Positions 1 to 64,000 of a stretch of DNA of 64,000 nt are shown here, piece by piece. The notes under the pieces are model-generated. The model was not told where the DNA came from, made no database searches, and saw only the letters and a program-made list of their open reading frames with translations. The stretch's first letter is position 1, and every line of letters starts with the position of its first letter. The stretch covers positions 30,683,916 through 30,747,915 of the forward strand of contig NC_052489.1 of assembly GCF_009730915.1 (NCBI RefSeq), read 5' to 3'. The translations under genes and the position numbers were made by a program. The DNA comes from Dioscorea cayenensis subsp. rotundata (lineage: Eukaryota; Streptophyta; Magnoliopsida; Dioscoreales; Dioscoreaceae).

Positions 1-96
1 AATGCCCCTGGAAAACTCTAAAAGTCCCACAAACTATAAATAGTCCCCGCCCTTCAATTATCGCCACCAACTCTCCGTCCTGTCTCGCTCTCGCTG

Positions 97-105
<9 letters not shown>

Positions 106-132
<27 letters not shown>
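106..132 (+). repeat. CT dinucleotide repeat in Di19 5' leader
   Basis: An uninterrupted CT run lies about 70 nt upstream of the Di19 ATG, embedded in a CT-rich stretch from about position 80. CT-rich leaders are common in plant 5' UTRs. Confidence 0.9.
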
Positions 133-198
133 GCTCCTTTTTCTAGGGTTTGCAGTGTTTCTCTTCTGGATTAGGGTTTTTGGTAGGGAAAGAGAACC

Positions 199-2676
199 AT
201 GGAGGCCGATTCGTGGACCCGATTCTCAGCGAAGCATCAACAATCCGCCGTTTTGCAATCCCGACATGGTGAGTGCTAAAACCTAATGTTCGGTTTATCG
301 GATGATTAGGGCTTCTTGTTGGTGTGCGATTTTATGGGAGGTTTTGTTGATAGATCTGTACCTGGGGCTTGACGAGATCGATGGTGGTGGTGACGATGGG
401 GCGGAGTTCCCTTGCCCCTTTTGCAGCGAGGATTTCGACATCGTGGGTCTCTGCTGCCATATTGATGAGGAACATCCGGTGGAGGCCAATACTGGGGTAA
501 TTACTTCTTGGATATTGCTTTTATAGTCTAAAAATTTTATCTTTATCTTTATTTTCATTGGGGGGAGTTCTAGAATCCATGTACTGTGTCCACTGAGCTT
601 ATTCAATTTAGATCATTCACTGTTTCCCTTCCATTTTTCCTCTTTTGTTTCTGTTTTTATTAAAATGTGATTATTGTATACAATTTCTTTATTTTCCACT
701 TGATCTGGAAGTCCTTGTGTTCACCTATATTAGTTCCTTTTATTTTCTTGGATTACATTTATACGCAGTATGAGGGGTAGTGTATAACCATCATCAGCCC
801 TATTTCCTTTTGGGACTCTGTCACTTATTATTTCCTGTTCTTCTTTGCTTGTATATACTATGAATTCCGAACCTGGAGTACTTTCCTGAACATGTTATTA
901 GCCAAGGATAAGCATACGGTGAATTCATTAATGCAATCATAAGATTATAGCAATTTTGAGATAATCTTTGCTGTTTTTGTTATAGTGTTTTGTGATTTTC
1001 AACTCTGAGAATGAAAAACTGGGAATGTGAAGAATTTTTTTTGGTACCAACATCATTATAATCTATCTGTCATTTGTGATGAGAAATTCGGGCTGTATAT
1101 GGATAATTTTGTGTTATATACCATGTATTCTATTTAATTTAAGTGTAAATCATTTGAGTTTTGATAAAGTAGGCTGTTTGATTCTTGGAAAGTTGGGAAA
1201 GATGAGTTGTGGCCAGTTATTTAAAGGTGAGTTTTTTTTTTTTTTTAATTTTTCCCCTTCTTTTATGCATGTGTATCTATTGAGATTTTTTGGATATTAC
1301 CCGCAATCAGTTATATTAACATGTTTTTGGAACAATCCATTAATTGTTTGCACATGTATCCATTATTCTTTTGGACATGTTCAAAATATTAACTTATTAA
1401 TGCCTTATTCTTGAATTTGGATTTGTCGTATTTTGCAGGATTGCCCACTTTGCATGACTAGGGTTGGTATGGATTTGGTTGGGCACATAACAATGCAGCA
1501 TAGGAGTGTCTTTAAGATATCCTTTCTTAATTCCTTGTCTACTTTTAGGTTTATCTGAAAACTTGGGCATATATGTCCTCTCATGTTGCCATCGTATGCT
1601 ATATTTGTTGATGGAGTTGGAACTTTTGTCCAGTTTCAAACGCTTGTTAATTTTATGGAAATTGTTTTGACAGTAAAGTCTGAATAACACGTAATGCATT
1701 CCTTGACAAGATATTACAGTCAACAAAGGAGGAGAATCCGAAAAGGTTCATCAGGGTCTCATTCTGCAATTCCTTTTTTGAGAAAGGAAATTCGACAAGG
1801 AAATCTACAGCCCCTTTTTGGGGGATCTTCTTTTGCAGCTTCCTCTAATGCGGCACCTAATCCATTGTTGTTGTCATTTATTCTCAATGTTCCTGTTGCT
1901 GATTCAACAAAAGATCTACAAATTGAGTCTTCAGATGAAGGAACTGTGATGGATGAGGGCTCAGTTGAAAAAGTTGTAGAAAGGTACTACAAATGGGCAC
2001 TTTTTAACTTTTGAATCCAGATTTTGTCGTTTTCTGATAATCCATCACTTATATCTATTGACAGCCTCGAGTTTTAATTTCTTAATCACATTGTCTTTTT
2101 TTGAATGAGTGTATCATTTATTAATGGCTAGAAAGCTGGGATTTTATTATTACACAATATATTTAAGTATATAGTAATTACAACCATTATATTTGCCTTG
2201 GAACCAATATGCCATACAAGATCTATAAGAGCTTGAAATCAACCATCACTCTCTATTCATCTTCACTAAATACTGTTCTTTTTTATGATTGTTACCACTC
2301 ATGTTCTTTGCTCAAATGTCTTGCACATACACAAGCTTTTATCCCTATGTATGTGTTGGCTGTACCAGTGCTTTGACATATTTCTAGGCTAATCACTAGC
2401 CTTCTTTAGACAATATACAAATGATCTCTTATGATCCATGCATACTTGGGGTTATTTCATTAGAAACTGATCCGGGCCCTGGATAAAAGGGAGTCCTTCA
2501 CGCACAAATGGAACCTTCGATGCCACTGAATAGGAAATGCATTATTGCTTTAACCCTTTTTTGTTCCTTACAGTGCGGAACCATCTCTCTCTGACAAGGA
2601 TCAGCAGGAGCGAGCTTTTAGGAGTAACTTTGTGCAGGAGCTCGTACTTTCAACAATATTTGAGGACATATTATGA
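199..2676 (+). CDS. DI19: Di19-family drought-induced zinc-finger protein (219 aa)
   Basis: Five coding exons: 199-268, 354-496, 1439-1516, 1718-1983 and 2574-2676, together 660 nt. Two Cys2/His2-like fingers are visible. The first contains FPCPFCSEDFDI and later HIDEEH (exon 2); the second is CPLCMTRVGMDLVGHITMQH (exon 3). A basic stretch QQRRRIRKG follows at the start of exon 4, as in Di19 proteins, and the C-terminus has the family-typical block FVQELVLSTIFEDIL. Length fits the family (about 200-235 aa). Di19 proteins are nuclear, stress-linked transcriptional regulators and substrates of calcium-dependent kinases (family knowledge). Intron 3 is a U12-type AT-AC intron. The 5' UTR carries a long CT repeat at 106-132. 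The gene runs tail to tail with the kinesin on the other strand. The start is the first ATG after the CT-rich leader and opens directly into the conserved MEADSW-type N-terminus. Confidence 0.93.
1517..1717 (+). other. U12-type AT-AC intron in Di19
   Basis: The intron begins ATATCCTTT directly after codon AAG (exon ends 1516). It contains the branch-point sequence TTCCTTGAC at 1699-1707 and ends TTAC at 1717, 11 nt after the branch adenosine (1706). Joining 1516 to 1718 keeps phase 0 and gives SVFK-SQQRRRIRKG. A GT-AG reading of the same junction has no suitable GT. All three signals match the minor-spliceosome consensus. Confidence 0.93.
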
Positions 2677-3388
2677 CTTGGTGCTTTTGATTTATGTCGA
2701 TGGCAGCAGCAGGAACATTGTGACAGGCCTGGAGGCAGCATTCATGTGGCTTTACTATTGCATGGTCCACATGCTCGTATTAGACAGGGATCTGATTTAT
2801 AAAGGCTGTATGTTAGATGTGTTGTTGTTGTGTGTAATAGCATCAAATGTATTGTGTGTGTAAAACCTAATGTATGCAAAGATGCAGAAACTCTTATAAC
2901 AAGGCTTATTTGAAATACATGAACTTCTTATAGCAGGAATGCGCGTGTTTTCTTTAATATGTGTCCATATTCATGGTTATGTCAAATTGTTTTGCATGAA
3001 ATTTGACAGCAAGGTGAAAGGATTTAATTACAGGGTGATACATGCCCAGCAGGAGGGTGATTGATCTGGTTGAGATGATCATCTAAAAATTGGTCATGCT
3101 TTCTGATGAATTTTACAGTCAATCAAACATAAAAATCTGTATTCCTTCCTCTTTCACCTCAAGAGAGTTTCAGGTTCATCCTTCACAATTATCTTTCCCT
3201 TTTTTTTTCTCGTATTTATGGAAAAACAATAGCAGCAAAGAATGGAAGTGGGAATTACAACAAGACTGGTTGAGAAAACACAAGCAACTGGAATTATTGC
3301 CACCCTCAAACCTGCTAAACACAATCCTCAATGCTATCTGTGTCAACTCTGAAACAAACCAAGAAACCTGATAACCATTAGCAACTTC

Positions 3389-6300
3389 TTATTTCCCATT
3401 CCCCGTCTTCCCAATTGGCAGCCTTGAACTCCGGTTTGCATCAAAACTAGGCAGCCTTGAGTTCCGGTTTAGTGATTGAGCAGAACTCTGAAGCTTTCTT
3501 GATGGTGACGGTGATGGAATGTGTGAGCGGTTTGGAGTCCTGGATAGCAAGCAAAGAAACCATCAGCTAATTCAATACTGAAAATGCCGATGATCACAAG
3601 CAATGAATGTTTGTTTCACATCCAACATTAAATTTACAACGAACCATTTGTTTAAGCGTGTTTACCTTATATCTGGGCTATTCATCAACTTCACTTGATG
3701 CTTTTTGATCCTTGTCCCAACACCATTAGGCGTGCCAGTAACCTTCGGAAGGTTGAATTGCCACAGCATATCAGCCTCTGAGGAGTCACTTGTTGCAACA
3801 TCCAGATCATCAGAGTCATCAGTAGCAACATTGTCAAACCGATTTCTCTGCACTTCATATTCATGGTTCTCATTCCTTCCACCAATATTTCTATTGTATT
3901 GCTGTTCAAGAAGGTCTCTTGTATCAGGTTGATATCTCTTGTAGAAGAAGTCAGGTGCATTACCATTATCCCCTTCCCAATCTCTTGGAGAATCATCATC
4001 TGTCCCAGCAGCTCCGTGCTTATGAAAATTTAAACTGGGATCGCTGTCAGCCCAGGGATGAGATCCAGTTGCCAACAGTAGCTGTTGAAGATCAAAGCCT
4101 GTGTTCTTTTGCTTGAGTCCGGAATTTCCCCGCACCTACAAATAGAATTATACACAATTAAATTGACAGTGATAATGTCATTCTTGTTAGTCAGGCAACA
4201 AGTAGAAAATAATTGGTTACCTCAATGTTTCCAACTTCCTCCATTGGCTGCCGGTGATTAATCAGGCAATCCTCTTCATCATGTTGTCGATTTGATAATG
4301 CTCCCCCAGCCTTCCTTGCAAATAGATCAGGGCTGGACATTGTACTCTGGAGGTTTTCGAATTCTCCATCTTTCCGGGCCACTGCTGCCTTCAGACTAGC
4401 TATCTGCAATAACTTAAGATACATATGAGAATGCAACATTCATCAGAAAAAATAACTAGAAAATAAATAGGTGTACCTGCTCTTTAAGTTCTTTGATTTC
4501 TCCGCTTTCTTTGTTAAGCCGGGCAGCACCAAGCTCAACTGTGGCAACCCGTTCAGCAAATTTAAGCGTGCTAAGTGTTTCTCCTATAGCATCAGCTTCA
4601 GGACTTATATGGACAAACATCAATGTCTTTGCTTGCCCACCTAATTTGTATAAAAATAGTATTTATTAGTGTTACCAAAAAATGAAAGGCTGCTCTTGTA
4701 ATTTGCCAAGAATGAAGTCTCACCAAGTGAATCCTGCAGCAGCTGAGTGAGTTTACTATTTCTATAGGGAACATGAGCATTCTTCTGAGCAAGGGCGGCA
4801 ATAACATCTCCTAAAGCTGAAAGTGACTTGTTTATATGTTGTGCTTCCTTCAATCGTTCTCCTTTGGCTTCCGATTTATCAACTCTCTCACTTCCTGCCA
4901 AATCAACCAGGTGCATGCATCCCCGAAGAATAGTTCCCGATGTTATGTCTCTTCCTTGGACATGAATGGTCAAGCAACTGCAGAGTAACTACTCATTAGC
5001 AAAACATTTGATAGAAAAGTTCCACAAAAATTATCTTGAAATTAACAAGAATGATCAATCAAATTCCAACCTGTGAGAGCGACTACTGCGGTCATTCAAG
5101 GCTGTAGAACCAACTGCACGGTTTCTTTGCCCAATGTTCATCAATTCAATAACCTCAGATGTTGATGTAACCGGGATCAAGCTTGCATCAGGTACATTAA
5201 GTCCTTTCTGAGAACTGTTACGGATTTCTAATGTAAGCACATGTAAAGGAAATTCAAGAAATATAAATTCCATGAAGAACAGACGCATGCTTAGCACATT
5301 GGCATAGAGAATTTCCCAATAAAATTAATTTATTCCAGAACTTAGTTTCCGAGATAAGGAAGAGGATGGACATAAAAGGATATCTTTTGTTAATGCCATC
5401 TGTAGCTAGGAGATCTCTCACTTGCTCATTATAGATCTCAATCATCTGAACAGCAATTTCATAATGAAATGCGTCTTTCCTCTGTTCTGAAAGATAAAAT
5501 AGGTCACTTAATGCCCGGTAATTAACACCACGGCCCTGCTCATTTAGAACTTTAGGCCCACTCTGCATCATAGTGAAACTCATAAGTTGACGATAATAAA
5601 ATATGCCGCGGCAATATCAGAGAACCATAAACAACAACTATAGACATAAACAACTCAATTAAACTTCTATGATATTCTCACCATTGTATATGTCTTCCCA
5701 GATCCTGTTTGACCATATGCAAATATACAGACGTTGTAGCCATCAAGAACAGATCGAATGAGAGGCTGTGTATCTGAAAAAACTTCCTCTGCACCATCAA
5801 AGAAAAGTCAGGCTGCTTTCTCCTTGTAGTTGTGGATATTAAATAAAATACATTGCAACAACTGAACTAACCTTGAGATGCAGATGGGCCAAACACTTTG
5901 TTGAAGCTGAAAGATTTACGCCCCTCTTTTCCATACTTAAAAGGAGTGTTGATTGTGATATTTCCATCCTCAACCCTACCAACAGTGCTCATAATACTTG
6001 ACTGACCAGGGAGAAATGGTCTAACTCGACAGTATACCCTTATATTTCCTGTTAGATACAGATATATTGAGTCAGGCTAGGGAATTCCATGGTAAAGATA
6101 TCAAAACTAGAAACATGGAATTACCTTTAAGATCTTGCACTTGATTGTATAGCTTTCTGTTTTCCTCAAGAACTTTGTGGTATCCAGAAGCAGCATGGTA
6201 GAGATACTGCAACTGTTTTCCTGTAAAAAGAGAGTCAGTGATGGTAAGCAGATCATCTTCTGAAAACTTATAACTGCTGAGCAAGATAAACTCTATGTCA

Positions 6301-8601
6301 AAAAACTTACCAAGGTTATTAAACTCCTCCGAATATTGTGCTTTCATGTACTGCATACCAGCTTTTGTAGTACATAAAATATGTTTCAAATCCTGAAAAG
6401 AACGCCAGGTATCAGTACTGTTTGATGAACTGTTATCCAATGATGCCAGTGGAATACATTTGTACACATACCTGAATATGTCTCTCTTGTTGAGCTAGAA
6501 TAGTATTCTGCTTCAATAGTATGTCGTTTTTTGGTGCTTCTTCATCTACTAAGTTCATGCCAATGTCCTTTGCTTCTGAAGTTGGGCAATTTTTCTCTTG
6601 GATATCAACCTTAACATATAGAAAGTATAAATGCCTTCAATGATCAATAATGCACCACATAAGTTTTATAATGACAAGCGTACACAAAGGTGAACATTAC
6701 CAAAGTCTTACACCAACCTTAGGTTTGGAAATGAATCTGCCACCATCATCCAGGTCCTTCGATGTGGTTTTTACCTAAACAAATTGGAAGAATTATATAG
6801 AAATGTCAGAACAGTTTTTTCTAGTCATCAACAAAAAATCAAAACCATCTTAATATTTTCATCCATTGTCTTAAATTAGCAAAAGAGAGTCAAAATTATG
6901 AAAGGAGAAAGAGGAACTTCATTTTAACTGTGGAACAATTGAAGACTTCAAGGTTGAAACCTTATCAAAGTAGTCGTGAATATTGTGAAATACTAGGAAC
7001 TAAACAATAAGACAATTTCAAAGCAAATGAAGAGAACTTACCAGCTCATTTTGACTGCCAATACGACGCTCAAATTCTTCCATTACTTTACTCAGCATTG
7101 ACTCCACAAGCTGCGCATGCATAGTGGTGTTCATTATGTCTCCATGGCTAACAATTATTTCTAATGATCACTTGATTAGACAAAACAGGAGTAGTCTTAC
7201 AAGTGGGATTTCTTCCGGCTTCTTCTCTAATAGAACAGCACGTACGAGCCCCCGAAGAGAATGTGAAGAATTCTGTGGGTCATATACAATGAAATTTTTA
7301 CACAAAACTCAATCACTCAATTTATTTCGTTAGATTCTACAAATTTAGCTTACCAACCATTTCAGAGGCTTCTGTTGCAGAGTCCCTGTTTATGTTCTGT
7401 TCATGATACTTATCATTCATGGAATTAGTTCTTGATAAGGAATTCATGAAAGGCTCAGAGTTTTTTCGCACAAAGTATTTCCCTGAGCTGACGGGTTTCA
7501 AATTCCCACCATACTTCCAAGAACCATTACCACCCATTTGTTTCCATTCACTGTATGATTTTATAGCCAGAACACAGTTCACAACCCTGGAACTTTTTCC
7601 TCCCTGGATTGTCATCCATCAAAACAAAAGGAATATTAATCTGGAAATATTCATGAATCTGAATAATCGTCCAGGGTAATATTTGTCAACTTGCAAACTC
7701 CATGCATGAACCAAATCTAATCAATTTGGTAGTTTATGAAACATAGGATCATTGAGGATATTCTAAGACAAGCTGCTATTTGTCCAGATCCAGACTCCTT
7801 GAAAATCTAGAATTGGGCAACAAGATTTAATATTGCCAAGACAAATGTCAAACCTAACACACCAAGAAAAACGTACATTCACAAGGAAAGCAAGAATATG
7901 TTATAAACTCCACCAAACCCCAATAGAAGCAAATAAACCCAATGCCCACCTGCTCTAAATCAGAGGCCTCAAAGGTAGGAAGACCCATGTCTTGCAAGGC
8001 AACAAGAAAGTTCCGAACGTTCTCAAAGTATTGATACGCTGACAATGCTGCCCCATCAGGAATAATAACAGAATCCCCAGGTGTTTCCACAACCTTGACA
8101 AAAAATGAAGGCAAACATCTAAGAAGCTGAAAATTTGATAATAGAATCAAAAACATTGCAGCAATAACAAAGGGGAGAAAAAACCAGTCTTTTCCTACCT
8201 TTGGAACTGCACCAGGGACAACCTTGTTAAGCACATTGCAGAGTATCATCCCACTCCTAAGTCCAAGCCTAAACTCCTCCTCTGATGGCTCTTCAGGCAA
8301 GTCTTTCGCAGCAACAACTCCCACTGTTTTCCTCAGCCACCCAGCTGCCTCATTTCTTCTTGCAGCTGAAATTGGACATAGGAAATACAGTATTCAGCTG
8401 ATAAGGATTATAATCTCAATTACTCTTTATTTAGGAAGTATTACTTCAGCAAAATCAAACCAGATGTAATTTAGTAGCCTCATCAACAAAAACCACAAAC
8501 AATCAAGGAATTCAAAATCTAATTTTTAGAACACATAGATGTTCAAAATCATCGCAACCAGAATCTCATACACGAATAAAAGACTCAAGAAGAAAACAGA
8601 C

Positions 8602-8654
<53 letters not shown>

Positions 8655-8842
8655 CATTATTTTAATTTTTTCTTTCTTTTTTTTTTAAATAAAGAAACAA
8701 AAATTCAAGAAGAAATGAGATCTGAATCACCAGCTTCCTCCGCTTTCCTGGAAGCAAGATCAACATCATTCAACCGCTTCCCCTGCTGCTTAAGCACATC
8801 CTCCACCACCGACATCATCGACAGAACTCCCCCCGACTCCAT
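3389..8842 (-). CDS. KIN14: Kinesin-14 with N-terminal calponin-homology domain (1009 aa)
   Basis: Nineteen exons, first at 8731-8842 and last at 3389-3539. The others are 8199-8365, 7950-8093, 7358-7603, 7201-7272, 7042-7110, 6718-6774, 6472-6609, 6311-6392, 6125-6220, 5872-6048, 5682-5788, 5384-5562, 5071-5232, 4724-4977, 4477-4640, 4221-4403 and 3666-4135. A CH domain spans about residues 40-160. The kinesin-14 neck and motor begin near residue 395 with [12 protein letters not shown]. Nucleotide-binding motifs are intact: GQTGSGKT (about 480), NDRSSRSH (about 595) and DLAGSER (about 625). The internal motor behind a CH domain marks a minus-end-directed motor able to bind actin as well as microtubules (family knowledge). 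An in-frame TGA lies upstream of the chosen ATG. Exon 4 may instead end at the stronger donor TTG|GTAAGC (7354) with an earlier exon 5 acceptor. Intron 13 is U12-type. The tail after the motor is Ser/Asp-rich. Confidence 0.95.
5233..5383 (-). other. U12-type AT-AC intron in kinesin-14
   Basis: Read on the minus strand, exon 13 ends AACAAAAG and the intron opens ATATCCTTTT at 5383. It carries TTCCTTTAC (branch adenosine at 5244) and ends CTTAC at 5233, 11 nt after that adenosine. Splicing gives [17 protein letters not shown], which agrees with the conserved kinesin-14 sequence and keeps phase 2. The alternative AG three bases downstream (ATTAG) would lose the conserved R-L-E. Confidence 0.92.
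8607..8650. repeat. GA microsatellite in kinesin intron 1
   Basis: A perfect GA run of about 44 bp inside the first intron of the kinesin gene. Shorter CT and GA runs at about 9002-9013 and 9058-9073 lie in its probable 5' leader or promoter. Confidence 0.9.
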
Positions 8843-9494
8843 CTCCTCTAACTCTCCTATCAATTCTTCTATCTCCTCATTGAAATTTCCTCAAAAAAAC
8901 CACATATAAATTAACCAAGGCCGGCAGCAAGATATTCTTCCAAACTACACCAAAATTAATACAAAATCATCAAGAAATAGCATCATCGATGCCTCTAAAA
9001 CTCTCTCTCTCTCTTCTCCGTTTCCGACACAGAGATAGAAAGAAAAATGAAAAGAAAGAGAGAGAGAGAGAGAAGGAGGAAGGTGGAGCAATGGCGACGA
9101 GCTTTGAGAAAGAAAGCAATAAGAGAAAGAAGAAAAGGGCGTATCTTTGGCTCGGAACCGAACCTTGCTTTCCTATTTCAGGCCGTGAGATGGAGTGAAA
9201 TGATAAATAAGATAATACACGAGGTCTCTTTTGAAAAAAAACAAAAAACCAAAAATTAGAGACCGTTGGCTCTTACTTAAATTGACAATATTGACCCTTG
9301 TGTGGGGTTTTAGATCCGTTAAGGCTTTATAAGGACTGCAATAGTTTTAATCATTTCTATACCTTTGCCTTCCATGTGACCCTGCTCACTTTGTTAGTCC
9401 CCTACAAGAGTTGAATTTTTTTTTTTTTTCAAATTTTAAATCAATTTTTTCAAATATTTCTTGTGTTGAGAAAAGTATGAAAATGCCTTTTTTA

Positions 9495-9550
9495 ATATAT
9501 ATATATATAATTATATATATATATAATTATTATATATATATATATATATA
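9495..9550. repeat. TA-rich microsatellite
   Basis: TA dinucleotide run interrupted by AATT steps about 300 bp outside the kinesin promoter. Confidence 0.9.
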
Positions 9551-10084
9551 ATTATTGTACAAAATAACTATCATATTTATTAAGGTTGGTCTAACATAAC
9601 ATTAAATATAGAAGACAATATTATACCAAATTATTTAATAATTAGCATTGTAATTAGTTGCCCATTGGTTTTCATAAGAAAAATAATCAAATTAGATTAG
9701 ATGTTGATGTGAGTGAGACCAAGTCTAATTGTCTATATTGATGTCCGCTTGACCATCCTTTTTTATATATAAAAAAACAATAAAAATTTATTAAAAAAAC
9801 TAATACCTAGATTTATTGAAAATATAATAATTTCTATTATTAAAATATATATAAAAAAAAACTTTGAAAGCATAATAAATTAGAATAATGTCAATCTCAC
9901 CCACCTTAGTATTGACAAATGGTCCTCCATCCTTCCAAGTTCTTTGAAGCTGCTGCTGCAAGTGTCCAACAACCAAAATGGTGAACTATATTACATCATG
10001 AATTGACTCATTCTCTGTTTTACATATCCATCCTAAGATCAAGCCATGCCTTGCAAGCTTGCATCCTAAGTTAATTAATTTGAA

Positions 10085-10260
10085 CCAAAAATTGGGAGGT
10101 TAGCGGATCATTGTGGGTTACGACATTATTAGTGTGTTAATTCATCCGACGAGAATTCGAACTTTCATCACTCCGTACGTCACACGAAAAGTTTATTTTT
10201 AGTGCCGTTAGTCATTTGAACAAAGTGGTTTTGACAGTCAAGCTTTATTTTGATGATTAA
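10085..10260 (-). mobile_element. Probable tRNA-derived SINE remnant
   Basis: On the minus strand this contains GAAAGTTCGAATTCTCG, close to a pol III B box (GGTTCGANNCC), preceded by an A-box-like stretch. The arrangement resembles the better preserved SINE at 13093-13316. I could not define its ends or target duplications, so the limits are rough. Confidence 0.4.
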
Positions 10261-12412
10261 TTTCAGTAGTTCTCTTTCTTCAACCACTGTTTTAGCTTGA
10301 GAGTTTGTCACTGATATTTTTTCTAATTTGTGTATTATTTCACAACTACTTTTATACATAATTTAACTTTAAAAAAATGGTTTGTAAAGTTGCATACTAA
10401 GTTAATATGAGCTTAGAATCATGAAGGCAAGTAGAATAGTGAGGCTTTATTTTGGTTGGAGAAGTAGCTCTTATATGTTTATGGTATGTTTAGTGTTTCT
10501 CAACTATTTTGTACCTCATTTAAAAGGAAATAAAAAAACATGGTTTGTAAGTTTGCATCCTAAGTTAATATGAACTTTTTTTTAGTTTATTCCACATCAA
10601 TGTCATGTTGCCATAGGTCCTAATCAAGTTTTACCACTTATTTGTTTGCCATCATGCTTATGAATGTATATAGAGAAAGATGTGTTTTTGTTTGCTTTAA
10701 TAGTTAGATGGATATATAATAATCTTGGTTGTGATTTTGATAGGAATGTCTTCTTGAATTGTAAGCTAAGCTAGCTATTTGGGCTAATTAGAGCATAGTA
10801 TGACTTTGATAACGTGTGTTTAAATTCTCATTATGTAATCTGAGCCAAGGTTTAGGGTCTAGTCTAAGTAATAAAAAGCTCTTTTTTGGACTTCTTTTGA
10901 ATATACTATTAATTTTTATATTTCATGATAATGCTCACTTTGACCTATATATTTTTAAATATTTATTGTCATATTATATCATAGCATCAATTTTTTTTTT
11001 AAATGATATATTACTAATCATACGTTTATCGTGTTAGTGTATGTAATTCCAAATAAAAAAAAACAAATAAATTGGGGGCTCAATTAGCACAACAAAGTGC
11101 AATTAGGAGTTTTTGAGATCTAAAGAAAAAGAAACGAGTGATCCTAGTGAGCATGCACCTCCTTAGAAACCTAGATGATTCATCACTAGTACTTTCAATG
11201 TTTTTCTGAAAAAAAAAATCATGTGTCATCTGCTCCTGTGGACCAATGTGTTTTTTTTTACTTCAACTATTTTTTATGGTAGAATTTATTCATTTTTTGT
11301 GAAATTATATTGTAATTCTTTTATATTGTATCATTGTACCGTCTGTGTATGTTTTTTTAATATAATTTATATAATTTATCCATCCTTATTAAAAAAAGAT
11401 ACATTACTAATTATAGTTAAAAGTTATATTTTTTTTAAGCGTGGTAGAAAAATTATATATTCTTAAATGTCACATCTATAGTGTTTTTTTTAATATTTCA
11501 TTTCAATAAGTATTGCTCTAAATAGAGATCTAAACATATATATAAACCATGTTGAATATTTTAAAAATATAATGAAAACATAAATATCATACCTAACATA
11601 AAGATGAATGGTGGATTGAACAAGGAATTGTGTGCATTTTTGTAGGTGAAACGTAATTTGAAACTTTTCCAAGGGGTAGAAAGTGAAAAACTGTTTATTT
11701 GAATCACAGAGAGAGAGAGAGAGAGATCTAACGTTCGAAAAATTCAAACCCTAGACCCGGGTCCGAGCCTCCGAGGCTCGGATTCCAACGGTCACCTCTT
11801 TTTATTTATTTATTTATTTTTTTTATTTTTGGGTTACGCTTTATAAATTATTAAATATAAAGTATTTACCGTAAGGGGGCCCTACATGTTCCAGCCCATT
11901 AGGCATTAGGCTTGGGACAGGGCCCCACAAGCCCAATAGAATCTTTTAAGGGCCCAGTACAACATCACTATTCACTAATAATAATATGATGTACATCAAA
12001 TGTAAATATTTAATTTGGGGGCTATAAAATTATTGACATTTTACTGGAAATATTTATTATATTTTATACAAATTAATAAATATTTTTTAAAAAATTTGTG
12101 GCTCTTAGACTCTCTCTAGTGCACAAAACTTTATGATTATTTATATAAATTAGTTGTGTTGGCACATGAATGGATCTAAGGAACAAAATGTTGGATGGTT
12201 GGTTTTAAATTTAAGGGCCAATGATCATGCAAGGACAAAGTGGAACAATGAACAACACTAAGATTAGATATATATATATATAAAGCTAGCATGTTGGATG
12301 TTTGGTAATCAGTGAAAAACTCTTATTAAGCTTATTAAATCAAAGCAATTGATGACATTAAGTATGATTAAACAATGTACAAGAAAATGAGTTGCATGAA
12401 ATGAGCACCATG

Positions 12413-12570
12413 AATGAATGAATGAATGAATGAATGAATGAATGAATGAATGAAGCCTTGGTTGCCATGCCAACTCATTTGTGTTTCATTCAAATGAAAT
12501 TCTAGTTTTTAATGAATGAATGCCTTGGTTGCCATGCCAACTCATTTGTGTTTCATTCAAGTGAAATTCT
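12413..12570. repeat. TGAA microsatellite plus 67-bp duplication
   Basis: A TGAA tetranucleotide run (12413-12453) is followed by a segment starting GCCTTGGTTGCCATGCC at 12455. That segment recurs at 12522, period 67, with one visible difference near the end and its own short TGAA stub in front. The repeated unit thus includes part of the microsatellite, suggesting unequal exchange or slippage. Confidence 0.85.
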
Positions 12571-13092
12571 ATTAAAAAAAAAAAATGGACAAACCATGTT
12601 GGGAGATTAGAGATGCATGGATTTGTTAAACATATCACACACTTTTATTTAAACTGTGGGTGTTAACCTCTGAATTTTCTCACACGTAAAGTGAGTTTTT
12701 TAAATATATATAAGCATTTTTATTTTGAGTTACGGAAAAATTAACTATTAATCTTTCTCAAAGCTTAATGTTAATAAACTAATACGGTTGACATGTCAAA
12801 AGAGAGTTGACACTTGACATAAACACATAAAAAGGTTAAAAATAACCCCGGGGAACAAAGACAATAGATTATAGATGTATATATTCTTTCTTCTAAAGTA
12901 CCATTTTCTTTGGAAATGATAAGACTCATTAATCCATGTGCATTGTGCACCCACCCTTGAAGTTGGGTCCAATGGTTGTTACCACTCTGGACCCAAAAGA
13001 AAAAAGGCTTAGGTTGGATCTTAACTAAAGTCTCCTTGAACATGTTAGATGTTGCTCTTTTATTAATTTCTTATGTTAAAAATTCTATTATA

Positions 13093-13316
13093 CCCAATGA
13101 TCTGCGGGTTTATTGGTACACGGGTCGCCGATAGAGCTCTCACTGAGTGGTGAGAGTTTGATTTTCAGCTGAGGGCACATTTCTGAAAGTTATGAATAGT
13201 AGTTGTGTACGAGTGGTTCTAGCACCCATATGAGCGCGGTCCTGTTCTCACTTGTTCCGCCAAAGTTTGTACACGTCCCTGGGGTCTCTAGTGGGTTCAC
13301 CCCTCTCATCTTCCAA
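13093..13316 (+). mobile_element. SINE with 15-bp target-site duplication
   Basis: The unit has a tRNA-like head: ATTGGTACACGGG resembles an A box, and GAGAGTTTGATTTTC further on resembles a B box. It ends in a short A run. Flanks are near-identical: AAAAATTCTATTATA (13078-13092) and AAAAATTCTATCATA (13317-13331), differing at one base, as expected for a target-site duplication of retroposition. Length (about 224 bp) suits a plant SINE. The single difference between the duplications suggests an old but not ancient insertion. Confidence 0.75.
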
Positions 13317-13498
13317 AAAAATTCTATCATAAAAGAATAAATTATATATATAAAAATAAATAGATAGGTAGATAAATGTTAAGAATGATATATAAAATGG
13401 ATCAAGAGAAAGAAGAAATGAAGTGTTTTTTTTTTCAAAGAAGAAATGAAGTGTTAGTGGGGTTGATCTTTCTTTAGAGGCACATGACCAAGCTGAGA

Positions 13499-14035
13499 TA
13501 GGGGTGGACATGGGCAGGTCGGGTCGGGTGCTGAGTCTAGACTCAAAAAAATACAACCCATATATTCGATTTTGAGGTACGGGCCATGTTCGAGCCAAAT
13601 TATTTTTAATCCAAACCCCGACCCATTTGATTGTCGTTAGGCCCAGGGCTACAACCCGACACAAAAAAATAAATAATTTTTTTATGAAATAATTGAAATA
13701 ACTAAATAAAACTACTACTACAACCCCTAAAAATTTTTTTCAAACATTTAAAAAAATACAATCAAAGTATTATAAATGTTTACTCTTTTCAAGCCCTATT
13801 ACTATTATATATATAATTATATATATTATAAATAATATATGATATATATATTATTTATTTATTCGAGTCGGTAGGGTCGGGTCGGGTCAAAATTCATCGA
13901 CCCAGCCCAGTCGAAATTCAATCAGTAAAACATTTGAGTCTCAGGTTTTAGGGCCAACTTTCTAAACCCAGGCCCTGTATTTTTTGGGCTGGGTTCGGGC
14001 CAGCCCATGGGCCGCCCGGCCAATGTCCACCCCTA
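13499..14035. mobile_element. Non-autonomous hAT-type MITE (537 bp)
   Basis: Terminal inverted repeats TAGGGGTGGACA at the left end and TGTCCACCCCTA at the right end, continuing with similarity inward (TGGGC / GCCGGGC). Flanking 8-bp direct duplications AGCTGAGA lie at 13491-13498 and 14036-14043. An 8-bp duplication with short TIRs is the hAT signature. The interior has no coding capacity but carries repeated GGGTCGGGTC-like motifs near 13519 and 13870. The perfect target duplication points to a fairly recent insertion. Confidence 0.9.
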
Positions 14036-14043
14036 AGCTGAGA

Positions 14044-15130
14044 GAAAGAGAACATGTAGTGTTAGTTATTCAATTAAGATGGACAATGAACAGTGAGCAT
14101 CATATGAAGTACTATTGCCATGTGATTTTTTAATTCAAGTGTCCTTCCCATCTTTGATTTGATTTAGACTGCTCAACTCACTCCACTGCACAAGTACTTT
14201 AGATCATGACTTGTTAGCCAAAGAGGATCCGGAGCTTCCATCTCTCTTGGACAAAAACAAACAGTCAAGGGGAAATTTTCCAAACATTTTTTTTTTATAT
14301 AGTTTCTTGAAACAGAGATACAATTTTTTTTTAACTATATAATTTCTCATGCTAGTTTAACAAAACGTTAGAGGTATTAGCAAAATCATTATTATTTCAT
14401 TTGAAAGTTGTTCTATATTGAATAAAATTTGTTTTCTTCTGTTAATCCTTTTTAAAGTTCGACTAAAATACAAAAATAATTTAAAATTACAAAATCAAAC
14501 GAAATCATGTTTAAAACAATATTTTTTCATGCAAAGTAGAAATTTTTTTACTTAATTAACCATTTTACTCCTGCCAAATAAAGAAGAGTTAACACGATTA
14601 ATAATTTTTTTTTTTTTACTAGCCGGAGAACCCACACAGTTAACACCGCAAAACTAGCAAACCACAAATTTTTTTTTTTTAACTTTCCAAAAAAAAAAAA
14701 ATTGTGCAGAATTTTCTTTTATGAAATAAGAATCCATGCAAAAACTAGCAAAACTTTCTGACATTCATTCATCTTCTATTTCTCAGTCATGATAACAATA
14801 ATAGCAACTGATTGAACATTTTACATTCATCACAGTTCCCTGAGAAATTAAAGGGTCTATGTACACTGGTACCTAAAAAGACAAAGGCCAAGAACAAACA
14901 CTAGATTGAGCATTAAAACTAACAAGAAGAAGTGAAAGAATCTATTATTATTCCTGCCAAATTGGTTTTGTAAATTACACCGTGTGTCTTGCTCATTGAG
15001 CATTGTAGGACGAGCAATACATCTTGATCTAATGATCTTAAATAGTTCTGAAAAGCTTGAGATATCAAGCTTAATTACACATATCTTTTGGCCTAAGTGC
15101 ACAAAGAACAATTACTTTTGATTTATCTTT
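14044..15130. other. Spacer and 3' flank of hAT-derived gene
   Basis: AT-rich sequence with several long A and T runs. I see no gene. The part from about 14800 probably includes the 3' UTR of the minus-strand gene ending at 15156. Confidence 0.5.
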
Positions 15131-15155
15131 ACATTAAACAACAACACTGGTGGTA

Positions 15156-17791
15156 TCACAGAAATTTCTTTGTCTTCCCCTTCTGATCTGTTGTTCTATT
15201 ACTATTGGAACCGCCACCACCTCGACCTCTACCTCTACCTCTACCTCTAGAATGCATAGCACCAGCAGCATGACTATGCTCAACAGGCTGGTTGCTAACT
15301 GGAGGAACATCTTCAATAATCCTCAAGAGTTCTTGAATGGGATTAAGCGATAGAAAAGCTTCTTTCGAGGTTGAGCTTTCATCATCAATACCTATGAAAC
15401 ATATGTCCTCCAACTTCAAAGCAGACTCTTCAAGAACAGGAAGTTCCGCATTTACATCCCATCTACGGTGTGGCCCGTGCTTATAATCTGAATTGTACCT
15501 GAAAAATGAAAAATAAATCAATCAAATATGTGACTTGCTATCATGGTGATCGGAGAAACCTAATGACAACCAATTAATGTGAAAAATAGAAGGATGGTCT
15601 GAACCTGGACAATAATCTTAAGTTTGAATGAACATAAGCAAGATCATCAGCATGGTTTGCATTCAGTCCATTTTGTTTCGCATTACAGATGAAGTTATAA
15701 TTGGTCCATGGTCTCTCAACAGAGCAAGTGCTAATTGGTTGTGCAAGTACTCTGAATGCTAAATCTCTCAGTTCCTTTGTATCACCACCATGAAATTTCC
15801 ACCACTGCAAAACGTTGATTTTAGGGTTTTTAGCATCTCTTTTGGCTGTTGGAGAGGAAAATCTTCCCTTCTTCTCCATAAAGGACATGAATTGAACACG
15901 GACTGTATCTTGAATTTCAGGATTTGGATACATTTTTTGTATTGCTAATTGGGCTCTGTCAAAAATATGATCATCTAAATCTGTTTGATTATGCAAAGAC
16001 ATATCAGTGACATATCTTGCTGATACTTTAAAGTTCAAAAATGCTGCTAATTGATGACATTACAATAAGCAAGATTTCAAAAAATATACCTGGTTTGCGT
16101 CTCTCAGTACCACCAGGACCAGGGAGTTGAAGGTATTCCTCGTCATAGTACTTTGGGTTGAGGGCATGAGCTAGACATTGTAAAGGCATGTTCATTTTAT
16201 TCCACTTTTCTCCGACAACAGTTTGCACAGCCGCAAAGACTTCCTCCTGACCTTGCAAACTATCTTTGATTTCCCCCAGCATGTTATCCATCCTCTCACA
16301 TACTTCCCCAATTAAAGGGCCATCTTGATCAGTGAATTTAACCATCTTATATACCGGTTTTATAATACACAATGCTAACTGGAGAGCCTGCCAAAAGCTG
16401 TCAGACATAATTGCCGCCTTTACAGTTTGATCTGTGAGTTTTTGTTTTGCATCCAAAGGAGAGGTGCTCGTCCAAACGATCCATTGATCAGATAACACAG
16501 CAGCCCGTATAGCATCTTTCACATCAAGTAAAAGGCGAAGAGTGATATAATGTGCCCAACTGGTTGTAGCAACTTTAAGCAATTCCAATTTTGGGTAGGT
16601 TTGAAAGATCTCTGCAGCTTGGGGATGGTCAACAATATATTTCACTAAACCCTTGGCAGTGGAACAAGTCCTCTCCAGCCAAGATAGTGAATTATTGTCA
16701 CTAGAATGGATCAAATCTTTCAATATCAAATGCAAAATGTTAACCATACAAGGTGTCCAGAATATGTGAGAATATGTCTTCATCACTTCATCACTGACAG
16801 CTCTAAAGTTAGCTGTGTTTTCTGTGATCAACTGAACAACATTGTGTGGCCCTACCATTTCAAGCACTTTCAACATATAATCTGAAATGCTCCTTGGAGA
16901 TTTATCAAGAACCATATACTCAAAGGCATGCAAGAATAACGAACCAAATTGATTTGAAGCTAGTATGTTAATTAGAGATTGGTTTTTGACATCAGCTTGG
17001 GCATTTGAGATGATCGAAATACCATATTGCGTCCACTTCTGTTTAAAATCGTCAAACTCTCTTTCAACTCTGTGCCTTTCATTCTCCAACAAGACAGTTT
17101 GTGCTCTTTCACAAGAAGGGCTTTTGTATCCTGGAGTTCGATTGATTGCTGTAATCATTTCATCCCAGTAAGGTGATCTCAACACACTGAAAGGGATGCC
17201 ATTGGCGCATAAACAGCGCATGACTTTAGAATCAACATCATTCCCGTCATGCATTTGATAATCTTTCTCCGAGGGACCTACATAGGACAATGCTAAAGAG
17301 GGGCCATTGGAAGTCATGCCAAAACTTGCAGTGAGTTTTGATTTCTTCAATGGAGCGCTACTTGGAGAGCTCTCAGCTTGCTCAACCTCTCTTTGTAAAA
17401 GCATTTGCAAGTTTTTGTCTCCCTTCACAACAGCACAATAACCAATTCCTTTACTTTCTCCTTTCTTATGACCCATCAAATGCGCATATACACGCGTATA
17501 TGTCCCATGATATATCTTCTCACAATACTTGCATTTAAAAACATGAGAACCCCCATGAGCATTACCGCATTTTTTCCCCTTAACAACGTGTTTCCATAAC
17601 ACAGTGGCTCCATAGTCAGAAGGAGATTCTTCTCCAACCTGTGCCTCAAAGTCATGTTGCATTTGATCACTCTCACTATAAATTAAATTTTTATCCTCAA
17701 AGACAAAATGACCTTCATCAATAGCTGGAAAATCCGCCCCAGTATCACTGGCCCCAACATGTTCATCCACAAAAGCAGATGCCCGAGACAT
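15156..17791 (-). CDS. hAT-transposase-derived BED-finger protein, probably domesticated (827 aa)
   Basis: Three coding exons, 16090-17791, 15605-16043 and 15156-15498 (2484 nt, uninterrupted). The N-terminus has a BED-type finger (C87, C90, H104, H108). The middle is the DUF659/RNase H-like transposase core. The C-terminus has a hAT dimerisation segment beginning near CSVERPWTNYNFI, then a RGRGRGRGRGGGG tail. Where active hAT transposases have Asp in SDGW- and TDN-like motifs, this protein has N263 (SNAQ) and E324 (TEN), so two catalytic positions look replaced. The late Glu (VERPW) remains. No flanking TIRs were found, and an apparent non-coding first exon ends at 19137. Together these suggest a host gene descended from a hAT transposase, probably a DNA-binding nuclear protein. 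Its target is unknown. Confidence 0.85.
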
Positions 17792-17794
17792 CCT

Positions 17795-19136
17795 CTGTAT
17801 ATATACAAATAAAGATTCAAAACAGGATTGTAAATAAAGAAAACTGATAATGAATAAGACATGATTAAGTTATTGTCCATAAGTAGAACAAAAAAGAAAG
17901 GGGAAAAAGACATGCACAAATGAGCAGTGATCATTTCTCCAAAAATATTTACAAGATAAACCTTAATCATTAATTGATCCAAACAAAGCAATTGATAGAT
18001 TGGGGCAAAATAGTTTACTAGAAATAAACCCCCCGAAGGGACTAACTATGGCACACCAGTCATACCATTCTCATGGATTGAATGAGGCCAATTTATCAAC
18101 AACAATGCAAAGGTTTCGCTTTCTTCGTAGAAAGCCTGATCACAACAAAATCAAACCACGAGAACAGACTTACAATTCAATTCCATTACAAGCAACAACT
18201 AATTTGACGATACCCACCTGCCAAATAATTGCCATACTGAAAGTTGTGGCGCAGCACATTGCATAATCTTTTAAACAAAAAAAAAAATGAAATAAGTGCC
18301 AAATGTAGAGACCAAAGTCAGTGAAGAAACAGGCAAAAGAAAGCAAAAGAGAAATCTCAAACCACCTTATATAAACAAATAAGTGGCTCACCAGAATGAT
18401 TTGAAATTTTCATCAAGCTAGATTGGAATCTGAATTTAAATCTTACTAATTTTGCAAGATCCAGAACAAACAATTACAGATGGCAATAACTTTGAGTTAC
18501 TATCTGCATGTCATGTTCCCGTTCATTGCACTAGGATGATTAAGACTAAATTATTCAACTGTATAAAGCTATAGTTCCATTTTAATCAAGAAAAAAACAA
18601 AAAAAAACTGTGAGACAGCATGAACACTGAGAAGAAGAAACCCACAATGAAGTTGGGTTTTATCTTTGATTCTTGGAAAAAAAAAATGAGAATATCCAAC
18701 CACAAAATCTTAGTAGCAAAGCTGAGTGAACAGCGACAAAAATAATCATGGGGGAAACCACAAGGAACCCGATCCTCGTTTCCCATGGAGTCAATCGAGT
18801 TTCCCAGCTCGGGAAATAACTAGGGTTCCATAATCAACGCAAGCGCGCAAGAGAAGCAAATTCCTTTCAGACCAGTATTCCGAACCTAATCATCAATTCC
18901 CCATCGAACAAAGAAAGAACCCCCAAGAAATCTTCTTTCGATTCATTACTAAAGATTGCTTTTTTACTCGAAAATCAATGAGAATCAAAAGAGAAAACAA
19001 TGTAAAACCACCAAACGAATCGATTCCCACAACCATGCAAACACAAATCATCAAATTTTTTTTTAAAAAAAAAAAAAACTAGGGTTAAACGACGAATAAC
19101 AACACCCAAAGCATTAAACGAGAACAATCCTCTCAC
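17795..19136 (-). other. Predicted 5' UTR intron of hAT-derived gene
   Basis: On the minus strand a GC-rich leader (below about 19200) ends at a donor GTGAGAGG (intron starts 19136). A TATATACAG acceptor sits just before AGG-ATG at 17791. No coding content is evident between them. The intron assignment is inferred from splice signals only. Confidence 0.55.
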
Positions 19137-19231
19137 CCTTTCCTAATCAATCAGCTCCGGCCTCGGCGGCGGTAAGGGAAGAAGGGATCGAAGGAGAAGG
19201 CCGTGCGGCGGTTGACTCGAAACTCCGGCCC

Positions 19232-19473
19232 CGTTTCACAATCCGTTTGAGAAACGGCCGTGTCCAACGTCGAGGAACGCCGATGGGTTCATCGGGGAAA
19301 CGGGAAACGGAAAAAACACGGAAGCGCTATGAAATTGCTGCTAGGGTTTCACACAATAGAGATAAAAAAAAAAAACAAAGTTTCTGTTCTATTATCTTCC
19401 AACGCGTTTCTGCCCCGCGAGGGAGAAACGTTTCTCGACGTTTCTCCGAAACGTTTCTCCCTCGCGAGAAACG
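19232..19473. repeat. CGTTTC/GAAACG cluster with perfect 19-bp inverted repeat
   Basis: Eleven copies of CGTTTC or its complement GAAACG lie within 242 bp just upstream of the predicted first exon of the hAT-derived gene. The last part forms a perfect inverted repeat: CGCGAGGGAGAAACGTTTC at 19416-19434 and its complement at 19448-19466, separated by 13 nt. The surroundings are GC-richer than neighbouring spacers. It may be regulatory or a small fold-back element. Confidence 0.8.
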
Positions 19474-19589
19474 AAAAACCAGAAAAAAAAACAACTGACA
19501 ATGCTATTGTTTGCTAACTTTTTTTAAAAAAATTATTATTATTTGAAATTCTATTATTAATATATATTTTTTTTTAATACTAACGTGGA

Positions 19590-19735
19590 TAAGTCACATG
19601 TCAGGAGTTGCGCAAGCCGCCCTAACTCGCACTAGAAACTTATTATCACTTTTTTACATCCGGAAAATTTAAACTTAAGACAATAATCATACCGCTGCGT
19701 TATAAGCTCGTCGGCTTCCAAGATTAATAATATTG
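19590..19735 (-). mobile_element. tRNA-derived SINE remnant
   Basis: On the minus strand, GCTTATAACGCAGCGG resembles a pol III A box, followed by TTAAGTTTAAATTTTCCGG as a decayed B box about 25 nt downstream. This tRNA-like order is typical of plant SINE heads. Ends and target duplications were not found. Confidence 0.5.
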
Positions 19736-20005
19736 TTTGTCATATTTAATAATGATATTTTAATGTAAAATATAATAATATAAATTTGTGACAAACACGG
19801 TGAATTAATTACTTAATTAATTATCTGACACAATTTAAGAGACATTTCAAGCTCATCACAGTACTGAATTAGGTCAACAAACATAAATAGTAAGCTGTTT
19901 TCACATTCATTCTTATCTAGAGCAGGAGACCAGAAAGTAACATGCATGCAACCTCAATGTGTTACTTGTGTCACAAAACCAACGTTCTTTAGTCTTTGAG
20001 ACTTG

Positions 20006-20015
20006 TATATAAATA
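20006..20015 (+). promoter_or_regulatory. TATA box
   Basis: TATATAAATA followed about 30 nt later by a CA-rich start-like region (near 20040) on the plus strand. It is well placed to drive the short DUF761 gene downstream. The assignment is positional inference. Confidence 0.5.
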
Positions 20016-20296
20016 CCATTGCTTATGCTCCTATACACACTTCAACCATCACCAGTAGTCTTTCTCTCTCTCCTCAATATATTTTGGTTAATGAAGCAGC
20101 TCAACAGAAGTGGAATCTTATTGTAATCTCCTTTAGATTAGCAGCTCTTTGTTTCTCTTTTGCTGTTTTTGTTAGTCTTCCTAGTTTTTTCGTTTCTTGT
20201 TTGTATGTTTTTCCAGACTCTCTGTACTTCTTGTTTTCATTTCAATAAATAGCTGATCCAGCTCCCTTTCCCCAAATAAAAAAAGATATAACAGCA

Positions 20297-20643
20297 AAGA
20301 AGAATACATCAGCATCGGCCTTGGCTCGCCGAGCATGGTTTGCCATTAAGACGAGAGCATTATCAATGTTCAACCATGAACACTCCGATATAGAATGTAC
20401 TACGGCGATCATCATCAGCTGTCATTTGATGAAACACCTTCCTTCCGCTTCGGCTTCTATCTGCAGAAAACTTCTTCGAGGGGGTTGTCGTCGTGCTTCC
20501 CGTGCATCAAACCAGTTGCTAGTTTCAACAGTGGTCTTGAACAAGATGAACAAGGTATCGACATGAAGGCGGAGGAGTTCATTGCCAAGTTCTATGAGCA
20601 GATGAAGCTGCAACGCCAGGCATCGTTGTCGCTTGCCACGTGA
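20297..20643 (+). pseudogene. DUF761-family small protein, apparently frameshifted
   Basis: The 3' part reads YYGDHHQLSFDETPSF, then IDMKAEEFIAKFYEQMKLQR and ends ASLSLAT. This is the signature of plant DUF761 proteins: a central FSFxETP-like block and a C-terminal AEEFIxxFYxQMxLQRQ helix. The plausible N-terminal part, KKNTSASALARRAWFAIKTR, is in a different frame. The two frames cross between 20377 and 20395, where the downstream frame has a TGA at 20377-20379. These genes are usually unspliced there, so a one-base shift or sequencing error is likely. No ATG is seen at the expected start; an acceptor (ATAACAG, ending 20294) allows an upstream exon. Function is unknown; family members are linked to growth and stress. 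Confidence 0.55.
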
Positions 20644-21148
20644 TGCACTTATTCATCACTCGAAGACAATTCATTGTATTTTTGATAAATAAATCAAGAA
20701 ATAAAACAAAGTTGTGGCACAAGAGTATAAATTTGGCAGCATTACGGTACGATATAGAGAAAATACATGTATTAAAACTCAAATGAAATTAGTCAGTAAT
20801 CATGTATAAACTACATGATCCACCCAAAATTTATCATGCTAAGGATTTGAATGCAGACAAAATTGTAATCCTCCACCACAATTATTTTTCTTTTTCAAAG
20901 CTAAGTATAAGCGTAACCAATGAGACGAATCCAAAGCAGTTGATGTCAAAACTCGCGCTACATTTCTTAATTCAATGCAGTTTTCTATGCTTCGATCTTC
21001 AGCAACTCTATCCTAAGATACAAAACAGAAGAAGAATTAGATAGCAACAAATAAAATTTAACCCAAAAAAAAAGAAAAGAGATAGTAAACAAAAAAAGGT
21101 TTTGATGATCTAGATGAGCTTTTAGGGGTGCCCAAGCAAGAACATATG

Positions 21149-23654
21149 CTACCTAAAATTGGCAATGTCATCTGGGAGCCTGCCCAAATATGCCTGCAGT
21201 TTTCCTGTAGCTGCCAATATAAGACCTAGAAGGAAACCAGCATTGACACAGGATTAAAATAACATAATGTACTAATTAAGAGCTCAAACTCTAGATAATC
21301 ACGACGTCATAAATTTCCACCATACCAAAAAAATCACACACTGATGCGTGCAGATGACCTAGTGTTCAACAGAATTACATGGCTATAATTGGTTTCAAGG
21401 TTATTAACTTCGTGAAGATTTTTGAAGGCCTTTTTCCATGCCAGGAAGTTATTGAATGATACATAATGAATGAAGGTGATAGGGATTACCTAAAAATAAA
21501 GCAGATGGCTTTCCAGGCCTTGATTTAAATTCTGGATGAAACTGCACGCCTACATAGTAGGGATGATCTTTTAACTCAAGAATCTGCTCAAGGATGACCG
21601 TGTCAGACAAACATGACTTTTAAAAAAGATTGAATCAACAAAAGCAAATTTAGTGGTGAAGTACCTCCATCCTTTTCCCACTCTCATCGCTTCCAACAAA
21701 CTTAAGGCCAGCAGCTTCCAGTCTGTTGACAAAATCAGGATTTACCTGTAGGAGGTTTCAGCAAAATGCCTAAGCATGCCCCCAATGCCACAACATTATA
21801 ATTCAAGGGACTTTCAAAGTCCTTCTAGACTAACTTTCGATCAAAGTCATCATAGAGAAGAAACTTGAATCGTGTTTGCATAAATTGTCCAACATTTCAT
21901 GGTTTAAATGTCCTTAAGAGTGATATAAGCTTACTTACTACCTCCTGCAAAAGTTGAATACCGATTCTGCTGTTTATTAATTGACAGAAGTACATTAGAC
22001 ATGTGCCAAACCATAAAGAAATAGAATGGAGGTAGCCAGTTGACTGTAGAATTCACAAGGTCTACAAAAGCATGCAAAAATTGAGCTGGAACAACAATTT
22101 AATACTAACCTCATATCTGTGACGATGTCGCTCATCAACAAAACTAGGGTTTTGGTATCTGGCAATTTGAAAGATTTACTCAAATAGTGTGATCACATAA
22201 AAAGCAATCCAATAGGAAGAGAGTAGGGTATAAGTTTATATCACACAGCTTGGAAGCAAGACAATCAGCATCTTTAAAGAAAGTTCTCCGAGATCCCAAT
22301 CTCATTGTACTTCCCATATGTGTCTTTGAGCCCTGTATGAAAGCATTTAACGTAATGAATTTATTTGCACTGATAAAGCACTCGCACTAAGCATAACTAT
22401 CAAATACCTCAGGCATAAATATAACAACTGGATAGGGTGTTGAGCTATCAAACTCATCACTGTTTGCTCTTTCCAGATCCAAAACCTAAGTGAGTTCAAG
22501 AAATTCAAAAGCAGAGCGAATGAGGTACATATGACCAAAAAAAAAAGAAAAGAAAGAAAGACGTGCATGAAAACAAGACTAATAAACCAGTAGTTTGTGC
22601 TTACAAATCTAGAAAACTCAATCACAGAAATTTGCATCCCCAAACAAATTCCAAGATATGGGATTTTATTTTCTCGAGCATACTTTGCAGCCAATATCAT
22701 CCCAGGCACTCCACGATCACCAAACCCTCCAGGAACCAAAATGCATGAACAACTCTGCACTTGAGATTATGCATGCAACTCTTATATTAAGTACTAATAA
22801 ACAGAAAATAACTATGATTGAGATTATTAATGTGTCAGAAATATGCCAGAATACAAAGAATGACAATGTACAATAAGGAATAATGAAATATAGAAAGATC
22901 CTTACTTTCAGACTTTCCCATGCTGCATTATGCACTTCTGGAGTCTGCATGAGGACATAGATGGAATAAGAAGTACAAAATTAAGAAATTAGACATCAAA
23001 TTAAAGTTGTCTTGATGGCTCAGTACTGTTCTTGCACTTTCATCCTCAAGATCAGAAGCCGCAATCCATTCAATTGATGGCTTCAAAGAACAAGCAACAC
23101 AAGCATGCAGAAGGGCCTGCCATATGGAACAATGCAAGTTTTTATTAAATCCAATTATAAGTGATCAACACGAATACACGAATACACAAATATAATTAAC
23201 ATCAAGGCCCCTTGCATTATCAAAATGTCATTGCTTCAATAATCATGGGCTGATATAAAACTCTAGGGAGACCCCATGCCTAGCAAATACTGAACACATG
23301 ATAGACTTCAAAAGATATATGAGATGACCAAGTGTAAAATATGAGTATTAAATTCACTATCCTAAACATTTATACTATTATTTTATATATTTACTGGTTT
23401 ATCCAACTTACAACACAAGAATTCACAGGCCAAATGACTGAAGTTCCAAACTAATAATCCTATTTTTAGCAATGTACCTCACATCATTTCTTGATCATGT
23501 CTGAGAATGTGACTATCATCCAACATATGAAAATATTGCTGAACCAAGAAATTATTGTAAATAAGATTAAGGCCTAATTTAACACCTGAACTTACTATAG
23601 AGTCAGCATTCATTGAACTACCACACTAATAAAGCTATGGCCTGGTATGCAGTA

Positions 23655-23693
<39 letters not shown>

Positions 23694-26600
23694 ATTAGTA
23701 AAAATTAAATCAAATAAGAAATTGTATTGACAAAGTGGTAGCACCTTCACCACTGATAAATAAGAATCTGTAAGGCCTGTGTACTTTCCAACCATTGCAA
23801 TTTTAACCTGCAGAAACAGCAAAGTTCAATTACATGCACTTAGCACTTACAAAATAATATCATCGTATAACATCTGGAGAGTTGATTATACTGACAGTTC
23901 CCATTAAGTTATCATATAACTCTGCCATCTTTGTCCAGCCAACTAAATCTGGTGGAGTAGCAATGCTGGAAAAAAGATATTCTGTACTTAGTTATCCAAA
24001 TTAAATTCAAACATTGTCAATTCTGATTAGCAGATCAAAGCATAAATCTTACCTGGCACAATTTAGTTGTTTCAATATAGCCTCATGAGCATTTTGATTC
24101 TGAGGAAAGTTTAACATAAAGCAATTAATATTGGCCCTTAGTGTAAAACATAGAACTAGTACCAGGTCGAGCTGGTACGTGAGTGAACAAATATACATAG
24201 AAAACTCACACGGAGCAGTAGTGGAATATGCCAAAGGTTAGGAACATCATGGATATTAAGAATATTTTCAACCTGTTAGAAAGATATCCAAATGAGATAG
24301 TACATTTTAATTAAGAGTTTGTCAAGCAGTTGTACCCACAAATACATACTGGTACATGGCAAAATTGTGAAAGCTTCTCCTTCGTGCTTGTTCCTAGTGG
24401 CTGAGAATCAAGGAAAAGTCATCTTTATTAGAGTCCACCAAGATGTCTAAGGCTTAAAAGATAAAGAAACAGCTCCAAAGCTGTTAAAGCAAGAATGATT
24501 ATATCATAAATAATCAATACACATGAAAACACTGATGCACACAAGTTCATGACAAAAGCTAGATGAGATAAGAAGAAATACCTGTGCAGATCGGCACGTC
24601 AACAGATTAGGAGTCAAACCAAGAGCCCGTAACTCTCGAACACTATGTTGTGTGGGCTTTGTTTTCTAGAAAAATCAAATATATACGAAATACCATTTGC
24701 TTAATTACAAAAACAAAACAAGTACCGATCATGCACAAATGATTCTAATAGAATAATCACAACGAAATTTAAGGAAGGAAAAAAAAAAGAAAAAAGAAAA
24801 ATGGTATTCTCTCTACTATTTGATGACCATAACGAGCTGTGAACAAATAAAAGTAGTGGGAAGGAAAACTCACTTGCTCTCCAACAACCCCAAGCACTGG
24901 TACAAGGCTCACATGAATCAGGCAAAAATTGTCTTTACCTGCAATGTGTGAAATTTAAATTAGTCAAGACTGCAAAATATGCTACTACAAGCATGAACCA
25001 CATACATACCACTGATACAGTTGTGCTGTAACCCACGGTTGTTTGTATGGCAGGAATAAAACCCAACACAAGTTACATTAAAACCGTTTGAACCACTTAA
25101 CTATTGTGTTTCACCTATATTCATTCATACCTATGGAAATCCAATTTTAGAAATGCCCAACCATTTCATTTGCCAAGTTTCTATTCAAAGTAAACCAAAT
25201 TTACACTGAAAATGAAATTTGACCCCAACCTAACTCTAACATTGCCTTCTCTAGTTATTTTGTTTACTGAAATGACCTTTCCTTTGCTTTCCTAAATTGG
25301 AACATCATCTTCGTTACACTAAACCATCCTTTAAAATTTCTTTGGACACCACACTTTTTGGCCCAGGTTTCACTCACCAAAAGTTCATATAACCAAAATA
25401 AAAGCAGGGTAAATACCAGTAAAATAAAAATGTTTCATATGCACCTCATGTAACCCCCTAGCTTTCTCTCATTATATAAATAACCCATCTTCAAACTCAA
25501 AGACTCTAAATGAATAGCCAATGTGATTGTCTCAGACTGATGTCAATGTGATAAAAACTGGGGCTGAGTTCTGGATCAATACACCCCCAGCACGAAATAA
25601 TGGCAATGACAACAGGTGGCAACTGTGTTATCATGCGAGTTCTTTTGTGCACATTACATAATGGGTCTTCAAGAAGTAGTGAGATGTGGCATTGTGTTAA
25701 TTCCAATAGTATAAGTCATGCAAATAAAAATCAAGGGGCACAGACAAAATTCTACAAAGGCTGTCTTACCAACAGAAAATGACAACTGGCGCAAAGCTTC
25801 AATAAATGGCATAGACTCAATGTCACCTAAGACACAAATGAAGCAGTATCACCTGTGAGTGTATATATGTTATCGTTCAATATGTTTATGCTATATTTGC
25901 AGTTCCCACTAGTAGAACATAAATTGTGATCTTACCTACAGTACCACCCAACTCTATCACACAAACATCAGCTGGGCCATCATTTCCATCTACAGGAATA
26001 GAAGATACTGAGCCAATCCAGTCCTTAATGGCATCTGTAATGTGTGGAACAACCTGAACCATGATTGTTAGCAAGCAAATTTCAAAATCATCAACTCCAT
26101 TTCTGGAAATAATTTCAATAATCATGGTCTCCGGCAACTACCTGAACAGTTTTTCCAAGATAATCACCCCTCCTTTCTTTGTCAATGACGGACTGAACCA
26201 GAATTAAATGCATTCATTACAATGGGACACAAAGGCAAGCATTAACATGACTAGAACTCTCCTTGTGGAAAGAAATTTACCTGATAAATCTTTCCTGTTG
26301 TGATATTGTTATCTCTAGTTAGTGTGACATCCAAAAATCGCTCATAGTTTCCCAGATCCAAGTCTACCTATAGATACAATAAAAGAATGAAAAGCACTCA
26401 TAAATGTAATTGTCATCATTAAAAAATGGCATAGGAAATATCCACCTCTAGATAGCAAGGGAATGAGCAAAAAGAAGAGTAAAAAGATATAGACTCTGAT
26501 TTAAGATATGCAAGGTAAGAAGGCACCATATAACATTCTGACATGCCCATTATAGCAAGTGTTTAATGAAAAAACAAGTTTAAACAGAGTAAAACATCAC

Positions 26601-27290
26601 ACTGATCAGGTTTAAATCAAGTAAATGGCACCAAAGCTGTGGTTGAGCCAGAAATTTTCCTTGTAGAACTAGTGCTTTCTATCATTCTCTATGTTTCCAT
26701 TTGCTAGTTTGAATTACTAATTCAAATCAAATGTTAAGGATAATTCTAGATTCCCTAGACATTGACCCATCCAGAAAAACGATGATTCCTAAGCATGGAC
26801 ACCGCATCAAAAGACTCCCTTTCAATTATCTAATAAGGAAATTTTATAAGGACTGACTTTGTCATAACTATCCTTTAGGGTAAGGTAGCACATTATAAAT
26901 TAAAATATGTCTTGCATAAAACAAGATAATGCTGAACAGAACTAAGCCTGCCATTAGGATACATACAATAAACCAGAAACATAAAACAAACTCCATCTAC
27001 AGATATGTGCGCGTGTTAATTCCAACAGTGACAAGTATACTGGATCATCAGAAAAACAAGTCAAGAAGAAAAACCTCGCCACCATCATCAAGAACAAAAA
27101 CCTCCCCATGTTCAAAAGGTGACATGGTCCCTGCATCTGTGTTCAAGTATGGGTCTGCAGTCAAAAATTGGGAACATCTGAATTAGTGACTTTATAATCT
27201 CCAGCTTCCAGAAATCAAAATGACTGATGGCATGCGAGTGAGAAGTTGTGAAAGTATCAAGCACCTTTACCATCAAGATAAATACACACA

Positions 27291-27322
<32 letters not shown>

Positions 27323-28425
27323 TTAGCTTTGGGAGAATGCTCCAAGCATAACAACAAACAGGTTTACACCAAAATAGCTTCAAATTCTAACTTCTTTGAC
27401 AAAGAAACAAAATTAAAGAAAAAATGAACCTCATGTCCCCTACAGATAACATGTCACATAGACAAACAATGATACATCTATAAAGGAGAAAAAAACCAAA
27501 AAGAAAGCTTTCTCATTATAACCCATTCTCAATAAAAGGTCTACACAGAGAGATGGGAATTTCGGGCCAAAAAAGGAAAGAAAAAACTCAAAAAAGCGAA
27601 GAGATTTAACCATGAATCAAGTAAAGGATGCAGAATAGTGCAAAATAAAAAACAATAGGGCCCTTTTTTATTAATTCAAGCCCAAAAAATGGAAAAGCTC
27701 CAGGAGAAGAACGAAAGCCCTGCATTTCCAAACGCTTTGACCATAAAAAAGAAACGTACAAAAAGAAAACGTATTTGAAGCGTCCCAATAAAATCACAAA
27801 ATAAAACCCAAAACCCTTGACATCATACTACACGCGCTTTTAGCAAAAGAAACAATAATAATAAATAATAGGAAAAAATGACATTTTAATTTCTCGAGGA
27901 AGCTCAATGCTGCCAAAGAAGCAAGAACAGGAGACTTAAACTCAACCCAAAAAAAAAGAAAAATCAGAAAGGAAACTAATCCAAGAAAGCAACAGATAGA
28001 CAAAGGAAGGGAAACAAAAAAGTAAACTATTATATTCCTCATAGAAGGTTTCGCCAAAATAAATAAATAAATACATAATAAAAAGATGAGACCTTTCATC
28101 ATCCAAGGAGGATAATCATTCTAAAATCAAGAACAACCGACTAAAAATCATCAGAAAAAAAAAAACAAAGAAAGAAAGATCATTCACCCACATAAGAAGA
28201 ACAATGGATAATAAAATCACTAATAATTAACAAAAAAGCAATCACAAAAACGATCAGAAACAAAACCAAGAACAAAAAGCTACCTATTTTGATGGAGGTG
28301 ACACGAAGGCCACAGGCCTTGAGAACGACGCCGATGCTGCTCGCCGTGACTCCCTTTCCAAGCCCGCTCACAACTCCGCCAGTGACGACCACGTACTTCA
28401 TCGGCCTCCCCATCGCCCTCTCCAT
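21149..28425 (-). CDS. CTP synthase (573 aa, 22 exons)
   Basis: Converts UTP to CTP with ATP and glutamine, the last step of cytosolic pyrimidine nucleotide synthesis. Exon 1 is 28284-28425 and the last is 21149-21225. Between them are 27075-27154, 26281-26367, 26142-26192, 25936-26053, 25770-25826, 24874-24938, 24582-24665, 24350-24400, 24210-24272, 24053-24099, 23896-23965, 23745-23807, 23027-23116, 22906-22944, 22605-22754, 22408-22485, 22247-22332, 22110-22158, 21665-21745 and 21490-21583. These total 1722 nt with consistent phases. The synthetase domain opens with the P-loop [16 protein letters not shown]. The glutamine amidotransferase domain has the nucleophile Cys in LGICLGMQ (about 406) and His-Glu in VQFHPEF. 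The first ATG (28425) adds MERAMGRP before MKYVVV; the internal ATG (28401) matches the usual plant start and may be the true one. Confidence 0.97.
23657..23690. repeat. TA microsatellite in CTP synthase intron
   Basis: A perfect TA run of about 34 bp just downstream of the [11 protein letters not shown] exon on the minus strand. A compound CA/GA repeat lies in intron 1 at 27284-27322. Confidence 0.9.
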
Positions 28426-28501
28426 CTCACCTCACCGGAGCGGGAGCCGCAATGCAACCGCTCCAAAACCCTTCTTCAATCGCTTGAAAATAAGAAAATG
28501 A

Positions 28502-29059
28502 AAAGCAATATATTAAAAGAAAATAGAACTCGATGCTCCGCGTGACATCATCTCAACCGTTCATTTATATATCATCATGTTTTTTTTTCTACAAATAGGA
28601 GTTAAAAAATCTTAGAATTTTACTTTTTTTTTTTAATCAAGAATATATATTTTTTTAATTATGTGACTGAGATTTAGATAAGAACAAGAAATAAATACAT
28701 ATAATAAATATTTTAGATTTTTCTTTGACAAAAATAAGTTTGACAAAATGATTGAAGTCAATAAAGAGAAAGGCACTTACTTAGCCTTCTTATAATGAGC
28801 CCCCTTTGACAAAAAAAAATGGTAAAAAAAAGTTTAAAATGAGTGGGACCAAAAATGAAACCTCATGAATGACACAAGCTTATCCATTCTGTTTATATGT
28901 TTATTTATATAGAGTTTATGCAAAGTCAACAAGAGTAGCATATGTTGGATTTATGGTGTTTACTGCAAACTGAATTAATACAATGCTTGCAATTTATCAT
29001 AAATATTGATGGTATTAGTACAACAAAATTGCTCGATCGAGAAGATTTATATCTGTTGA
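28502..29059. other. Spacer between CTP synthase and PUR5
   Basis: About 560 bp holding the CTP synthase promoter and the 3' end of PUR5, both read on the minus strand. It is AT-rich with several T runs. I see no gene and no clear TATA box. Confidence 0.5.
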
Positions 29060-31894
29060 TCAAACAAACTTCACACCTTCACCGGGTCCGACTTCACCGA
29101 TGAGATAAGCTGAATGATGTTCGGAGAGTATTCTTTTGGATGCCTCATTTGTGACGACGAGAACCATTCCGATGCCCATGTTGAAAGTTCGCCTCATCTC
29201 AGCATCCTCAATTCCTCCAGCCTGCAGAAATCGAATTTGTTAGCTTATTATTGTTTGAAAAAGCTTTTGCTGCCAGTGTTCTTGTTTTGGCATTTTGGAA
29301 TGTTCTGGCATTTGTTGTATATCATTTCTGTCAACAAAGATCTTAGGACTGGTTGTAATGCTTGCAATGGCACAATGGATTGCTATATGCATGTTTGATA
29401 ATAACAAATTGCAATTTGTAACGGAACTGTCAACAGAGCATTGATTTACAAAAATGATATACGACAGAGCAGAATATAATTCGGCCAGGGTATTAGAATT
29501 TCTTCGCAGGCATAGTATGAAAACGAAAAATATATCATAAGAAAATCAATCATAACTGGCTTGTTACCTCTTGTATCCATTTGAATACAGCTGGGGCATC
29601 CCAAGAATTACTGAAGATCTTAGCCCCAAGACCAGAAGGAAAAACTCTTGGTATATTATCAGTAAAACCACCGCCAGTTATGTGGGCTATTCCTTTCACC
29701 CCTCCTTTGCTTATGATGTCGAGTACCTTCATGTAATTTAAGTTTCAGGAAATGATGAACTTGTAATAAGGAATAAAACAAGGTAAAGATACTGTTCAAA
29801 TACTTGCCTGTTTAACATAGATAACTGTCGGTGCCATTAGTGCTTCTCCTAATGTTATTGGCTTCCCATTATTTCCAGGAAGCTGATCTTTCAAAGAGAG
29901 ACCACTATAAGACAGGACCCTGGTTCAAAAAATATATGGTAATTATATGAGGATTACATGATAATTCACAGAAAAACGCGAATGAGTGTCATATACTTCA
30001 AAGAATATGAAATTAAAATATCAATGTTGCTCTTGCATGCTCATTTTTATGTACCAGGCTGCATGATTAACATCAAAAATAGGCAAAAGGTGATAATGTA
30101 CCTCCTCACAAGAGAAAACCCATTGGAATGGACACCACTGGATGGAAGGCCAATGAGAACGTCCCCAACCTCAATGTTCTTCCCATCAATGACTGCATCC
30201 TTTTTGACAATGCCAACAGCAAAACCACTGAGATCATACTCTCCATTGGGGTAGAAGCCTGGCATCTCAGCAGTCTACAAACCATGAAAAACATCAGCAT
30301 ATGCTGTCCATATTTTAAAAAAAGAGTTGATTGTGAAAGAAAACGAGAGTAAAATTTGTGTGAATGTACAATCACAAAGATTTGCATAGAAGCGAACACA
30401 GTCATGCTTATTCCTTCAAAGACATTAATTCACCTTTAAAATTAAATTTTAATATTTTGCAAAACAAACAAACAAACAAACAAAAAGGAAAAGAAAGAAA
30501 AAAGAGAATCATTACCTCACCACCTAAAAGAATACAATCAGACTGTTGGCATCCATCCACAATTCCTTTTATCACCTACACAGTCACAAGGAAATCAAGC
30601 TAGATTGCCAAGCATGATAATCACATAGCCATGCACCTCAAATAAGGAATGGATAAATACAACAAGATGGACAGTCATTGTTAATGAAGAAGAAAGAAAA
30701 CCAGATTATACCTTTTCAGCAAGGTCAACATCCAAATGGCCAGTGGCAAAATAATCAAGGAAGAACAATGGCTTTGCTCCAGAGGTAACAATGTCATTCA
30801 CACTCATGGCCACCTTACAAGAAACATGTCTATTCAGTAAGTTATAGAATCTAGCTTAAGTGGCAAGGTACATGTTTTACCAAATCAATGCCAATGGTAT
30901 CATGGATTTCACTTTCAAATGCAAGTTTGAGTTTAGTCCCCACACCATCAGTGCCAGCCACAAGGTATGAATCTCCTGTTGAAAGGTCAATTGAGTTTAG
31001 ATGAATTTCCAGTCAGTTATATAACTATAAGTCAAACATATCTTTTAAAAAGACTGTGAAGAAAGTTCACTAATTGAGTAAACAAACAGTACATATAATC
31101 AAATTACACAACATAAATCCACACCAACCCTTGAAATCGCTACAAAAATGAAAGCTTGGGAGTTCAATGAACAATTTCACGATTGTTTTTGAGATTATAT
31201 CAGGCAAGCATCTTTAAAACACAATTAACTAATATGAACCATTGAATTCATTGATATAAGCGAACCAGAGACAGGCACAAAGCGAGTAAAGAACATATCA
31301 TTATAAATAGTCAAAATTTAAAAAAAAATGATTTTGATCCATAAAAAGAGGGATACATAGAAAGAACAAATCAATACTAGCCTTTGAAATCTCAAAAAAA
31401 AAAAAAAAGTGAATCTTATATCATGATTGATCTTGGGATTGTACCAAGCTAGCATTTCCCGAAAACAAGCAACTAATAAGAACCATTGAATTCATTGATG
31501 CAAGCAAATCAGAGACAGATATGAAGCGCTCATAGTAAAAAATAAAAGTAAACAAATTAAAGATTTAGACTATACCCAGAGGGAAGAGCCCTCCAAAGCC
31601 ACCAATCCCCGGCGCCATCTTCGCAATCCTCCGAACAAGCTCCGAGCCGGCATCGATATCAACCCCAGCATCCTTGTAAGTCAACTTCTGCACCTCCTCC
31701 CCGCCCTTAGAGCACTCGACGGCAATCTTCCTCTTCTTCTCCGCAGCCACAACCGAAGGCAAACACAAAGATCGCTGCGGCAATCGAATCAGACCAGAAG
31801 GTCCGGAGAAAACGGCGTTCTGGTAACGCCCTTTGGCCGGGCCACCGCCGATGAGCTTCGCCGCCGCCGTACCCGACCCAAAGCGCGCGCTCAT
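29060..31894 (-). CDS. PUR5: Phosphoribosylformylglycinamidine cyclo-ligase (AIR synthetase), plastid-targeted (393 aa)
   Basis: Closes the imidazole ring (FGAM to AIR) in de novo purine synthesis, which in plants runs mainly in plastids. Eight exons: 31576-31894, 30881-30975, 30712-30813, 30516-30575, 30102-30274, 29808-29919, 29568-29726 and 29060-29221 (1182 nt). The N-terminal 60-70 residues are rich in Ser, Ala, Arg and Gly with few acidic residues, as in a transit peptide. The enzyme follows from [13 protein letters not shown]. Conserved blocks are [26 protein letters not shown] and [15 protein letters not shown]. Start: the only ATG consistent with a transit peptide ([13 protein letters not shown]); upstream in-frame sequence has no ATG. 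Intron 6 begins GCAAGT instead of GT. It lies directly upstream of CTP synthase on the same strand. Confidence 0.97.
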
Positions 31895-32029
31895 GGTGAA
31901 TGGAGGTGCTCGGGTTCTGGGTTTTGCCGTTTTGGGAAAGGGCACCAAAGCTTTTACAGAAACCTGCCTCGAGATCGGATTTCTTTAAAACCTATTTACG
32001 AGGCCTAATGGATGGTGGATACGAAGCTC

Positions 32030-32155
32030 ATCTGAATTATTGAAAATAAATATAAACATTTTTTTTTAGCAATTGTGCAGTTAATTTGATACCTTATAAA
32101 TGCAATTTCCTGATGATTTTTAGTTTTCATTTGCAATTGTTTACATAGAGTGAAA

Positions 32156-32191
<36 letters not shown>

Positions 32192-32887
32192 CTAAAAATT
32201 TATGTGCAAAATTAATAAATAATTTTTTTATGTATTTATTTATTTATTCTTATAATGTGGCAAGCTAGGTATACATTCATCCATTACATCCATATAAATC
32301 AAATGTTATAAGAGGCATAATAAAATAAATAAAATTTTCAATTGTTATCATTTACAATAATAATTAAGCCTATTTTAAAAAAAATTAAAAAAATGGATAA
32401 ACCATATTCATTAAAAAGCACTTGAAACAAAATATCCATTAAAAATGAAGATTGATAGAAAAACAACACTAAATAACATAAAAGAAAAAAAATACAAAAA
32501 CAATATAAAACTACTTACTCCCACCGCCTCGAGATATGGAAAGATAAATCAAATGTTTTCGTCTATTATAAAAATTATGTATAATTTAAGAGGCAAAATA
32601 AAATAAATAAAATTTTCAATCTTTATAATTTACAATAATTATTAAGTCCTTTTTTAATCATTTATTATTTTTTTTATTTTACAAATATATATATACAAAT
32701 GAATATGTGTGATAATATAAAATAATAAAAATAAAAGTCCAATGAAATAAGGACATGTCATCTTCAAAAAAAAAAATGCTGTTTGATGTTTGGAACCTTG
32801 AATCTAACTTGAGAATTTGAATCTAACTCCCTCTCCTACAAAAAAAAGTAGCCGTTGAGTGCCCGTTGTCTCCATGTTCATGTCCTC

Positions 32888-32927
<40 letters not shown>

Positions 32928-33000
32928 TATTTAGTACGTAAATTCGATAAAAATTAAATGACCTCACTTGTCTCGTGTTCCATCTCTATGTCATTAATGG
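32030..33000. other. AT-rich divergent spacer
   Basis: Lies between PUR5 (-) and the TRM-like gene (+). Contains TA microsatellites at about 32158-32189 and 32892-32924. A GGATAAACCATATTCATTAAAA segment near 32390 belongs to the retroposon-tail family seen at 46200 and 52312. No gene seen. Confidence 0.6.
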
Positions 33001-33099
33001 TAGTGTCCCTCTCTTCTCTTTCTCTTTTTCTTTCACTAAAGCTACTCTTCTTCTAGAACTTCCACTCAAGACCCATTTCCTGCATTGAAGGAAGCTGTG

Positions 33100-33440
33100 A
33101 CCTTTGATTTAGTGTACAAATGTGAGCTTTCTAGTTGATATTGAGTTTGCTTTTCTATTCCTTGTAAAAGTTGTGAATTTTGAGAATTAATGTTTGTTTT
33201 CTTTTGCAAATGATAGAGAAGTACTTCACTACTGATGCTGGTTTTGCTCTGCATTGCTGCCAAAGTTGTGAGCTTTCTGTTGATCTTGTGTAAAGTTTTG
33301 TGCTTTTTGTAGGACTTGTGTTTTTTTTTTATATTCTTGTTGAAGAACTTTCACTTGAGTTTGTTTTAGTCTGTGGATTTTTTCTTCTTTTTTGGGTGGA
33401 GAAGTTGTGAGCTCTCTTTGAGATTGAATCTGTTCTGGTG
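33100..33440 (+). repeat. Imperfect dispersed repeats in 5' leader of TRM-like gene
   Basis: Variants of GTTGTGAGCTTTCTGTTGAT occur at about 33122, 33264 and 33402, with weaker ones at 33171 and 33295. The spacing is irregular. The opposite strand reads as a Gln/Lys-rich open frame, which I take to be a by-product of this low-complexity repeat. Confidence 0.45.
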
Positions 33441-33704
33441 TTTGTTCTGCATTGCTTGCAAAAGGGAATTGAAGTGTTTTATGCTTGGATTTCATGATCA
33501 AGGTGTCATTTTTCTTGTCCAAAGGAGTGTTTATTGGAAGTAATTGCTTGCTTTGCTACATGAATTCATATTAGACTTGAATCATTTTGCTTCTTTTTGT
33601 ATATGATCTTTGTTTTAACTGTTTTCAAATTGTAGGATTTATCATTGAAGTGATGATGATAGCGTGGATCTGAAAGGCTCTTGATCTCAAAGAAAAACAA
33701 AGAA

Positions 33705-36348
33705 ATGGGGGCAGAGAAAGGCAGTAAGAGAAGTGGTGGTTTCTTTCACTTGTTTGACAGAAATCGAAAATCTCGAAAGAAACTCTTCGCCAATGAGAAT
33801 ATTTCTCCTGGTTAGTCTATAAAATCTTCATAATCTCTGCATCAAACTTGTGAACTTCTAGAAAATCCAATCTTTAATTTACTTCAGCTCACACTATAAT
33901 TTTCCTGAGCAGAAGGAACAAAGCAAGTGAATCGCATTCATGACAATCAACAAAACACAAGGCTTAATTTGGTGAGAGTTTACAGATTTGATTACCATGT
34001 GTTCATGTCCTCATCTTGAAATTCAATTCATTTGGCCTTGTTGGTTAACAACTTATTTTATTTGCTAGATTGACGACGAAGATATTGTCAGACTATCAAC
34101 TGTCATAGGAGGTAGCAGTTATAGTTCTGCTTCTTCAGTGACGGATGATGGAGTTAATGGAATTAGAGCTCCGGGACTAGTGGCAAGACTAATGGGATTG
34201 GATCCTTTGCCAACATCAAGTGTTTCTGAATCCTTTTTTATGCCTTTATTTGATAAACGGCAATTTCAAGATAAACTTTGCAATAAAAGAAGCCATGTGT
34301 CGTACACGGACGATGAATTCGGCTTTGCAAATCACAGAATTGATAGTAATAAAAAGATGCCAAGCAGCCCAATCGAAAGGTTCCAAAGAGAAATGATGCC
34401 TACAACTTCAAGATTGGCTAGATCACTACCAATCACACAGCACAAGCTGTTATCGCCAATAAAGAAACCCGGGTTTATATCTGCTCCGAGTGCGGCTCAT
34501 ATAATGAAGGCAGCAGCAAAGATCCTTGAACCAAAACTTCAACAAACATTCGGTTCATCTTCAACTTCTCTCAAGGTTTGTGAATCAAGGGAGAGTGTCA
34601 TCACATATCAGAAGGCATCAAAGATTGCAGAATCGTCATCGAAAAGATATATGGAATCAACCGTGGCAAGGACACTGAGAGGGCAACCTTTGAGTAAAAG
34701 TTGGAATGGATCAGAATGGAATGCAAATTCTTCTAGGCCTTCACTTGACTTGGAGAAGAATAATTCAGATAAAACAACTGGTAAAGGAAAATCAATCTCG
34801 CTAGCAATTCAAGCTAAGGTGAATGTTCAGAAAAGGGAGAACTTAGGTGCTTACACTAGGAGTATACCGGCGGAAGAGAATGCGGAATCTAAGATGAACC
34901 AACCATTCCAAAAGCATAAACAGACAAACAAATCTTCGGCAATTCACACTACTGGTGTGCTCAAACAAAATAATCAGAAACAAAACTGTCCAGTAAGTAG
35001 AGAAAAGTCAGCTAAAAAGGCATTGATCTCTAACCAGAAACGAAGAAAGGCAGTTCACACGGAAACTTCCTCCGGCAAGAACAAGACTGTAAATAAGCTT
35101 TCAGTAAACCAGAAAAATTGCCTGAGAAAGGAAGTGTTGGATAACAAAAACTTGTCTCAAAAGAAAAGATTGATTGGTGTCAGTAAGCAAGAAAAACCTG
35201 CTCAAGCCAATGTTCTTATTGACGAGCAATTAAGACAGAAGGAAGATGATGAAGGAAATGGTCCAGATGTTGTTTCTTTTACATTCACTTCTCCTTTGAT
35301 AAAAGACTCAAAGGATTGGAATGCGTTTCACCGCGATACTTTATGTGAAACTTCTCCGGGGCTGAGTGTTGATGCCTTGAGTGTTCTTTTGGAACAAAAA
35401 TTGAGAGAATTAACATCTGACATTGGATCACCACCTGCATTGCAAGAATCCATGGTTGCTTCTTTAGATGATGTGACTTCAATTGATGGTCAGGTGACAG
35501 GTACAGAGGAGAGTTTGACGGTATGCTATGCTCTTCTAAACTTTTTATCAGATATTTCACCTCTATTATTTCATGTCTAGATCATCTAATTGAATCACTA
35601 CAGGAAGTACAAGGGCCACTTAACTTAAAGCTTGAACACAACCACCAACAACCAAGTCCCCTCTCCGTGCTCGAAGTTGAGTTCTCTAATGAAACTTGCA
35701 ATTCACCTGAGAGTTGGGATGGTAATAAGGCTAAAACAGTCCCACTATATATTTTCATATGGTTTGCTCCAATGCTTACTACAATTGATTTTTCTCTTGG
35801 CAGAAAGCAAGATGTGTTCATCCTCAGTTCAAGCTCAAAATGTAGCTGGTTCAAACAACAGTAGCAGAAATCCAACAGCGGCAGAAGAAGAGAAGGAACT
35901 AACAGATTCAGCTTCTTCCAGAGAACATACATCAAAGTTCGACAATTTTGGGTTGTCACTAAATCCTAATCTTCTCAAGAATTTGGAAAGTGAAGATGGA
36001 GGACAGATCACGGATTGTGAAACAAGGCAGAAACTGTTGTCAGATTGTGTGAATGAATGCTTGGAAGTGAAATATAACAAGTACTTCAGGGCAGGATACA
36101 AGAACTGGGCAAAGGGATCAAGTTTGATTGGGAAGGAGATGACTGAGGAGCTTTACAAGGAGATATCAGGGTGGAAGAGCATGGGAGAATGCATGGTTGA
36201 TGAGCTTGTAGACAGAGACATGAGCAACCATCTGGGTAAGTGGACTGACTTTGAAATTGAGGCTTTTGAAGAAGGAATAGATATCCAAAGAGATATTTTA
36301 ACTTCTTTGATAGATGAACTTGTGCATGATCTTGGCAGCAAACGCTAA
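33705..36348 (+). CDS. TRM/LONGIFOLIA-like protein with DUF3741 and DUF4378 (759 aa)
   Basis: Five coding exons: 33705-33810, 33913-33971, 34069-35520, 35604-35721 and 35804-36348 (2280 nt). The N-terminus MGAEKGSKRSGGFFHLFD and the motif APGLVARLMGLDPLP (about residues 90-103) are characteristic of the TON1-recruiting-motif superfamily. The C-terminal 120 residues match DUF4378, with the blocks YFRAGYKNWAKG and EELYKEISGWKSMGECMVDE and a C-terminal DILTSLIDELVHDL. The middle is Ser/Lys/Asn-rich and probably disordered. Members associate with microtubules and influence division plane or cell elongation (family knowledge). The large exon 3 and the small 5' exons are typical. A 5' UTR intron ending near 33636 is possible. 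Convergent with RPA3, with only about 250 bp between stop codons. Confidence 0.9.
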
Positions 36349-36599
36349 ATGCTGCTGTGTTCTTTCTACCTTAATGAAAAATTCTTTTCTTTTTTTTTAT
36401 TACTCAGAGAAACTAAGCCTAATAGAGATGATTGCTAATTGGATAATAGAGATGATTTGAATCCATGAAACGATGATTTACATACAATCCAAAACACACC
36501 ACCAAAGTAGAAAGTAAGGTTGTTGTAATTGTTCTAACAAAGAACATTCAAACATCATATGTTCTCTATACATTGATAATCAAAGGTTGCCTTCACTGA

Positions 36600-37430
36600 C
36601 TAGAGGAATAATTTCCTGTGTTTTCCATTTGCAAGTTGGCAGAGACCGTCGTATGCAACCGCATCTGCAAGAGAAATGTGCTTTAGAATCACCAGCGAAA
36701 TTAATAGCGATAATGTATCTGCCATATGGATGCCACATTAGAAGAGTAAGGTGCTAGGAAACATTTAACTGGTTTCATGATATTTAAGCATAATATTTCA
36801 GAATGGTAAGAATCAAAACAACCACTTGACATACAGCAAGAACTTTACAAAGATAATTCAGTCATGATGACTCCTCACTTTATACGAATCATAAAACCAT
36901 CAACTCTCTGATAAGAAAGTAAAGTGCTAAGAAACATTTAACTGGTTTTATGATATTTAAGTATAATATTTTAGAATGGCAAGAATCAAAACGACCACTT
37001 GACATACAGCAAGAACTTTACAAAGATAATTCAGCCATAATTCCTCACTTCATACGAATCATTAAACCATCAACACTCTTATTAAAAAGTAATCAGAAAG
37101 GAAGCATGCAAATGAAACCTGTGTAAAAATTGCATAAAAGGATAGAGAAGCATTAGAAGAGTTGAAACTATTACCAAAATTCTCGCCCAGGTCAGTGGAA
37201 ATTTCAGCGCGAATGGACTGGTTTCCATCAGCAATTCCGATAACCTCCACAAAGTGTGACAAAGGAAAGGCCGGAGAACCCTTCACGGTTAACTGCTGCC
37301 CATCAGTTGATTTTCCCACAAGCACACCACCTTCATTTCGTATTACCTGCACCACTGCCCGAACCCTCCTTCCTGTGTACATCTTAATAAGTTCCGCATT
37401 AGCAAAGACTGCAGGACTCGATGTATCCAT
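36600..37430 (-). CDS. RPA3: Replication protein A 14-kDa subunit (RPA3), 106 aa
   Basis: Two coding exons: 37175-37430 and 36600-36664 (321 nt). The protein begins MDTSSPAVFANAELIKMYTG and has the single OB fold of RPA3, with GRRVRAVVQVIRNEGG and HFVEVIGIADGNQSIRAE. It ends GLCQLANGKHRKLFL. RPA3 is the smallest subunit of the single-stranded-DNA-binding trimer used in replication and repair. Length fits plant homologues (about 105-110 aa). ATG 37430 lies four bases after an acceptor TTCTGCAG, so a 5' UTR intron is likely; its donor GTAAGCCC is near 38071 and the non-coding exon near 38072-38160. The coding intron (36665-37174) carries a 173-bp tandem duplication. Confidence 0.95.
36738..37080. 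repeat. 173-bp tandem duplication inside RPA3 intron
   Basis: GTGCTAGGAAACATTTAACT at 36751 recurs as GTGCTAAGAAACATTTAACT at 36924. Similarity continues through TTGACATACAGCAAGAAC and TACGAATCAT, with scattered substitutions and a small indel near the end. Two copies stand head to tail, diverged by roughly 10 percent on inspection. Confidence 0.9.
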
Positions 37431-38229
37431 TTTCTGCAAAAGCATAAAATGTATCATGTTTAAGCATCAGGAAAATATTTAAATAGATGAAAGAACAAGC
37501 AAAGCAAATATCTTCATATCATTAAACATAACAAAGCAGCCAAAACTTGAATATAAAGACCAAGACAATGAAAATGGATTTACATTAAACCTAGACAAAG
37601 AAAATTGCAGACAAATACATGGAAACATACATAAATACAAGTTTATCCAAACCCTAATATTTGGCCACCTAATCTACGGCGAAATCCAAGCATAGGCTTC
37701 ACAGGAATTACACCCACATCTCCAAGGAAGCCCTAAATTTAAGAAATTTTCCCAAAATTAATCAGTACATAGAACGATGAAAAGAAGTTTGCTTTCTGAT
37801 AATCCAAACTCTGATTTCGCCAGATCACCAACTCAAACCCTAAAATCCCTTCCTCTACGAAACTATCTTCAAGAAATAAACCAAATTGCGTGACATCCGA
37901 ACACCAAATGGAACTCAGCACGACAAAGCAAAAATATAACCAAAAAAGAAAGAAAAGAAAGAAAAAATCAGATCGAAGAACACAGATAAGATACTAGGGT
38001 TTGTGCTAAAACCCTTAAAGACGAGATCATCATCTAGAAATACTAGAGAAAGATCGAAAACTAGGGCTTACCCGGTGCGTCAAAGGAGTGAATCAGATCG
38101 AGTGGTGGAGGAGAGAATTAGGGCAGGAAGCGAGATTAGGGTTTCTTTGGTTGTGCTTTTATAGCAAGAGAAATGGCGGGAAATATCACGAGCGGGGGTG
38201 ATCGGGTCTGTTATTTCAAGCTCGGTGGT

Positions 38230-39780
38230 TCAAATCAGGGTTAATGGCTGCTCTTTTTATTAAAAAAAATTCATTGTGGTTTGAAATATTTACAAAATTA
38301 ACCAAAAAAAAAGTTTTAACTTAAATAGGCAAAATCACAATTTTATTTAAAAACTAACTTATGACATAAAAATATATATTTTTTTTTAAATTTTATTAGT
38401 TTTTTTTTAAATTCTGCTAAATAAAAAAATTTAAATTTTAAAAATCAAACAAAATCATGTTGAAAAACCATGTTTTTTTATACCACAGAGTGACTTTTTA
38501 TATGAATGGACAATTTAACCCTATTCAAAATAACAAAATTAACACTTTTTTTTTATAAATCTGAGAAATCACACATCATACAATCAGAAAAATCACATTC
38601 TTTATTTTGCAAATCTCTAGAAACCGCATAGAGTTTTTCCTTTTTATTTATTTTATTTGTTTGTTTTATTTGTTTTTTTTAATAGAGTGGTGTAAATTGT
38701 AATTGAGTTTTTTTTTATTTCTAAATAATAATTAGGCTTTTAATAATAACCCAAGAATGTATGACCTCGCAGGCGTACATATGCGAGAATACAATATCAC
38801 AAAAATTCAAACTCTCACCGCTCCGCACATTATACAAAAAGACCCATATTAATGCTTCTAACCACTTGAATCAAATGATTTTGACTCATTCATTTTAAGA
38901 ATTTATGAAATTTGTCAACTTTCTTTTTCACTCTACGTGCATTACATAAACTACTTTCATATCAATTTTCCTTTTTTCATATTTTATCTACACATTTTAT
39001 TAAAAAAAAATTAAGAATAAAATTTGAGAAAAAATTATAATGCAAAGTTAGGCATCTAAACTAGCTACAAAGAAAACCTGTTCAACTAAGAAAAGTAAAT
39101 TAAGTGAAATTTTAAGCAAATAAGCAAAAATTTTCAATGGATTTTTTGAAAAAAAAAATTCAATGAATTTGTAACAGTGAACTCGTCTGCCTCTAAAAAG
39201 AACTGTTGGACTTCAACAAGAAAAGAAAATAATGGTAATTAATTCGCTAGCTCTTCAAAATATAATGCCATATAGTTATAAATAACAAATAAAGTATTTA
39301 TATCTAATACGAAGTTACAGCAACTGAAAATTCACCTTTTAGGAAATCCTTTCAAGCCTCTCAATTTCTTTCTTTTCTTGGCACTGCTAGAATCTTTCTA
39401 GATTTAATTCCTCAAAGTTATGAAGCATTAAACCAGAACTAAATATTGACATTCTTTTACCTTTTTTCCTTTCCGCAATTAATTAGATAATTTGTTTAAT
39501 GGCTTAATCTAACACACTAAGCACAGCTAACTGCTTTTGGCTAAAGAGCACATGATCTAGTACCATACAACAATTGTAATCATAATACATTTTCCTTATT
39601 CATAAAAATGCTGTTTTCTTCAGGAAATTAAAGAGGTTGTCTAAACGAAGTAAACATAATTCTCACTCTATTCTCTTTCTTACCAAGATAAGACTTCCTT
39701 ATGATATAAGGAATAATATGAGATCTAGTTCCACACATCCCATTGATGATTAGCAGATGATTGATTAGCAGAAAAAATAA
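38230..39780. other. AT-rich spacer
   Basis: No gene seen. Contains a SINE-like remnant near 38745-38890 and many A/T runs. Confidence 0.55.
38745..38890 (-). mobile_element. SINE-like remnant
   Basis: On the minus strand it contains GCGGTGAGAGTTTGAATTTT, which matches the B-box neighbourhood of the SINE at 13093-13316 (GTGGTGAGAGTTTGATTTTC). This suggests the same or a related family. Ends are unclear. Confidence 0.45.
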
Positions 39781-39812
39781 CTTAATGTAGATGTGGATGA
39801 ATCTCCACTTAC

Positions 39813-41693
39813 TTCGGAAATGAGATCACCTTCCCCACCCCAGCTGGTTCCACACTTCTCATTAATGAATTTGACAAAGTCATCTGATTCACTGTTGTTC
39901 TCTGCGTAAAACTTGAGTGTAGGATAGTCAATGAATCAATGAACAAACCTGAGCATACTGTTCAGAGCACAACAGATTGAAAAGACAAACATAAGAGTAC
40001 ATTGTCTAACAGGTTAAAAGTTAAAAAGAAAATCAAACAATAGCAACATGATTATATAACCCATTTTCAGCTGAATCCATGTATTTATCCACATCAAGAT
40101 TTGCAATTATAACATCTTGATCTGGTTTGTATGCTGTAGTGAGGTTTTCATATATCTGTGAAGAACAGAAGAAAATATTATTTGAGCTATAAAAGCATCA
40201 AGCTCATGCTCAAATATCAGAAAAAATATATATATCAAGCTACTCACAGGAGCAAGGCTCTTGCAGTGTAAAGAAACAAAAAAACATGGAATAGTTAAAA
40301 ATTCACAGCAATGATAATACAGCAAGAAAGCTACACACAATGAGATATTTAAACTATACAGATGAACCTAAAGAAGACAAATTAACTCACCATGGCATAT
40401 AGAAGCACTCAGTCAGTCAATACAACTACACTGGAAGGAATCAGAGCCACTTCCTCATTTGTTCCAGTATAAAAGAACCCAGTGCTATGTTAAACAGGGT
40501 CAACCTTCTACAAGACTGATATAAATGGTAAATGGTAAATGGTAATTTGATATTGGAAACAGAATCATAATCAGTGGATTAGTTAAAATAAGCAAAACAA
40601 TTAAGAACATTCCAGGACAGTACCTCCTTCATTATTTACAAACTCAGCAAGTCCCTTAACGGTACCATGGCTGTAATATCTTTTATGAACATAATGATCC
40701 ATGCAGAAATCATAATACATAAAAAGCGTAGAGAATGGCAATATATCGCAATCACTAGTTCGGTTGCAAGGACTTTTGGGAACCACGCAATTGTTGGCAC
40801 TCACATGCCATGATACTTGCTGCGTAGACTCTCGTACTCAACATAGTCCACCTCAAAGGAAAAAGAAATAAATGACAGAGAAGAACACATGATGAACATT
40901 GCTCTTCATCATGAAAAACTCATGGCTGAAATAATTAAACACGGACGAGTTACATCAATGCACATGCGTAAAGTTTATGTCTCAATGCACCCGTGTCCTC
41001 ACTGTACATGAACTAAAATTCAAACTTAACTCTACAGCAATAACGCAAACACTCTATACAACGAACCCGAAACCAATAAACCCAGCGCTCGTTGGCCAAT
41101 CCGGTAAATCAATGCCCACAGTACACATGATGTATTATATTTAAGAGTGAAAAAAGAGTTTACCTTCCCGGTCAAAATGGATTTTACTCATGTTCAATAT
41201 CAAGCTTCTCACCATACTGATAGAAATACACAAGTAAAACAACATCCCTGTCAGTAAAACCCCCACCGACCCAAAAAAAAAAAGAATTTTTATGCTTGTG
41301 CTAAGTAAATACTGATGGAAATACAAAAGGAGCATGATTTCAAATAAAAACAGCATCTTTCATCAAAACACAGAGAAGAACATCATTCAAATAAACACAT
41401 ACAGGAAAAGAATCAGTTTCCCCTAAATTTTAGAGAAATTTACATGAGATCAAATTGAAAGTAAAATCTATGAAATAAGCCTATGGGATTCAACCCTAAG
41501 CATCACAAATCTCGTATAAACTGCAGGAAATCGGATTGAAACTTCAGTAAAAGGGGAATGTAGATGAAACAAACGAGCTGAATGATAGCTAATTACCGGG
41601 GCGCCGTAGAAATTGACAAGAGGACAACGACGTCATCGTCCACCAGCGCTAGCACAACAATGAGAGCAAGGGCTAGGGTTAGGGTTCCATTCT
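39813..41693 (-). pseudogene. Decayed protein disulfide isomerase (PDIL2-like) gene
   Basis: Exon-like islands follow the order of a plant PDIL2 gene on the minus strand. Near 41693-41599 is a hydrophobic leader LALIVVLALV followed by DDDVVVL and NFYGAP. Near 40680-40620 is GTVKGLAEFVNNEGGT. Near 40275-40250 is HCKSLAPV. At 40140-40032 is YENLTTAYKPDQDVIIANLD. At about 39935-39813 is YPTLKFYAEN, later DDFVKFINEKCGTSWGGEG and DLISE before a good donor GTAAGT. The first thioredoxin core is missing. The second active site reads SLHC instead of CGHC. The leader is out of frame with its only nearby ATG, and the expected final exon (AGIVESLDALVKEF-like) is not found. Intron remnants survive, so it arose by segmental duplication rather than retrotransposition. 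Confidence 0.75.
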
Positions 41694-41759
41694 AATCTGA
41701 GATCACTCCGTTCCTCTCGGGTTTCAAGCTGAAAGCACGCTTGAGCCAGTGATGAGCGA

Positions 41760-42565
41760 GGGAAACAATGAAAATGTGCTCTATTATTTTATATTTTTTA
41801 AAAATCAGAAATTATATTTTAAATATTTAAAATTAAAAAAAAATGAAAGACTTTTCCGGGATTTAAAATTATCTATCAAAATATTTTTATAATTAATAAT
41901 AATTTAAAAAAAAATCCTAACATTGAGGAGTAAGAGGAAATAATAACACTAATTTTATATTTAAAAAAATAATAAATATATAATGATTTTCTCTTATACC
42001 TAATAGACAATGATATTTTTTACAATCATTTATTTCTTATCATATGTTCTAAATTATTGTTTAAATAAAAAGGTTCCAAATATTCTTATTCTTAAGATTA
42101 AGATGAGACTTTCACGATGACCAAACCTCAATAATTAAGATGGGACTTTTAAGATGACCAAACTTCAATAATAGAGATCGTGAGATTGACTAAAATAACA
42201 CCCAATACAACTAATATAGAAATATTGAAAAAAAATAGATTGTTTTTCTTTTATTCCTGTCTGTTTTTTCTTTGTTTTTGTTTCTTTTTTTCCCACGTTT
42301 GTGGATTTCTCTATTTTTCCTCGTTGTAATCTTTTTTCTCTTTTAATAAATATGATTTATCATTTTTTTTAAAAAACCTTGTTAAACCCCTTTAAATAAA
42401 ACTATGTTTTTTTAATTAATTTATTAATTTATTTATTTACAAGGTGGACAAGTGATTAATAGTTAAACATATCAGTGTACTGATTTTTGCCTGACTCTTT
42501 CTGTATTATATCATTCCAAATAATCTTTTTATGAAATATTATTGATGCATATGGCCAATAATTAA
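41760..42565. other. AT-rich spacer
   Basis: Very A/T-rich. It includes an imperfect repeat of a GATGACCAAAC..CAATAAT phrase near 42115 and 42153. No gene seen. Confidence 0.55.
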
Positions 42566-42567
42566 TA

Positions 42568-42568
<1 letters not shown>

Positions 42569-42608
<40 letters not shown>
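42569..42608. repeat. AAT trinucleotide microsatellite
   Basis: About 13 AAT units just downstream of the MYB gene. Confidence 0.9.
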
Positions 42609-42838
42609 GCTAGCTAGAGAAGCTCTTCCTGATCTCATCCATGAACTCAAATAGGCATTGCAAACTATCCACAAACAATTCACAAAGACCAAAGTCTCCT
42701 TTGCTGATCAACAGCAGAAAAACATGCATGATTATTCCTACAATGGCAACACTGCAACTTACAATAATACAAAAGGGTAGTCCTGCCTCTACATAACAAA
42801 TTATCTTCAATAAACTCACATCATTAAATTAAACACTC

Positions 42839-44409
42839 TCAGATAAGCCAATTAGTGACAGACTGTTCTTGCAACAATAACTCATCACTTCCACAATCCC
42901 ACATCCATGGTTCATCCCAAAACTCCATTCCCCAACAATCAACCAACTGGTCTATATTCATGGACTTAACTTCATCTTCATTAATCCCCAACCATTTTCC
43001 CACTCCCCATTCTTTCACACCATTATCACTCTCTTCACTTGTCACAAGTGATCCACACTCCCTCTCCTCACTTGAGTTGTTGTTCATCTTTCCATTTTGA
43101 TCCTCTTGTGGCACCACCACTTCATGACCAGTACTTCTTTCAGTGCTTTGATCCAATACATTAATATTGCTCTCACTTTGGACTAGAGAAGAAGAAGATG
43201 ATGATGATGATGTTGTTGTTGTTGTTGTTGTTGATGATGATGGTAATGATTCAGGCTTTTTGTTGTCCTTTCTCTTAATCTTCTTAACATTTGATGATTT
43301 GCTCTTTTTCTTAAGTTTTTCATTGTCTGAGATCAGAATTAGATCAGAGTCATTGAACCTCTGTAACTTCCTACTCAGATGAGAGTTCCAATAGTTCTTG
43401 ATTTCATTGTCTGTTCTTCCTGGAAGATGACTTGCTATCAATGACCACCTACACATATGCATTAGACCAAGATTAATTCAAATGCTAATAATAATAATAA
43501 TTATAATTATAACATAATGTTTAATAATAACATCACATGTGTACTTGGCGTGAAAAGCGAGAACAAGTTCAATCATGCAAGTTGGCTAATTGGAATACCA
43601 CAGTAAAATATAATATATTTTTATTTCACTATTATCCAATAAAAAGGTTACACGTCAGCACAAGATTTGTCCTAACGTGGGGCCCAGATATTCCTGCATG
43701 GATTTGACGATGGCTGGGAGATACACAGTAAACAGAGAGAGAGAGAGAGAGGGTTCACAGGGATCTCATCAACGGTGGACACCAGTCCCAAGTACTCACG
43801 TGGCTATTAGTACGGATTAACACGTGTGGAAAAAACCAAGGCCCATCTCACTGGATTAATTTGTCGTCTAGTGTTTCATCATAAGCTTACAGACCCACCA
43901 TTCAATGTCTGACACTATACATACATAATTAATAATTTCTTCTCTACTTTTTTTTTTTTAATTATTTTTTTTCTTTCTAAATTTACTCTTTTTTAATTTC
44001 TAAAACAAGAATGCTCTAACAAGAAATAAGATTGCATACCTGTTTCCAAGAGTAGTATGGAGTTTAACAATGGCTTCTTCTTCTTCTCTAGAGATGTTTC
44101 CTCTTTTCAAATCAGCTCTCAAGTAGTTAATCCACCTCAGTCTACAACTCTTGCCACATCTCAGCAATCCTAGTAAAAGTTTCACACAAACATAAAAGAT
44201 CAATGACACTGTAAATATATCATAAATCACCCTTTAACAACAGTAAAAATAAGAAGAAGAAGAAGAAGAAAGGTACCAGCATTCTTAGGCAGTGACCTCC
44301 ATGATCCTTCACCATGCTCTGCAATGTACTTCACAAGCTTCTCATCTTCCTCTGTTGTCCACCTCCCTCTCTTCAACCCAACTTTCTCACAGCATGGTGC
44401 TCTTCCCAT
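42839..44409 (-). CDS. R2R3-MYB transcription factor (290 aa), flavonol-type R2R3 domain
   Basis: Three exons, 44277-44409, 44040-44169 and 42839-43448 (873 nt), with the phase-1 and phase-2 introns standard for plant R2R3-MYBs. The domain starts [20 protein letters not shown], with the R2 tryptophans in place. R3 runs through [20 protein letters not shown] to [14 protein letters not shown]. It most resembles subgroup 7 (MYB11/12/111, regulators of flavonol synthesis), but I do not see the subgroup's GRTxRSxMK box, so the subgroup is uncertain. The C-terminal half is disordered, with Thr/Ser runs encoded by trinucleotide repeats. It ends in an acidic, Trp-rich stretch ([15 protein letters not shown]) that could activate transcription. 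The leader carries a GATGGA repeat (44477-44508). Confidence 0.93.
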
Positions 44410-44476
44410 CTTCTTCTCCCCTGCTCTTTCTCTGTTACAAGCTTTTGATACAAAAGATGATAAAGAGGTTCAGAAA

Positions 44477-44508
44477 GATGGAGATGGAGATGGAGATGGA
44501 GATGGAGA
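44477..44508. repeat. GATGGA hexanucleotide repeat in MYB leader
   Basis: About five units, reading CCATCT on the MYB coding strand, 70-100 nt upstream of its ATG, so probably in the 5' UTR. Confidence 0.85.
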
Positions 44509-44599
44509 CAGAGACAGAGAAAGAGAGGAATGCTACTAAATATAATCAAGTTGCAACCAAGCATGTGTGACTTGGCCTTTAAAAGGACAACAGTTTAAG

Positions 44600-47500
44600 A
44601 GGAAATAAACTTGTGGGTTTTTACGGTGCCAAATTTGTCCACGATTCAAATGCCACACAGGCCCTGGCGGCCGAGACTCTGGGACCCAACCTTTGCCATC
44701 CATGCACTTCATAATAGTAATTTTTTTATTTTATTTGCTTTATCTGAGATGAACGATTAGACCGCTAAAATAGACATGAACATATGTAATCTTAGCGAAG
44801 TAAATATAAGCATGTTCATATACATGCTGATACTGAAACAATTTGTACATAACCACCATTTATACTTTTAGAAATATACCATCATCTGTAATTCAAACTC
44901 TCATCACTTGTCAAAAGTTCTAATGAAAATCCGACTATCACCGGACCACTTAATCATTAGTTAATGCTCTTCATTTCATTGTTCACATTTGACACCATCC
45001 TCCTACTACTGCACATCAATTGAGAGACAAAACACAAGGCTCTGTTTGAAAGTTGCTTTTGCAACATTATTGTACTTGCAATCAGCTGGCCAGCCCATGG
45101 CTTGTCATGATCCACAAGTTGAAAATGTCAAAATCATTCTGTATCCTCAAAATAAGCTGCAAAAAAGCTTTGTGTAGAGAACATAGAATCAATTTTAGAG
45201 TGTCTGTTTCTGAAGAGATTGATGATTTTAAGCAATGAAAATGAAATAAAAGAACAAAATAAAATATATATAAAAAAAAAAAACCGGTACATTGATATAG
45301 AACACTTGCCTTGTCATATATGAACATATAGCTATTTCTATTTTTTTCTTCTCATCCATCTTTGCATATACAAACACACATAAAGACATATATTCTGGTG
45401 CATGGTCAATTTAAAAATATATATCCACATAAATTGTAAACATTTATACTTAAACGTCAATTTAGCTGAATAGTTTTTGTATGTTTGGTTTGAGTCTTTG
45501 AGAGATAAGCTAGTGTTGTCCAAATAGTTAAGAGAAGCAGCTATTTTCTTCCAGGAAATAATTAAAAACGAAACTCTTAAAAAAAAAGGACAAAGATTAG
45601 GAAATCTGAGTTTATAAAAACAATAAATACAAATGTGAGTTTTCATCAATGTGTTCTTCCATGGCTGAAGCTCTAACACGCTCAAATGTACAAATACATA
45701 CATCAACTGCAAGTTGTGAATCATTACAGTTAGTTCACAGGTTCTTGTCAAGCTTTCATGGTCTAATGATCAACAACGTGGTGTACTAATACCTCACATT
45801 TCAATTCACTCATCATCAATATTTCCAAAACTGTGTAATTGTGAAAGAGAGAGACACTGTATTTAAAAAAAAAAAGAAAAAAAAAGCATTGCAAGCTATA
45901 CATTAAAGCAAAGTCTTCACAATTTTTAGTTCTAGCAATATGTTTAAGAACATAAAGATCTAATGCACACCCTGGAGACTGGAGTGTCTCTCCATGAGGC
46001 ATTTTTCTGTCCATGAAGGACCTGAATTTTCAGGACACCCTTTCCATCAGTGCAAGGTCACTAGCAAAAACACTCCCTTTCATGAGCTACAGTGACACTA
46101 GACAGGATCATCAAATGTTGTTCTCAATCGTTTGGGGAAATTTAATTCAAGACCAACAAAGATTGATCATGCATATCAACTAGTTTTTTTTTTTGTTTTC
46201 AGAAAAAAAAAAGGTGGATAAACTACATTCATTAAAAATAAATAGATCAGTTCTCTTTTGTCTTATAGCATATAAATAAAATCAACGTTTTAATCACTGC
46301 AATTATAATGAAGTTGACATCATACCTACTATTCTTTTTTTGCTACTTCCAAGTCAAGTAAACATATTTATTTTTATATATTTATCTCATTGTCTACATC
46401 AGTAATTAAGACAGAAAAAAGACTCCAGTTGAAATACTTGCTTACTTCTTCCAGACAATTGTTTCAGTATTTGCAAATTATATATATTCAGAAAATGGGT
46501 TTATTGCATTGCTTTCATTATTTTGAGAGTTGTAGGACAAGGTATACTCAAACCTCTGACCCCTGCTCTCTATAATACACACGACTTTCAATTCCACTCA
46601 ATGTACATAATATTTAACATTCTGAGGACCTGGTCCCCTTCCTAAAGGGACCAATGGATGGTTGATGGTTCAAGGAATTTAAAAATAAGTAGACAAGTGG
46701 AGTAATTTTTTTTTTTATTTGTTTCTTTTTGTTTTTTTCATTTGGAGCAGGTGTTGTCCACTTGGCAAAACGTGAACCAAAATGCAAGAGAAACAATAGT
46801 TTTCAGGACTATATTTTGAAATCAATGTAATCAATGCAAAGCATTGAATGAGCAACCTAATCTCATTCCAGAACTCTCTCTATTCATCTACTGAATTGTG
46901 AACAAAATCTAAATGTAATAACGCCCTCTTCCTCAGGACATGAATCTTGTTGAGCCAGTTCATCATCTTTAAGACTGATTCAAAGAAGATAATGCAATGT
47001 CTATAAAAAAAAAAAACATGAGAGTCACATTCTAAAGAGCTTCCTAATTATTTTATAGTGAAAATTTCAAGATTTTTCCACTATGATTAACACCTAAAAT
47101 TCTTAGCACTTGGCAGACAGAATTTCAGTCCTATAATGCCTGTTTCTGATGAAGGTACAATAATCTTCAGCTTTTCACATTGCATGCATTCACAACAATG
47201 CTACCAAGTTATAAAACCAACTTTCTTGATATTCTCCAGGGCACTCACATTATATCTTAAAAAATTTCCTTATATGGACACCTACTAGTTCACAAGTCAC
47301 AAAGCTATACATATTACCTACACATCCATGTTCCCAAATTAGTTTCTTCTTCAATGGCTTCCATTATTGACACTTTTGAAAAACATGTAAGAACGGCAAA
47401 TTCAACCCAATAATTTGCATGTGTTTCATCTTGTATGAGTGATACATGATGATTATCAGTTTACGCTCGGCTGCTCCAATTGTTTTAGTCATACAACTAA

Positions 47501-49980
47501 GTGGAGTAGTCTATGAGTGCAAGCAATTAAGTCTTTAACAAAGACCAACTACAGAAGTAATTAAAAAAAAAAATCATAAATTGAAGAAGACAAAGGAATA
47601 TTATTTGGAAATAAACAATTCAGGCAACCTTTTGCCACAGTTTTCATGTGTTTCTTCATAAGAGTGATGGATGACAATTAACTTTTCATTATTGAATGCA
47701 GAACCCAGCCAATGATGCAGTTGTTTATAAAAAAAACAAAGATGGCATCATGCAGCCACATGCGGTTGTGCAACAGTAAAAAGATAAAGAAAAGCTGTAA
47801 ATTAGAGGAAAAGAATTCCTTAATGTCAGATAATGAATCACTATCGAAGAATATATAAATGCATGTTTTTGAATCTCTGTGACATGTGGCTGGTTTTTAA
47901 TTTATTTTTTATGGTAAGTCTAAACTTTCTGTTTTTGTATATAAATGTGAGCAAGTTACAAACTCCCAGTTTTTGGGAAAGATTCAAATCCTTGACTTTT
48001 TATTTGAGAGAAAATAAAATACTAACTCTTTTAACTAAAATAGAACAATTTACATTCAGAATATCAACCCAACCATAATAAATCAGTTAGGTGGCTAATA
48101 ATTGTTCTAAATTACAATGTCTGTGCAACGAATGTGAATAATTAATGAATCTAAACATCTCATGAGCATTGAATTGAGTCTGTCAAATGATAAAGAAGAG
48201 AAATTGGACAAAAAAATTTTAATTTAATTTTTAAAATATTCCAGATTAAGACAATATAGAAAAGTAGCAATAAGTGTGCACCTAGAAAGACAGTGATTGG
48301 ATACTGTTGAATAAAGTATATGCTGTTCCATTGGTCCCATCTTGCTCCAAATCTACAAAGAACAAGGCTTGTCTGCAGATGATGCCACAGAATTCATGTA
48401 AAGCAATGTCCTCAAAAGCAAAATCATTTTTAATTTAAATTAGAAATCCACATTCATTGCAAAACATAAGTTGCTCAATAACAACCATTTGTGGTAAAAA
48501 AAAAAAAAGAGTGTAAAATTTACCATTGAAGTTGTTCCAATCCTTCTTTGCTGCCTTTGATTTAGAATATGTAGTAGTTCAGCAAAGGTGGATCAAAAAT
48601 CCCTTTTCCATCCCTATACTTTCCAGTTTGAATGCAGAAAATAAGGTAAAAAGTGAACTGGAAACATGCATTTGCATCTGTTTGATGAAATGCCTGGCTG
48701 TATGTGTGGCCTTTGGCTTTAGCAAGTCAAATGAAATTTGTTAACCATTGGATAATCTAATTGTATGACACAATAGTGTAAATGAGAGAGCAAAGATTCG
48801 AATACTTCTTTAGGTAATATTGTTCTATACTGTACATGCATCGTACACTTTGAAGATTTAATACTATTCACAGGCTTAAGTGTGGGGTTGTAAAAGAAAT
48901 ATTGATTTCATCGTTCAAGAATTACAGAGTAGTTGATTGATTTTTTTTTTAAATATAAAAATAGATTAATTACAGTTTATTAAAAAGTAAAAAATAGTTA
49001 CATATGATAATAAGGGAAAAGAGGAAATAGATAGGCAATAAAAAATAAGAAAAAACGAAAACCAAAATATATAAGGCCTAGTAAGAAATGAGGCCACATA
49101 ATCCACAGTAAATGAAGATAAGGCCGAAATAGAGATAAAATCATCACTCGATAAAGATTAAGTATGGCACTAGGAAACAATTAATCATTATGGAGCAAAT
49201 CTTTTTGTGCAATTTAACTCTGTAGTTGGGTTTGAAGTTGTACATTGTCTCTTTGAGCTTTGTGGACGTATTCAAAATGTCAACACTATGTTTAATAGCG
49301 ATGCTGCAGTCCTCCAACTCAAGCATCACTTTATTATTTATTTTATAAGGTTTTCTTCAATTAACACTTAATTATTTATCTTAGAAGATTTTCTTTTTTA
49401 AGTTATTATGTACATTTATGCCATAAATAAAAAAACTATTGTGAGGAAAAAGATATTTGTAATTAGTAAATCACATTAAATATTAAAGAATGAAATGATC
49501 AATTTTGAAATTTGATGATATTTATTATGGAAAACAATATTAACGTTCACAAAAGTTGTTTTCTCGTACAGATTAAGCAAAGATTGGTCCAATTTTTTAT
49601 TACATTAAGATAAAAAAAAATCATGTGAAAAATGAATTGATTTGATGAAATAAATTATAAATTTTTTGCTTTGCTAAAAAATTTTAATTGGTTATTATTA
49701 TTATTATTATTATTTTTTGTTATTGGTCTAATGTTATGACACAAAAGTATTAAGATGAAAACTAATAGTTTAAATCATTCCATAACAGTATTATTTTTAT
49801 ATTATTTATATGATGTACATTTGAATTTAATATTGTTTATTAATATTATTCACGAGTTCGAGTGGATCTCTTATAAAAAAAAATGGTGGTTCATAAATTA
49901 TATAGTGCACTTGGGTCCTTGACTATCCTTTTATAAGTCTTTAAATGAAAATCACTTGTTGCATATTTGTAAAAACAAAA
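44600..49980. other. Long AT-rich spacer without recognisable genes
   Basis: Scattered short frames show no family resemblance. It contains a retroposon-tail fragment at about 46200. A sequence resembling the SINE B-box region (TAATTCAAACTCTCATCAC) lies near 44890. Several AAATTCGAATC-like relics lie near 47970 and 48795. A segment at about 45960-46130 is less AT-rich and could be an unannotated non-coding exon, but nothing identifies it. Confidence 0.5.
46198..46240 (-). mobile_element. Truncated retroposon tail (GGTGGATAAAC family)
   Basis: A run of ten A precedes GGTGGATAAACTACATTCAT and TAAAAAT. The same core occurs at 52321 and, changed, at 32392. In the reverse orientation it reads as a 3' end (TTTATCCACCTTTTTT) like those of plant non-LTR retrotransposons. 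No target duplication seen. Confidence 0.5.
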
Positions 49981-49984
49981 AAAA

Positions 49985-50125
49985 ATTAATGCTATTCCAT
50001 GTAAAAAGGTTGATGAGTACATTTTTAGGGTACATTTTCTTGATTTTTATGCTATTCCACACGCCCCACTCCATATCGGTAGTCACATTTTAGGGTACAT
50101 TTTCAGCGTGCCGATGAGTACATCT
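49985..50125. repeat. Short imperfect duplication upstream of ERdj3B
   Basis: ATGCTATTCCA occurs at 49990 and 50049; ACATTTTTAGGGTACATTTTC (50018) recurs as CACATTTTAGGGTACATTTTC (50083). GATGAGTACAT occurs before the first and after the second. The unit is about 60 bp. Confidence 0.6.
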
Positions 50126-50178
50126 TCTTTCAAAGTCCAAACACATTTGTAAAAAAGCGCGGGATGGACTTATAAACA

Positions 50179-50197
50179 CGTGTCCGAATTTCATTGG
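50179..50197 (-). promoter_or_regulatory. ER stress response element (ERSE-I), CCAAT-N10-CACG
   Basis: The plus strand reads CGTG, ten bases, then ATTGG, which is exactly CCAAT-N10-CACG on the minus strand, about 200 bp before the ERdj3B ATG. The CACG half overlaps a CACGTG box. ERSE-I is bound by bZIP28/bZIP60 with NF-Y during the unfolded protein response (established knowledge), and ERdj3B is an ER-stress-induced chaperone. Two TTGAC W-box cores lie just downstream (about 50243 and 50256). Confidence 0.8.
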
Positions 50198-50394
50198 CTT
50201 AAACACATGATTCTCTCCTCATATTGGTCCGATTCGACTCATCGTTGACTCGTATCGTTGACCACGACTCATAAAACGCGTTTCCCGGCCATTCCCATTC
50301 TCCCGCCAGCGCGCGAAGGTCCAGGAAATCCCATCGATCAAGAACTTCTTCGAAACCCTAACCCTAGTTCTCCAGGTCCCGAGCGCTATCTCCC

Positions 50395-53300
50395 ATGGAG
50401 CGCCGGAGGACGACGCTGCTGCTTCTTTTCCTCATCTTTCTCTTTTCCCTCTCAGTCTACTCCCTCGGCTCGTATGTCCAGTTGAATCTTTCCTTTTTTT
50501 TCGATTTTTTTTTTCTTGATTTTTGGGTTTTTCTTGGGATTCCAGGAAGAGCTACTACGATGTGTTGCAAGTGCCGAAGGGCGCGTCGGAGGATCAAATC
50601 AAGAGGTCGTACAGGAAGCTCGCTCTGAAGTATCATCCGGATAAGAACCCTGGGAACGATGAGGCGAATAGGAAGTTCGCGGAGATCAACAATGGTATTT
50701 TTCTATCGATTTTTGGTGTTTTTTTTCTTGATTTTATTCTTGCTGAGTGGATTGAATTTGTGGGTTTAGCTTACGAGGTGTTGACGGATAAAGAGAAGAG
50801 GAGCATCTATGATAGGTCTGGAGAGGAAGGATTGAAGCAGCATGCGGCTGGTGGAGGGGGAAGGGCTGGAGGGATGAATATTCAGGACATCTTCAACAAG
50901 TAAGAGTATTAATTATTAATTATTACCTTTTTAATAATGTATTTATGGCTTAGAGATGGTATTCTTAAGAAATGCTCTGTAGTTGAATTAAGCAATGAAG
51001 AAACCATCTGAGATTGATTAAATGATTGTTTGTTGCCATTGCTAATGTTGATTATTTTTCCATAAATGCTGATGTTTGTGTTTGATAGATGGATGATGGA
51101 TCAGTGAACATTTGTGTTTGTTTGAATAATTCTGGTTATAGGGAGGGCTTTTAACTTCTTACTGTCTCATGATTTAGAACTCTAAAATCTCATAAAGAGT
51201 GAATAGTTTCATCTGAGAGAGTTCTAGGAAGATTTGAGTGTGAGCCTTTTACTAAAGTAATGAAGGAACAAATATGTTTCCTTATTATCAAATGACCAGT
51301 GCTGTACTTCGATTTGTTTTTGGAAAGTCAGCTTGTCTAAAATTGGTATTTTCTTGAATGGATAGTGGCTTGATAGTTTTTGTTTGTTATTAAAAGACAG
51401 TGGCTTTTTATTCCTAGTTTCTTTGGTGGCGGTGGTAGAGCAGAGGAGGAAGAAGACAAAATTCCACAAGGTGATGATTTAATTGTTGAGTTGCATGCTT
51501 CATTAGAAGATCTTTACATGGGTGGTTCATTGAAGGTATAGTGTTTTGTTTTTCTCTTGTTGCAAATACCTGCCGAATTTTAGATTTTTCTCTCATTACA
51601 TTTTTAAGCATTCTTCTGCTGCTTCAGAATTAGGTTGTCCTGTCTTAACTTTAATCATTTATTTGTTAAATATATTGAAAAATGTTCTTTGATTATAACC
51701 TAAAAAGAAAACTAAACTTGGGTACCTACAAATTGACAGTGAACTTATTTATGTGCCATATGCATCCACTAATTGTGCATCTTGATATTATAATTTGTCT
51801 TCTAGGTATGGAGGGAAAAGAATGTCATAAAACCAGCTCCTGGCAAGAGGCGGTGTAACTGTAGAAATGAAGTCTACCATAGACAAGTCGCACCAGGAAT
51901 GTTTCAGCAAATGACTGAACAGGTACTCTCAGCTTTTTTGTAGTTTCTGTATATTGACAAAGTCAAAAAAGGATAAACAAGAAAGGAAGAATGAAAGCAA
52001 GGTGTGTCTAAATGAAATTTTAAGTTCATGATGATTGATCACTCATTATTTCAGGTATGTGATCAATGCCAAAATGTCAAGTATGAAAGAGAAGGGTATT
52101 TCATCACTGTTGATATCGAGAAAGGAATGCTAGATGGACAGGTAGAGATTACCTTTGTTCTCCATTTTGGTCCTCATGGCTATGCTCCTAATTATGTAAA
52201 GCAAATAAAGTGTTAATGCACTGATTTCATGCTAAGCGATGTTTTTTCGGAATATTTCAACTTTTATTTTTCAAGCAATGATTGCACATATATATATATA
52301 TATATATATTTAAAAAAAAAGGTGGATAAACCACTGATTTATTGAAAAGAAAGACGACAGTACAAAGTGGGAGATCCTCTCACCAGAAGTGAGGGGGTAC
52401 AAAATGATTGCACATATTCACTCATTTGCTTTGCTCATCTCAATCTTCTTTATTTGGGTTCTGATTCTATACTAACATCACCTTGGCCTTTCATAGGAGG
52501 TGGTATTTTACGAGGATGGTGAACCTATTATTGATGGAGAAGCTGGAGATTTGAAGGTTACCCCTTCATAGAGTAGAAGGATTCTTGTGCAAGATTCTTT
52601 TGTTGTTAGCCTGTTATCTCTCATTTTAACTTCTGAAATCAGCTACTATATCTGAACAGTTCAGGATCCAAACTGCACCTCATGACCGCTTCAGAAGAGA
52701 AGGCAATGACTTACATACAACAGTTACAATTTCACTGGTAAATTTCCAGCTTAGCTTTCTTTGAAGAAATCTTTATGCTACACCTAGTCAGTTTTTATTC
52801 CTCCTTGAAATTGGGAACCTGTATTGAGATTTTGTCTGATGTCCTTAAACGTCAAATAAAGTTATAAGAGCTAGAACAGCAATTGCCTTAAGTTTTCCTA
52901 CAGTAGGCCATCCTTGAACACATTTACAATCCAAAAATGACATCAGTTTCTACATTATTTGAAGGGTCAGCGCATACCATGTGACTATAATCAAGTTGTT
53001 TTAATACAGCAAACAATTTAGTTGAGCAGCTCCGGAGATGTCAGATGTGAGTTGTGTCATTTACTGGAGTGACACATCACAGTAGTCTGTTGGTGGTGGA
53101 TGGCATAGTGAACTATGGAACTTCTAGTACGCCACCTGAAAGTGGTCCATTGGTGGTTGAACCGGCCTGCATAACCACCCACCCACCCACCCACCATGAA
53201 CAAAATATGGCATTGGCAGTACGTCACCTGAAATTACTGTGTTGGTAGCATCATGAGCCATATGACACCCACCACACATGAAAGTATTGCATTCGTTACC

Positions 53301-53839
53301 CACGTAGGAACAATAGTTCATCTTATGATGGTCCCTTTTTCCCTAGTATGATAAATTTTTCTCTTACATTTTTTTTTCCAACCTGGTGTTTCTCATATGC
53401 TTTAATTTCATTTTTCTTCATTCTTTAGATGAAGTGGCATCATGATTGAGTAAAAAAAAATAAAAATAAAAATCTTAAATGGTGTCTTTATGGCGTTATC
53501 TGTTTTTGTCTTACTCTTGCTCTTTTGCCAGATCCAAGCTCTGGTTGGTTTTGAGAAAACCATCCAGCACCTTGATGAACATGTGGTTGAAATTGGCAGT
53601 AAGGTTAGTAGTAGTAGGAGTATAACAAGCATCTGAAAATGGCTCTTACATTGAACTCTGCCATTCCAATGTATCATCAGGGAATAACTAAACCCAAAGA
53701 AGTGAGGAAGTTCAGAGGTGAAGGGATGCCACTGCATTTGAGTAACAAGAAAGGAGATGTCTATGTCACGTACGAAGTTTTGTTCCCCAAGTCGCTGACT
53801 GGAGATCAGAAGACCAAGCTCAACACAGTTCTTTCTTGA
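50395..53839 (+). CDS. ERDJ3B: ER-luminal DnaJ co-chaperone, ERdj3B type (348 aa)
   Basis: Ten exons: 50395-50471, 50546-50694, 50770-50899, 51418-51535, 51806-51922, 52055-52141, 52497-52556, 52660-52737, 53532-53603 and 53681-53839 (1047 nt). An N-terminal signal peptide ([20 protein letters not shown]) leads into a J domain ([19 protein letters not shown] intact in KYHPDKNPG). A Gly-rich linker with [10 protein letters not shown] follows, then a substrate-binding C-terminal half. That half contains the small Cys cluster CNC...CDQC of ERdj3/DNAJB11 proteins. It has no KDEL-like tail, as in plant ERdj3B, which is held in the lumen by SDF2 and BiP (family knowledge). It stimulates BiP ATPase and acts in folding quality control, including of immune receptors. 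An ERSE-I lies upstream. Intron 6 hosts a retroposon at 52292-52402. Confidence 0.96.
52292..52402 (-). mobile_element. 111-bp retroposon with perfect 15-bp target duplication in ERdj3B intron 6
   Basis: AATGATTGCACATAT occurs at 52277-52291 and again at 52403-52417. Between the copies are a TA run, TTTAAAAAAAAA, then GGTGGATAAACCACTGATTT and a short unique part ending in GAGGGGGTACAA. The reverse complement ends TTTATCCACC plus a T/A tail, so the element is inserted antisense to the gene. The identical target duplications indicate a young insertion. It is short and has no coding capacity: either a SINE or a 5'-truncated LINE end. Confidence 0.85.
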
Positions 53840-54057
53840 AGATTCAACCTTTCCCTCCATTTATAATTTACAAGATCAGCTGTTTAAGTTTCACGCTAAA
53901 ACCCAATTATATATATATTAAAGATGTAAATGGTTGTTGTACTCATTAACTGTGCACCTTCCCTGATTTCGTTCTCCCGGATTTGTAAAGAGAAGGCGCA
54001 CAATATAGGATTTTACAAAGAACTCAAAAACAAATAATTTAACCAAAAGATGGCTTG

Positions 54058-54130
54058 TGGAGATGCGGGGTATCGATTCCCGTACCTCTCGCATGCTAAG
54101 CGAGCGCTCTACCATCTGAGCTACATCCCC
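54058..54130 (-). tRNA. tRNA-Ala (AGC)
   Basis: The minus strand folds as a 73-nt cloverleaf. The acceptor arm is GGGGATG / CATCTCC with discriminator A, and the D arm is GCTCAGATGGTAGAGC. The anticodon arm CTCGCTTAGCATGCGAG carries anticodon AGC, and the T arm is CGGGA-ATCGATA-CCCCG. A TTTT terminator follows about 10 nt downstream (near 54046). The T-stem has A at position 53 opposite C61, where G53-C61 is nearly universal, so this copy may be weakened. It sits between ERdj3B and the PLIP gene. Confidence 0.93.
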
Positions 54131-54430
54131 GTTTCTTATTTTGAATCAACCAAAATTTTAACTTGAAATAAACAAATAGATTACCAAACACAATCAAACA
54201 CATTTAAATTGATAATAAAATAATTAAAAATCGGTGTGAGAAAAAAAAATTCAAGGTCAAGGGGGGAAATGCTAATCTCGAGGCAGTGATCTGCTTCGTT
54301 AGTAAAGAACTCGTTGCTTGCACGTCTCCCAACAGTGAGTATCGAGCGGCTTCTTTCGTTGTTTTTTTAATTCTTTGAAGAAGCTCTTCGTTGTTGGTCA
54401 TGCCTTCCAACGAGCTCCGCAATCACCGGC

Positions 54431-56844
54431 ATGGATGTGCTCCACCTTCTTCAATGGTTTCCTTCTCGTCCCTTGAGCCTCTCCCGGCCCCGCTCTCACC
54501 TACCTGTTGCCTCTGCCGCTGCCGCGAAGAAATCAGCGCTGCCGCCAGACGGAGCTCTCAAGGGTGGATGGGTTCTCAAGATATTGCGAGTGGGATCACT
54601 CTTCGCCGAAGGTGAGCAGAAGAAGAGGGAAGCCATTGATGGCGCTTTGGAGGGTGATGAGATGGAGATGGACGTGAATGGTGATGATCGGTGTGTTGAT
54701 TGTGGGTGTGCTTGTGGAGATGAAGAGACGACTGCGGAGTTTGATAGGGAGTCTTTCTCGAGGTTGCTCCGAAGAGCGTCTCTTATGGAAACCAGACTCT
54801 ATGCCAAGATGTCGTATTTGGGCAGCCTTGCCTACTGTATTCCACGGATCAAGGTGCTCTTCTTCTTCTTCTTCTTCTTCTTCTTCATTCCTGTTGATCC
54901 TCAGCAAGTTAAAATTTGTGATTTGTTAATCTCTTCACATTCCTGTTGATCCTCAGCAAATTAAAATTTGTGATTTGTTAACGTCTTCACATTAGAAAAT
55001 TAGGGATTTGGATTTTTATGTTATTTTGTTTTTCAATGGAAGTCATCTTTCTTTGTGGTTTTGAATTGTTTTTTTGTTAAAAATCAGTCAGAACACCGGC
55101 TCAGACGCCATGGATTGCGCTTCGTCACCTCATCATTTGACAAGAAGGAAGCCAAATCTTTAGCCGCTGAGAAGGAAGGGACACTAATTCAAGATTCACA
55201 GCCAAAGGAAAAGACTCCTGCAACTGCAACTGCAACCAAGGAATGTGTGCATGAACATAGAAAAGATCGTGAAATTAGCGCCCCTGCAGCCTATCACATT
55301 GCAGCTTCAGCTGCTGCTTACCTGCAATCTCAAACAAGGGGCTTTCTTCATTTGAGATCTCCCAATGTTAATGTAGGCAAGGATTCACCTGAACTCGGCA
55401 TCAATAATGAAGGTAAAGATGAGGAGAATATGACTGCTAAGATGGCGTCTTTCATTGCCACCAAGGATTCAGTTACAGCAATGGTCGCTGGGAAGGAGGA
55501 GATGAAACAAGCGTTGGCCAATGATTTAAGTTCATCAAATTCATCGCCTTGTGAATGGTATATCTGCGACGATGATCATAGCGGCACTAGATATTTTGTT
55601 ATTCAGGAATGTGAAGTTACATGCCAATTTGTGCTTTTACATCTTCGCAACTATTGATCATTGTTTGTACAAAGATGAGTTTCATACCTTTCCATTTGCA
55701 GGGTTCTGAAACACTAGGCTCTTGGCAAGCAAACCTTCTGTTTGAGCCTATTGAATTCGAGGTACTAGTATTCTTGATTGAAAGATCTGTCTCATCTTCA
55801 TTGTCATTTACAATGTTGTTCTTTGTGTTCTAGGGAATGGATGTTCTTGTGCATAGAGGAATCTATGAGGCTGCCAAAGGAATCTACTCGCAAATATTAC
55901 CAGAAGTTCGACAGCATTTAGAATCACATGGTGACTCTGCTACCTTTCGATTCACCGGGCATTCTCTTGGTGGTAGTCTCTCTATGCTTATTAATCTCAT
56001 GTTACTGATTAGAGGTGAAGTACCAGTTTCATCCTTACTGCCTGCTGTAACCTTCGGCGCGCCATCCATCATGTGTGGCGGTGACTACCTTCTCCGCAAG
56101 TTAGGCCTACCTCAAACTCATGTCCAATCTGTAATGCTACATCGAGACATAGTTCCTCGAGCCTTCTCTTGCATCTATCCAGACCACGTTGTCGATATTC
56201 TCAAGGCGATCAATGGAAATTTCCGCCATCATCCATGTCTCAACAAGAAGGTAATAATCATCTAAGTCAAATTCATGATTGTTGAATGAAAGATGAGTTT
56301 TTGAACTTCTCTGCATTTCAATGAACAGAAACTGCTGTATGCTCCAATGGGAAAACTATGGATCCTGCAACCAGAAGACAAGTTCTCACCACAGCACCAC
56401 CTTCTCCCTGCTGGTAGTGGCCTGTTCCTTCTTGATAGCAATTCATCAGCAGATTGTGCTGATGCATTGCCGTTGTTGCAGTCTGCTTGGTTTGCATTCC
56501 TGAACACACCGCACCCTCTCGAGATCCTTATTGACCGAAATGCATATGGTTCTAGAGGGAGTGTGATCAGAGACCATGATGTGCATGGCTATTTGAAATC
56601 TTTGCAAGGTGTGATCCATCAGGAGCTTAGGTTCATCAGAACAACAAACCGGAAACAGGGTCTTCGTACTGGGTTGAGCTCTAAAAGTTTCGGAATTTAC
56701 AATGCCATCTTTCATGGAGGAAAGGAGACATTGAAAAGATTAAGCAAGCTGATTACATCTCAGAGCATGCAGATATTAGTTATTTTTTTAGTACCTATAG
56801 GATTATTATTTTCTGGGGCATTAGTGGTTGCCATTTTGGTTTGA
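54431..56844 (+). CDS. Plastid phospholipase A1 of the PLIP class (class 3 lipase), 644 aa
   Basis: Five exons: 54431-54853, 55088-55606, 55702-55761, 55834-56250 and 56329-56844 (1935 nt). The N-terminus is Ser/Ala/Arg-rich and transit-peptide-like, followed by [13 protein letters not shown], an acidic Cys-containing segment, and [20 protein letters not shown], all typical of PLIP1/2/3. The lipase core includes [32 protein letters not shown], the nucleophile elbow [12 protein letters not shown] (Ser about 378) and [13 protein letters not shown]. Family members cleave plastid glycerolipids and can feed fatty acids into seed oil or jasmonate synthesis. The C-terminal 25 residues are hydrophobic. 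Intron 2 has CAG|GAATGT at its 5' end instead of CAG|GTATGT. If it is not spliced, the protein stops about 19 residues into the intron (near residue 333), before the catalytic Ser. Confidence 0.92.
54857..54886. repeat. CTT trinucleotide repeat at PLIP intron 1 donor
   Basis: About ten CTT units start five bases after exon 1. If the intron were retained they would encode a Phe run. Confidence 0.85.
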
Positions 56845-58418
56845 TCTCATTGTTGATAATTGAAAATTTTTCATTGGTTTACCATTATAGGTGCAATTTT
56901 TTTCTTCTTTTCTCCTGTGCAAAAACGAGGAGGATAGAACATGTAAACAGGCACAGTATCACAAATTTTAATTACTATTGTGGATTTCATTGTGCAATGT
57001 TCCAGAAGCCTTTATGGAATTATTGAATTTAGTTTTAGCAAAGTAAACAAGAGCCTGCCTGAAAGATCTTTTAATGTCTCTTGTCTTTATCTTTGTCATA
57101 TTCTTTGCTTTATTTTCAAACATGGGAAATTCCTTGTTGCGTGTTTTAAGTGCCAATTCAATTGTAAGGGAAAAAAATTCCAGGAAAAACATAGAAATGC
57201 TTCCTTTGTTGTATGGCTGAAAATTGGAGACCTGTCTGCTCACCTGCAAGGGTGAGTGAAACGTCAATATTTGAACAAGTAGAGTTTGGGAGGCAACACA
57301 TTGGCCAGTGATGTTGATTTGATGATCTCTTTTTTCTATCCTTTAGATTGACCATCTACAGAGACATTTCTAACAATGTAGTTCAATTTCCATCATCAGT
57401 CCATCAAGGCTGCATTGGTTGAACATTGACATGTTGTTTGATTCATTCACACTCTCATAATCCACAAACAAAATTAAGTTTTGAACATCCAATTCCCGCT
57501 TTGTTTTATATTCCGTGTTGTTTGATTAATTCACACACTCATAATCAACAAACAAAATGAAGCTCTGAACATCCCCATTCCCGCATCGCAGCTGAGCTCC
57601 TTTATCATCATATCATCTGTTTCAGTAAAAATAAATAGCTGAAGCAATGACATAAACAATATATATATTTAATAGAGTAAATACCATCAGTTTCACATAA
57701 AAAAAAAACAGTCAATTTAAATTCTTATTGAGAAATTTGATGGTCTATCATAACATAAGAAGTCAAGATGAGTAAAGAGAAATAAGCATTCCACTAATGG
57801 AAAAGAAAAACAATAACAGATGCGGAGTTTAATAATATGAATAATACCTCACCAAAAAGAAAAATGAGTTTTTCTTGATAATGAATGGAAAGAATCCAAA
57901 GTCACAGCTTTCTCTACAATTGGCAACACTCCTTAAAAGTCTATCATTCCATAGCCAAATCATTTCTTTAGTACAGAATGCTGCAGAACAGAGCCATTGA
58001 AAAAAATTCTCAGCTAAAAATGACTATGAAATTCAAATATGGATATATTTTACCTTAGTCAATACAAATAACTACCTGTAAAAAGCTGAAGCCAAAAATT
58101 GCATAATCCAGATCTCCACATTGCCTTATGTAACAATTTCTTTTCTTGTCAAGTTTGCCTTTCAGTTCATCGTATAATTATTTTTAAAAAATAACCAAAT
58201 GCCACACACAATAATAACAACCCCATCTAGAAATGATCTTCATCAACACGATAGATTGATTTCAGGCTCAACTGTCAGATAGGTGTTACATAAATTTCCC
58301 TCCTTCAAGATTTGTTTGATACTCAGGCCTTCCACAAATAGGGTAATTAAATTTCTGGTGAATCACCCTGCAAGAATTAAGTGTGTTGGAATACCATTCA
58401 CCTATGCAATGAGCAAAG
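56845..58418. other. Convergent spacer between PLIP and PPR genes
   Basis: Probable 3' UTRs of both genes and AT-rich filler; no gene seen. Contains the 84-bp direct repeat at about 57432-57585. Confidence 0.55.
57432..57585. repeat. 84-bp tandem direct repeat
   Basis: TGTTGTTTGATTCATTCACA at 57432 recurs as TGTTGTTTGATTAATTCACA at 57516. Both copies continue through CATAATC, ACAAACAAAAT and CCCGC with scattered substitutions. Confidence 0.9.
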
Positions 58419-60578
58419 TCAACTGTTGACAACCTTTTCAATTTTGGGTTCAATCTTTATAGTAGGAAGAGAGTCTACAGATATTCCCCTCCCTTCACAT
58501 TCGCTAACTAACTCCTGTGCTTCTTGGAAGCGTCCCATATAAGACAGTGCATTGATAATCAAGCTATACGGATGCAAATCAGGAGCACAATCGTTAGCTT
58601 CCATTGTCAGCAGAGTTTCTTTTGCCTCTTCGATTTTATGCGCATCACACAAAGCTTCGATGATAGCATTGTAGGTATATCTGTCTGGTACCACACCAAG
58701 TCTCAACATCGAATCAAACAAGTTCTGTGCCTTGTCCATTTTCTTCGTCTTACAAAAGTTTAAAATGAGTGCATTGAAAGAGTAAACATCAGGATCAATC
58801 CCTGCCTCTCTCATCATTTTTAATAGCTTCATCGACTTGTGTACATCACCAACAATGCACAGGGAACGGATCAGTATGTTATATGTGACTGCATTTGGAG
58901 GCACACCCCACTCTGCCATCTCATGGAAGCAGTCAAAAGCATCATCAATCTGGTAGACACGACAGAGACCATCTATTATCGAGCTAAAGGTAAAGACATC
59001 CGGTTTGAATCCATGCTCTAAGAGCATCTTTAAAACATCCCTTGCCATGTTTACATCCCCTACCTTAGAATGCCCGCTAATGAGTGTGTTATAGGTAACC
59101 AGGTTTGGAAGAAATCCCTTCTTGAGCATTTCTTTGAAAACCCCCATAGCTATTTCCATTATTTCAGCTTTGACAAAGCAATCAATTAACATATTATACG
59201 ATACCACACTGCACACTAGTTCATCCAAAACCATTCTGTTGACAAACCGATCTGCTTCAGTGAGCTTCCGCTCCTGTAACAAGTAGGTAATAATTGTGAG
59301 GTATGTGTTGAATCCAGGTCTGCCACCTCTTCCAACAAAATCATCCATTAACTCACAAACCTCTGCACATCCCAGATTCTTCACAGCACAAGCAATCACA
59401 ACACCAAACACTGTTGTGTCTGGCAAATAACTCTTCACGCTCATCCTGCGTATGAAATCTATTGCCTCTCCACCCATTCCATTCATTGAAAGGCAATGCA
59501 ACAATGTTCCACATGCATGCTCATGAAGAGCCGTCTCCCGTTCTAAAAGCCCACATAGCATCTCATATGCCGTCCGGGTTTCCAAACACCGAAATGTACC
59601 ATTGATCAAAGACCGATATGTCGCATCACTAGGAGCAACTTTCCTTCTAGCCATCATATCCAACACTCTAAATGCTTCATCAACCTTCTTAGCATTGCAG
59701 AAACCATCCACCAACATAGTGTAAGTGAACACATTAGGGGTGTGCCCCAGACGCTCCATCTGTTTCACTAACCGAAGAGCTTCTCCCACAATGCCTAACC
59801 TACAAACTCCATGAATAAGTATATTGTAAGTGAATCGATCCGGCGAGCAATTTTCCGAAGGCATCTGTTGGAACTTGAAATAAGCCAAGTCAAGAGAATT
59901 GGATTTCACCAAAGCGTCAATTACAGCATTGAAAATCTTTGTCGTTGGCTTCAAACCCAAAAATGACATTTGGCCGAACACCTCATTGGCATACCTACCC
60001 AGCCCTAATCTCCCCCAACTACACATCAAAATGCTGAGCAAATCCTCCGTAATAATCCCACAAGTAGAACTTCTGATTTCATTCACCAGCTCCACCGAAA
60101 GCACCACAGGACCTTTCCTCCATAAAAGCTCGACCAATACTTTCCGAACAAATCGGTCTTTGGCGAATTTATCATCTAAATTAGAAGCCCAGATATAGAA
60201 TTTGAGTGAGAACAACGGATTTTCCAGCTTTTGCAAGACACTAACTACAGATTGAGGACCGAGATGTGCCACAATCGATTTAAACTCAGTGTTGAGCATC
60301 AAAAACCAGTCTTTTTGGGAGAGAATAACACAAAGGCGATCAGGGTCAATGAATTTTGGAAATTTTTCGTGGTTTTTGTTGAAAAGGAGGGATTTCGAGT
60401 CTGGGATTGCATCAGAGGCTTTAGAACCTCGAAAAAAAAGGGATTTTTTAGGAGGATTCAAGGGAGACTCACCGACTGGGATTCGGACGTCGGATCGAGG
60501 GACGCTTGTGATGGAATCCCTGGTTGGAAACTTCGTTGACGAAGATGATCGTAGTTTGGGAGATGGAAAACCTCTCAT
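58419..60578 (-). CDS. P-class pentatricopeptide repeat protein, probably organellar (719 aa)
   Basis: One uninterrupted reading frame, as is usual for PPR genes. The N-terminus (MRGFPSPKLRSSSSTKFPTR) is basic and Ser-rich, so mitochondrial or plastid targeting is likely. From about residue 190 onward there are about 14 consecutive 35-residue PPR units with recurring patterns such as PDRFTYNILIHGVCRLG, PNVFTYTMLVDGFCNAKKVD, PDVFTFSSIIDGLCR and PDRYTYNAIIEALCDAHKIE. No E, DYW or SMR domain follows; it ends after the last repeat with KIEPKIEKVVNS. P-class PPRs bind organellar RNA and affect its stability, splicing or translation; the target cannot be read from sequence here. The start is the first ATG of the frame; upstream in-frame sequence offers only a TTG. 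Confidence 0.95.
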   Translation of the reverse strand: MRGFPSPKLRSSSSTKFPTRDSITSVPRSDVRIPVGESPLNPPKKSLFFRGSKASDAIPDSKSLLFNKNHEKFPKFIDPDRLCVILSQKDWFLMLNTEFKSIVAHLGPQSVVSVLQKLENPLFSLKFYIWASNLDDKFAKDRFVRKVLVELLWRKGPVVLSVELVNEIRSSTCGIITEDLLSILMCSWGRLGLGRYANEVFGQMSFLGLKPTTKIFNAVIDALVKSNSLDLAYFKFQQMPSENCSPDRFTYNILIHGVCRLGIVGEALRLVKQMERLGHTPNVFTYTMLVDGFCNAKKVDEAFRVLDMMARRKVAPSDATYRSLINGTFRCLETRTAYEMLCGLLERETALHEHACGTLLHCLSMNGMGGEAIDFIRRMSVKSYLPDTTVFGVVIACAVKNLGCAEVCELMDDFVGRGGRPGFNTYLTIITYLLQERKLTEADRFVNRMVLDELVCSVVSYNMLIDCFVKAEIMEIAMGVFKEMLKKGFLPNLVTYNTLISGHSKVGDVNMARDVLKMLLEHGFKPDVFTFSSIIDGLCRVYQIDDAFDCFHEMAEWGVPPNAVTYNILIRSLCIVGDVHKSMKLLKMMREAGIDPDVYSFNALILNFCKTKKMDKAQNLFDSMLRLGVVPDRYTYNAIIEALCDAHKIEEAKETLLTMEANDCAPDLHPYSLIINALSYMGRFQEAQELVSECEGRGISVDSLPTIKIEPKIEKVVNS

Positions 60579-61739
60579 GGCGGTGAAATCGAAATCGAAT
60601 GAGAGATGTAACAAAGGAGGAGGTTTGCCTTTGAGCAGCTCGCTCCCAGTCCCCGCCCTTGTGCTTGTTCGCTAGTTCTCAACGACAACCGTCCATCACT
60701 ATCTATGAAATGTTGATGAACGGTCTAGATCGAAGAGCAAGCTAGCTCAATACACGGGTTATGCAGTAGTTATGAAGGGTTACTTTAATTTAATAATTTT
60801 TTAAACTAACAATCATCTAAGTAATTATCAATTTATCCATATATTATATAATAAGTAAAAAATAAAATTTATAAACTCATGATTAAAAATAAGACACATC
60901 TAAGTTCCGTGGTAGTTATTATGGAACCGAGTTTTACTAGATTATTTTTTGATAACTCCTTCATATTTTTTTTAATATTATTTTTAAAAATAATTTATTT
61001 ATTTATTAAAATATATATTTTAAATTAAAGATATATGAAATTTATTCATATTTATTTATGGCCTGTTTATTTTGCTAAACCCATGGCTGAACTGCCTGAA
61101 GTGGTGAGTTCGATGACATTTTTGTGTGTTTGGTTCGATGAACTTAGGCCAGAAGTTCTGATGTGACAAGTCCAGAACCCATTTATTTTGCCATCTGATT
61201 TCAGACCAAAAAATCCCAAAGTGGGACTTCGGTCTCTACTTCCAGCATGTAATAACAAGTGATGAACCTTATGATTACCCCTACTTCCGCGATTGGCTCT
61301 TCACTTTCTCTTTTTTTCGTGATCCTTTGTTTTCATCGCCGCCATCCCGTGATGTTCTACATTCTTCGTTAGGGTTTCCACTCTGTCATCGAGAACCACG
61401 TTTGGCTCTTCACTTCCCCCATTTTCCTCTTCGTACATTCTTTTTTTCATTTTTTTGGGTCAAAGATTGCAGTCTGACTACTATCTTTTTGGTACAAACA
61501 TAGATCTAATGAAAGTCGGCAATTTTCTTCTCGATCTATCGCAATTCTTCGTCTTGGCGGTTTCCCCTTTGCTCGCCGTCCAAACTAGTTTTTACCCTTC
61601 GATGTGAGTTTTCTTCTTAATATTGTAGATATTTTCAGTTTGTCTAGAGATTTTCTAGGTGTCTTTCCCGGTTTTTGGTTTGTTTACTAATTTTTTAGTT
61701 TGTTTTTCAAATATTTTGTTTGTAGAACAATATTTCTAA

Positions 61740-62055
61740 GCGTTGTTGTTTCTTTGGTCTTTTGCATGTGTTTTATTTTCATATTAACCCATTTTTGTTT
61801 GTTTTCCATATGCTTTGCTTTCATATTAACCCATCTTTGTTTTTTTTCATGCGCTTTGGTTTTTTTCATATGTTTTGTTTTCTTATTTAACCCATCTTTG
61901 TTTGTTTTCCATGTGCTTTGCTTTTTTTTAGTGTGTTTTGTTTTCATATTAACCCGTTTTTGTTTGTTTTCCATGTGCTTTGCTTTTCTTTTTTTTTTTG
62001 CGTGTTTTGTTTTCATATTAAAAAACATCTTTGTTTGTTTTCCATGTGCTTTTTC
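61740..62055. repeat. Irregular T-rich minisatellite
   Basis: About five copies of a unit built on TTTTCATATTAACCCATCTT, TGTTTGTTTTCCATGTGCTT and a TTTTGTTT joint. The CCCATCTTTG-like core lies near 61789, 61830, 61891, 61954 and 62026, so spacing is 41-72 bp. On the minus strand it reads as a Lys/Asn-rich repetitive frame that is a consequence of the repeat. Confidence 0.85.
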
Positions 62056-62443
62056 CCATGGGTTTTTTAAATGCTTTCCTTACAATCATCTATTATGTTC
62101 TTTATTTGTTGTCTAATGATGAATTCAATGTTGTTTGTTTTCTTTGTTTTTTTTGTTCTTGATCTTTTCGGTTGGAGTTTATTACAATCATGTTTTTTCT
62201 CACTTGTTATCAAGATGCCTTCAATGCTTGTGCATATAGTGTTTTCAATTTCTATTATAATCATTTTTTTAGCAATCTTACTAATGTACGCATGGCTTGT
62301 GTTGAAATTTCTTTTTTCCTTCTTTATGCATACCTGACTTTTAACTGTTTTTCCTCTTATTAATGTGTCACTGCATTGGCAGTTTGAAATTTCTTCGTTA
62401 TGTATGTGATCAAAATTCATATGATAGTTTGTACTAACTTATT

Positions 62444-62715
62444 CTAGTGCACGAACAGTTCTTCAACATTATTTTTTGTGACTTGTGTTCCTTTTTAAGA
62501 AGTTCCATTCATGATCTATTTGGTTGAAAATGTTTGTTATCTACCATGCCAGGGCATATGCTACCCATTTTTTAAACTAGTGCATGAGCAGTTCTTCAAC
62601 ACTATTTTATGTCACTTGTGTACCCTTTTAAGAAGTCTCATTCATGATCTACTTGTTGCATCTGTGTATTGTCTACCATAGTAGGGCATATACTTTCTCA
62701 CCTTTCTTTTATGTA
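62444..62715. repeat. 133-bp tandem duplication
   Basis: CTAGTGCACGAACAGTTCTT at 62444 recurs as CTAGTGCATGAGCAGTTCTT at 62577. Shared blocks TTCATGATCTA, TCTACCAT and AGGGCATA follow in order in both copies. Confidence 0.9.
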
Positions 62716-64000
62716 AACTACTACCTAGTTTTGAATTGACTTGTGGTAGATAATCATATACTCTGTGGTCTTATATTTTATTAATTGCAGTATTATTTTC
62801 ATACCATGCTCTTTGTTAAATCTTCTCTCAGTAATACAGATGGATATTGGGAGGTAGACTTTTATATTCTCTCTTTACATTTTTTATTACGTTAATTTTT
62901 TATCTTGTCTAGCGTGCTTTAATGGTATAATGTTTTTTGCTGAAATGTTTTTTAATCAGATTTGATTTGTAATCTCAAGGTAGTTGTTGTGTGCCATACG
63001 TGTATGCCATTGTTTGCTTCCTTATGATGCGTTTCTTAATTCGGACAGTAAATCATAGGCCGGTGCTTTACATAACATGATTATCCTAATAGGTATATAT
63101 AGTTAGTATGTATTGTACCCAATTAGCATACCTGCTTAATTTAGTCTTAATCCATTCGACCATTATTTAGATGGATAGTTGGGCCCTTAATGAGCATTAA
63201 TTTGTAGGTTATCGTAGCTAATTTCCATTTGCATCTTCCAGGATCTTATGACTTACTCATGGCCAGTATAATATGTGATTGTAATGATGGTTCGTTCGTG
63301 TGTATGTTTTTTATAACGTTATTTTTATTTTTATTTTTTGACTTTATGATGTTGTTTTCACAGGCTTGTGTTGAAGGTTGCACTTGTTGAATGATGCAGA
63401 TGGGGATTTCCATCAGCACATGTACATGATTTCAACCCCTGAAGTTTGTGGTCATGTGATATTATTTTTTACTGTGAGGAGTCGTATAACAATGAATGGA
63501 AGTTCTAGGCAGTTTACAGTGACGATTTCTATAACAATGAAGTACAGTGTAAACCATTTGGTTGAAAATGTAAATAAATTTTGAACTTTGTTACTTTTGA
63601 TGCCTTTTTTTTTGGGTATGTTAAAAATATTGTTGTATTTTTGTGCATCCTTAGCTCAACATGTAAACGTAATCGTTATCCGAGTACAAAGAGAGAAGAG
63701 ACCCAATCTTTTAACCTAACTTTAATTGTTTTGTACATGTCATTTTGTTATCAACAACTTAAATTATTAGCATGGTAAAACCAAATTTTTATATTATTAT
63801 TATGTTTTTTTTGGCAATTTAGTTAATTATTTATGTAATTTTGCGTTAATAGTTTGATTCCATCATAAAATTTTAAATAAATATTAATTTCATAAATTTT
63901 AAATTATAAATTTTCATACAAACATCATTAAAAACATGTTTATTTAAAAAAAAAACAAAACTAAATTAATTTTAACATAATGAAATTAATAAGTTAAATA

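Follow-up and report, generated by a model that had tools for sequence, protein, structure and literature searches.

How does the transcript of a Di19 gene lose its third intron, and what becomes of the transcript when that intron stays in? The window, by which we mean the whole 64-kb stretch of DNA analysed here, opens with a Di19 gene of five exons on the + strand, whose spliced open reading frame (ORF) encodes 219 amino acids in our reconstruction (Table 1). Pfam bears out the Di19 identity proposed in an earlier note on this DNA: the 219-aa product matches zf-Di19 (PF05605) with 79.1 bits at positions 2-54 of 54 and Di19_C (PF14571) with 92.4 bits, against a cut-off of 29, at positions 3-102 of 102. 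Exons 2 and 3 encode the two C2H2 fingers of zf-Di19, and these features place the gene in the Di19 family. Introns 1, 2, and 4 have GT-AG ends. Intron 3 starts with ATATCCTTT and ends with TTCCTTGAC-AAGATATTAC. As the earlier note had it, this intron separates the second zinc finger from the basic stretch, a placement on which the ORF, Pfam, and the paralogue comparison agree. We put the probability at about 95% that positions 1517-1717 are a constitutive AT-AC intron that would be removed by the minor spliceosome, bringing FK at the end of exon 3 next to SQQRRR at the start of exon 4; in vivo, the minor spliceosome would thus splice position 1516 to position 1718.

Table 1. Positions of the Di19 exons, the U12-type signals, and the paralogous segments discussed in the text.
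Feature	Position	Strand	Basis or remark
Di19 coding exon 1	199..268	+	ORF reconstruction; GT donor at 269
Di19 exon 2, first C2H2 zinc finger	354..496	+	ORF reconstruction, Pfam
Di19 exon 3, second C2H2 zinc finger, C-terminal end ...MQHRSVFK	1439..1516	+	ORF reconstruction, Pfam, C2H2 pattern, paralogue comparison
U12-type AT-AC intron, phase 0, 201 nt	1517..1717	+	Read directly, ORF, simulation, paralogue comparison
U12-type 5' splice site ATATCCTTT	1517..1525	+	Exact; 9-mer common to paralogues C6 and C1398
U12-type branch site TTCCTTGAC, branch A 1706	1699..1707	+	Exact match to TTCCTTRAY
AC 3' splice site (TTAC)	1716..1717	+	Keeps frame, unlike the other 9 acceptors translated
Di19 exon 4, starts with basic stretch SQQRRRIRK, contains most of Di19_C	1718..1983	+	ORF reconstruction, Pfam, paralogue comparison
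Di19 exon 5, C-terminal motif FVQELVLSTIFEDIL and stop	2574..2676	+	End calculated from the 219-aa ORF
C7 paralogue	C7:1348500-1357500, 3560-3586 and 1462-3559		VLNSLIGNY after CAG acceptor; exon 3 and U12 donor not detected
C12 paralogue	C12:897000-905500, 2554-2580 of the reversed locus	reverse	VLNSIIRTY after TAG acceptor

Direct reading of the intron confirms all three U12 signals that had been claimed for it, namely the donor, the branch site, and an AC end past the branch adenosine, with 11 nt from branch A 1706 to the last intron base, C1717. The donor agrees with RTATCCTTT, the branch site agrees with TTCCTTRAY at the right spacing, and the AC end is in frame. The optimal branch-to-acceptor spacing of U12 introns is given as 11-13 nt, and mixed AT-AG pairs are described as disfavoured (PMC3584512; this and the other papers are cited from the portions of their text that were accessible). 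In donor, branch site, AC end, and 11-nt spacing the intron is like the AT-AC subclass of U12-type introns, and we saw no departure from it. By these signals, window 1517-1717 belongs to the U12 AT-AC class.

The reading frame points to the same acceptor. We translated ten acceptors with the donor at 1517, nine AG dinucleotides and AC 1717, the last being the one translated among seven listed AC positions. AC 1717 gives the 219-aa product, and the nine AG acceptors give 97-142 aa. Could the intron instead be an ordinary U2-type GT-AG intron with an internal donor, GT 1537 or GT 1549, and a nearby AG? In a screen that listed GT x AG pairs with products longer than 220 aa, 9 of the 63 pairs tried gave such an ORF, and every one of them used GT 1537 or GT 1549. 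An intron of this kind would insert ISFLN... residues between the zinc finger and the basic stretch, and its donors, GTCTAC and GTTTAT, fit the U2 consensus poorly. Moreover, it would leave the exact U12 donor, the branch site, and their spacing unexplained, and coding similarity in two paralogues, C6 and C1398, stops at the same ATATCCTTT. We therefore consider a U2-type intron very improbable here.

Short motifs also recur by chance, and the stretch might be coding sequence or an ordinary intron in which U12-like motifs happen to occur. We searched both strands of the window for a strict joint pattern (ATATCCTTT, 50-1000 nt, TTCCTTRAY, 4-14 nt, AC) and a relaxed one (RTATCCTT ... TCCTTRAY ... 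A[CG]), and estimated chance expectation from 150 first-order Markov simulations of 64 kb. The strict pattern occurs once, against 0.033 expected per simulated 64 kb, and the relaxed pattern once, against 0.43 expected. The donor motif alone is expected 1.5 times and the branch motif alone 4.8 times in 64 kb, both strands counted. Because single motifs are not rare and even the relaxed combination has an expectation of 0.43, the case rests on the strict combination together with the reading frame and the paralogues. An in-frame stop within the stretch, the low expectation of the strict pattern, and the recurrence of signals and position in two paralogues argue against coincidence, to which we assign a negligible probability.

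A second ATATCCTTT 9-mer lies on the - strand of the window, from 5383, where neither the strict nor the relaxed U12 pattern is completed within reach; with 1.5 donor motifs expected, we take it as a chance match and not as a U12 donor. A genome-wide search with a donor pattern that could not match the window donor, from which it differs in the last two bases, gave 66 matches against 94 for a reversed-pattern control, and we draw no inference from it. The window also contains a tRNA-Ala (AGC) gene at 54057-54130 on the - strand.

Do other Di19 genes of this genome carry the same intron? The Pfam zf-Di19 model, run over the 584-Mb genome with all 16 candidates scored, gave eight matches representing at least five Di19 loci. 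With junctions written as slashes, C6 reads TTTAAG/ATATCCTTTT...TTCCTTAAC-10 nt-/ATGCAACGTCGG, its intron ending TTCCTTAAC...TTAC/ATGCAACGT, and C1398 reads TTTAGA/ATATCCTTTC...TTCTTTAAC-10 nt-/CTGCAGAGGCGT, its intron ending TTCTTTAAC...CTAC/CTGCAGAGG. In both, the ATATCCTTT 9-mer directly follows the homologous FK/FR codon in phase 0. These paralogues are thus like the window gene in donor 9-mer, phase, codon, and 10-nt branch spacing, but they differ in intron length (220 nt in C6 and 97 nt in C1398), and the C1398 branch site, TTCTTTAAC, is off by one base. All three loci with an exon 3, namely the window gene, C6, and C1398, retain the U12 donor. The branch 9-mer, with at most one mismatch, stands exactly 10 nt before exon 4 in 5/5 Di19 loci found; it matches exactly at three of them (window gene, C6, C7) and with one mismatch at the other two (C12, C1398). 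The genome also has a U12 snRNA gene on C12, scored at 96.1 bits, above the cut-off (44 scored of 42,750 first-look candidates). At the sequence level, then, the AT-AC intron is supported by its signals, its phase, two paralogues, the branch spacing at five loci, an intact product, and the U12 snRNA gene.

Exon 4 of the C6 paralogue (C6:20956500-20964500) raises a separate point. With a trial GT donor after this exon, GAAAGG/GTATG (2771-2773 and 2862), exon 5 is out of frame and the predicted protein has 193 aa without the C-terminal motif. The frame break could reflect an error in the assembly, a donor of non-canonical type, or a genuine change at the C-terminus.

Is a minor intron in a Di19 gene new? 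Arabidopsis Di19-2, a member of the same gene family, is a published minor-spliceosome substrate: u11-48k plants splice its transcript defectively (PMC4892727), the gene was tracked through development in U11/U12-31K knock-down plants (PMC3422263), and in 31k lines its splicing was 'not significantly altered' (PMC5853960). The sensitivity of Di19-2 is therefore not uniform, and the lack of a significant change in 31k lines weakens a rate-limiting role while leaving the U12 class untouched. The comparison is with another species, and the accessible text of these three papers gives neither the position of the Di19-2 intron nor its AT-AC or GT-AG subtype. Since a U12 intron in Di19-2 is in print, the window intron adds one more case of a minor intron already on record; it is of a known kind for the Di19 family and ordinary as a finding. 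We take an Arabidopsis Di19 protein to read ...FKMHRKRK..., which would suit the same codon as the window intron.

The exon layout of the window gene is likewise common in the family. Five exons and four introns are described for 31/36 Di19 genes in one survey (PMC8954995) and for 16/16 in cotton (PMC9686973), and the fingers of soybean Di19 lie in exons 2 and 3, matching the layout found here (PMC4371698). Exon numbers vary in barley (PMC12109150) and in some legumes, maize, and others (PMC11169598), and three sweet potato genes, IbDi19-4, -5, and -6, are four-exon Di19 genes attributed to exon loss (PMC13299491); the accessible text of these three papers does not name the exon concerned.

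What would happen to a transcript that kept the intron? In the window gene, retention adds ISFLNSLSTFRFI, 13 intron codons followed by a stop, for a total of 110 aa, and the exon 4/5 junction lies >400 nt beyond the stop. In the paralogues, read-through meets a stop within the intron as well, 42 codons in for C6 and 16 for C1398. The earlier note held that poor splicing would yield a protein lacking the nuclear-localisation stretch. Formally this is true, but with a stop after 13 intron codons, decay or nuclear retention would be the likelier outcome. The tails share ISF because the donor itself is read in phase 0; past ISF they differ between paralogues in both residues and length, so that retention does not produce a conserved peptide. 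With a further junction downstream of the stop, such transcripts would be expected to decay or to be kept in the nucleus. The accessible text of one review-level source presents nuclear trapping of U12-intron transcripts as a model and puts slow U12 splicing forward as rate-limiting (PMC3584512).

A more elaborate possibility is that retention acts as a cold or drought switch, making a 110-aa two-finger protein that lacks the nuclear-localisation stretch and has a function of its own. The retained form does end just past the second finger, with 13 extra residues, and all three genes stop within the intron. However, the unconserved residues beyond ISF and their differing lengths argue against a selected peptide, and the premature stop precedes another junction, so that decay would be expected. 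We found no account of Di19 U12 retention under stress in the literature text, figures and supplements aside. We regard such a switch as unlikely and mRNA decay or nuclear retention as likelier than a stable protein without the localisation stretch. In our preferred reading, that of a constitutive AT-AC intron, unspliced transcripts would be lost to decay or kept in the nucleus, and the capacity of the minor spliceosome could cap the output of full-length Di19.

Two paralogues, C7 and C12, depart from this arrangement. Exon 3 was not found in either by tblastn with three exon-3 peptides, by the C2H2 pattern in three forward frames, or by the Pfam genome search, and the stretches searched contain no N. 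Between exons 2 and 4 neither has an exact U12 donor, and C7 has none with at most one mismatch to RTATCCTTT. At the same tolerance, C12 has a donor candidate, ATATCCTTA, at 2371 of the reversed locus; it sits within a TA-rich run and we did not take it as real.

The other end of the U12 intron appears to have left a trace. Upstream of exon 4, C7 reads CAG/GTTTTAAATTCCTTAATAGGAAACTAC/ATGCAACGC and C12 reads TAG/GTCTTGAATTCCATAATAAGAACCTAC/CTACAACTT, and in each the 27 nt before exon 4 are in phase, encoding VLNSLIGNY in C7 and VLNSIIRTY in C12. The two segments are identical at 22/27 positions without gaps, against 6/27 in the preceding 27 nt; the window gene and C6 agree at 17/27 positions of their true intron ends. 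With the branch 9-mer and the terminal AC set aside, identity is 12/16 for C7/C12 and 7/16 for window/C6, but window/C7 and window/C12 reach 9/16 and 10/16, so the excess is modest and the sharp upstream drop is the better evidence.

The predicted proteins have 211 aa (C7) and 203 aa (C12), with Di19_C matches of 100.9 and 107.8 bits, and match zf-Di19 at positions 2-33 of 54 only (32/54). Over 132 codons of exons 2 and 4, dN is 0.26 and dS 0.88 for C7/C12, and 0.27 and 0.91 for window/C6. The C7/C12 values fit purifying selection and, if the event is shared, an old one. The 27-nt segment itself, with two synonymous and three non-synonymous changes between C7 and C12, is too short for its own selection test. 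A five-sequence tree did not group C7 with C12, and its supports of 55 and 42 are uninformative. The argument for a common origin is thus the nine codons, together with the absence of exon 3 from both.

We think it fairly probable, on these comparisons, that C7 and C12 lost exon 3 and the U12 donor, that the branch/acceptor 3' end of the U12 intron was exonised within nine codons behind a U2-type AG, and that the two form a one-finger subclade under purifying selection. The exonised part of the former intron would be the branch 9-mer and the 10 nt to its TAC end, with exon 2 joined to GTTTTAAATTCC in C7 and to GTCTTGAATTCC in C12. How might this have come about? Exon skipping beside U12 introns is described as rare, the reason given being that U12 and U2 sites are incompatible (PMC3584512, accessible text). 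An exon flanked by a U2 acceptor and a U12 donor could on that account be dropped only once a U2 acceptor had arisen in the U12 intron, and C7 and C12 look like cases in which an exon was dropped in this way.

The four-exon sweet potato genes offer a parallel, in that exon loss within the Di19 family is what we propose for C7 and C12; unlike these, they come with no mention of a U12 remnant in the accessible text (PMC13299491). That study retained proteins with >=70% domain coverage, a filter that C7 and C12, at 32/54 positions, would not have passed, and in soybean the presence of two fingers was checked (PMC4371698). Because of such filters, one-finger forms like C7 and C12 could escape surveys. 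In open-access text, figures and supplements aside, we came across no description of an exonised U12 remnant in a Di19 gene. That Di19 genes can lose an exon is already in print; the exonised remnant is worth a second look.

Altogether, these results add, with confirmation at the sequence level, another minor intron to a zinc-finger family linked to stress; it lies where the finger part meets the nuclear-localisation part. They also correct the expected outcome of its retention, which would be loss of mRNA and not a switch protein. The comparison of C7 and C12 provides a natural test case for the loss of a U12 intron without prior conversion to U2. If our reading of these two genes is true, exonisation of a U12 branch site and acceptor produced a one-finger Di19 subclade.
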